From assembly GCA_000961765.1 (NCBI GenBank), contig LADT01000084.1, forward strand, positions 1 through 40,449: a stretch of DNA of 40,449 nucleotides. The letters run 5' to 3'. A model generated the notes under the pieces. It saw nothing but the letters and a program-made list of their open reading frames with translations, was not told the origin of the DNA and made no database searches. The stretch is from Clostridiaceae bacterium BRH_c20a. GTDB taxonomy: Bacteria > Bacillota > Peptococcia > Peptococcales > BICA1-8. This document shows positions 1 through 40,449 of the stretch, piece by piece. Made by a program: the position numbers and the translations under genes. Each line of letters begins with the position of its first letter. Position 1 is the stretch's first letter.

Positions 1-300
1 GGGACACACCTGCCGAGTTTAAGATAGCCTGAAAGCCAGGAATGTCCCCAACGAAGTGGGACACACCTCAATTTTAGGATTCATTCCGAGTCGAGGAATG
101 TCCCCGAACTAATGGGACACACCTGCCGAGTTTAAGATAGCCTGAAAGCCAGGAATGTCCCCAACGAAGTGGGACACACCTCAATAATAGGAACGGGGAC
201 ACACCTCAATTTTAGGATTCATTCTAAGTCGAGGGGCGTCCCCGAACTACGAGTCGGGGAATGTCCCGAACTAATGGGACACACCTGCCGAGCTTGGGGT
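1..300. repeat. Tandem GGGGACA-type hairpin repeats (REP-like cluster)
   Basis: About five units of 45-50 bp begin with (G)GGGACACACCT and end with AGGAATGTCCCC or a close variant, so each can fold end to end. Units lie at about 1-49, 58-105, 114-162 and 195-243, with a partial unit from about 276. Positions 1-71 and 114-184 are an exact 71-bp direct repeat. The same unit recurs at 33301-33350, and its ends bracket a different interior at 24437-24560. No gene is seen here. The layout resembles REP/BIME sequences moved by RAYT-type transposases, but no such transposase is in the window, so that link is inference. Confidence 0.8.
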
Positions 301-355
301 CACTGAAGAAGTCCGGTTCCGTGTTATTGCTATGAAAGCTATTGATTGTTGCTGT

Positions 356-435
356 GTCATCCTGAGGGAGGAACGACCGAAGGATCTTAAGATTCTTCAC
401 TACGTAAGAGATCCTTCGCTATCGCTCAGGATGAC
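356..435. repeat. MITE-like inverted repeat with GTCATCCTGAG ends
   Basis: An 80-bp element has perfect 11-bp terminal inverted repeats (GTCATCCTGAG at 356-366, CTCAGGATGAC at 425-435). Inside them AAGGATCTTA and TAAGAGATCCTT also pair. It carries no coding capacity. A related half-element ending in CGCGATGAC lies near 20630-20680. Similar sequences are widespread non-autonomous repeats in bacteria. Confidence 0.7.
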
Positions 436-507
436 AAGCTTGGCTATTTGCCATATTACTTAACCTTTTCAGCACCTTCGCTGAACTTGGGGCAGCTTTT
501 TAGTCAG

Positions 508-560
508 GAATGGAGATAATGCTAAAACAAATTAGCATTATCTCCATTCTTTAATTTTTT
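508..560 (+). terminator. Strong intrinsic terminator of an upstream gene
   Basis: Positions 508-525 and 532-549 form a perfect 18-bp stem with a 6-nt loop, followed by a T-rich run (TTTAATTTTTTT). It lies before the first complete gene, so it most likely ends transcription of a gene left of the window. Confidence 0.8.
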
Positions 561-700
561 TATTATAATTTTTTTGTAGGTATTTATAAAATTATAGAGA
601 AGTCATTCTAATAAGCACCAAATTTTGTAGAGATTTTTTTCTTATTCTAGGAAAACATAGTTTTAAGGCTAGATTATTTCGGATAGGTATAGGTGATTTT

Positions 701-1219
701 ATGATTGATACAATATTAGGTCTAATTTTTATTTTTATAGCCCGAGTTCTAGATGTGTCCATGGCAACTACTAGGACTCTCCTTGTTGTTAAGGGGAGAA
801 AACTGGCTGCTGCAAGTATTGGTTTTTTTGAAGCAGTTGTTTATGTTTTGGCTTTGCAAAAGGTTTTTCAAACCTTGGACAATCCAATAAATTTAATTGT
901 CTATGCTTTGGGCTTCTCTGTTGGGAATATTGCCGGAATTCTTATTGAGGAAAAGATGGCTATGGGTTATATTACTGTTCAGGTTATTACGATGGTACAG
1001 CCCTTGGAACTTACTTTGAATCTGCGTGAGCAAGGCTTTGGAGTTACAGTTATATCTGGTGAGGGAAAACAAGGCACACGATATATACTTCAAATAGTAT
1101 TAGGCCGAAAGAATCTTTCTAAATTGAAAAACATCATTGACAAATGGGACCCAGCAGCATTTATTACTGTATTTGATGCCAGGACAATCAAAGGTGGAAT
1201 TGCTATGTATAAACGTTAA
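701..1219 (+). CDS. UPF0316 / DUF2179 membrane protein (YebE-like)
   Basis: This 172-residue protein has about three N-terminal hydrophobic segments (residues 4-20, 37-55 and 62-85), then a soluble C-terminal domain from about residue 95. The early block ARVLDVSMATTRTLLVVKGR and the small C-terminal alpha/beta domain match the UPF0316 family (DUF5698 followed by DUF2179; B. subtilis YebE). Its length is normal for the family. The molecular function is unknown; DUF2179 is a small ligand-binding-like fold also found at the end of YitT proteins. It is followed 73 bp later by a hydrolase gene in the same direction. The family call is firm and the role is open. Confidence 0.85.
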   Translation: MIDTILGLIFIFIARVLDVSMATTRTLLVVKGRKLAAASIGFFEAVVYVLALQKVFQTLDNPINLIVYALGFSVGNIAGILIEEKMAMGYITVQVITMVQPLELTLNLREQGFGVTVISGEGKQGTRYILQIVLGRKNLSKLKNIIDKWDPAAFITVFDARTIKGGIAMYKR

Positions 1220-1292
1220 TTACTTTACAAATAGTTCTTAACAGTTACACTATAAGAAGGATATGAATTATCGGGTTAAGGAGGCGGTCGAT

Positions 1293-2039
1293 ATGCAACT
1301 GATGGTTCTGGGTTGTTATGCTCCCTATGCTCCAGCTTTAGGTGCGTGCAGCGGTTACTTAATACAAAATGAGGGATTAAATATTATGCTTGACTGTGGT
1401 CATGGTACATTTGCTCAATTACAAAGCTATATTGATTTTCGAAAGTTACATACCTTGGTTATCAGCCATTTCCATCCTGACCACTATGTTGATATCTACG
1501 CCATCCGGCATGCTTTTTCTGGGGCACTTAGAGACGGAACACGAAAAGAACCATTGATTGTTTATGCTCCTTCAGAACCCCAGTCAATTTTTGAAGAGAT
1601 TAGCAGTTGGCGAGAGGTCTTTATTACTATACCTTTAGAGGATGCTATGCTTCGGGAAAACAGATTCGGTAATGTCACTTTAAGCTTCTTCCCTACTACT
1701 CATCCTATGCCTTGTTTTGGCATAAAAATTAGTTCTGCCGAAGAAAAGTTTACCTATACTTCCGATACAGCATGGACAAGTAACTTAGTTGACCAATGTC
1801 TGGATAGTAATATAATTTTGGCGGAGGCCAGTTTACGGGAAACAGATATAGAACATACTAATAGAGGCCATATGACGGCCAAGCAATCTGGACTATTAGC
1901 TCAAAATGCACGGGCTAAAACACTTATTCTCACTCATTTCTGGCCAGAATACAATCTCGATCAGTTGAAAAGAGAAGCAGAGACCAGTTTTGAGGGTTTG
2001 GTAGAATTAGCTCAAATGGGAAAGGTATTTACTTTTTAA
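1293..2039 (+). CDS. Metallo-beta-lactamase-fold hydrolase (RNase Z-like)
   Basis: The metal-binding motif HxHxDH is present as SHFHPDH, with further histidines in TTHP, in the aspartate-bearing YTSDT and in LTHFWPEY near the C-terminus. These are the usual ligands of the RNase Z-like branch of the superfamily. An upstream in-frame ATG at 1263 is open, but AAGGAGG at about 1280-1286 sits at ideal distance from the ATG at 1293, giving 248 residues that begin with the typical MQLMVLG strand. The substrate cannot be told: tRNA 3' processing is possible, but this short form is usually annotated only as an MBL-fold hydrolase. The stop codon lies within the start of the hexamer repeat element that follows. 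Confidence 0.85.
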   Translation: MQLMVLGCYAPYAPALGACSGYLIQNEGLNIMLDCGHGTFAQLQSYIDFRKLHTLVISHFHPDHYVDIYAIRHAFSGALRDGTRKEPLIVYAPSEPQSIFEEISSWREVFITIPLEDAMLRENRFGNVTLSFFPTTHPMPCFGIKISSAEEKFTYTSDTAWTSNLVDQCLDSNIILAEASLRETDIEHTNRGHMTAKQSGLLAQNARAKTLILTHFWPEYNLDQLKREAETSFEGLVELAQMGKVFTF

Positions 2040-2178
2040 ACCCGAGGTTAAGGTTCCGCTTCGCTAGGCTAAGGTTAAGTAAAATCACATCAAATCATTT
2101 CCTTAACCTTAACCTTAACCTTAACCTTAACCTTAACCTTAACCTTAACCTTAACCTTAACCTTAACCTTAACCTCAA
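2034..2178. repeat. GGTTAA-hexamer hairpin element, copy A1
   Basis: The left arm carries GGTTAAGGTTCCGCTTCGC and CTAGGCTAAGGTTAAG. A conserved centre follows (about 2079-2099, related to TAAAATCACATCAAATC), then a right arm of 12 perfect CCTTAA hexamers (2101-2172) plus one variant. The arms are complementary. The same element in reverse complement lies at 15611-15708, matching from TTAAACCC through the centre. A GTCCC/GGGAC piece of the GGGGACA family is attached at about 2180-2200. Confidence 0.85.
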
Positions 2179-2258
2179 CCTGTCCCGATAGGGACACACC
2201 AGCCACTGGTTAACGAACCCCAGTAATTTGGCCAAAATTAGATCAATAGGAGGATACT

Positions 2259-2984
2259 ATGATTAGATCGGATGGTAGAAAAAGTGATGAAATAAGACCG
2301 GTTAATATTACTTCTAACTTCATAAAATTTCCCGAAGGTTCTATTTTGATTGAGATGGGACAGACAAAGGTTATTTGTAATGCTACAGTGGAGGAAAAGG
2401 TTCCTAATTGGTTAAAAGGACAGAATCAGGGTTGGATAACTGCTGAGTATTCAATGCTGCCACGGGCTACGGAACAAAGGAATCAAAGGGAAGCAACTAA
2501 AGGGAAGCTTGGGGGAAGGACCCATGAAATTCAGCGTCTAATTGGACGGGCTCTAAGGTCGGTTGTAGACTTAAAAGCACTAGGTGAACGTACTATTTGG
2601 CTGGATTGTGATGTAATCCAGGCTGATGGCGGAACAAGAACAGCAGCAATTACTGGTTCATTTATTGCTCTTGTGCAATCCATAATCAAACTTAGAGAAA
2701 AGAAGCTCCTGGAAAAAATGCCGGTCACAGACTGGCTAGCTGCTATCAGCGCAGGAAAAGTTAAGAGCGAAGTAATGCTTGATTTGGCCTATGTTGAGGA
2801 CTGTATAGCAGAGGTTGATATGAATATTGTTATGACTGGCAAAGGTCAGTTTGTGGAGGTTCAAGGGACCGCTGAAAGCCATCCCTTTTCCAGGGGCGAA
2901 TTAGACCAAATGGTAGCTTTAGGAGAAAAGGGAATAAAAGAGTTAATTGAAATTCAAAAGAAAATCTTAGGACAAATATTTTAA
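2259..2984 (+). CDS. rph: Ribonuclease PH
   Basis: RNase PH trims the 3' ends of tRNA precursors by phosphorolysis, releasing nucleoside diphosphates. The 241-residue length is normal. Family blocks are present in order: [15 protein letters not shown] at the N-terminus, the RNA and phosphate-binding region [16 protein letters not shown] at about residues 87-102, and [18 protein letters not shown] at about residues 116-133. A clear AGGAGG precedes the ATG by 6 nt. It is followed 43 bp later by the XTP/dITP pyrophosphatase, a pairing common in Firmicutes, where the two are often one operon. An eight-gene tRNA cluster lies just downstream, which suits the role. Confidence 0.96.
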
Positions 2985-3027
2985 AGTAAAATAAAAAGAA
3001 TTTTGTCAAAATGTGGGGTGAAACATC

Positions 3028-3645
3028 ATGGGTTTCTGCAAGAAGTTAATTGTAGCAACGACCAATAGTGGTAAACTGCGGGAATTTATCCAATTACTGG
3101 AACCATTAAATATTGAAGTATTGTCATTAAAAGATTTCCCCGAAATTGGGGAGATTGAAGAGACGGGTGCTACTTTTATTGATAATGCTTTGTTAAAAGC
3201 AAGGGCTGTTGCAAGGATAACCGGATATATAAGCTTAGCCGATGATTCCGGGTTAGAAGTGGATTATTTAGGAGGGCTTCCAGGTGTTAACTCCGCTCGG
3301 TTTGCGGGAGAGCCCAAGGATGACAGTAGAAATAACTTGAAACTTTTATCGCTAATGAAAGGTATTCCTCCTATTAAACGGATAGGGAGATTTAAATGTG
3401 CTATTGCAATTGTTGGCTTCGATCAAACAGAATATATTGCTCAGGGTAGTTGTGAAGGCTTTATTTTGGATGAAAAGAGGGGAGACAAGGGATTTGGCTA
3501 TGACCCACTTTTTTATGTGCCTGAATATAAAAAGACCTTTGCTGAGTTAGATATGGAAACAAAAAATAAGATTAGCCATCGGGGTATAGCTGCCGAAAAA
3601 GCACTGGATATTTTGAAAAGAATATTTATCGACGATAGACCATAG
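3028..3645 (+). CDS. rdgB: XTP/dITP diphosphatase (RdgB/HAM1 family)
   Basis: This enzyme hydrolyses non-canonical purine triphosphates (XTP, dITP, ITP) to monophosphates and keeps them out of nucleic acids. The 205-residue protein has the N-terminal nucleotide-binding TTNSGKLREF, the acidic block ETGATFIDNALLKARA, the catalytic LADDSGLEVDYLGGLPGVNS, and the C-terminal GFGYDPLFYVPEYKKTFAEL and SHRG motifs, all in family order. It probably belongs to one transcript with rph. The gene ends shortly before a patch of AATGTAGAAT and ACTAGTAACTAG repeat words. Confidence 0.95.
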   Translation: MGFCKKLIVATTNSGKLREFIQLLEPLNIEVLSLKDFPEIGEIEETGATFIDNALLKARAVARITGYISLADDSGLEVDYLGGLPGVNSARFAGEPKDDSRNNLKLLSLMKGIPPIKRIGRFKCAIAIVGFDQTEYIAQGSCEGFILDEKRGDKGFGYDPLFYVPEYKKTFAELDMETKNKISHRGIAAEKALDILKRIFIDDRP

Positions 3646-3747
3646 CAATGTAGAATGTAGAATAGACCAGTCGATAGGCTGAATTTTAGAATGCCACTAG
3701 TAACTAGTTACTTAGTCACTTCGGAAAAGCCGGAAAGGATGTTTAAA

Positions 3748-4224
3748 GTGAGGATTGGGGTTTTCAGTGATACTCATAATAATTTGACTTTAGCAAAAGA
3801 AGTGCTAAATAAGCTGAGACCTTTAGATTTGTTGCTTCATGCTGGTGACCATTATCGGGATGGACGTATCTTAGAAAAGCAGTTTGAAGTAAATACTAAA
3901 GTGGTAGTAGGGAACTGCGATTTTTTTAGTGGAGGGCCGGAAGAGGAAATTATTGAACTAGGGGAAAATACTTTATTATTGACACATGGACACAAGTATG
4001 GTGTGAAAAATACTTTGCAAAGGCTATACTACCGAAGCCAAGAGGTTGGAGCAAATATTGTTGTGTTTGGTCATACACATGTACCTCTTTATGTAATAGA
4101 AAATAATGTTCATTTTCTAAATCCGGGCAGTCTGACTTTGCCTAGAGGCAACAGCAGCCCTTCATACGGTATAATTACATTAGGAACCAAGATGGAGATA
4201 AGACTAGAGGGGATAGTAAAATAA
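3748..4224 (+). CDS. YfcE/MJ0936-family metallophosphoesterase
   Basis: A calcineurin-like phosphoesterase with the family's metal-site blocks: FSDTHNN near the N-terminus, HAGDH, VGNCD, THGHKYG and FGHTHVPL, then NPGSLTLPR. This set is typical of YfcE-type phosphodiesterases. An ATG at 3691 is in frame, but the region it adds is made of the ACTAGTAACTAG repeat found in other spacers. AAAGGA at about 3735-3740 is well placed for the GTG at 3748, giving 158 residues that begin at the first beta strand. The natural substrate is unknown. It probably shares a transcript with rph and rdgB. Confidence 0.85.
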   Translation: MRIGVFSDTHNNLTLAKEVLNKLRPLDLLLHAGDHYRDGRILEKQFEVNTKVVVGNCDFFSGGPEEEIIELGENTLLLTHGHKYGVKNTLQRLYYRSQEVGANIVVFGHTHVPLYVIENNVHFLNPGSLTLPRGNSSPSYGIITLGTKMEIRLEGIVK

Positions 4225-4336
4225 TACCACTTGTTTTGCACTGGGTATGGTGTTATAATAAATTTTGTCGCTGCCGGAAAGTGCTGAAACATGAAATGAA
4301 GATACCAGAACGATACAGCAAGGCGGCGGAAAAATA

Positions 4337-4365
4337 TTGACAAGGCAAGTGTAATGTTGTATACT
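4337..4365 (+). promoter_or_regulatory. SigmaA-type promoter of the first tRNA group
   Basis: TTGACA at 4337-4342 and TATACT at 4360-4365 are separated by 17 nt. The first tRNA gene (Pro) starts 19 nt after the -10 box. Confidence 0.85.
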
Positions 4366-4383
4366 ATTCCTTGTCACGATTGT

Positions 4384-4460
4384 CGGGGCGTAGCGCAGTT
4401 TGGTAGCGCACATGGTTTGGGACCATGGGGCCGAAGGTTCGAATCCTTTCGCCCCGACCA
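4384..4460 (+). tRNA. tRNA-Pro (anticodon TGG)
   Basis: A 77-nt cloverleaf with acceptor CGGGGCG pairing with CGCCCCG, an anticodon loop reading TGG, a T-loop GGTTCGAATCC, and an encoded 3' CCA. Confidence 0.95.
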
Positions 4461-4470
4461 TAACAGAGGT

Positions 4471-4559
4471 CAGAGATCGGAAGTCGGAAGTCGGAAGTAA
4501 GAAGTAAGAAGTTGGATTTAGATTACTTTTTCTGACCTCAGACTTCCGACCTCCGATAT
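4471..4559. repeat. GTCGGAA array hairpin element, copy B1
   Basis: The left arm repeats the heptamer GTCGGAA/GTAAGAA. The centre contains GGATTTAGATTACTTTT, and the right arm has CAGACTTCCGACCTCCG. ATCGGAAGTCGGAAGTC pairs with the right arm at 16 of 17 positions. It sits between two tRNA genes. A homologous copy follows the tRNA-Arg gene. Confidence 0.75.
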
Positions 4560-4567
4560 CCTATTGT

Positions 4568-4641
4568 GCGGGTGTAGCTCAACGGTAGAGTTCTAGCCTT
4601 CCAAGCTAGCTGCGAGGGTTCGATTCCCTTCACCCGCTCCA
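4568..4641 (+). tRNA. tRNA-Gly (anticodon TCC)
   Basis: A 74-nt cloverleaf with acceptor GCGGGTG pairing with CACCCGC, the anticodon TCC in CCTTCCAAG, a T-loop GGTTCGATTCC, and an encoded CCA. Confidence 0.95.
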
Positions 4642-4645
4642 TTTT

Positions 4646-4722
<77 letters not shown>

Positions 4723-4730
4723 AAAAACAG

Positions 4731-4791
4731 AAGTCAGAAGTCAGATTTAGGTTATTTTTTCTGACCTCAGACTTCCGACCTCCGACATCCT
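4731..4791. repeat. GTCAGAA/GTCGGAA hairpin element, copy B2
   Basis: A shorter version of the element at 4471-4559. The centre and right arm are nearly identical (ending in CAGACTTCCGACCTCCG), but the left arm has only two GTCAGAA units. The difference shows that the copy number of the left arm varies. Confidence 0.7.
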
Positions 4792-4797
4792 TATTAT

Positions 4798-4874
4798 GGT
4801 GGGTGTGGCGAAGTGGTCAACGCACCGGATTGTGGCTCCGGCATTCGTGGGTTCAAACCCCATCACTCACCCCA
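4798..4874 (+). tRNA. tRNA-His (anticodon GTG)
   Basis: Acceptor GTGGGTG pairs with CACTCAC (one G-T pair). The encoded extra G at 4798 faces C at position 73, the identity feature of tRNA-His. The anticodon GTG lies in the loop TTGTGGC, and CCA is encoded. Confidence 0.95.
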
Positions 4875-4945
4875 TTATTTTTTTAAAATTTATAGAATAA
4901 ATTACGATAATTTGGTTAAATTAAACGTAGTTCCAAAACTTGCTA

Positions 4946-4975
4946 TTGACTTAAGCCAACAGAGAATGATATAAT
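4946..4975 (+). promoter_or_regulatory. SigmaA-type promoter of the second tRNA group
   Basis: TTGACT at 4946-4951 and TATAAT at 4970-4975 are separated by 18 nt. The tRNA-Gln gene starts 20 nt after the -10 box, so the tRNA run has at least two start points. Confidence 0.85.
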
Positions 4976-4994
4976 AGTTTTCGTCGGTAAATGA

Positions 4995-5070
4995 TGGGGC
5001 GTAGCCAAGTTGGTAAGGCACGGGACTTTGACTCCCGCATCCGTAGGTTCGAGTCCTCCCGCCCCAGCCA
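4995..5070 (+). tRNA. tRNA-Gln (anticodon TTG)
   Basis: A 76-nt cloverleaf with acceptor TGGGGCG pairing with CGCCCCA, an anticodon loop CTTTGAC, a T-loop GGTTCGAGTCC, and an encoded CCA. Confidence 0.95.
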
Positions 5071-5083
5071 TTTTTTTTTGTTT

Positions 5084-5159
5084 GAGCCATTAGCTCAGTT
5101 GGTAGAGCACCTGACTTTTAATCAGGGTGTCCCGCGTTCGAGTCGCGGATGGCTCACCA
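5084..5159 (+). tRNA. tRNA-Lys (anticodon TTT)
   Basis: A 76-nt cloverleaf with acceptor GAGCCAT pairing with ATGGCTC, an anticodon loop CTTTTAA, a T-loop CGTTCGAGTCG, and an encoded CCA. Confidence 0.95.
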
Positions 5160-5261
5160 TTTTAGATATTAGAAGTTAGAGGTTAGAAGTTGGATATTAA
5201 ATATGCTAACTTTTAATTGATGACAGTATAATATATTTGCTGTATAATTAAAGATAGTTTT

Positions 5262-5346
5262 GCGGGAGTGGCGGAATTGGCAGACGCACCAGACTTAGGA
5301 TCTGGCGGTTCACACCGTGGGGGTTCAAGTCCCTTCTCCCGCACCA
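5262..5346 (+). tRNA. tRNA-Leu (anticodon TAG)
   Basis: An 85-nt class II tRNA with a long variable arm. Acceptor GCGGGAG pairs with CTCCCGC, the anticodon TAG lies in ACTTAGGAT, and CCA is encoded. A TATAAT at 5243-5248 just upstream may be a further promoter, but no well-spaced -35 box is seen. Confidence 0.95.
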
Positions 5347-5351
5347 AACTT

Positions 5352-5426
5352 GCGGAAGTAGCTCAGTGGTAGAGCATCGCCTTGCCAAGGCGAGGGTCGC
5401 GAGTTCGAATCTCGTCTTCCGCTCCA
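5352..5426 (+). tRNA. tRNA-Gly (anticodon GCC)
   Basis: A 75-nt cloverleaf with acceptor GCGGAAG pairing with CTTCCGC, an anticodon loop TTGCCAA, a T-loop AGTTCGAATCT, and an encoded CCA. It lies 5 nt from tRNA-Leu. Confidence 0.95.
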
Positions 5427-5604
5427 TAGAAATTTTAAACCACCTCGGCTAGCATTGGCAGTCGGGGTGTTATTGTATTTGAACAAATTTTCCCTTAAAT
5501 CTTGCTTTTACCTTTTACTCTATATTTTTTATGGGTATAATTTAAAAGTAAAGTTTTGTAAACATTTACATATAATTTATAAGTTTAAGGAGGAGCATAA
5601 TAAA

Positions 5605-6903
5605 ATGCAAGTAAATACTGAAAGAATAGACAAAAAACAGGTGGAAATAACCATTGAGGTTGAGGAAAAAAGGTTTGAAGAAGCTTTGCAGCATGCCTAT
5701 AAAAAAAATGTAGGCAAGATGAATATTCCGGGGTTTAGAAAAGGCAAGGTGCCACGTAAAATTTTAGAGCAAAGATTTGGTGTTGAAATACTTTTCGAGG
5801 ATGCTGTTGATTTTATAATGCCTAAAGCCTATATAGAAGCATTAGATACTTTAGAAGAAGGCATAGAGCCTGTAGGTAAGCCAGAAATTGATATCGTTCA
5901 ATTAGAGGCCAATAAGCCTTTTATTTTTAAAGCAAAAGTAGAAATTAAACCTGAAGTAGAATTAGGTGAATACAAAAACATAGAATTAGAAAAGATAGAT
6001 AGTGTTGTCACAGAAGAGGGTATAGCTGAGGAACTAGAAAATCTTCGGCAGCGCCATGCCCAATTGGAAGTTCTCCCAGAGGGCACAGGTGTAGAAAAGG
6101 GTGATAAAGTTGTAATAGATTTTTGCGGCAAAAAAGGAGATATTCCCTTTGATGGTGGTACGGCTGAAGATTACTCCCTAGATATAGGTTCAGGATCATT
6201 TATACCCGGCTTTGAAGAGCAGGTTATTGGAATGATACTAGGAGAAGAAAAAACCATTAGTGTAACTTTCCCCGAGGAGTATCATAGTGAAGAACTAGCA
6301 GGACAGCAAGTAACTTTTGATATCAAACTCAAGGAGATTAAGAGAAAAAAAATTGCAGAGCTAGATGATGAATTTGCAAAAGATGTAAGCGAATTTGAAA
6401 CTTTGCAGGAATTAAAGCAGGATGTGGAGAATAGACTGAAAAGCAAGAAGGAAGAGGCTGCTAAAGCTCAATTGCGTCAGCAGGCTGTAGAAAAAGCTTC
6501 AGCTAATACCGATGTAGATATTCCTCAGGCAATGGTTGATTCACAAATCGATAATATTCTTCAGGATTTTGAATACCGTTTAAAAATGCAAGGATTATCC
6601 TTTGAAAATTATTTGCAGTACTCAAATGAGACAATCGATAGTATTAGGGAAAAATATCAAACTGATGCCCAAAAGTCAGTCAAAGAGCAGTTGGTTTTAG
6701 AAGCAGTTGCCAAAAAGGAAAATTTAGTTGTTGAGGAAACAGATTTAGAAGAAGAATTCGCACGTTTATCTGCATTATATAAGCAAGAACCGGAAAAGGT
6801 TAAAGAACTATTAGAAAAACAGGGACAAATGGAAGCTGTTAAACATAGCATTATTATTGATAAGGCAATTCAACTAATTATTGATAATGCGAATATCAGC
6901 TAA
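5605..6903 (+). CDS. tig: Trigger factor (ribosome-bound chaperone and prolyl isomerase)
   Basis: Trigger factor binds at the ribosome exit tunnel and helps nascent chains fold. The N-terminal ribosome-binding domain carries the signature [20 protein letters not shown] (about residues 33-52). The FKBP-type isomerase domain lies at about residues 160-245 ([24 protein letters not shown]), and a long helical C-terminal domain follows. The reading frame is open back to 5455, but AAGGAGG at 5587-5593 and the typical start [12 protein letters not shown] put the ATG at 5605, giving 432 residues, the usual length. A TATAAT at 5536 may be its -10 box. tig-clpP-clpX is the classical gene order. Confidence 0.96.
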
Positions 6904-6917
6904 AAGGGGGTTTAGTT

Positions 6918-7514
6918 ATGAGTCCTTTAGTACCAATTGTAGTAGAACAAACAAATCGTGGTGAAAGGTCCTACGATATATACTCTAGACTCTTGAAAGA
7001 TCGCATCATATTTTTAGGTGATGCAATTGATGACACAGTAGCTAATCTAATTATTGCCCAAATGCTTTTTTTAGAGGCGGAAGACCCAGATAAGGATATC
7101 CACCTTTATATTAATAGTCCCGGTGGTTCTATAACATCAGGCATGGCGATTTACGATACTATGCATTATATTAAACCAGATGTTTCTACAATTTGTGTCG
7201 GTATGGCTGCAAGTATGGGTGCATTTTTATTAGCTGCTGGGAAAAAGGGTAAAAGGTTCACTTTACCTAATAGTGAAATTATGATTCACCAGCCTATGGG
7301 CGGCACTCAGGGGCAGGCTACTGATATTGAAATTCATGCCAAAAGGATATTGCAGATGAGAGATAGGATAAATACAATTCTTGCCGAAAGAACAGGACAA
7401 CAAAAGTCGCGGATTGAAGAAGATACTGAACGGGATCGTTTTATGACCGCTGTCGAAGCTAAGGATTATGGTTTGATTGATGAGGTAATTGAGCGTAGAT
7501 CCCCTAAATCCTAG
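6918..7514 (+). CDS. clpP: ATP-dependent Clp protease proteolytic subunit
   Basis: ClpP is the 14-mer serine peptidase that degrades proteins fed to it by ClpX or ClpC. The catalytic triad is seen as Ser99 (GMAASMGA), His124 (MIHQP) and Asp173 (DTERDRF), with the spacing of the E. coli enzyme. At 198 residues it is full length. AAAGGGGG lies upstream of the ATG. The gene begins 14 bp after tig and ends 24 bp before clpX, so the three probably form one operon closed by the terminator after clpX. Confidence 0.97.
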
Positions 7515-7538
7515 TCAGGGATAACGAGAGGTGATATA

Positions 7539-8804
7539 ATGTATAAGTTTGGGGATGACAAAGGCCAATTGAAATGCTCCTTTTGTGGCAAGGTACAGGA
7601 TCAAGTCAAAAAACTTGTTGCTGGACCAGGGGTTTATATATGTGACGAATGTATTGAGCTTTGCAATGAAATAATTGAAGAAGAACTAAGTGAAGAAACG
7701 AGTTTTGAACTGGGAGATATCCCGAAGCCTAAAGAAATCAAAGCTATACTCGATCAATATGTAATTGGCCAAGAAGCAGCGAAGAAGGCTCTTTCTGTAG
7801 CGGTATATAACCACTACAAGAGAGTTAATCTAGGCATGAAAATTGAAGATGTAGAGCTGCAAAAAAGCAATATTTGCATGCTGGGGCCTACAGGAAGCGG
7901 AAAAACCTTGTTAGCTCAAACTCTTGCTAGAACATTAAATGTTCCTTTCGCTATTGCTGATGCCACATCATTGACTGAAGCGGGATATGTTGGTGAGGAT
8001 GTTGAAAACATTCTTCTAAAGCTTATTCAGGCTGCTGATTATGATGTGGAAAAAGCCGAAAAGGGGATTATCTATATTGATGAGATAGATAAAATTGCCC
8101 GCAAATCAGAGAATCCTTCCATAACCCGTGATGTATCAGGCGAAGGTGTTCAACAAGCATTACTTAAAATCTTGGAAGGAACAGTTGCTAGCGTTCCCCC
8201 TCAAGGAGGACGCAAGCATCCACACCAAGAATTTATCCAGCTGGATACCACAAATATTCTATTTATTTGTGGTGGTGCTTTTGATGGCGTTGATAAAATT
8301 ATTCAGAACCGGATAGGCAAAAAAGTCATGGGCTTTAATGCCGATATAAAATCTAAAAACGACGTAAATATTGGAGAAATCCTAAAACATATTCTGCCGG
8401 CTGATTTATTAAAATACGGTTTAATTCCTGAGTTTGTTGGTAGATTACCAGTAATTGTGTCTTTAGAGGCATTAGATAAAGAGGCGCTAGTTAAAATACT
8501 AACCGAACCTAAAAATGCCTTAGTAAAGCAATATCAGAAGCTCTTTGAATTAGATCAGGCTAATTTAGAATTTAAAAATGATGCCTTAGAGGCTGTTGCC
8601 GAAGAAGCTATGCGTCGTAATACCGGCGCTAGAGGCTTGAGGTCTATAATCGAAGATATTATGATGGAGGTCATGTTTGAAATTCCTTCCCGAGAGGATA
8701 TTTCTAAAGTTATAGTTACTAGAGATGTAGTACTTAACAAAGAAGAACCATTAATCGTTACTGGTGATAACAAGAAAAAAAAGAAAAAAGATGAAAGTGC
8801 ATAA
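7539..8804 (+). CDS. clpX: ClpX, ATP-dependent unfoldase subunit of ClpXP
   Basis: The N-terminal zinc-binding domain has Cys13, Cys16, Cys35 and Cys38. The AAA+ module follows with Walker A GPTGSGKT at residues 116-123, Walker [12 protein letters not shown], the pore loop with GYVGEDVEN, the RIGKKVMGF segment near the IGF loop that docks to ClpP, and sensor-2 GARGLRS. At 421 residues it is full length. The tail ends in a lysine-rich stretch. It is the last gene of the tig-clpP-clpX operon. Confidence 0.97.
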
Positions 8805-8809
8805 AAAAA

Positions 8810-8841
8810 TCCCCTGAGTCATTGACTCAGGGGACTTTTTT
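8810..8841 (+). terminator. Intrinsic terminator after clpX
   Basis: A perfect 12-bp stem, TCCCCTGAGTCA (8810-8821) with TGACTCAGGGGA (8823-8834), has one loop base and is followed by TTTTTT at 8836-8841. It starts 5 nt after the clpX stop codon. Confidence 0.95.
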
Positions 8842-8848
8842 ATGCACT

Positions 8849-8922
8849 GTAGGGGCGCGCATTGCGCGTCTGTTTTTGGTTCCTATGTGTGATAACCCCG
8901 GACGCGCAATGCGCGCCCCTAC
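8849..8922. repeat. Perfect 22-bp inverted repeat, GTAGGGGCGCGCATTGCG type
   Basis: Positions 8849-8870 and 8901-8922 are exact reverse complements separated by 30 bp. The arms are much richer in GC than the surroundings. Sequences of this kind occur as dispersed non-coding repeats in many bacterial genomes. This copy lies between the clpX terminator and the convergent spore-protein gene. Confidence 0.8.
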
Positions 8923-8945
8923 GTTCAGTCAGACTAGTTAACGTA

Positions 8946-9116
8946 TTACTTTAGCAAAGAACGCTCGGCTATTTCTATAGCTTTCTTAACCATATTACCG
9001 CAGTTGCGGGAGGATACATTTCCGAAATCACCATCATTTGAGAGGGTACCATAAAAGCCTAGTTCTTTTGCAATTTCATATTTCAAAGCGTCAGACATGA
9101 TACTGCGCCTTGGCAA
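8946..9116 (-). CDS. Alpha/beta-type small acid-soluble spore protein (SASP)
   Basis: The 56-residue product has both family signatures: LKYEIAKELGF, where germination protease GPR cleaves near the EIA segment, and GNVSSRNCGNMVKKAIEIAE, the DNA-binding helix. SASPs coat spore DNA and shield it from UV and heat. The frame is open further upstream to 9185, but AGGAGGT followed by 6 nt and a TTG at 9116-9114 gives the better start and a normal length. The gene is convergent with clpX. Its presence shows that the organism makes endospores; transcription by sigma G in the forespore is expected from the family but was not read from the sequence. Confidence 0.88.
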   Translation of the reverse strand: MPRRSIMSDALKYEIAKELGFYGTLSNDGDFGNVSSRNCGNMVKKAIEIAERSLLK

Positions 9117-9286
9117 ATTAATAACCTCCTCTAAAATATTTTGAAAGTTATTTGCACTAATCTGACTTACTATAATTTTGCCCAATAATATATAAAATAT
9201 TAAAATAAAAACTGGAAAAAACCTTTAAAACAACTGATAAAAATACCAAACAAAGAACATACTAAGTCTAACAAAAAAATTATTAT

Positions 9287-9312
9287 GGACTATAGACTAT
9301 AGTCTATGGACC
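9287..9312. repeat. Palindromic GGACTATAG repeat, copy C1
   Basis: A nearly perfect palindrome built from the words GACTATAG, TAGTCTATGG and ACC. Related words occur at 14122-14161, 20711-20729 and 25238-25262, always in spacers. Confidence 0.6.
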
Positions 9313-9376
9313 ATTATCGTCTCGAGTCACTTTTACGGATAATCAATATGATAGAGCGGAAGGAGTATTGGTCAAT

Positions 9377-11074
9377 ATGTTTGGTGGAAGTTTAGGCGGG
9401 ATTTTTGGTTTTATCCAAATATTTTTTGCCATTGTTATCGGTTTATATTTTTGGAATTTATTAAAAAGCCAACAGGGTAATAAGGTAGCTGTTCAAAAGG
9501 AGTCCCGCAAAGAATTAGATAAATTGGAGAAACTAAGGAACATAAAGTTAACTGAACCACTGGTATCTAGAACTCGGCCTAAAAGTTTTGAAGATATAAT
9601 AGGTCAGAAAGAGGGTATAAAAACATTAGTTGCCGCTTTATGTGGACCAAATCCTCAGCATATAATAGTTTATGGTCCTCCGGGAATAGGAAAAACTGCG
9701 GCTGCCAGGGTGGTTTTAGAGCATGCCAAAAAAAACTGTCATTCTCCTTTTAAGGATGATGCAAAGTTTGTTGAGGTGGATGGTGCTACATCTCGGTTTG
9801 ATGAACGGGGTATTGCTGATCCTTTGATAGGCTCAGTACATGACCCTATTTACCAAGGTGCTGGAGCTATGGGAATGGCAGGGATACCCCAGCCAAAACC
9901 AGGGGCGGTTACAAAGGCCCACGGAGGGATACTTTTTATTGATGAAATAGGGGAGCTTCACCCAATTCAAATAAATAAACTCTTAAAAGTTTTAGAAGAT
10001 CGGAAGGTAATGCTAGAAAGTGCATATTACAGCCCCGAAGATAGTAATACTCCCAGTCACATCCATGATATTTTCCAAAACGGTTTACCGGCAGACTTTA
10101 GGCTAGTGGCAGCAACAACCAGACAGCCTCAGGAAATACCTCCTGCCATTAGATCCCGTTGCTTAGAGGTTTACTTTAGGGGACTGTTACCTGAGGAAAT
10201 TGGGATAATTGCTGAAAATGCCGCACAAAAGGTAGGTTTCCCCATTACTAATGACGGACTAGAGGTAGTAAAAAAATATGCTAACAATGGTAGAGAAGCG
10301 GTAAATATTATCCAAATTTCCGCAGGTTTGGTTTTAACTGAGGGCAGAACTGAAATAAGCCGGGGAGATATAGAATGGGTAGTTGACAGTGGTCAGTACT
10401 CACCCCGACCTGAACGGAAAGTATCAGCCCAACCTCAAATTGGTCTTGTAAATGCCTTAGCCATTTATGGTTCTAATATGGGTATAATTAATGAAATAGA
10501 GGTAAGTGTAATATTAGCGGTAAAAGGTCAAGGTAAGGTAATAGTAACAGGGATAGTGGAGGAAGAAGAATTAAGTGGTATGGGGGGGCAGAAAATACGT
10601 CGTAAAAGTATGGCCAAGAGCTCTGTGGAAAATGTCTTGACAGTTCTAAGGCGTAATTTGGATGTTGATCCCAGGGATTTTGATATTCATGTGAATTTTC
10701 CTGGAGGTATTGCTAACGATGGACCTTCGGCTGGAATTGCAATAGCAACTGCAGTATATTCAGCAATCTGCAATACACCAATAGATAATAAAGTAGCAAT
10801 GACGGGGGAAGTAACAATAAGAGGTTATGTTAAACCAGTGGGTGGAATTGTTGCCAAGGTTGAAGCAGCAAAACAGGCAGGTGCAACAAGAGTATTAATA
10901 CCTAAGGAAAACTGGCAGAGAATTTTTGAAGATCTACCAGGTATTACTGTTATTGCAGTTGAAAAGCTAGAAGAGGTATTAGAGTTTGCGTTATTAAAAA
11001 GAGAAAATGAATCTGAAAAAAAGATACAAAATTCCGGAGTTGAAATAGTAAGACCAGTGCCGATGGGATTATAG
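9377..11074 (+). CDS. lonB: LonB, membrane-anchored Lon-type ATP-dependent protease
   Basis: The N-terminus is one transmembrane segment (FIQIFFAIVIGLYFWNLL). An AAA+ domain follows with Walker A GPPGIGKT at about residues 100-107 and Walker B ILFIDEIGEL, then a Lon-type protease domain with catalytic Ser451 (NDGPSAG) and a lysine in PVGGIVAKVEAAKQAG. The order and length match Bacillus LonB, which is associated with the forespore membrane, rather than classical LonA. A TTG at 9368 is in frame, but the ATG at 9377 is better placed after AAGGAG; the choice changes 3 residues. It is followed by lonA, the usual arrangement. Confidence 0.93.
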   Translation: MFGGSLGGIFGFIQIFFAIVIGLYFWNLLKSQQGNKVAVQKESRKELDKLEKLRNIKLTEPLVSRTRPKSFEDIIGQKEGIKTLVAALCGPNPQHIIVYGPPGIGKTAAARVVLEHAKKNCHSPFKDDAKFVEVDGATSRFDERGIADPLIGSVHDPIYQGAGAMGMAGIPQPKPGAVTKAHGGILFIDEIGELHPIQINKLLKVLEDRKVMLESAYYSPEDSNTPSHIHDIFQNGLPADFRLVAATTRQPQEIPPAIRSRCLEVYFRGLLPEEIGIIAENAAQKVGFPITNDGLEVVKKYANNGREAVNIIQISAGLVLTEGRTEISRGDIEWVVDSGQYSPRPERKVSAQPQIGLVNALAIYGSNMGIINEIEVSVILAVKGQGKVIVTGIVEEEELSGMGGQKIRRKSMAKSSVENVLTVLRRNLDVDPRDFDIHVNFPGGIANDGPSAGIAIATAVYSAICNTPIDNKVAMTGEVTIRGYVKPVGGIVAKVEAAKQAGATRVLIPKENWQRIFEDLPGITVIAVEKLEEVLEFALLKRENESEKKIQNSGVEIVRPVPMGL

Positions 11075-11093
11075 TCAAGAATTAATGGGTAAT

Positions 11094-11122
11094 TTTAACT
11101 AGAGGCAGTATTCTGGTATAAT
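11094..11122 (+). promoter_or_regulatory. Probable sigmaA promoter of lonA
   Basis: TTTAAC at 11094-11099 and TATAAT at 11117-11122 are separated by 17 nt, and TGG just before the -10 box gives an extended -10 element. No CIRCE-like inverted repeat was seen in this 116-bp spacer. Confidence 0.6.
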
Positions 11123-11190
11123 AAAAAGCAGGAGTAAGCAATAAACAGCAGAAGTATAAATATTGACAGTAATTGTAGGAGGTAAAGTAT

Positions 11191-13512
11191 ATGTCAGACA
11201 AGAGTAACCGACAGCTTCCTGTACTTCCATTAAGGGGGGTCTTGGTTTTCCCCTATATGGTAATTCATCTAGATGTTGGACGGGCTAAATCTATTCATGC
11301 CATTGAAGAGGCAATGATTCAAGACAAACAGATTTTTTTAGCAACTCAAAAAGAGGCTGAAACTGATGAGCCAAGTGAAGATGATATTTATAAAGTAGGT
11401 TGTGTTGCCGAAATAAAGCAAATGCTAAAGCTTCCAGGGGGTACTATTAGAGTTCTAGTTGAGGGATTACAGAGGGCTAAGGCTATAAAGATTGTTGCTA
11501 CAGATCCATATTTTAGAGCAGAAATAGAGGAATATGAAGAAGAACTATCTGAGAAGAGTATTGAAGTAGAAGCACTAATGCGTAGTGTTAACTTTCAGTT
11601 TGAGCAGTATGTTAAATTAAGTAAAAAGATACCTGCTGAAACAGTTATTGCTGTAGTTACTCTAGACGATCCAGGACGTTTAGCTGATGTAATTGCATCA
11701 CACCTCACGTTAAAGATTTCTGATAAGCAGCAGATTCTAGAAGCTATAGGTATTAAAGAGAGATTAGAAAAGTTATATTCTATTTTAACCAGAGAATTGG
11801 AGATTTTGGAATTAGAACGGAAGATTAGTTCACGGGTTCGTAAACAAATGGAGAAAACTCAAAAGGAATATTATTTGCGGGAGCAATTAAAAGCTATCCA
11901 GAAGGAGTTAGGTGAAAAAGATGAAAGAGCTGCTGAAGTTGATGAATTGCGGGAAAAAATTGCAGAAGCGAAACTTCCTGAGGAAGTAGAGCAAAAAGCC
12001 CAAAAAGAAGTAGATCGATTAGAAAAGATGCCGCCCATGGTAGCTGAAGCTTCGGTAGTGAGAAATTACTTAGACTGGCTTTTAGCCTTACCCTGGCAGG
12101 AGTATACAGAGGACCGCTTGGATATCAACCTGGCTGAAGGTATCTTAGATGAAGACCATTATGGTCTAAAGAAGGCTAAAGAAAGAATACTGGAGTTCTT
12201 AGCTGTTAGACAATTAGCCAAAAAGATAAAGGGTCCTATATTGTGTTTAATTGGACCGCCAGGTGTCGGCAAAACATCACTGGCTAAATCAATAGCCAGG
12301 GCATTAGAACGCAAATTTGTTCGCATATCTCTTGGAGGTGTAAGGGATGAAGCGGAAATCAGGGGACATCGCCGAACCTATGTAGGGGCAATGCCGGGAA
12401 GAATAGTCCAAGGCATAAGAAATGCGGGCTCAAATAATCCTGTTTTTCTCTTGGATGAAATAGATAAAATGAGTACTGATTTTAGAGGGGATCCTTCAGC
12501 TGCATTATTAGAGGTCTTAGATCCGGAACAAAATAGTACTTTTAGCGACCATTTTATTGAAGTGCCTTTTGACCTCTCAAACGTTATGTTTGTAACAACA
12601 GCAAATGTTATTTATAATATTCCTAGACCGTTGCTGGATAGAATGGAAGTAATTAGAATATCCGGCTATACTGAAGAGGAAAAGGTTGCTATTGCTGAAA
12701 AATATTTATTACCTAAACAGAAAAGGGAACATGGTTTAAATGACGAGATGCTGCAGGTATCTGACAATACCTTGCTGCAAATTGTTAGGCTATACACTAG
12801 AGAAGCCGGTGTCCGTAATCTAGAAAGGGAAATAGCTGCTATCTGCCGCAAGGCTGCTAAAGAAATTGTTAATAATGCTGATAAAAAGGTAAGGGTTACC
12901 GTCCAAAACCTGCCCAACTATTTAGGAATTCCCAGATATAGGTATGGAACTACGGAAAAGGATAATGAAATAGGGGTAGCGACAGGTTTGGCTTGGACTG
13001 AAGTGGGTGGTGAAATCCTCCAGATAGAGGTCTCTTTATTGGCTGGCAAAGGGAAGCTTTTATTAACCGGTAAATTAGGTGAAGTAATGAAGGAATCTGC
13101 TCAAGCCGGATTTAGCTATATACGAAGCAAAGCCAAAGAATTAAATATTGAAGATGATTTCCATGAAAAATATGACATACATATTCACGTGCCGGAAGGA
13201 GCAATACCCAAAGATGGCCCCTCAGCCGGAATAACTATGGCTACTGCCCTAGCCTCAGCCCTCTCTAAGAAGAAAATACGCAAAGATGTAGCTATGACCG
13301 GGGAAATAACTCTACGGGGCAGGGTTTTGCCAGTTGGTGGTATTAAAGAAAAAGTGTTAGCTGCCCATCGAGCGGGTAGTAAGATTATTATCCTGCCTCA
13401 GGAAAACGAGAAAGATCTTGAGGACATTCCAGCAAATATAAAAAGGAAGTTAGAATTTATTTTGGCTGAACATATGGATGAAGTTTTAGATAAAGCGCTT
13501 GTGGAGGATTAA
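11191..13512 (+). CDS. lon: LonA, ATP-dependent Lon protease
   Basis: A soluble hexameric protease that removes damaged and regulatory proteins. The N-terminal substrate-binding domain begins [20 protein letters not shown]. It is followed by a coiled-coil segment (about residues 190-280), an AAA+ module with Walker A GPPGVGKT at residues 355-362 and FLLDEIDKM, and a protease domain with catalytic Ser678 (KDGPSAG) and Lys721 (GGIKEK), spaced 43 residues apart as in E. coli. At 773 residues it is full length. AGGAGG precedes the ATG. The engB start codon lies 2 bp after its stop, so the two genes are co-transcribed. Confidence 0.97.
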
Positions 13513-13514
13513 TT

Positions 13515-14096
13515 GTGATTATCAAAACATCAGAGTTTATTATTAGTGCTGTCAGTAAAAAACAGTATCCCCAGGAAGGGCTGCCGGAAATTGCTCTCGC
13601 CGGCCGTTCTAATGTAGGTAAATCATCATTAATCAATAAGGTGATAAATCGCAAAAATTTGGCTAGAACAAGTGGTAAGCCGGGTAAAACTCAAACCCTG
13701 AATTTTTATCTTATTAATGGAAATTTCCATTTTGTTGACCTGCCGGGATATGGGTTTGCAAAGGTTGCTGCAAGCATTAAAGAACAATGGTCAAAGTTCA
13801 TTGAAGAATATTTAAGCCAGAGGGATGTGTTAAAGGGCGTTATCCATATTATTGATATTAGGCATATTCCAACAAATGATGATATTATTATGTACGACTG
13901 GCTGCAGCATTTTGGAATACCTACCTTAGTTGCGGTTACTAAGGGAGATAAAATCTCCCGTGGACAGTATCCAAAGCATCTTAAAGAAATCAAAGAAAGA
14001 ATGAAGCTTCCAAAGGATCAGCCCATTGTAGTATTCTCAGCAGTATCAGGAGAAGGGGTAGCGGAAATTCAAAGCTGGGTTGATGAAAGAATATAA
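13515..14096 (+). CDS. engB: Ribosome biogenesis GTPase EngB (YsxC/YihA)
   Basis: An essential small GTPase needed for assembly of the large ribosomal subunit. The G motifs are seen in order: G1 GRSNVGKSS, G2 region GKTQT, G3 DLPGYGFA, G4 TKGDK, and G5 in VVFSAVSGEG. At 193 residues it has the normal length. It starts with GTG; GGAGG at 13503-13507 lies inside the end of lonA, 7 nt upstream. lon-engB is a common Firmicutes gene pair. Confidence 0.95.
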   Translation: MIIKTSEFIISAVSKKQYPQEGLPEIALAGRSNVGKSSLINKVINRKNLARTSGKPGKTQTLNFYLINGNFHFVDLPGYGFAKVAASIKEQWSKFIEEYLSQRDVLKGVIHIIDIRHIPTNDDIIMYDWLQHFGIPTLVAVTKGDKISRGQYPKHLKEIKERMKLPKDQPIVVFSAVSGEGVAEIQSWVDERI

Positions 14097-14121
14097 ATAG
14101 GGTGACACATGTACCCTATTT

Positions 14122-14266
14122 CTATGGTCAATAGTCAATAGTCGATGGTCTATGGTCTACCGTCTTTGCCTAACGAACGAAGTTGAGTGAAATCTCAATC
14201 TAGCGAAGCCAAATCTAAATCTAAATCTTTTTTCTGTAGCACAGTAGCACTGTAGCACTGTAGAAC
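14122..14266. repeat. Composite spacer of repeat words (C2, A6, D1)
   Basis: Three word families lie side by side: TGGTCAATAGTC/TGGTCTATGGTC (14122-14161), a decayed hexamer element with CTAGCGAAGCC and CTAAAT units (14170-14228), and CTGTAGCAC repeats (14234-14266). No open reading frame is seen. The same words are found alone in other spacers. Confidence 0.6.
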
Positions 14267-14294
14267 AAAAAAACCTGCCGAGGCAGGTTTTTTT
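14267..14294. terminator. Bidirectional terminator between engB and a convergent gene
   Basis: The stem CCTGCC/GGCAGG (14274-14287) is flanked by seven A on the left and seven T on the right, so it can end transcription from both sides. The convergent gene stops at 14293. Confidence 0.9.
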
Positions 14295-14589
14295 ATATGA
14301 TCTTAAGCATAAAGCTGGTCAAGGCTACATATAACCCTAGGGCTAAGGGCAGAAAAACAAAAATAATCAAATACATAGGAGGACCCCATTTTTCTCCCAT
14401 TCTTTTTTTCATCTGGGCATATTTTTTTAAGGAGATTTTCCCCTGACGTATCCAAAGATAGCCCAGGAAATTATGTGCGGCAAGATAAATTGATATAAAA
14501 CCTAAGAATAAAAAACGGTTAGTTTGAGATAAAGGTAAGAAAACCCAAGATATAGACATTATTACTATAAGTAACTGACTGTAGCGCAT
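14293..14589 (-). CDS. Small multi-helix membrane protein of unknown function
   Basis: This 98-residue protein has about three hydrophobic segments: residues 4-20, 26-48 (broken by a His) and 73-95. Between the second and third is a basic loop, KISLKKYAQMKKRMGEKWG. No family motif is recognised. It is preceded on its own strand by GGAGGTATC, which is a good ribosome-binding site. It has its own terminator and a 92-bp gap from the EamA gene upstream on the same strand, so co-transcription is possible. That spacer holds a GTGAAAGGGTGAAAGGG-type repeat. Confidence 0.6.
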   Translation of the reverse strand: MRYSQLLIVIMSISWVFLPLSQTNRFLFLGFISIYLAAHNFLGYLWIRQGKISLKKYAQMKKRMGEKWGPPMYLIIFVFLPLALGLYVALTSFMLKII

Positions 14590-14681
14590 TCCGATACCTC
14601 CTCTTAAAATTAAAGTGAAATAGTGTAACAGTGAAAGGGTGAAAGGGTGAAAGAGTTAAATAAAGAATCACATAGGTGATT

Positions 14682-15527
14682 TTAGCTTTTAAATTCAGCT
14701 AAGAGCATGCCTAAGAACACAAAGCCACATCCGATTAAACCTTTTGTTGTAAGGACTTCACCAAGTAAGAAGTAAGCAAAAAGAGCACCAAAAACTGGCT
14801 CCATGGAAAATATTATGGCGGTGCGCGCAGGGGAAGTATACTGCTGCACCTTATTTTGAATCCAGTAGGCTAATGAAGTTGCAGGAATAGCACACACTGC
14901 TAAGCCTATCAATACTTCACGGGATAATTCAATAGAAAAGTTTTCTAAGCTTACTGCAGCTATACTACTGAATAAGGCTACGGCACCAATTTGAATAATT
15001 GTGAGCAAAGTAGAGTCCACACGGGGTGCATATAAACTTATTAATACTATATGGGAGGCAAAGGCAACGGCACAAAAGAAAATTAATAGGTCACCATAAT
15101 TTAAGGTAAAGCCTGATTTAAAAGAAAGTAAGCTTAAACCCAATACTGCACTAACTGCACCCAATAAAGCATATTTATTAGGCAATTTCTTAGTAAAGGG
15201 AATGTTTATAATTGGGACAAGTACTACAGCAAAGCCGGTAATAAATGCAGCATTTGAGGCTGATGTGTATTGAATACCAACTGTTTGAAAGGCATAACCG
15301 GCGAATAAAGCAGTACCAATTATCAGCCCCGCTGTTAAACTATATCTATTTATTTTTACCATACTTTTAGCATATAGTACAACTAAAAATATGCATGCTA
15401 TACTGAATCTTATAGTTAAAAAGGCAAAAGGAGTAATAGCCTCTAAAGCATCCTTTATAACAGGAAAGGTTAGTCCCCAAATTAATGCAACAAAAAGTAA
15501 AAGAAAATCTGCAACAATAGAGTGCAA
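14682..15527 (-). CDS. EamA/DMT-superfamily transporter
   Basis: The 281-residue protein has ten predicted hydrophobic helices in two EamA repeats. The first begins LLLFVALIWGLTFPVIKDAL; the second ends with SMEPVFGALFAYFLLGE, the EamA hallmark, near residues 240-256. Such proteins export amino acids, metabolites or drugs across the cytoplasmic membrane; the substrate cannot be predicted. The start is TTG at 15527, 6 nt after GGAGGT. An AT-rich 15-bp hairpin lies just upstream of the ribosome-binding site. Confidence 0.88.
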   Translation of the reverse strand: MHSIVADFLLLFVALIWGLTFPVIKDALEAITPFAFLTIRFSIACIFLVVLYAKSMVKINRYSLTAGLIIGTALFAGYAFQTVGIQYTSASNAAFITGFAVVLVPIINIPFTKKLPNKYALLGAVSAVLGLSLLSFKSGFTLNYGDLLIFFCAVAFASHIVLISLYAPRVDSTLLTIIQIGAVALFSSIAAVSLENFSIELSREVLIGLAVCAIPATSLAYWIQNKVQQYTSPARTAIIFSMEPVFGALFAYFLLGEVLTTKGLIGCGFVFLGMLLAEFKS

Positions 15528-15557
15528 GTTAGTACCTCCGTGAGGGATATTGCTAAC

Positions 15558-15593
15558 ATAAAATTAAATCGCTTGTTGGCGATTTAATTTTAT
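15558..15593 (-). terminator. AT-rich hairpin between the lipoprotein and EamA genes
   Basis: A perfect 15-bp inverted repeat (ATAAAATTAAATCGC and its complement) has a 6-nt loop. On the minus strand it follows the solute-binding lipoprotein gene and ends in TTTAATTTTAT, so it may be a weak terminator. It lies 31 bp before the EamA start and could instead be an operator or leader hairpin. Confidence 0.5.
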
Positions 15594-15610
15594 CATATCT
15601 GTCCTTAACG

Positions 15611-15708
15611 GGATAGGTTGAGGCTGAGGTTAAGGTTAAGGTTAAGAAAATGATTTAATGTGATTTACTCAACCTTAGCCTAGCGAAGCGAAACCTTAAC
15701 CTAGGGTT
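15611..15708. repeat. GGTTAA-hexamer hairpin element, copy A2 (reverse)
   Basis: The reverse-complement counterpart of the element at 2034-2178, with the same edge (TTAAACCC), the same GCTTCGCTAGGC core, and a centre differing at only a few bases. It has only about four hexamers where A1 has twelve. Its edge overlaps the last codons of the minus-strand gene that stops at 15701. Confidence 0.8.
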
Positions 15709-16735
15709 TAAGGTATTCCTTGGGTATAGGAATTTCATCTACTGCCTTTTGAGCAAATGAGTTATCTGCAATTTTTTCAAAAGGTACTTTATTTCCCACT
15801 ACTCCGCTGGTAATCAATATTTCTTCCATTTTCTCCAAAGCTTCTTGTTTAATAATAGGATTAGGGCACCAGACTTCCTGTTTCTGATAACGGTTTACTA
15901 CAGAAAGAATAATATTCGGGCTTATGTTTGGCAAAAAAGGTATTAATTCCTGAGCGATTTCCTGTGGAGTATGATATGTGCACCATAATTGTGCTTTATA
16001 TAAAGCTCTAGCAAAGCCTTGAATTATTTCCGGATTTTCATCAAGGTATTTTGAAGGGGAAATAAAGGTTGTATAAGCGATCTCCCCTATTTCATCACCT
16101 AAAGCGACTGCAATAAAGGCTGAATCCTCTTCTTCTAATAAGGAGACATCAGGCTCAAGGAGGTGGATAAAATCACCGACTCCTCCTTTAAAAGCTCCAA
16201 TTGCAGAGCCTTTAGGAATGTTCTGGATAATGTCTACCTGTTTATATGGATACAACTCATTTTTTACTAAAAGGTATTGGAGGGCCAATTGAGGTGTAGA
16301 ATTATCGATGCCGCCGATAATTATTTTTTTTTGCAGGTTTGACCACTGGAAATCTTCTGCAGTTTTTCTGCCCAATAAAAATGAGGTATCTTTTTGGACC
16401 AACTGAGCAAAGTTAATAAGTTTAGAAGCAGGATATTCTAGAGGATTAATTATGGAGACTTGGGGACCAGATAAAATTATTTGTGTGGTATTGCTTTCTA
16501 AGGATTCAGCTAACTCCGTATTATTATTAAAGGTAGTGAACTCGATTTCTAAATTTTCATCATTAAAGAAACCTTGTGATGCGGCGATATAAACTGGTCC
16601 ATATAGAATGGAGCGGGTTATTTCGCCTAGGTGAACAGTTTTTTTAACCTCTTTTTCTTTCCTTAAGCCGCAAGAGCCCAAAACAAGTACTGCTATTATA
16701 AATAAAATTAAATAAATATTATTTTTATTTAGCAT
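15701..16735 (-). CDS. Solute-binding lipoprotein, SsuA/NMT1 (THI5)-like
   Basis: A periplasmic-type binding protein anchored as a lipoprotein: residues 1-21 are a signal peptide with lipobox LGSC, followed by a charged linker. The mature part opens with HLGEITRSILYGPVYIAASQGFFNDE, typical of the NMT1/SsuA/TauA class of ABC binding proteins, and DNSTPQLALQYLL is also class-like. Members bind pyrimidines for thiamin synthesis, sulfonates, or nitrate; the ligand is not readable here. No ABC ATPase or permease gene is adjacent, so the partner genes are elsewhere or absent. The last codons (LKP and stop) overlap a repeat element. Confidence 0.8.
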   Translation of the reverse strand: MLNKNNIYLILFIIAVLVLGSCGLRKEKEVKKTVHLGEITRSILYGPVYIAASQGFFNDENLEIEFTTFNNNTELAESLESNTTQIILSGPQVSIINPLEYPASKLINFAQLVQKDTSFLLGRKTAEDFQWSNLQKKIIIGGIDNSTPQLALQYLLVKNELYPYKQVDIIQNIPKGSAIGAFKGGVGDFIHLLEPDVSLLEEEDSAFIAVALGDEIGEIAYTTFISPSKYLDENPEIIQGFARALYKAQLWCTYHTPQEIAQELIPFLPNISPNIILSVVNRYQKQEVWCPNPIIKQEALEKMEEILITSGVVGNKVPFEKIADNSFAQKAVDEIPIPKEYLKP

Positions 16736-16869
16736 CTACATACATCCGCCTCCAAACCAGAATAATTATTAATATATATTGCAATATGGGATAAAAATTT
16801 ACTATTATTTGAATATTTCCTTTAGATTTTACGTACAAATTTACAAAGTAAAAGAAAGGAGTGAGCGTT

Positions 16870-17373
16870 ATGAAAAAAATTAATAATATACCAAATAAGT
16901 TAAAATTTTTGACTCATGCCAAAGATATTGGTCTGAGTTATTCTGCTTTGTGGTATGGCTTATTAACGGCGGGCTTGCTATGGATTGGATTAGTCGGAGC
17001 AGGTACATTGCTGGTTTTGATTAGCAGTAAAGGGAATATTTATTCAATGACTGATTTACTGCAATTGGTTACCTGGTCAACATTTTTCCTAGGAGGCTTT
17101 ATAGCAGCTTATAAAGCAGGATTTAAAGGCTGGCTGCATGGTTTATGGGTTGGTCTATTTCTGGGATTTTTTTCCGTGATATTTCTTTTAGAAATAGTAC
17201 CATCCATTATTGCCTGGCAACAGGTATTATTTCAATGGGTAGCAGCAGCCCTTTTAGGCACTTCGGGAGGAATGGTAGGGTATAGGGTACTAATGGCTAG
17301 GAAGGACCGCCGGGGCTATTCTTTTAAAGAAGCAAAAAAAGAGAGATTCTTTGAACTTGACAGAAGTAAATAA
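16870..17373 (+). CDS. TIGR04086-like membrane protein
   Basis: A hydrophobic protein of 167 residues with four predicted helices (about residues 28-52, 65-85, 95-113 and 120-142) and a charged C-terminal tail. The pattern GGFIAAYKAGFKGWLHGLWVGLFLG resembles the TIGR04086 family of Firmicutes membrane proteins, whose function is unknown. A GTG at 16861 is in frame, but AAAGGAG at 16856-16862 fits the ATG at 16870. The gene diverges from the lipoprotein gene. The promoter of the valS leader overlaps its 3' end. Confidence 0.65.
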   Translation: MKKINNIPNKLKFLTHAKDIGLSYSALWYGLLTAGLLWIGLVGAGTLLVLISSKGNIYSMTDLLQLVTWSTFFLGGFIAAYKAGFKGWLHGLWVGLFLGFFSVIFLLEIVPSIIAWQQVLFQWVAAALLGTSGGMVGYRVLMARKDRRGYSFKEAKKERFFELDRSK

Positions 17374-17384
17374 ATTTGTATATT
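17357..17384 (+). promoter_or_regulatory. Promoter of the valS T-box leader
   Basis: TTGACA at 17357-17362 and TATATT at 17379-17384 are separated by 16 nt. It overlaps the stop codon of the membrane-protein gene and lies about 30 bp before the T-box stem I. Confidence 0.7.
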
Positions 17385-17544
17385 ATTTGTATAAGTCAAA
17401 AGTATATATTTAACTCCAAAGACGGGGAGGAGTAAGGAATATACGCTCCTAAGAGAGGGGAATTCTTAGGCTGAGAAATTCCCTGGCAGCGGTATCCCGA
17501 AGGTAGCCCCTGAGGAATGAAATTGAATGTATCTGGCATAGCCA

Positions 17545-17674
17545 GCTAAGGCTAAGGCTAAGGCTAAGGCTAAGGCTAAGGTTAAGGTTAAGGTTAAGGT
17601 TAAGGTTAAGGTTAAGATAACTATATTTTTTAGTTTTTTTCTTAATCTTAACCTAGCGCAGCGAAACCTTTACC
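17545..17674. repeat. GGTTAA-hexamer element, copy A3, inside the T-box leader
   Basis: Six GCTAAG units (17545-17580) are followed by six GTTAAG units (17581-17616), an AT-rich centre, and a right arm CTTAATCTTAACCTAGCGC then AGCGAAACC. The right arm shares its core with the copies at 15611-15708 and 31905-31983. Confidence 0.85.
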
Positions 17675-17781
17675 TTTTGTTGGCTTTGCCAACAAACTGT
17701 AGTTTTCATCGGGTTAGCCCGTTATAGCTTTAGTAAGAGTCACACTAATAGTGTGAAATTAAGGTGGTACCGCGGAAGAAT

Positions 17782-17819
17782 GCCTCTTTCGTCCTTGGGG
17801 ATGAATGGGGCTTTTTTTT
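17782..17819 (+). terminator. T-box terminator before valS
   Basis: GCCTC and CGTCC segments pair with GGGATGAA and GGGGC, with one mismatch and G-T pairs, followed by eight T at 17812-17819. Its 5' side overlaps the region needed for the antiterminator. Confidence 0.85.
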
Positions 17820-17930
17820 ATAGGGGCAGAGGGGTAGAATAGAAAATGTAGAATCCGTGTGCCCGAAGGGCCCGTGGTTAGATTATGTGCTTTTTCTGTC
17901 TTTGCGAATTGAGAAAGGAGAATGTTTATT

Positions 17931-20579
17931 ATGGAAGAAAACAACAATTTATCTAAAGTATACGACCCTAAGCAGGTTGAAGAAAAGTGGTATACCCATT
18001 GGGAAGAAAATAAGTATTTTCATGCTGACGTAGAAAAGGAGAAACCTCATTTTTCCATTGTCATGCCACCTCCTAATGTAACGGGATCTCTCCATTTAGG
18101 ACATGCTTTAGATAATACTTTACAGGATATTTTAACCCGCTGGCGCAGGATGCAGGGTTATAATACATTATGGCTGCCCGGCACAGACCATGCTGGTATT
18201 GCTACTCAGGCAAAAGTTGAGGAACAGTTGACTAAGGAAGGTACTACTAAGCAGGAATTGGGCAGGGAAAAATTCTTGGAGCGGGCTTGGGGCTGGAAGG
18301 AGCAGTATGGCAATAGGATTACCGAACAATTGCGCAAGCTTGGTACTTCTTGTGATTGGGATCGGGAACGATTCACTATGGATAGCGGGTGTTCGAAGGC
18401 TGTAAAGGAAATTTTTGTCCGTTTATATGAAAAGGGGCTAATTTACCAGGGTAACTACATCATAAACTGGTGCCCAAAGTGCCAGACAACTATTTCTGAT
18501 ATTGAAGTTGAGCATGCCGATGCCCAGGGCAAACTTTATCATTTGCGGTATCCTACTGAGGATGGTACCGATTATATTGAAGTTGCTACTACCCGGCCAG
18601 AGACTATGCTCGGAGATACAGCAGTTGCAGTTCACCCCGAGGATAAAAGATATGCTCATTTAATTGGCAGTTATTTAGTGCTGCCCATTCTTAAAAGGGT
18701 TATACCGGTAATTGCTGACAGTTATGTTGACAGTAAATTTGGTACCGGGGCAGTCAAAATTACACCAGCCCATGATCCTAACGATTTTGAAATGGCTAGA
18801 AGACATGATTTGCCTGAAATAGCTGTTATGGATAAACATGCGATTATGAATGAGAATGCCGGACCTTATCAAGGGCTGGAGCGTTATGAGTGCCGTAAAC
18901 AAATCGTCAAAGACTTGGAGAGTCAAGGCTTTTTAGTTAAGATTGAAGAGCACGGACATGCCTTAGGCCATTGTTACCGTTGTGATACTATAATCGAACC
19001 TATGGTATCTAAGCAATGGTTTGTGAAAATGAAGCCTCTAGCAGAGCCAGCCATTAGAGTTGCTAAAGAAGGACAGGTAAAGTTTGTTCCTGAGAGATTT
19101 ACCAAAGTCTACTTAGACTGGATGGAAAACATTAGGGATTGGTGTATTTCACGGCAGCTATGGTGGGGTCATAGGATTCCCGTCTGGTACTGCCAGGAGT
19201 GTGGAGAAGTAATATGCAGTAAGGAAGAACCCCAATATTGCGGGAGCTGTAATTCTCATAAGCTTGAACAGGACCAAGATGTATTGGATACCTGGTTTAG
19301 TTCCGGTCTATGGCCTTTTTCAACCTTAGGCTGGCCCCAGGAAACAAAAGATTTAGCCCGCTATTACCCAACAAGTGTTTTAGTAACCGGTAGGGATATT
19401 ATTTTCTTCTGGGTAGCAAGAATGATTTTTTCGGCTCTTGAGTCCATGGAGGAAATTCCTTTTAGGGAGGTTTTTATCCACGGCTTAATTCTTGATGCTC
19501 AAGGTCGTAAAATGAGTAAATCCCTGGGTAATGGTGTCGACCCGCTAGAGGTAATTGAAGAGTATGGTGCTGATACCTTAAGGTTTATGCTAATAACAGG
19601 GAATACACCAGGTAATGACCTGCGGTTTCAGTTTGAAAGACTTGATGCTGCCCGGAATTTTGCCAATAAAATATGGAATGCGGCCCGCTTTGTATTAATG
19701 AATCTAGAAGATTACCAGGAAGATACCCCCCATAGTAATTATAATATGGCAGATCAATGGATATTGAGCCGATATAATTCAACTATTAAGGAGGTTACCC
19801 GTCTTTTAGATAAATATGAATTGGGTGAAGCTGGTCGAGAGTTATACGACTTTATTTGGAATGAGTTCTGTGATTGGTATATTGAATTAGCTAAACCTAG
19901 ACTTTATAGCAAAGAGGATTTGGAGAATAAAAGAACGGCCCAAAAGGTATTGGCTGAAGTGCTAAAAGGGACTTTGGAACTTTTACATCCCTTTATGCCT
20001 TTCATAACAGAGGAAATCTGGCAGCATTTACCCCATAGTGGGAAAAGTATAATGCTGACTGACTGGCCGCAAGAGCAGGAAGACTTAATTGATAAAAAAG
20101 TGGAAACAGAAATGTCCTTAACCATGGATATAATTAGAGCAATCAGAAATCTGCGCAGTGAGATGAATGTACCCTTAGGTAAGAAAGCCGAAGTAATAAT
20201 TGTCGCTAATAAAAAGGATTCTCTAGAGATGATTAGAAAAGGTCAAGCCTATATTGTATCCTTAGCTACGGTAAGTGATTTGACCTTAGAATTATCATTA
20301 GATGAAAAGCCTGAACAAGCAGTTACAGCTGTTATCCAGGGAATCGAAATATTCCTATCCTTAAAAGATTTGGTGGATATCGAAAAAGAAACAGTCCGCT
20401 TAGAAAAGGAATTAGCCAAGGTTAATCAAGAAATTGATAGACTAGACAAAAAGCTGAATAATGAAGGGTTTTTGGCCAAGGCACCAATTGATGTAGTAGA
20501 AGGTGAAAAAGAAAAACTAGCCAATTATCAATCAAATAAAGAGGCGTTGTTGACAAGGATTGGGACGTATAGAAGCTAA
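17931..20579 (+). CDS. valS: Valyl-tRNA synthetase
   Basis: A class I synthetase that charges tRNA-Val and edits mischarged threonine. It shows the HIGH-type motif HLGH at residues 55-58 after PPPNVTGSL, the editing-domain segment [17 protein letters not shown], zinc-type cysteines ([17 protein letters not shown]), KMSKS at residues 527-531, the anticodon-binding domain, and the C-terminal coiled-coil arm (about residues 815-880) typical of ValRS. An ATG at 17922 lies only 1 nt after GGAG; the ATG at 17931 fits better and gives 882 residues. It is controlled by the valine T-box upstream. Confidence 0.97.
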
Positions 20580-20819
20580 TTGTGGGAGATTGATGAATGT
20601 GAATAACCTCCAGCCAATTAAGTGCCGGGTGTGGCAATCTCTTGGGTCGGAGATCGCCACGCTACGCTCGCGATGACAAGAAGAGTGGATGGCAAATAAA
20701 CAAATTGGCGAATAGACCATAGACTATCCTTTATCTTTTTCTGGGTACTGGACACTGGTCACTGAGCACGAATATAATTAACTAGCCACTAGTAACTTAA
20801 AGCAGAGGAAGGTGTCCTG
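20580..20819. repeat. Repeat-word spacer between valS and folC
   Basis: No gene is seen. The spacer holds a GC-richer half-element ending in CGCTCGCGATGAC (about 20630-20680), the C-type word AATAGACCATAGACTATCC (20711-20729), and the words TGGACACTGGTCACTG and AGCCACTAGTAAC (20745-20800). Confidence 0.6.
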
Positions 20820-22121
20820 ATGAATTTTCAACAAGCACTGGCATATCTCCACGACTTATGTAGTTTCGGAATTAATTTAGGCATGGCAAGAATCGTTAAG
20901 CTTCTTAATATTCTGGGGGATCCCCACCTGAAAATAAAAACAGTTCATGTAGCGGGAACAAATGGTAAGGGTTCAACAACTGCTATAATTGCAGCTATTT
21001 TGCAGGCTTCGGGTCTCAAAGTAGGGGTTTATACCTCTCCCCATCTGCACAGTTATACTGAAAGAATCCGAATTAATGGCGCAGATATTCCCCAATCAGA
21101 TTTTGCCCGGGAAATGGAAAAGATTAAGGAAATAGTGCCCCAGGTTTTAGAGGCTACTGGAGAGAACCCAACGGAATTTGAAATATTGACAGCCCTAGCT
21201 ATGAATTATTTTTCCTCCCAAGAAGTGGATATAGCAGTTATTGAAGTTGGCATGGGCGGGCGGCTGGATTCCACAAATGTAGTGGTACCAGAGGTTTCTG
21301 TTTTAACAAATATTAGTTCCGACCATGTTAATTATCTAGGCCCTACTATTCTTGATATTGCCAGGGAAAAGGCGGGCATTATAAAAGAGGGGATTCCCGT
21401 TGTAAGCTCCATTCAGGAGCAAGGAGTGGAGGACGTAATTGTAGGAAAGGCAAAAGATTTAGGAGCACAAGTTTACCTAGTGAAAGAATGTGGGTTTAAA
21501 CAAATAAGTTATAGTCCTCTTAAACAAAAATTTAACATGGTGACCCCAAATAATAAGTATGAAGCCTTAGAACTTTCCTTGCTTGGGGATCATCAGATGG
21601 AAAATGCAGTTACAGCTGTATTAGCTATTGAGGTTTTGCAATCATTGGGCTGGGCTATAAATCCTTTACATGTGTACAAGGGTCTACAAACGACCAAGTG
21701 GCCTGGACGCTTGGAATATTTAAAGTTAAAAGTTCCAGTGCTATTTGACGGTGCCCATAACCCAGCGGGGGCTAGAGCTTTGTCCCAGGCAATTCCCAAG
21801 TACTTCAAATATGATCGTCTAGTTTTTGTTTTAGGTGTACTTGCTGATAAAGATAAACGGGACATAATGAATTATTTAGGACCATTAGGTGATATTTTTA
21901 TTGTAACTAAGCCTCCCAATAACAGAGCAGGTGAATGGGATGACCTTATATTGCTCTTAAATGAATTTAATAAGAAAATATTAGTGGAGGAAGATAATCA
22001 GCGAGCCATAGATTTAGCCTTTAAAATAGCTAAAGAAAAGGATTTGATTTGCATTACCGGCTCTTTGTATTTACTTGGCGAAAGTCGCCAATATGTTCTA
22101 AATAACTATCCCCTAACATAA
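20820..22121 (+). CDS. folC: Folylpolyglutamate synthase / dihydrofolate synthase
   Basis: A Mur-ligase-type ATPase that adds glutamate to folates, and in many bacteria also makes dihydrofolate from dihydropteroate. The P-loop is HVAGTNGKGSTTAI (about residues 42-55). It is followed by YTSPHLHSYTERIRING, VGMGGRLDSTNVV, TNISSDHVNYLG with EKAGIIKEG, and the C-terminal domain motif LFDGAHNPAGA. At 433 residues it is full length. valS-folC is a frequent Firmicutes neighbour pair; here a 240-bp repeat-rich spacer separates them. The SPOR-domain gene follows. Confidence 0.96.
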   Translation: MNFQQALAYLHDLCSFGINLGMARIVKLLNILGDPHLKIKTVHVAGTNGKGSTTAIIAAILQASGLKVGVYTSPHLHSYTERIRINGADIPQSDFAREMEKIKEIVPQVLEATGENPTEFEILTALAMNYFSSQEVDIAVIEVGMGGRLDSTNVVVPEVSVLTNISSDHVNYLGPTILDIAREKAGIIKEGIPVVSSIQEQGVEDVIVGKAKDLGAQVYLVKECGFKQISYSPLKQKFNMVTPNNKYEALELSLLGDHQMENAVTAVLAIEVLQSLGWAINPLHVYKGLQTTKWPGRLEYLKLKVPVLFDGAHNPAGARALSQAIPKYFKYDRLVFVLGVLADKDKRDIMNYLGPLGDIFIVTKPPNNRAGEWDDLILLLNEFNKKILVEEDNQRAIDLAFKIAKEKDLICITGSLYLLGESRQYVLNNYPLT

Positions 22122-22183
22122 AGTTAAAAGAGGGGCGGCGGTGCTCTTTCTCTATTTTGACAGAATTAAAGTGGGGGAAAAAA

Positions 22184-23005
22184 ATGAGGAGATTTTTTAT
22201 TTTGACAATAGCGGCTGCAGCTGCTTTAGTTATATCCATGCTATTCGGGCAGCTTTTAGGAGGGTTTTACATTTATAATCTTGTGGTAGAGGACAACCCT
22301 TCTGTGCTTGAGTTAAGTGAAGTTAATCCTCAGACCTCGCTTGTAAAAAGAAAAGTTCTCCGCTTGCAGCCTATAGACTTTTATACCATTCAAGCTGGTA
22401 TCTTTCAGGAGGCTAGCTCTGCTCAGGCTAGTATTGATAAATTGGTCAGTTTAGGCTTAAGGCCATATGTTACTCCAGAACCTCCTTTTAAAATTTGGGT
22501 AGGATGTTTTGGTGATATGGCTTCTGGAAAGGATTTGGAAGATCGGCTTAAAAATCAAGGTTTTGAAGTATTTATTGGAAAAGGGCTTATCAATGACCGT
22601 GCTTTAAAATTTCCGGGGGAAGATGAATACATGATTAATTATTTTGCACCCCTCTTGGGAAAATATGACATAATACTTAGCCATTCGATGAAAATGTTTC
22701 AATCACCTAATGTAACTGTATTTAAACCTGATGTTTGGGAAAATATGATAAAAAAGGTACAGATAGAACTTAACGAAGGAATTAGTGAGGTTGATAAGGT
22801 TTTAAACAGGCAAGAAAGCTTTAATTACCAAAGTGAGCTCCTGAAACTAGAAGAAAAGACTCAGGCCTATGAAAAAGGATTAAACATTATTAAGGGGTCC
22901 AAAAGTAATGAAGCAGTTATCAACAGTCAAGGACAATTGCTAGAATTGATAGCAGCTTACCATAATCTAATTTCTAAGACAAACAAAAAGTTAAATCTTA
23001 ATTAA
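22184..23005 (+). CDS. SPOR-domain membrane protein
   Basis: A bitopic protein with one N-terminal transmembrane helix (about residues 4-30), a linker, and a SPOR domain at about residues 66-133 (FYTIQAGIFQEASSAQAS to GFEVFIGKG), then a helical C-terminal region. SPOR domains bind denuded peptidoglycan at division septa or in the spore envelope, so an outward-facing role in division or sporulation is likely. The frame opens at a TTG at 22157, but GGGG plus 6 nt before the ATG at 22184 and the signal-anchor beginning MRRFFILTI favour 273 residues. It follows folC by 62 bp. Confidence 0.8.
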   Translation: MRRFFILTIAAAAALVISMLFGQLLGGFYIYNLVVEDNPSVLELSEVNPQTSLVKRKVLRLQPIDFYTIQAGIFQEASSAQASIDKLVSLGLRPYVTPEPPFKIWVGCFGDMASGKDLEDRLKNQGFEVFIGKGLINDRALKFPGEDEYMINYFAPLLGKYDIILSHSMKMFQSPNVTVFKPDVWENMIKKVQIELNEGISEVDKVLNRQESFNYQSELLKLEEKTQAYEKGLNIIKGSKSNEAVINSQGQLLELIAAYHNLISKTNKKLNLN

Positions 23006-23074
23006 TTTAATTAATTAAATTAATTAAATTAATTAATGAAAATAAAAATATTGTCGATATCTTCCAGTTTATGT

Positions 23075-23097
23075 TATACTAATAGAATAAGGAGGGG
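23075..23097 (+). promoter_or_regulatory. Probable rex promoter region
   Basis: TATACT at 23075-23080 with TTGTCG 18 nt upstream (23051-23056) could form a promoter, and GGAGG lies at 23091-23095. A run of TTAATTAAA units (about 23003-23035) precedes it. No clear Rex operator (TTGTGAAATATTTCACAA-like) was seen. Confidence 0.45.
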
Positions 23098-23103
23098 ATG
23101 TGT

Positions 23104-23742
23104 TTGAAGACCCTAAAAATACCAGAAGCAACAATTATTCGGCTTTCTGTATACTCTCGATATCTAACTCAACTTGATAAAAAAGGTGTCTCTAGTATTT
23201 CATCAGGGGAAATTGCAGAAGGGGTAGGGGGAAGTCCTGCTCAAGTTAGAAAGGATTTAGCCTATTTTGGGGAATTCGGTACTCGAGGTGTTGGATATAA
23301 TGTAAAAGATTTAAACCAGCACATTGTTAGAATTCTAGGTTTAAATAGAAACTGGAAGGTTATTATAGTAGGGGCTGGTAATTTAGGCTCTGCTTTGACG
23401 CAATATAAAGGATTTAAGGAAAGAGGATTTGAGATAACCGGAATTTTTGATAACGATTTGAACAAAGTAGGACTAGCAGTGAATGGTATTCCTATAAGTC
23501 CTATAAATAAATTAAAAGAAATTGTTCAGGATAATAAGGTGGATATTGGTATTATAGCGGTTCCAGCACCTTATGCTCAGGATGTTGCTGATGCTATGGC
23601 TGAAAGTGGGATTAAGGCAATTTTGAACTTTGCCCCTGTAGTTATCTCGGTACCCCCTGATTTAGAACTGAGAAACGTAGACTTAGCTGTTAACTTAGAA
23701 ATACTAACATTTAACCTTGAACTCCATAAGGATAAAAACTAA
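23104..23742 (+). CDS. rex: Redox-sensing transcriptional repressor Rex
   Basis: Rex represses fermentation and alternative respiration genes until NADH rises relative to NAD+. The winged-helix domain (residues 1-80) has the family sequence [16 protein letters not shown] and the recognition region [21 protein letters not shown]. The Rossmann domain has [12 protein letters not shown] and ends [10 protein letters not shown]. An ATG at 23098 is only 2 nt from the ribosome-binding site; the TTG at 23104, 8 nt from GGAGG, gives 212 residues starting (M)KTLKIPEA, the usual start. It is a single gene closed by its own terminator. Confidence 0.95.
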
Positions 23743-23743
23743 G

Positions 23744-23767
23744 ACCAGCGTAAAAAGCTGGTTTTTT
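23744..23767 (+). terminator. Terminator after rex
   Basis: The stem ACCAGC/GCTGGT with a 7-nt loop (23744-23762) is followed by six T. It begins 2 nt after the rex stop codon. Confidence 0.9.
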
Positions 23768-24179
23768 GTTTACCCAATTAACCACTGGCCCTTCCGGGGC
23801 ACACGGATGAAAAATTAATAATTAAGGTTAAGGCTGAGGTTAAGTGAAATCTATTTTTTTAACATCAGTCTAGCTAAGCGAAATATTGCCACTTAGTAAG
23901 CAAAAAGTCATTTCCACTAATACTGCTCTTACACACTTCCACTCTTTCACTCTTTCACTTTTTCACTATTAAGTATATAATTGCTATGATTCATTCTGGA
24001 TCAATATACGGACAGGTTTTTCTGTTTTATTCCGAAGAGATTAATGGGATGATAGGAGATATTACTGTCGAAAAATGTAGATTCCAACAATTACAATAAT
24101 GTTGTTTCTTGTACATGTCTAGCCTGGGTGATAAACTTAAGAAGAGTCATAATCTTGTAATCTATAGGGAGGGTTTTTA
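23768..24179. repeat. Repeat-rich spacer between rex and the DUF4321 gene
   Basis: A decayed hexamer element lies at about 23818-23890 (GGTTAAGGCTGAGGTTAAG with CTAGCTAAGCGAAA), and a CTCTTTCACTCTTTCAC array at about 23938-23966. The rest (23970-24170) shows no reading frame or clear RNA structure that I can recognise. Confidence 0.55.
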
Positions 24180-24431
24180 TTGAGGAATAGTTTTAAAAGC
24201 CCATGGATTTTGGTTATATTATTAGTAATAGGTGGATTAATTGGCAGTCTTTTAGGACAAACCCTGGGTCAGTACCTGCCTTTATTAAAAACTAGCTTCC
24301 AACCTATCGGGCTAGAACCTACTACCATTAATTTAGTAGTGCTAACTATAACCTTTGGCCTGATAATTAAAATCAATGTTGCAAGTATAATCGGCTTTTT
24401 ACTTGCCATTTTTATTTATTTCCGGATTTAA
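24180..24431 (+). CDS. DUF4321-family small membrane protein
   Basis: An 83-residue protein with two to three hydrophobic helices: residues 9-31, the start of the second at about 50, and 63-80. The pattern PWILVILLVIGGLIGSLLGQTLGQYLP with a later LTITFGLIIKINVASIIG matches the DUF4321 family of Clostridia, often found next to maf and the mre genes. The function is unknown. The start is a TTG about 6 nt after GGAGGG. A GGGGACA repeat separates it from maf. Confidence 0.75.
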   Translation: MRNSFKSPWILVILLVIGGLIGSLLGQTLGQYLPLLKTSFQPIGLEPTTINLVVLTITFGLIIKINVASIIGFLLAIFIYFRI

Positions 24432-24436
24432 GGAAA

Positions 24437-24578
24437 GGGGACACACCTGCTACTCAGGAGGCAGGAAACACGAAGCAGGATGCAGGATAAAACACATCTT
24501 ATTTCTTGCTTCTTACCTCTTGTCTCCTGCTTCTCGAATGACAGGAATGTCCCCAATCATACAAGGGGACACCTAACT
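24437..24578. repeat. GGGGACA element with a nested GCAGGA/TCCTGC interior
   Basis: The outer ends GGGGACACACCTG and GAATGTCCCC are those of the family at 1-300. The interior is a different pair of complementary arms, built of GCAGGA/GAAGCAGG units on the left and CTTGCTTC/CTCCTGCTTC units on the right. A second GGGGACACC follows at about 24564. Confidence 0.7.
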
Positions 24579-24608
24579 TCAAACTTCTAAAAGGGAGGTC
24601 TTTTAGCG

Positions 24609-25184
24609 GTGAATATTGTTTTAGCATCTGCTTCTCCTCGTCGTGCAGAGCTTCTTCGACAAATTGGAATTGCTTTCACTGTAGAGGCTAGTGATATAGA
24701 TGAAAATAGAGTACAAGCAGATGAACCTCAAAAATGGGTTCAATATGTGGCTTTAGAAAAGGCTAGGGATGTTGCTAAAAAAATGGAGGCTGGCTTAGTC
24801 CTAGGAGCTGATACAATTGTTGTTAAAGAGGAGAAGATTTTAGGAAAGCCCGAAAGTCCTGAGGATGCTTTGGAAATGCTAGAGTTCCTCTCAGGGTCAG
24901 TTCACGAGGTTATGACCGGATTTGCTTTAGTTGATACTTTATCTCAGAAGGTTATAACTGATGTCGAAATAACACAAGTCAAGTTTAGAAAATTGACACT
25001 AAAGGAAATTCAGGCATATATAGCCAGTGGTGAACCTATGGATAAAGCAGGTGCATATGGCATACAGGGTTTAGGGTGCCTTTTAGTTGAAGGAATTTCC
25101 GGATGTTATTTCAATGTTGTTGGATTACCGTTATATAAGGTAGCGCAAAATTTAAGGGACTTTGGCGTAGAGACGTTAGGTTAG
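24609..25184 (+). CDS. maf: Maf-family nucleotide pyrophosphatase
   Basis: Maf proteins hydrolyse dTTP/UTP or modified nucleotides and are linked to septum control. The N-terminal NIVLASASPRRAELL, the middle LGADTIVV and GKPESPEDALEML, and the C-terminal EPMDKAGAYGIQGLGCLLVE motifs are all present in a normal-length protein of 191 residues. The start is a GTG about 10 nt after GGGAGG. It opens the maf-mreBCD-PBP2-minCDE cluster, the standard arrangement in Clostridia. The radC gene often found between maf and mreB is missing here; the gap holds repeat words instead. Confidence 0.93.
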   Translation: MNIVLASASPRRAELLRQIGIAFTVEASDIDENRVQADEPQKWVQYVALEKARDVAKKMEAGLVLGADTIVVKEEKILGKPESPEDALEMLEFLSGSVHEVMTGFALVDTLSQKVITDVEITQVKFRKLTLKEIQAYIASGEPMDKAGAYGIQGLGCLLVEGISGCYFNVVGLPLYKVAQNLRDFGVETLG

Positions 25185-25263
25185 AAATGAAAATGTAGAA
25201 TGTAGAATTTAGAATTTAGAATTTAAAATGAATTAAGAATAGACCATAGACCATAGTCTATTG
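25185..25263. repeat. AATGTAGAAT and AGACCATAG repeat words between maf and mreB
   Basis: GTAGAATTTAGAATTTAGAATTT units (25195-25232) are followed by AATAGACCATAGACCATAG and TCTATTG (25238-25263). No gene is seen. The same words occur separately at about 3648-3665, 9287-9312, 14122-14161 and 20711-20729. Confidence 0.6.
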
Positions 25264-25317
25264 ATGAACGATGAACTGACTAAGATATTAACTGGCAAAC
25301 GGAAGGGGATTAGCAAA

Positions 25318-26340
25318 ATGTTTTTTGCAAAGGACATTGGTATTGACTTAGGAACTGCTAATAGTATGGTATATGTAAGGGGAAAAGGTATTGTATTGAG
25401 CGAACCTTCAGTTGTTGCTATACAAAGAGATACAGGAAATGTTTTGGCTGTAGGTGAGGAAGCCAAGAAGATGATAGGTAGGACCCCTGGTAATATAATT
25501 GCAATTCGGCCACTCAAAGATGGGGTAATTGCTGATTTTGAAGTTACCCATACTATGTTAAAGTATTTTATTAATAAGGCCCTTAAAAGTAAAAGTTTTC
25601 TGGTTAAGCCTCGGGTTGTTGTTTGTGTACCTGCAGGAGTTACTTCAGTCGAGGAAAGAGCAGTAAAAGAAGCAACACTGCAGGCAGGCGCAAAGGAAGC
25701 CCATTTAATTGAGGAGCCTATGGCTGCTGCTATTGGTGCAGGTCTGCCTGTTCATGAACCCACTGGAAACATGATTGTTGATATTGGTGGTGGAACAACT
25801 GATGTTGCAATTATTTCCCTAGGTGGAATAGTTACTAGCCGTTCAATCCGTATTGGCGGTGATGAAATGGATGATGCTATTATCCATTACATTAAGAGAA
25901 CCTATAACCTGATGATTGGTGATCGAACTGCGGAGGAAATAAAAATTCAAATAGGTTCAGCCTACCCGGAAGAGACCTCAGATATTTACCAAGTTAGAGG
26001 ACGGGACTTGGTTACAGGGCTACCCAAAAATATTGCGATTACCAGTAAAGAAATTCAGAATGCTCTCAGGGACCCAGTAAACAGCATTATTGAGGCTATT
26101 AAGGTCTGCTTAGAAAAAACACCCCCGGAGCTGGCTGCCGATATTATGGACCGAGGAATAGTTATGGCTGGTGGAGGTTCTTTGTTAAAAGGCTTGGATA
26201 AACTGATAGCCAATGAGACGGGTATGCCTGTTCATGTTGCAGATGATCCTCTGTCTTGTGTTGCCATTGGAACCGGAAAGGTTTTAGAGAATATCGATAT
26301 TTTAAAGCGAGTGGTTATTGCCAATAAAAGAATTGGATAG
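25318..26340 (+). CDS. mreB: Rod shape-determining protein MreB
   Basis: A bacterial actin that guides lateral cell-wall synthesis under the membrane. The phosphate-1 motif [19 protein letters not shown] opens the protein, phosphate-2 is [19 protein letters not shown], and the adenosine motif is [15 protein letters not shown]. The frame is open to a TTG at 25261, but that extension contains spacer-like sequence; GGAAGGGG followed by 9 nt and the ATG at 25318 gives 340 residues, the usual size. mreC follows by 15 bp, indicating an operon. Confidence 0.95.
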
Positions 26341-26355
26341 GAATGGTGGTCTCAA

Positions 26356-27237
26356 ATGACCAAATACAAGATTCTAAGCAAAGTAGCTAGCGTTTTATTG
26401 ATAACTATTATTTTGCTTGCCATTGCCAGATATACTGGCATGGAGCGTATGAGCCTCAGTCCACTGGAAAAAGGTGTAAAGATAGTAGTAGCTCCGCTAG
26501 CTAGCGGAGCTACTGGTGCTATCCAAAAAACAACTGACTTTTTTGGTATGTTTGGGGAAATTAATGCTTTACGGGAAGAAAATGCTGCTCTAATGAAAAA
26601 TGTTGGTGAGTTGAACCAAGAAATAGACATGCTCCGAGATTATGGTCTAGAAAACACTAGATTAAGGAGATTATTGGATTACAAACAGGTTCATGTTAAT
26701 GATTTTCAGCTTTTAGCTGCTCAAGTAATTGGCAGGGATACTAGTAACTGGTACAGTACTATAATTATTAATAGAGGTGAAAATGAGGGAGTTCAGAAGG
26801 ATATGGCCGTTATCACCCATAAAGGCTTAGTGGGACGGGTTATCAATGTTTCCCCCCAAGCTAGTGAGGTCCTATTAATATTAGATCAGGAAGGTGCTGT
26901 AGGCGGTAGGGTTTGGGAAAACCGTGAAACTCCGGGAGTTGTGGAAGGTGCTGCAAACAATCTCTTGAATATGATTCACATGCCCCATGATGCCGATATA
27001 GAGGTTAATAATACCATAGTAACCTCGGGACTGGCGGGACTTTTCCCGCCTGGCATAAGAATTGGTCGTGTGGTTGAAGTGGAAGATGATGCTTCCGGCT
27101 TGATGAAAAAGGCAATTATCGAACCCTTCGTTAATTTCAATCGTATAGAAGAAGTGTTGGTTATCTTAGAAGTCAGTGATAATTATAATATCCAAGAACA
27201 ACTAAGAGAACAAAGTGAGGAGGCATTAGAGCAATGA
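26356..27237 (+). CDS. mreC: Rod shape-determining protein MreC
   Basis: A bitopic scaffold of the elongation machinery. Residues 10-27 form the membrane helix. A coiled coil lies at about residues 65-105 (EINALREENAALMKNVGEL), followed by two beta-barrel domains with VIGRDTSNWYSTIIINRGEN and VITHKGLVGRVI. At 293 residues it is full length. Its stop overlaps the mreD start (ATGA), showing tight translational coupling. Confidence 0.95.
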   Translation: MTKYKILSKVASVLLITIILLAIARYTGMERMSLSPLEKGVKIVVAPLASGATGAIQKTTDFFGMFGEINALREENAALMKNVGELNQEIDMLRDYGLENTRLRRLLDYKQVHVNDFQLLAAQVIGRDTSNWYSTIIINRGENEGVQKDMAVITHKGLVGRVINVSPQASEVLLILDQEGAVGGRVWENRETPGVVEGAANNLLNMIHMPHDADIEVNNTIVTSGLAGLFPPGIRIGRVVEVEDDASGLMKKAIIEPFVNFNRIEEVLVILEVSDNYNIQEQLREQSEEALEQ

Positions 27238-27734
27238 GTTATATTGTTCTGGCTCTCTTTGGCCTTATAGGACTAGTGTTGCAGTCTACTATTTTTAATG
27301 AATTAATTATTGCCGGGGTTAAGCCCGATTTAATACTAATTATCGTTATCCTTTTTTCTCTTTTTAATGGGCCCCGTCAAGGGGCTTTTATGGGTTTGGT
27401 ATTAGGGCTATTAGAGGATATCTTTTTGGCCAAGTATTTGGGATTGAATGCCGCCAGCAAGTTTATAGTTGGACTAATAATAGGTTTTTTAGAAAAGAGC
27501 ATGTTTAAAGATAACCTTTCTGTGCCGGTTTTAACTTTGTTTTTTGGGTCTTTATTTTATTCAACAGTTTATTATGTTTTTACAAATATAGTTGGATATT
27601 CTGTAAGTTTCGACCAGCTAGTAAGAATTGCAATACCATTTGCAATATACAATACGTGTTTTGCACCCTTTGTTTACGGACGTTTTTACAAGGCTAGCAC
27701 TAAAGGAATATTAAAAAGAAATCAAAATGCATAA
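27234..27734 (+). CDS. mreD: Rod shape-determining protein MreD
   Basis: An integral membrane protein of 166 residues with five to six helices. The motif VKPDLILIIVILFSLFNGPRQGAFMG followed by GLLEDIF is the MreD signature region. It starts on the overlapping ATGA of mreC. It acts with MreC to hold PBP2 and RodA. Confidence 0.93.
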   Translation: MSYIVLALFGLIGLVLQSTIFNELIIAGVKPDLILIIVILFSLFNGPRQGAFMGLVLGLLEDIFLAKYLGLNAASKFIVGLIIGFLEKSMFKDNLSVPVLTLFFGSLFYSTVYYVFTNIVGYSVSFDQLVRIAIPFAIYNTCFAPFVYGRFYKASTKGILKRNQNA

Positions 27735-27756
27735 TTAATGGAAGGAGGGAGGCGGA

Positions 27757-29769
27757 ATAAACGGAAAGCGCAGAAAAATATTGGAAAACGATATTTTAAT
27801 TTTCAAATGGATTATATTCTTTATATTCTTTATTCTTATTGCCCGACTAAGTTGGCTGCAGCTTGTTGAAACAGACATTTATCGTACAAAAGCTGAAAAT
27901 AACAGAATGCGGTTGATTACGGTTCCGGCAACCCGTGGAAATATCATAACTGCCGATGACGTTACGATAGCTACTGATTATCCCTCCTTCCGGGTTAGCA
28001 TCACTTATCTGGGGTTAAAAAATCAAGATCAGGTAGTAAATACCCTAGCAAAGATTTTAAACGACCCGGAAATAACCCCAGAATACATTAATGATCTAAT
28101 AATAAACAACAGAGCTCGACTTTTTGAACCAATTATTATTAAAAGGAATATCCCGATTGAGATCGTTACAGCTATTGAATCTAGAAGGCAAGAGCTGCCT
28201 GGGGTAACAATCGAGCCGGCGCCAGAGAGAAACTATCCCTATGGGAATTTAGCAGCACATCTTTTGGGCTATTTGAGTGAGGTAAATGAGGAATTGGGGA
28301 AGGAAGGCTTTGAAGATTATAAATTAGGTGATTTAATAGGCAAAATCGGAGTAGAAAAGGAATATGACCAATATTTGCGTGGTAAGAATGGTTTTCGTCA
28401 GGTTGAGGTGAACGTGAAAAACCGACCTATTCGCGAGGTCGCAACTGTTGATCCACAACCGGGAAACAATCTAGTTTTAACTATTGACTTTGATTTACAA
28501 AAGGTTATGGATGAAACTTTTGATAATGTGTTAGCAGAGCTTCAGAAAAACCCGAAATCCGATAAGGCCGAAGCTGGTGCTGCTGTTTTACTAGATGTGA
28601 AAACAGGGAAAGTACTTGCAATGTCAACTAGACCTGAAAATAAAATAACTGTACAAAACAAGGCTATTCAAGGCAGGTATATCCCGGGTTCTACTTTTAA
28701 AATGGTTACAGGAATTGCTGCCCTAGAAGCTGGCAAGGTTACCCCTAAGGAAACAATCTATAATCCAGGCAGATACTGGTATCCGCCATATATCAAGAGT
28801 GTGGCCCCAATAGGACCTAGTAATTTATATACTGCTATTTCTAAATCAGATAACGTTTATTTTCAGGAGATTGGTCGCCGGGTGGGGATAGATGGTATTG
28901 CTGCCATTGGTGCAGAGCTCGGATTAGATGGTCCTACAGGCATAGATTTACCCTATGAAAATAAGGGAGTTTCTGCTCTGCAGGGACTGCCGACCATCGC
29001 CAAACGGTTACAGTACTTTGATTGGGCAGCCATGATAGTTAATAAGCGCTTTGAAGCAAGAATCCAAGAGCGGGAAGAAAAATTTGATGTTTTAATAGCA
29101 AATGTGCAGGATGAAAATGAGATAAAAAAGTTACAATGGCAGAAGGAAAATGAAGTAAAGAATATTAAAGCACAATGGGCAATTGAGTTGAAATGGAACA
29201 CTAACTGGCATGATGTAGATACCTTTAATGTTGCTATTGGACAAGGCCGGCAAAACTATACACCGCTGCAGTTGGCACACTATGTAGCGACTATAGCTAA
29301 TGGCGGACTAAGGTACAAACCCTATGTAGTTGAGAAAATAATAAATTCCAGCGGTGAAATCTTAAAGGAGTTTAAGCCAGAGATTATTTCAAAAGCCAAC
29401 ATATCTCAAAATACTTTTGATGAAATAAAGACTGCTATGGTTACGACTACTCAACCAGGTGGAACAGCCTATTCTTTATTTAGTAAGTTTCCAAAAGAGA
29501 TTAAGGTAGGAGCGAAAACTGGTACAGCCCAACCAGGGCAAGCGGGTTATAGGGTAGGGGATAAGCAGTATTATGATGGTTTATTTGTAGCCTTTGCTCC
29601 TCTAGATGACCCACAAATTGCATTTGCCGGTGTAGTAGAATACGGATATAGTGGTGGCGGTTCGGTAGGTAAAATTGCTCAAGCAGTATTTGAGGAATAC
29701 TTTGGCTTAACACCAAAGGAAGTACCGCAAAATCAAACCTCAAATGTCGAAACACTTAATTTGGATTAG
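27757..29769 (+). CDS. mrdA: Penicillin-binding protein 2 (elongation transpeptidase)
   Basis: A class B PBP that cross-links peptidoglycan with RodA. With numbering from the TTG at 27781, a membrane helix lies at about residues 8-25 and the dimerisation domain at 30-220, followed by the active-site motifs STFK (304-307), SDN (356-358) and KTGT (579-582). A charged helical insert lies at about 405-470. The ribosome-binding site AAGGAGGGAGG (27742-27752) is too far (28 nt) from the TTG at 27781. The only suitably placed codon in frame is ATA at 27757, 8 nt downstream, giving 670 residues with a basic GKRRK before the helix. I list the ATA start as more likely but not proven. Confidence 0.9.
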   Translation: MNGKRRKILENDILIFKWIIFFIFFILIARLSWLQLVETDIYRTKAENNRMRLITVPATRGNIITADDVTIATDYPSFRVSITYLGLKNQDQVVNTLAKILNDPEITPEYINDLIINNRARLFEPIIIKRNIPIEIVTAIESRRQELPGVTIEPAPERNYPYGNLAAHLLGYLSEVNEELGKEGFEDYKLGDLIGKIGVEKEYDQYLRGKNGFRQVEVNVKNRPIREVATVDPQPGNNLVLTIDFDLQKVMDETFDNVLAELQKNPKSDKAEAGAAVLLDVKTGKVLAMSTRPENKITVQNKAIQGRYIPGSTFKMVTGIAALEAGKVTPKETIYNPGRYWYPPYIKSVAPIGPSNLYTAISKSDNVYFQEIGRRVGIDGIAAIGAELGLDGPTGIDLPYENKGVSALQGLPTIAKRLQYFDWAAMIVNKRFEARIQEREEKFDVLIANVQDENEIKKLQWQKENEVKNIKAQWAIELKWNTNWHDVDTFNVAIGQGRQNYTPLQLAHYVATIANGGLRYKPYVVEKIINSSGEILKEFKPEIISKANISQNTFDEIKTAMVTTTQPGGTAYSLFSKFPKEIKVGAKTGTAQPGQAGYRVGDKQYYDGLFVAFAPLDDPQIAFAGVVEYGYSGGGSVGKIAQAVFEEYFGLTPKEVPQNQTSNVETLNLD

Positions 29770-29809
29770 AATACAATATTATTTACTAGAGATATGTCTA
29801 GAAATGATT

Positions 29810-29839
29810 AAAAAACGGGGAAAAAATACCCCGTTTTTT
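29810..29839 (+). terminator. Terminator after the PBP2 gene
   Basis: AAAAAACGGGG (29810-29820) pairs with CCCCGTTTTTT (29829-29839) around an 8-nt loop. It separates the mre-PBP2 unit from minCDE. Confidence 0.92.
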
Positions 29840-29953
29840 AATAGTATCAAGCAGGGATAATAATATTTTTTGTAGAATTTAACAAATGAAGTGTCTTAAT
29901 TAGCTTTAGGTGAAGCTACGCTTATATTTATTTACATAAAGGGAGCAAAAATA

Positions 29954-30607
29954 ATGGAACCAGTGACATTTAAAGGTAACAGAGAAGGGGTTGTAGTTCA
30001 GTTAAATTCTAATCTTAGTTTTGAGGAATTATGTACTAAAGTTGAGGCCAAAATTAAATCTGCTGATTCGTTTTTAGGCAATAACACAGAGGTAATTATT
30101 AACTCTGGCTCAGTAGTATTTGATGATGGACAAGCTCAAAAGCTAAGAGGACTCTTTAACTCCATGGGGTTAGGTATTAAGAAATTTATCCCTGAAGTCA
30201 ACCAACAGGGGGGGGAGGCAAATGATATGTTTATCCCCGAGGTTATTGAAGATGATAATTACCTCTTAGCCCAAGGTTCAACCTTAATGGTCAGGAAAAA
30301 CTTGCGTTCGGGTCAGACTATCTTTCACGAGGGTACTGTTATTATTCTCGGAGATGTAAACCCGGGAGCGGAAGTTATAGCTTTAGGGCATATTTTAGTC
30401 CTTGGTAACTTACGGGGTATTGCCCATGCAGGAGCACGTGGAGATACACGGGCTGTAGTATTTGCTTCGCGGTTGCAGCCCACCCAGCTACGGATAGCAG
30501 ACTTTATAACTCGAGCCCCTGATGGGGAAATTCTGGTGCCTTCTGAACCAGAAATTGCTCGAATAAAAAATGGCATGGTGGTTATTGAGAAATACCTGCA
30601 AAAATAA
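29954..30607 (+). CDS. minC: Septum-site inhibitor MinC
   Basis: MinC blocks FtsZ polymerisation away from midcell and is carried to the membrane by MinD. The N-terminal domain is residues 1-90 (VTFKGNREGVVVQLN). The C-terminal beta-helix at about residues 105-215 shows TLMVRKNLRSGQTIFHEGTV, ILGDVNPGAEVIALGHILVLG and LRGIAHAGARGDTRA, the MinD-binding family signature. At 217 residues it is normal. minD starts 11 bp later. Confidence 0.95.
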   Translation: MEPVTFKGNREGVVVQLNSNLSFEELCTKVEAKIKSADSFLGNNTEVIINSGSVVFDDGQAQKLRGLFNSMGLGIKKFIPEVNQQGGEANDMFIPEVIEDDNYLLAQGSTLMVRKNLRSGQTIFHEGTVIILGDVNPGAEVIALGHILVLGNLRGIAHAGARGDTRAVVFASRLQPTQLRIADFITRAPDGEILVPSEPEIARIKNGMVVIEKYLQK

Positions 30608-30618
30608 GGAGGATAGCT

Positions 30619-31416
30619 ATGGGAGAAGTTATTGTTATAACATCTGGTAAAGGTGGCGTTGGTAAAACTACAACAACGGCAAATATTGGTACCGGTTTAG
30701 CGGCTTTAGGAAATAAGGTAGTGCTTATTGATACTGACATTGGGTTAAGAAATTTAGATGTCGTTATGGGTTTGGAAAACAGAATTGTTTATGATCTTGT
30801 TGATGTTACCCAAGGACACTGCCGCTTGAAACAGGCTTTAATTAAAGACAAACGTTTTGATGGTCTTTTTCTACTGCCAGCTGCTCAAACTAAAGATAAA
30901 ACTGCTGTTAGTATCGAGGATATGAAAAAGCTGTGCAGTGAACTCCAGGAAGAATTTGATTATGTGCTCGTTGATTGCCCCGCAGGTATTGAGCAAGGAT
31001 TTAAGAATGCTATTGCAGGTGCAGAAAGGGCGATTATTGTTACTACTCCGGAGGTATCTGCTGTGAGGGATGCTGATAGGATAGTAGGCTTGTTGGAAGC
31101 AAATGGTTTACGCGGACCCCAGCTTATAATTAATAGAATTCGTCCTGACATGGTAAAACGGGGAGACATGATGAATATTGAGGATATGCTTGATATCCTA
31201 GCTATTGAATTATTGGGAGTAGTTCCAGAAGATGAATACATAGTTGTTTCTACTAATAAAGGTGAACCTGCTGTACTTGATATGGACTCACGGGCAGGAC
31301 AAGCATATCGCAACATCTCTAAGCGGGTTACAGGTGAGCAAGTGTCCTTAATAGATCTAGAATATGAAGAAGGGCTAGTAAAAAAACTTAAACGCCTACT
31401 GGGCTTAAAGGGATAA
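30619..31416 (+). CDS. minD: Septum-site determining ATPase MinD
   Basis: A ParA-type membrane-binding ATPase that recruits MinC. The deviant Walker A is TSGKGGVGKTTTTANIG (residues 8-24), followed by DTDIGLRNLDVVMGLENR, DYVLVDCPAGIEQG, and a C-terminal amphipathic membrane-targeting helix (VKKLKRLLGLKG). At 265 residues it is typical. It lies between minC and minE with gaps of 11 and 12 bp. Confidence 0.97.
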   Translation: MGEVIVITSGKGGVGKTTTTANIGTGLAALGNKVVLIDTDIGLRNLDVVMGLENRIVYDLVDVTQGHCRLKQALIKDKRFDGLFLLPAAQTKDKTAVSIEDMKKLCSELQEEFDYVLVDCPAGIEQGFKNAIAGAERAIIVTTPEVSAVRDADRIVGLLEANGLRGPQLIINRIRPDMVKRGDMMNIEDMLDILAIELLGVVPEDEYIVVSTNKGEPAVLDMDSRAGQAYRNISKRVTGEQVSLIDLEYEEGLVKKLKRLLGLKG

Positions 31417-31428
31417 GGGGGTTTTAAA

Positions 31429-31710
31429 ATGATTGACTTCCTAAGAAGTGTACTGGGCAGAGAGGCGCCTGGCAGTAAAAATATGGCTAAAGAACGGTTG
31501 CGTTTAGTTCTTGTTCATGATAGAGCTAGCGTATCTCCACATTTGTTGGAGAATTTGAAAGAGGATCTGATTCGGGTCATCTCAAATTACATGGAAATTG
31601 ACCAAAATGCTCTAGAAGTCCAGTTAAATCGGGAAGATGACTCAGTGGCGTTAGTAGCCAATATTCCAATTATTAAAATGAAACGCACATATCAGGATGT
31701 AAAGATATAA
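31429..31710 (+). CDS. minE: Cell division topological specificity factor MinE
   Basis: MinE stimulates MinD ATPase and drives oscillation. The N-terminal MIDFLRSVLGR membrane-binding segment, the anti-MinCD stretch AKERLRLVLVHDRA, and the C-terminal topology domain (IRVISNYMEIDQNALEVQL) are all present in 93 residues. A MinE together with MinCD means an oscillating system of the clostridial type rather than the DivIVA-anchored Bacillus type. Confidence 0.95.
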   Translation: MIDFLRSVLGREAPGSKNMAKERLRLVLVHDRASVSPHLLENLKEDLIRVISNYMEIDQNALEVQLNREDDSVALVANIPIIKMKRTYQDVKI

Positions 31711-31752
31711 TAATTAGCGGATAGTGATTATTGGTGTAGTTTTTGGGGCTTC

Positions 31753-31776
31753 GTGACCAGTGACCAGTGACCAGTG
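31753..31776. repeat. Three tandem GTGACCA units
   Basis: GTGACCA occurs three times in tandem directly before the 31-bp periodic array. Related words (ACTGGTCACTG) are seen at about 20750. Confidence 0.6.
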
Positions 31777-31790
31777 CCCGGAAAGACATT

Positions 31791-31895
31791 TGGGTCTGAC
31801 AACTACTTCTTGGACATATTCTGCGTCTGACAATCGCTACTGGGTGAAGATATTGCGTCTGACAATTCTTTGAGGTCATACTTTTGCGTCTGACA
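31791..31895. repeat. Four TGCGTCTGACA motifs at 31-32 bp intervals
   Basis: TGGGTCTGACA at 31791 and TGCGTCTGACA at 31822, 31854 and 31885 are spaced 31, 32 and 31 bp, close to three helical turns. The 20-21 bp between them share only loose similarity (for example TTGGACATA and GAGGTCATA). All motifs face the same way. No reading frame is seen. Confidence 0.8.
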
Positions 31896-31904
31896 CAATC
31901 TATA

Positions 31905-32023
31905 ATATTAAGGCTGAGGTTGAGGCTAAGAATAGAATCTTAACCTTAACCTAGCGAATGAAGTGAGCGAAACCTTAACCTTGTTTTTCTGTAGAACTGT
32001 AGAACTGTAGCACTGTAGCACTG
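31905..32023. repeat. Hexamer element A5 and CTGTAGAA/CTGTAGCA repeats
   Basis: A shortened hexamer element (GGCTGAGGTTGAGGCTAAG, centre, CTTAACCTTAACCTAGCGAA, with GAGCGAAACC) lies at 31905-31983. It is followed by four CTGTAGAAC/CTGTAGCAC units at 31989-32023. Confidence 0.7.
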
Positions 32024-32069
32024 ACGTTCAGTATAGCCTACAAGTTCAGAAAGTGCCAGTTTTTATGTA

Positions 32070-32098
32070 TGGACGGGAGTATATTAGATAGATATAAT
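32070..32098 (+). promoter_or_regulatory. Possible rodA promoter
   Basis: TATAAT at 32093-32098 with TGGACG 17 nt upstream (32070-32075, four of six matches to TTGACA). It lies 76 bp before the rodA start, with an ACTAGCCACTAG repeat word between. Confidence 0.4.
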
Positions 32099-32173
32099 TA
32101 ACCTTGATGAGATTGTTACTTAAGCTAGTCACTAGCCACTAGTTACCAGTAACTAACTGGGAGGCATTATATT

Positions 32174-33295
32174 ATGGGTTTTTACAAAAAGATATTAAAT
32201 AAAGTTGATTATACTCTTATTGCGGCTGTTCTGCTCATCCTTGTGATGAGCCTATTTGTTTTAAACAGTGCTACTGCCCATCTCTCATCCTCATATATAA
32301 TGAAGCAGATAATGTGGATTGGCTTCAGTATTGTAGTGGTGTTAGCTATTTTGCGTCTAGAGTATACTGCTCTTACTAGATATTCCAAGTACCTTTATGT
32401 TATTAATATTTTACTCTTGGTTTCTGTTTTTTTTCTGGGTACTGAGGTTAAAGGTGCTCAGTCGTGGATAAAAACCCCCTTAGGTAGTATTCAGCCTTCG
32501 GAGTTTTCCAAAATCCTTTTGATTATAACCTTTGCCCATTATTTGGTCTTGAAACAAGGTAAATTATCTAAACTACAAGACTTGATTCCAGCCTTTATCT
32601 TTGTAGCTATTCCGTTACTTTTGATCCTAAAACAACCGGACTTAGGTACAGCCTTAGTAATAATTGCTATCATGGTAGGTATGCTTTTTGTTGCAGGGGC
32701 CAATCGTACTATTCTCATTAGTGTTTTTGGTGGTGGTTCGTTGGCTGGGATTGGTTATATTCTAGGTCACCTGAAGTTTGGTTGGTGGATGCCCCTCAAA
32801 GCATATCAGCTTAACCGAATATTAGTAGTTTTTGATCCTAATATTGACCCTAGAGGAGCCGGCTGGAATGTATGGCAATCTAAAATTGCCATTGGCAGCG
32901 GCGGGCTTCTAGGAAAAGGCTTGGGTGGGGGTACTCAGAGCATGGGTCAATTTCTGCCCGAACAGTGGACTGACTTTATATTTGCAGTATTCGCGGAAGA
33001 GCTGGGCTTTGTTGGAGCGGGACTACTTTTAATTGCTTTTTTTATTTTATGTTTTCGGGGTTTAAAAATTGCCGCCGCTTCCAAGGATTTATATGGCAGT
33101 CTAATAGCGGCAGGGATAGTTTCCATGTATTTGTTTCATATTATCGAAAATGTGGGTATGGCATTGGGAGTTATGCCTGTGACCGGAATTCCGCTGCCCT
33201 TTGTAAGTTATGGTGGCAGTTCCATGCTGACAAACATGATTGGACTGGGGTTGTTGCTTAACATCTATGTACGCCGTCAAAAAATTATATTTTGA
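32174..33295 (+). CDS. rodA: Rod-shape SEDS glycosyltransferase RodA
   Basis: A polytopic SEDS-family peptidoglycan polymerase that works with PBP2. About ten helices are seen. Family motifs include GAQSWIKTPLGSIQPSEFSK (about residues 95-114), LKQPDLGTALVI with the catalytic-region aspartate, PRGAGWNVWQSKIAIGSGG, the LPEQWTDFIFAVFAEELGFVG block, and the C-terminal PVTGIPLPFVSYGGSSMLTN. At 373 residues it is full length. Position after minE and pairing with PBP2 favour RodA over FtsW or SpoVE. Confidence 0.93.
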   Translation: MGFYKKILNKVDYTLIAAVLLILVMSLFVLNSATAHLSSSYIMKQIMWIGFSIVVVLAILRLEYTALTRYSKYLYVINILLLVSVFFLGTEVKGAQSWIKTPLGSIQPSEFSKILLIITFAHYLVLKQGKLSKLQDLIPAFIFVAIPLLLILKQPDLGTALVIIAIMVGMLFVAGANRTILISVFGGGSLAGIGYILGHLKFGWWMPLKAYQLNRILVVFDPNIDPRGAGWNVWQSKIAIGSGGLLGKGLGGGTQSMGQFLPEQWTDFIFAVFAEELGFVGAGLLLIAFFILCFRGLKIAAASKDLYGSLIAAGIVSMYLFHIIENVGMALGVMPVTGIPLPFVSYGGSSMLTNMIGLGLLLNIYVRRQKIIF

Positions 33296-33300
33296 GGAAA

Positions 33301-33350
33301 GGGGACACACCTGCCGAGCTTGGGATATATCTTGGACCAGGAATGTCCCC
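33301..33350. repeat. Single 50-bp GGGGACA hairpin repeat
   Basis: One complete unit starts GGGGACACACCTGCCGAG and ends CCAGGAATGTCCCC. It is homologous to units at 1-49 and 114-162 with a diverged centre, and begins 6 bp after the rodA stop. Confidence 0.8.
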
Positions 33351-33371
33351 AACTAATTATTAACCTTAACC

Positions 33372-33389
33372 TGCGTCTTTTAAGACGCA
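33372..33389. repeat. 18-bp perfect palindrome TGCGTCTT/AAGACGCA
   Basis: TGCGTCTTTTAAGACGCA is self-complementary throughout. It follows a short TTAACCTTAACC remnant. It shares TGCGTCT with the periodic array at 31791-31895. No T-run follows, so it is not a standard terminator. Confidence 0.6.
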
Positions 33390-33460
33390 TCATTTACAAA
33401 ATGTGGCACAAATCGGACGACTCGAAAAACGCAACGGCTTTATAGTTGTTGGGTTTTTTA

Positions 33461-33955
33461 TTAAGAGAAATTTTTCCTCGACTTGTCATGTGTTTCCAGA
33501 AAATAAAGAAAGTCTTCCAGTTCATTTTGAATGTTATTAAATAAATTGGGCAACTTTTTAACTAAAGGCTCTATTTTAGTGGCTGAAAGATTGAGACTAT
33601 ATACATTTCTTACTACATGACGAAAACCTCTATATTCATCCAGACTATTTCTTGTTTCTCTAGAAATAACAGCTGGTCGTACTAGTTCAATTTCAGTAGC
33701 CATTTGGCGCAAGAGTTCTTGATGCCAATTCTCTCCTTGTGGTTTTACTTGATCTACTGTAATAGCAATTAATTCATAAACTCTCTCAAGTGCAGTATAG
33801 AAACTATGGAGATTCAACGCCACACTATCCAGATAAAATTCATCTCCGGACTGCCTTGCACGTTCCCAGCCACCCTGCGTACGGTCAATAATAAGTTTAA
33901 TCTCAGAAATTTCTTCACGTATCCTACCAGCTAAGGTAAGAAATTTCTTATTCAT
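33461..33955 (-). CDS. HepT-like HEPN-domain toxin
   Basis: A 164-residue all-helical protein. The block RNSLDEYRGFRHVVRNVY at about residues 118-135 resembles the HepT-like branch of the HEPN superfamily, ribonucleases or RNA-binding toxins silenced by an MNT partner. The exact R-x4-6-H motif is not seen in canonical form; RGFRH and RNVY stand in its place. The start codon overlaps the stop of the nucleotidyltransferase gene (ATGA), so the pair is translationally coupled with the antitoxin first. Function is from family and context. Confidence 0.75.
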   Translation of the reverse strand: MNKKFLTLAGRIREEISEIKLIIDRTQGGWERARQSGDEFYLDSVALNLHSFYTALERVYELIAITVDQVKPQGENWHQELLRQMATEIELVRPAVISRETRNSLDEYRGFRHVVRNVYSLNLSATKIEPLVKKLPNLFNNIQNELEDFLYFLETHDKSRKNFS

Positions 33956-34335
33956 ACCTCTATCCCCTCAATTTCAATTGCTTTACGCAAAGAAACACGA
34001 CATTCTATAACATCAACTAAATCAATTTTGAACTCTCTAGTTAATCCAGTTACGGCTCCTACCGCTGCATAAAACTTTTCATCAGGTATGCCCCATACCG
34101 CTAAATCAATATCAGACCAACGTGTAAAAGAGGAACGGTTGGTTAAAGAGCCAAAAACCACTACTTTTTGGGCACCGTAGCTTTCTTTTAAGACCATTGC
34201 AGATTTTTTAGCAACTTTCCATGCAGCTTCATAACGTTCAGATAAAAATTGATCCGTTCGGGGGATATCTTCCGTAAAAGTTAAAGGATATTTTTTTATA
34301 TAAAATGTAGCAAATTCTTCGATTTCAGTACCCAT
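33952..34335 (-). CDS. MNT-type minimal nucleotidyltransferase (antitoxin)
   Basis: A 127-residue protein with the polymerase-beta-like motif VVFGSLTNRSSFTRWSDIDLAV, i.e. GS then DxD, with a further acidic strand FKIDLVDVIE. In the characterised MntA-HepT pairs the nucleotidyltransferase inactivates the HEPN toxin by adding AMP to a tyrosine near the active site. The residues for that reaction look intact. AAGGGGGG is 6 nt before the ATG. A good promoter lies upstream at 34378-34406. Confidence 0.82.
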   Translation of the reverse strand: MGTEIEEFATFYIKKYPLTFTEDIPRTDQFLSERYEAAWKVAKKSAMVLKESYGAQKVVVFGSLTNRSSFTRWSDIDLAVWGIPDEKFYAAVGAVTGLTREFKIDLVDVIECRVSLRKAIEIEGIEV

Positions 34336-34377
34336 TTCTTGCCCCCCCTTTACCTTATAAACATAATTCTTTGTAAA

Positions 34378-34406
34378 ATTATACCATAACTATACTGTAA
34401 TCTCAA
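34378..34406 (-). promoter_or_regulatory. SigmaA-type promoter of the MNT-HEPN pair
   Basis: On the minus strand TTGAGA (34406-34401) and TATAAT (34383-34378) are separated by 17 nt, 43 bp upstream of the antitoxin start. The rest of the 280-bp spacer to 34615 is AT-rich, with one DnaA-box-like TGTGGATAA at 34581, and shows no gene. Confidence 0.75.
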
Positions 34407-34615
34407 TTTGAACTTATACTTTATAGTATTGTACACAAAATATTTGTTAAAGTGCGTCTTAAGTCCATATAAAAAAATCTTTTTGAGCGAATATAATTAG
34501 TTCTGTACTTCCATATTCTTCAGTAGCCCATACAATCCTTTAAGGCTTTCTGGTCGTTTAGGAAAAAATAAATTTTTTGTTGTGGATAACTATGTTAATT
34601 TAGTAGAATTCAGAT

Positions 34616-35186
34616 ATGGGAATATATGAGAGAAAAACAGCCAATAAAACAAAGATAACGATAAAAGAGGTATTCAAGGAACATTTTTATCTCTTTTATT
34701 CCACATCAAAAGAAGTAATTCCAGAGTGTGTAAGAGAACAAGTAAAAAGCGTAGTAACAAAGATGTTAGAATGTAGAGATCCTGAAAAAGGGTTTTGCGG
34801 AATATATATGCGAAGACTGTCTAGAGAGAATAAAAGTAGCATTTACTTGCAAAAGTAAGTTTTGTGTCTCCTGTGCTAAGATATATATAGATAATTGGGT
34901 AGAGCGGGTAACAAGAATAATATTTGCGGTACGACACCGACATGTAATATTTACTGTTTCTGAAGAATTACGACCAATAATTTATGGACATAGAGAATTA
35001 TTAAAAGACCTTTCAGATTGTGCAGCAGAAGTAATAATAGAGACAATAAGAGAGCGGAATAAAAGTTTAAATATAATGGCAGGAGTAATAGCTGTAATAC
35101 ATACATTCGGGCGAGCATCCAATTTTAATCCCCATGTACATTATGACAAGCTTTCCATAATGTACACATGCTGTGAGGTATCATAA
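34616..35186 (+). pseudogene. IS91-type transposase remnant (frameshifted, 3' truncated)
   Basis: The first 58 residues are in one frame. Removing one G from GGG at 34790-34792 joins them to a second frame that runs to a TAA at 35184-35186. The joined product has a zinc-binding part (CEDC, then CKSKFCVSCAK), followed by RHRHVIFTVSEELRP and MAGVIAVIHTFGRASNFNPH, the conserved core of IS91-family HUH transposases (Zn_Tnp_IS91 and Y2 domains). The sequence stops just after NPHVHY, so the catalytic tyrosine region is lost. This is a dead element that shows earlier mobile DNA in this accessory region. Confidence 0.85.
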
Positions 35187-35359
35187 AGTGTAATCTTGTC
35201 ATCGGAACAAAGCTTATTGCCCATAATTTCCGTCAGTTAACCAGATTTTTCAAAGGGGATATCCGAGAGAAATTAAAAAAAACGCTTAAATTCCAACCAA
35301 GGGATACCTGTCTCTATTTAACAAAGAAAGGGCTGATAAAGGCTGAAAAGGGTGAATAA
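35187..35359 (+). pseudogene. Degraded coding remnant of unknown origin
   Basis: One frame remains open for about 58 codons up to a TAA at 35357-35359, without a usual start codon. It contains GTKLIAHNFRQLTRFFKGD and ends LYLTKKGLIKAEKGE. It reads like protein, with basic helices and a wing-like end, but I recognise no family. It may be part of the same decayed mobile element or a host gene fragment. Confidence 0.35.
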
Positions 35360-35815
35360 TATCAGGTGTAAACCCAAATATTAAAACATTTATACAGCTA
35401 GATGGAATTTTAAAAGAACAATATTCCTTAATTTACCACTTGTTGAAGTGGTGAGAAGTAATTTTACTGCTTTCAGCAGGGGAATCATAAATTGATTTAC
35501 ATAAGAAGGAAGCGGGAGAACTATCCCTATGCTTTTGATGACAATGGCAAATCTTGTTCCTCGGCTGGACAGGAGTTTTCCTCGAAAGGAGCCATCGAGG
35601 AAAAAGAAACATCCTGCTAATAAAAACGTTCACTGTAAGTTATCGGAAATTAGGCTTTATGACATTGGTCTGATATCGCCGCGTCTTCAAATAGTCAATT
35701 GGCTATTTTTTGTCGAAATGTGAAATATTTTGGTGGAAGGTAATTCCAATTTTGAAAGGAAATTAGTAATCGCTTAAATGTTTAGTAGAGGAATAGTTAA
35801 CTCCCTTTAAAATAT
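35360..35815. other. Non-coding spacer with two hairpins
   Basis: Short open frames here look random. Two hairpins are visible: ACCACTT/AAGTGGT (35435-35452, 4-nt loop) and TTTTCCTCG/CGAGGAAAA (35576-35604, 11-nt loop). Nothing else is recognisable. The spacer separates the IS91 remnant from the agr-like operon. Confidence 0.5.
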
Positions 35816-35820
35816 GGTAA

Positions 35821-35902
35821 TCCGGTTTAAGACATAAAAAATCCAGTTTTAGGCAAGAATTATCTAGATTTAGACAAAGCAACAAGGAAAATCCGGATTA
35901 CA
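35821..35902 (+). promoter_or_regulatory. Direct repeats, likely LytTR regulator binding sites
   Basis: TCCGGTTTAAG (35821), TCCAGTTTTAG (35842) and TCTAGATTTAG (35863) are spaced exactly 21 bp apart; a weaker TCCGGATTACA lies at 35892. LytTR regulators such as AgrA bind pairs of about 9-bp direct repeats with a 12-13 bp spacer, i.e. a 21-22 bp period, with a consensus around CAGTT. The array ends about 30 bp before the GTG of the first operon gene, and TAGACA at 35871 could be a -35 box. The operon encodes a LytTR-type regulator, so autoregulation is inferred. Confidence 0.65.
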
Positions 35903-35929
35903 TAAGAAATTACAGAGGAGGTAAAGGTC

Positions 35930-36412
35930 GTGGATAAAATGAGTTTTTTTACCCTTATTGCCATTTCCTTTCCTGAAGTGGTTATTATCCTCGTATTAGG
36001 GTTTACTTTGGGAGGTGTAAAAGTACCTTTAAGAAAGATTATTTTTATCGCATTATTACAAACATTTTTTTCTTATATGATCAGATTTCTACCTTTTGTT
36101 TTTGGGCTTCATTCTCTAATTCAAATAGCTTTTTTTATGATTTTAGTATTTATATTCACCAGACTGCCCTCACGCTCAGTTATTACAAGTATGCTTCTAA
36201 GTTTAAGTCTTTATTTAGTAGTAGAAGTTTCAGTTTTAAATGTATTAAAAAATGTCTTTCATCTTCCTTTAAAAGAAGGATTAGTTGACCCAGCAAAGCG
36301 AGTTATTTATTTTATTCCTCAATTTTTGATCATAGTCTTAATACTGGTTGTTTTAAAAGTAACCAAGTTTAAATTATTAAATTTATCTGAAAGCAGATGG
36401 GATTATGAATAA
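35930..36412 (+). CDS. Multi-helix membrane protein, probable sensor half of a split AgrC
   Basis: A 160-residue protein with about five hydrophobic helices (roughly residues 6-28, 33-52, 59-80, 84-107 and 128-150) and a short charged tail. No catalytic motif is seen. Its size and helix number match the N-terminal peptide-sensing domain of AgrC-type kinases, which is otherwise fused to the kinase core. The next gene is a GHKL kinase with only two helices, and the two genes overlap by 8 bp. The inference is a sensor split over two proteins. The start is GTG 7-8 nt after AGGAGGT. Confidence 0.6.
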   Translation: MDKMSFFTLIAISFPEVVIILVLGFTLGGVKVPLRKIIFIALLQTFFSYMIRFLPFVFGLHSLIQIAFFMILVFIFTRLPSRSVITSMLLSLSLYLVVEVSVLNVLKNVFHLPLKEGLVDPAKRVIYFIPQFLIIVLILVVLKVTKFKLLNLSESRWDYE

Positions 36413-37265
36413 AAAAAATCCTCTGTTTTCTTATTTGGTGCTAATCTTATTTCAATTACTATTACTGGCTCTCTTTAACCTAACTTCTCTTATCCGCGAT
36501 TTGGGGATTTTCGGAGTAAATAATCTTGCGCAGTTTACCTGGTCTCTAAGTCTTTTGTTAGTTCTTCTCACCGCCTATACAGCTATTTTATTTCATAATT
36601 ATTCCCTAAAAGAGAAGAAAGCTGTCAAGGAAAAGACTATTTTGGAAGCCCTAAAATGTATTAGACAGCTTTTAGATACGGTCCGTATCCAAAGACATGA
36701 TTTTGTACAGCATGTTCAGACCGCTTACGGGTTATTAGAGATGGAGCAGTTTGACGAAGCCCGCAAATATTTAAGTGAAATATTTGGCTCTTTAGTTATT
36801 CATGAGGAATTAATCAAAATTAGAAATTATGAAATATTGGCTCTTCTTTTAACAAAAATTGCCCAGGCCGAATCCAAAGAGATAAAACTGCAAATTTTAG
36901 CCGAGACCGACCTTGCTCAATTTTTTCTACCAGCTGCTCAGGTAAACGTTATTTTAGGTAATTTAATTGATAATGCTTTAGAGGCCGTAACCGGTTTAGA
37001 CTCGGCTAAAAAAACTGTCTATCTAAATATTGATGAAGATATAGAAAACTATACATTTACGGTTACTAACTTTGGGCCTTTAATCAAAAAGCCGCTTTTA
37101 GAACGTATTTTTGAAAAAGGGTTTACTACTAAAGAAAAGGGGAAAGGTCTGGGTCTTTATAGTGTCAAACAGACCTTAGAAAAATTGGATGGACATATTA
37201 AAGTAATTAGTGAAGAAGAAGAAGGGACTATATTTCAAGTAACCTTGCCCAAAGGAGAGAAGTAG
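36405..37265 (+). CDS. AgrC-like GHKL sensor histidine kinase
   Basis: A 286-residue kinase. Two transmembrane helices lie at residues 9-30 and 42-63. A dimerisation helix carries the phospho-acceptor His98 in RIQRHDFVQHVQ, the RHDF motif of the AgrC/Spo0B-like class. The ATP-binding domain has NVILGNLIDNALEAV (N box) and EKGFTTKEKGKGLGLYSVKQ (G box). AgrC kinases usually have five to seven helices, so the sensing part is short here and is probably completed by the preceding gene. Predicted partner: the response regulator at 38056. It precedes agrB by 4 bp. Confidence 0.85.
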   Translation: MNKKNPLFSYLVLILFQLLLLALFNLTSLIRDLGIFGVNNLAQFTWSLSLLLVLLTAYTAILFHNYSLKEKKAVKEKTILEALKCIRQLLDTVRIQRHDFVQHVQTAYGLLEMEQFDEARKYLSEIFGSLVIHEELIKIRNYEILALLLTKIAQAESKEIKLQILAETDLAQFFLPAAQVNVILGNLIDNALEAVTGLDSAKKTVYLNIDEDIENYTFTVTNFGPLIKKPLLERIFEKGFTTKEKGKGLGLYSVKQTLEKLDGHIKVISEEEEGTIFQVTLPKGEK

Positions 37266-37269
37266 AAAA

Positions 37270-37929
37270 ATGTTACAAAAGGTTTCTCAAAATTTAGGAA
37301 ATACGTTAGCCAGGGAATTGGCTATGGCAGAAGAACAGGCAGAAGTTATAGCTTATGGTTTAGAAATAATACTGGGTAGTTTAATAAAGTTTAGTGTCAT
37401 TTTATTAATCGCTTATATCTTTGGTATCCTGGGGACTACTTTAACGGGATTTTTAACTTTCATTCTTTTGCGAATATTATCGGGTGGTGTTCACTTTAAA
37501 GGGTATTTTTCCTGTCTGATTATCGGGACTATTATTTTACTTTTAATTGGGAAGATATCAAGTATGGCACATATCCTTTTATCTCTGAATTTGCTAAAGT
37601 TTACTATCCTGTTTACCGGTTCGGTTGTCTTCCTAATTTGTTTACAACTAGCTCCTGCCGAAAACTATAATAAAAAATTAACTGAAGGAGAGAAAAAAAA
37701 ATTCAAATTATTTTCAGGAATATTTGTCTTGTGCTGGATGTGTTTTGCATATTTATCTGTCGTCCTTTCCGGGGGGGAATACAACAATTTCATTTTAGCA
37801 AGTGCACTTGCTTTGTTTATTCAGGGGTTTACCCTAATGCCTCAGGCTTATAAGATAGTAGGATTATTAGAAATGTTAATTTTCAAAAGGAAAGGAGGTG
37901 AACAGTATGTTGAAAAAAGCGTTACTTAG
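37270..37929 (+). CDS. AgrB-like peptide-processing membrane peptidase
   Basis: AgrB cuts the C-terminal tail of the AgrD precursor and forms the (thio)lactone ring. The catalytic pair is visible as His75 and Cys82 in RILSGGVHFKGYFSC, with the 7-residue spacing of S. aureus His77/Cys84. About five hydrophobic segments and a charged cytoplasmic loop (NYNKKLTEGEKKKFK) follow. At 219 residues it is in the normal range. Its 3' end overlaps the start of the peptide gene by 23 bp. Confidence 0.92.
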   Translation: MLQKVSQNLGNTLARELAMAEEQAEVIAYGLEIILGSLIKFSVILLIAYIFGILGTTLTGFLTFILLRILSGGVHFKGYFSCLIIGTIILLLIGKISSMAHILLSLNLLKFTILFTGSVVFLICLQLAPAENYNKKLTEGEKKKFKLFSGIFVLCWMCFAYLSVVLSGGEYNNFILASALALFIQGFTLMPQAYKIVGLLEMLIFKRKGGEQYVEKSVT

Positions 37930-38032
37930 TTCTTTGGCTGTAGTAATTATTACTGTAGCTAATTTAGGGGTTAGTACAGCCAGTTTTTTTACGTTTTATC
38001 AGCCTAAAACTCCTAAGGCATTAGAAAAATAA
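37907..38032 (+). CDS. AgrD-like cyclic autoinducer peptide precursor (cysteine-free)
   Basis: A 41-residue peptide too short for normal gene calling. A basic start (MLKK) leads to an amphipathic or hydrophobic helix (residues 5-22). The core STASFFTFYQPK and the acidic-basic tail KTPKALEK match the AgrD pattern in which cleavage occurs just before a YQP-like segment. Where most AgrD proteins have a ring cysteine there is Ser26, so the predicted signal is a five-residue ring SFFTF closed as a lactone, perhaps with an N-terminal tail such as STA. AAAGGAGGTGA gives a very strong ribosome-binding site. It overlaps the end of agrB. Confidence 0.82.
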   Translation: MLKKALLSSLAVVIITVANLGVSTASFFTFYQPKTPKALEK

Positions 38033-38055
38033 CATTAAAGGGGCGAACTAACAAA

Positions 38056-38607
38056 GTGGTTGTAAAAGTAGTTATAGCCGAAGATGATTCACGTATGCAG
38101 CTTACACTTAAAACGGTCTTGGAAAAAATAGAAGAAGTTAAGGTGATTGAAACAGTCGGTGATGGAATTTCCCTTATCAAGGCTGTAGAGGAGTTAAAGC
38201 CGGATGTTATTTTTGTGGATATTGAAATGCCCGAAATGGATGGTCTGACAGCTACTAAAGAAATAGTAGATATTGACCCCAGAATATTCATTATATTTGT
38301 TACAGGATTTGCAGAATACTCTCTTGATGCCTTTGATGTTTATGCTTTTGATTATTTAATAAAACCTTTTAAAATTGCAAGAATTAGCAAAACTATGGAT
38401 AAAATTAAAAAATTATTACGGGAAAAAAAACTGGCGAAGATTAATGAAAGAGAAATTGAACCGGTAGGCGGTATTCAGAAATTAGTCGCACATATTAATC
38501 AAAAGCTGTTATTTCTTGATATGAAAGATGTTATTATGTTGACCCGTTACGATCGAAAAACCTATATATACGTAGACTCTCGGAAAGTATTAGTAAAAAG
38601 CAGATAA
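38056..38607 (+). pseudogene. AgrA-like LytTR response regulator, truncated in the DNA-binding domain
   Basis: The receiver domain (residues 1-125) is complete: acidic pair Asp10/Asp11, phospho-acceptor Asp55 in VIFVDIEMPEMDG, and the conserved lysine in DYLIKPFK. A LytTR domain begins near residue 140 (KLVAHINQKLLFLDMKDVI) but stops after about 45 of its usual 95-100 residues, so the region with the DNA-contacting C-terminal strands is missing. A terminal repeat of the downstream insertion sequence seems to start at 38575, which would make the last 10 residues IS-derived. The rest should lie beyond 40449. The start is GTG with a weak GGGG upstream. Without the second half, DNA binding is unlikely. 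Confidence 0.8.
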
Positions 38608-40443
38608 AACTCGCAATGAAACAAGCAAAATAGTAAGTCTAAGAAACAGAAAATAATTAAATCAGAAAAATGTGCATTAGAAATAGACCTAGAAAGAGGA
38701 AATTTTAAAAACTAGGCCAGAAAATGTTTGGATGAAATTGTGAGAAAAATTAAGCAGCTACATGTTTCACTTCACTTTCCCACTGAAGAATTAAAGCTTT
38801 GACATCCAGCTTAAGATGCTTAACCATGGCATCAATATGTAAGCACATGGCATCAGCAAAAACCCTAAAGTTCCAAGCTCTGGAACTGCGGATTTTACCC
38901 CTTTTTTCTAAAAGATAATCTTTCTTAAGTCTTTTATTAAAGCGTTCAGAAGAAGTACGACGTTTATAACGTTCTTTCCAGAGAGTACTACCACGAGGGA
39001 TGCGAGTAAAAAGGCGAAGATTATCCTCTTCCCTAGTGTAAATAACACGCCCATAGGAAGAATCGGAACAAGAGGCAGAGCAATTAATATTCCATTTTTT
39101 TCGCGATTTAGGACAGCGCCATTTATGCCGTTGTCGATCCTTGCAATAACCATGATAAGCCACAACATGCTCAGCTTTATTGCAAAAGGGGATACCATCT
39201 TTATTAAAGGAAAAATCATTATTAAGAGCGGAAATACCGGTATTGCGATTATTTAAATCAATGAGAGCAGTGACATTCTTAGTATGCAATAACTCATAAA
39301 TAGAGTAAGCATCATGAGCCGAGTCTAAGATGCATTCACTAAAACTAAACTCAGGATAAAGCTGTAACGCATCAAAAAAGGAATATACAAAAGCAATACT
39401 ATCATGACGGTTAGCCTTATGGAGATAAAGGTAAATAGGTAAATCATAAGGGCTATCGGCTGCAGTAAATGCATAGAGGCTGCGGCCATAAAAGTATTCT
39501 TCCCGATAGCTATCCCAGCCCCAAGTAGCATCAGGATCGCTATACTTACGAGGGCAATTACAATTAAATATTTTACTTTTTCTACAACTGCAAATTAAAT
39601 TTCCTTAACGGCTAGCACCCGTGCGGACTGAGGTACCGTCCCCGGCAATAGAAAGGTTATTTATATTTCCCAAAAGCCCCTTTTGAGCAGAAGGGATGAC
39701 AAAGCACTCCTTAAAGATCTGCTGTAACAGGTCATGAGGACGGGATTTGAAAATAGGTGGATGCTTTAGAAGCCGGTTAACCAAACGTTTAACAGCGCCG
39801 GGTTTTTTAAGAGGTGACTTATCCCCTTTTTTCTTACCTTTTTTAGGTTTACGCCGGGGTTTACGGACCTTACTTGAGATATGAGCAGAAGTAGCTAACC
39901 AAAGACGTTTTAAGAAATCATAAAAAGTACCTACCCCGGGGACATCATTAGGATGAAAGCCACTTAAGATGGCCCAGATGGGAAAAGCCTTCAGGTTATT
40001 GACCCAATCATCAATAGATCTTTCTTGAGTTAACTCCATTAGGAGCAGGGAACGAAAAAGATCTACGGGATCCCGGGAAGGGGCCCCTTTATTAGGAGAA
40101 TAACTGTTATTTAAAATTGTAGCTACTTTACTTAAATCTGTAACCCATACACTAGCTAATTCCCGTTGATGAAGTAAAACAGTTGGAGTTAAACCTGGTA
40201 AAAAGTAATGAACTTTCAATTGTTCAACAACAAATTGTTGAAACTCTTGGTGAGATCTAGAAGATTTCAACATAAAAATCACCATCCAAACCTTGTTAGT
40301 AGGCGAAAAATGCCTCCATCGCGATTATGGTGATGATTTGGATTTGTCAAGTCCTAATTTGTTGTTTGCAGGACTTGGAGGAAAAATGAAAATGGCCCAA
40401 GGTCAAAACCTTGAACCATATAACTTCGGAGTTTCCGAGAGAC
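38575..40443 (-). mobile_element. DDE-type insertion sequence (IS4/IS1182-like)
   Basis: The boundaries are set by a probable terminal inverted repeat: GACTCTCGGAAAGT at 38575-38588 against AGTTTCCGAGAGAC at 40430-40443, which matches 12 of 14 bases with 10 in a row. The transposase gene lies between on the minus strand. Upstream of it are inverted repeats CAAGGT/ACCTTG (40398-40413) and AAGTCC/GGACTT. The right flank is only 6 bp long in this window, so a target duplication cannot be judged. Confidence 0.7.
38750..40285 (-). pseudogene. IS transposase with one in-frame stop codon
   Basis: The frame is continuous over about 511 codons except for a TAA at 39607-39605. The N-terminal part (226 residues) ends at IAGDGTSVRTGASR, just after the first catalytic aspartate. 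The continuation has NCPRKYSDPDATWGWDSYRE, a second aspartate in ECILDSAHDAYSIYELL, and YKRRTSSERFNKRLK, an exact Y(2)R(3)E(6)K signature of IS4-group DDE transposases. No frameshift is seen. It is either a recently inactivated copy or, less likely, expressed by stop-codon readthrough. The family assignment between IS4 and IS1182-like is not certain. Confidence 0.85.
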
Positions 40444-40449
40444 TTATAT

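Follow-up and report, generated by a model that had tools for sequence, protein, structure and literature searches.

An agr-type locus in Clostridiaceae bacterium BRH_c20a with an AgrC receptor apparently split over two genes

Results

Genes and features of the locus

The window, the whole 40,449-nucleotide stretch of DNA analysed here, corresponds to contig C42 in the 4.51-Mb draft assembly of this anaerobe. Five plus-strand genes at 35930-38607 encode a membrane protein (S), a histidine kinase (K), AgrB (B), AgrD (D) and a LytTR-type regulator (R), in the order S-K-B-D-R (Table 1). Curated models (Pfam and NCBIfam) identify AgrB, AgrD, K and the regulator's receiver domain. A preliminary description of this DNA had named the same five genes; four of them are borne out, and the regulator is not present as an intact gene since an insertion sequence cuts its LytTR domain. 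The 8-bp overlap of S with K given there agrees with the coordinates, as do its five- and two-helix proteins with our helix prediction. An Rfam search of 34400-38800 gave no match.

Table 1. Features of the agr-type locus in the window.
Feature	Coordinates	Strand	Description
Three direct repeats, 21-bp spacing	35827..35878	+	Probable boxes for a LytTR regulator in the operon promoter
S	35930..36412	+	160 aa, GTG start; five predicted helices; putative receptor half of a split AgrC
K	36405..37265	+	286 aa; two-helix Spo0B-type histidine kinase; putative transmitter half of a split AgrC
AgrB peptide-processing membrane protease	37270..37929	+	219 aa; PF04647, E 6.3e-35
AgrD precursor	37907..38032	+	41 aa; TIGR04223, E 2.2e-11; predicted ring SFFTF closed via Ser
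AgrA-like regulator, native part	38056..38571	+	Receiver domain (D55) and first third of LytTR; gene broken
Insertion sequence inside regulator gene	38572..40446	not assigned	Ends GTAGACTCTCGGAAA and TTTCCGAGAGACTTA

The membrane protein and the kinase

The S family is absent from the curated databases, with no Pfam or NCBIfam model, and the window S itself has no match in either. When 38 stand-alone S proteins were compared with both collections, no transporter family was found and weak matches appeared in one or two members only, which speaks against the possibility, raised beforehand, that S belongs to an unrelated transporter family. Two residues of helix 1, P15 and E16, do not vary across the 38 proteins, and R52, P55, G59, H61 and P130 are nearly invariant. 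The AlphaFold2 model of the window S (pLDDT 86.6, pTM 0.80) has five long helices at 6-28, 34-51, 58-77, 81-110 and 121-145. The N-terminus of S is predicted to lie outside. No solved structure matches S: a fold search of the PDB with this model returned 12 matches, none at E <= 0.001, and the best VIA-align Z of 5.1 is in a range said to be uninformative for helical bundles. The S profile gave no significant hhalign match to the N-termini of three reference AgrC proteins (Listeria, Enterococcus and Latilactobacillus), and two of the 38 S proteins match the staphylococcal AgrC model (best E 0.0014) in a model region that may or may not be the sensor.

One S member with a Pfam match to SpoIIGA (PF03419, E 0.0011), together with S domains in ~285-aa Clostridia ORFs, raised the idea that S is homologous to the five-helix N-terminal domain of SpoIIGA. 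It was rejected because a profile comparison with 23 SpoIIGA N-termini gave a probability of 4% over 39 columns, and because the ~285-aa ORFs consist of S, helices 6-7 and a DHp stub.

K consists of two helices joined by a short loop, a DHp domain with the conserved histidine and a GHKL ATPase (SPOB_a, E 1.9e-11; HATPase_c, E 6.9e-19; HATPase_c_5 also matched). Its phospho-acceptor H98 lies in QRHDF, and H98, N190, G248 and G250 are invariant. K has its own ATG start. A programmed frameshift joining S and K was considered and rejected, as inspection puts the S stop before the A-run.

Natural fusions of S and K

AgrC receptors are normally one protein. At the window locus sensor and kinase are separate ORFs, and the multi-helix sensor and the DHp and ATPase domains are all present, spread over the two genes. 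In the same genome, contig C60 carries between AgrD and AgrB a single 444-aa ORF that both window proteins (P0001 and P0002) match, its N-terminal part corresponding to S and its C-terminal part to K. Nineteen such fused proteins of 434-477 aa were found, with S at the N-terminal sensor position. By hhalign, S from split loci aligns end to end with the first 165 residues of the 19 fused proteins (probability 100, E 9e-50) and S from loci of the S-B-D form aligns with the fused N-termini at E 9e-35, compared with E 0.4-0.9 for controls against AgrB. Hydropathy places seven helices in most of the fused proteins, at the S positions (15, 48, 68, 91, 137) and then the K positions (177, 216). An AlphaFold2 model of the fused protein L169 (Pelotomaculum), of modest quality (pLDDT 69.6, pTM 0.40), has helices at 15-36, 43-62, 67-86, 90-119 and 130-153, repeating those of the window S at an offset of ~9, followed by the two K helices at 178-214 and 220-276.

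These alignments agree with the earlier proposal of a sensor divided over two genes and support the reading, made from sequence, that the window locus holds an AgrC split in two. We found no description of a split AgrC in the open-access literature, which was the scope of the search.

Recurrence among relatives

Eight AgrB matches occur in the window genome. Besides the fused C60 locus, contigs C44 and C43 each have a split S-K-B-D-R locus whose regulator is complete, C75 carries regulator-S-B running off the contig end, and C22 carries S-B-D without a kinase. An S profile search had matches in 55 of 150 relatives, and in a Clostridia-class sample S was present in 47 of 391 genomes. With the window's own genome excluded, an S gene was found no more than 4 kb away at 69 of 99 AgrB places, and an AgrB gene equally near at 80 of 96 S places. 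Using profiles built in this analysis, three neighbourhood forms recur: split S-K (e.g., Pelotomaculum sp. PtaU1.Bin035 and two Syntrophomonadaceae), fused S-K (Pelotomaculum sp. UBA3103, Thermincola ferriacetica, HGW-Firmicutes-14 and Aneurinibacillus thermoaerophilus) and S-B-D without K.

At 21 split loci, which come from many families, S is the gene immediately upstream of K and has the same orientation. The offsets run from -32 to +59 and fall in all three relative frames, and the two genes overlap in 15 loci. Homologues of S thus recur beside two-helix Spo0B-type kinases and agrBD, as had been predicted for a split sensor. A locus holding both S and a full-length AgrC, which would have spoken against that proposal, was not found for the Spo0B type: no stand-alone S accompanied a full-length Spo0B-type AgrC among the loci examined. 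At six loci (L130, L133, L134, L144, L155 and L160) S stands beside a HisKA-type kinase of another class. The nearest relative found, genome G037, has the five genes in the same order (identities: S 51%, K 57%, AgrB 46%, regulator 59%).

A kinase tree rooted on the three reference AgrC proteins requires seven changes between split and fused forms, at least four of them forced by well-supported branches; fused L151 and split L176, for example, are sisters, and fused L112 falls in one group with split L106 and L036. As read from this tree, split and fused states interchange repeatedly, and either direction is possible. Distance matrices of S and K correlate at 0.62, compared with 0.33 within the fused proteins and 0.65 for S and AgrB; since the S-K value is no higher than that of S-AgrB, it reflects shared inheritance as much as contact.

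Loci without a kinase and other S arrangements

The kinase-less set comprises 23 S genes, mostly with no LytTR gene nearby, and includes S-B-D loci such as L037, L119, L120 and L122, in which the ring residue of AgrD is mostly Cys. In C22 and three other genomes of the window's family, each S-B-D locus has a 279-aa gene upstream, a likeness by length alone. A GGDEF/HD-domain gene lies near C22 and near L133. Among the matches listed for 18 genomes with kinase-less loci, strong matches to short kinase frames (~290-340 aa) that cover the two helices were found in G031, G035, G037, G072 and G087, most of them at agr loci of their own, and the remaining genomes showed larger or partial kinases. 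The S-B-D loci suggest that S has roles beyond those explained by K, so that K may not be its only route of action.

Between two and five S genes stand in tandem at L154 (G031:C5), L153 (G035:C52), L137, L148, L120 and L129; at L154 five S genes lie between the regulator and one kinase, followed by AgrB-AgrD. In Clostridia-class genomes (L280-L291), ~285-aa proteins combine S with two helices and a short DHp stub without the catalytic histidine or the ATPase. An AgrD-like gene (39-55 aa) adjoins in 11 of these 12 loci, and the short flanking stretches examined showed no AgrB.

The peptide, the regulator and its boxes

The window AgrB carries the residues that are invariant in AgrB (R68, G72, G73, H75 and C82). 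In AgrD the ring-closing position, in SFFTF before YQP, is occupied by Ser and not by Cys. The window peptide should thus be a lactone and not a thiolactone, with SFFTF as its predicted five-residue ring. Five positions ahead of the [YH][EQS]P tail, 24 of 32 kinase-linked AgrD sequences have Ser and 16 of 19 from kinase-less loci have Cys (Fisher p 5e-5, relatedness ignored).

An insertion sequence interrupts the LytTR DNA-binding domain of the window regulator. The receiver domain from 38056 is recognised at E 5e-23, and the LytTR match spans only positions 2-33 of 98. The left end of the element is at 38572 and the inverted end occupies 40432-40446, at the right edge of the window; transposase remnants on the minus strand have broken reading frames. 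Further copies of the element were located by the left end on C39 and C65 and by the right end on C38 and C79, and C91 carries a diverged copy. The rest of the regulator gene was not found in the genome, where the other copies of the element were checked and a LytTR scan was made. Intact LytTR regulators are present at C44, at C43 and in G037, whose collinear regulator is complete (250 aa, full LytTR domain). The window copy of the locus may be decaying.

The boxes upstream of S start at 35827 (TTAAGACATA), 35848 (TTTAGGCAAG) and 35869 (TTTAGACAAA); with the same 21-bp spacing they can also be written TTTAAGACAT, TTTTAGGCAA and TTTAGACAA. A two-box scan of the genome with <= 3 mismatches gave 15 matches versus 11 in the reversed control; with <= 2 mismatches there were six, all at C42 or C44. 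Upstream of split and fused loci in relatives, 21 bp had the best mean triple-repeat score among periods 14-30, with box triplets ~80-120 bp from the start codon; at kinase-less S-B-D loci 21 bp was not the best-scoring period. The LytTR-type arrangement consists of direct repeats with a 12-bp spacer (PMC6193735). From their position and spacing the window boxes are probably binding sites of the window's own, now broken, regulator. The boxes of the paralogous C44 locus are very similar to them, and the intact C44 regulator may substitute on the window boxes and take over the output.

Discussion

The locus very probably encodes an Agr-type quorum-sensing circuit in which two polypeptides together make up AgrC. 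The five-residue lactone would come from AgrB and AgrD, and S, with its five helices, would serve as the receptor module for K, the two-helix transmitter with its DHp and ATPase domains. We infer that S and K associate in the membrane as the equivalent of a seven-helix AgrC dimer and that peptide binding to S alters autophosphorylation of K at H98. The phosphate would then move to D55 of the regulator, which could bind the three boxes upstream of S and give positive feedback. In the window strain, with the DNA-binding domain of the regulator cut, the output would be lost or would pass by cross-talk to the C44 regulator.

It is also conceivable that K alone is the sensor and that S is an accessory of signal production, such as a partner of AgrB or a protein for peptide export or immunity. 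Many loci, including C22 and those of three other genomes in the family, do have S next to AgrB-AgrD but lack a kinase, how the peptide leaves the cell is not known even for S. aureus (PMC10482373), and a truncated AgrC with the last two helices only still responds about two-fold to peptide (PMC3841183). This reading is nevertheless unlikely given that S is joined in frame to a kinase in 19 proteins, always on the sensor side, and no S-AgrB or S-AgrD fusion was seen; K, moreover, offers only two helices and a short loop, and the split and fused forms replace one another repeatedly. That S functions as a membrane inhibitor of the LytTR regulator, like HdrM or BrsM of the LytTR Regulatory Systems, is the least probable explanation. 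The direct repeats before the operon do recall those systems (in which most repeats are 12 bp apart; PMC6193735), but S is coupled to a kinase, has no match to a Pfam inhibitor family and at kinase-less loci is mostly found away from LytTR genes.

The insertion in the window regulator invites the thought that the locus is degenerating and that the split arose by decay of an ordinary AgrC gene or from a sequencing error in it, which we regard as very improbable here and which is already refuted for the family as a whole. The 21 split loci come from many families, the nearest relative is also split at the identities given above, and C44 and C43 are split beside complete regulators; the spread of S-K offsets over all three frames and the ATG of K likewise argue against it.

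The locus can be compared with several described systems. It shares with the staphylococcal and Listeria Agr systems (AgrBDCA) the AgrB and AgrD families, a multi-helix sensor with a kinase, a LytTR regulator and promoter direct repeats. It differs from them in its separate sensor and kinase genes, in the order S-K-B-D-R, in a Spo0B/DcuS-like kinase, and in an S with no sequence similarity detectable to the three AgrC sensors compared with it (Listeria, Enterococcus and Latilactobacillus); it has 5 + 2 predicted helices, compared with the six usually modelled in S. aureus (PMC10482373). Residues 134-430 of S. aureus AgrC, two helices and the cytoplasmic part (297 aa), form an active kinase alone (PMC3841183). 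This truncated protein, TM5-6C, is close to K in length and is cut at the same place; it is a laboratory construct, whereas K occurs naturally, as does the partner that supplies the other half. The C. perfringens agr-like operon (CPE1563-CPE1562-agrB-agrD) also has hypothetical genes co-transcribed upstream of agrB, and an agrB mutant was complemented by a four-gene clone and not by agrBD alone (PMC2706048). There, however, VirS is the reported receptor (PMC7492741), and the likeness of our locus to CPE1562/CPE1563 considered here is one of gene arrangement. The LytTR Regulatory Systems likewise encode a membrane protein behind a promoter that carries LytTR-type repeats (PMC6193735) but differ from the locus described here, which has a histidine kinase and a receiver domain.

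According to a 2023 review, no full-length AgrC structure has been obtained and the peptide-binding site is unknown (PMC10482373). A natural, separate receptor of 160 residues is a minimal object for binding and structural work, and the S/K split is a natural test of how the signal crosses from the receptor to the kinase helices. With no curated S model and S near many AgrB genes, the usual search for full-length AgrC would miss many Agr-type receptors as well as the kinase-less loci.

More tentatively, S could be a portable peptide-receptor module wired to varied outputs: K in trans, K in cis, tandem arrays with up to five receptors for one kinase, the kinase-dead stub with an AgrD-like gene in Clostridia, and no dedicated kinase at all. 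If so, the kinase-free forms of S would sense or sequester peptide by a non-classical route and not by phosphorelay.

Additional observations

At C44 (L035, C44:38000-46000), three triple-box arrays were seen: one in front of S (43664-43715), one behind the regulator (40584-40635) and one ~1 kb upstream (44650-44701). The second and third resemble each other and precede a strong ribosome-binding site with a very short ORF, and one of these two lies ~200 bp before a gene for a 139-aa, probably secreted protein. The extra arrays are possibly a regulon of the Agr circuit.

PHROG 15604 matches four of the 38 S proteins weakly, and tblastn and IMG/VR scans queried with a related S found nothing. 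In BFVD, two uncharacterised phage proteins, A0A8S5PKY4 and A0A8S5S981 (165 and 158 aa), have a predicted fold similar to the window S model (probability 1.00 and 0.99; TM 0.64 and 0.60), but at E 0.17 and 0.31. Two neighbouring genes on the minus strand of the window at 33461-34335 are possibly an MNT/HEPN toxin-antitoxin pair; the 127-aa gene at 33952-34335 resembles a nucleotidyltransferase (GSLTNRSSFTRWSDIDLAV).
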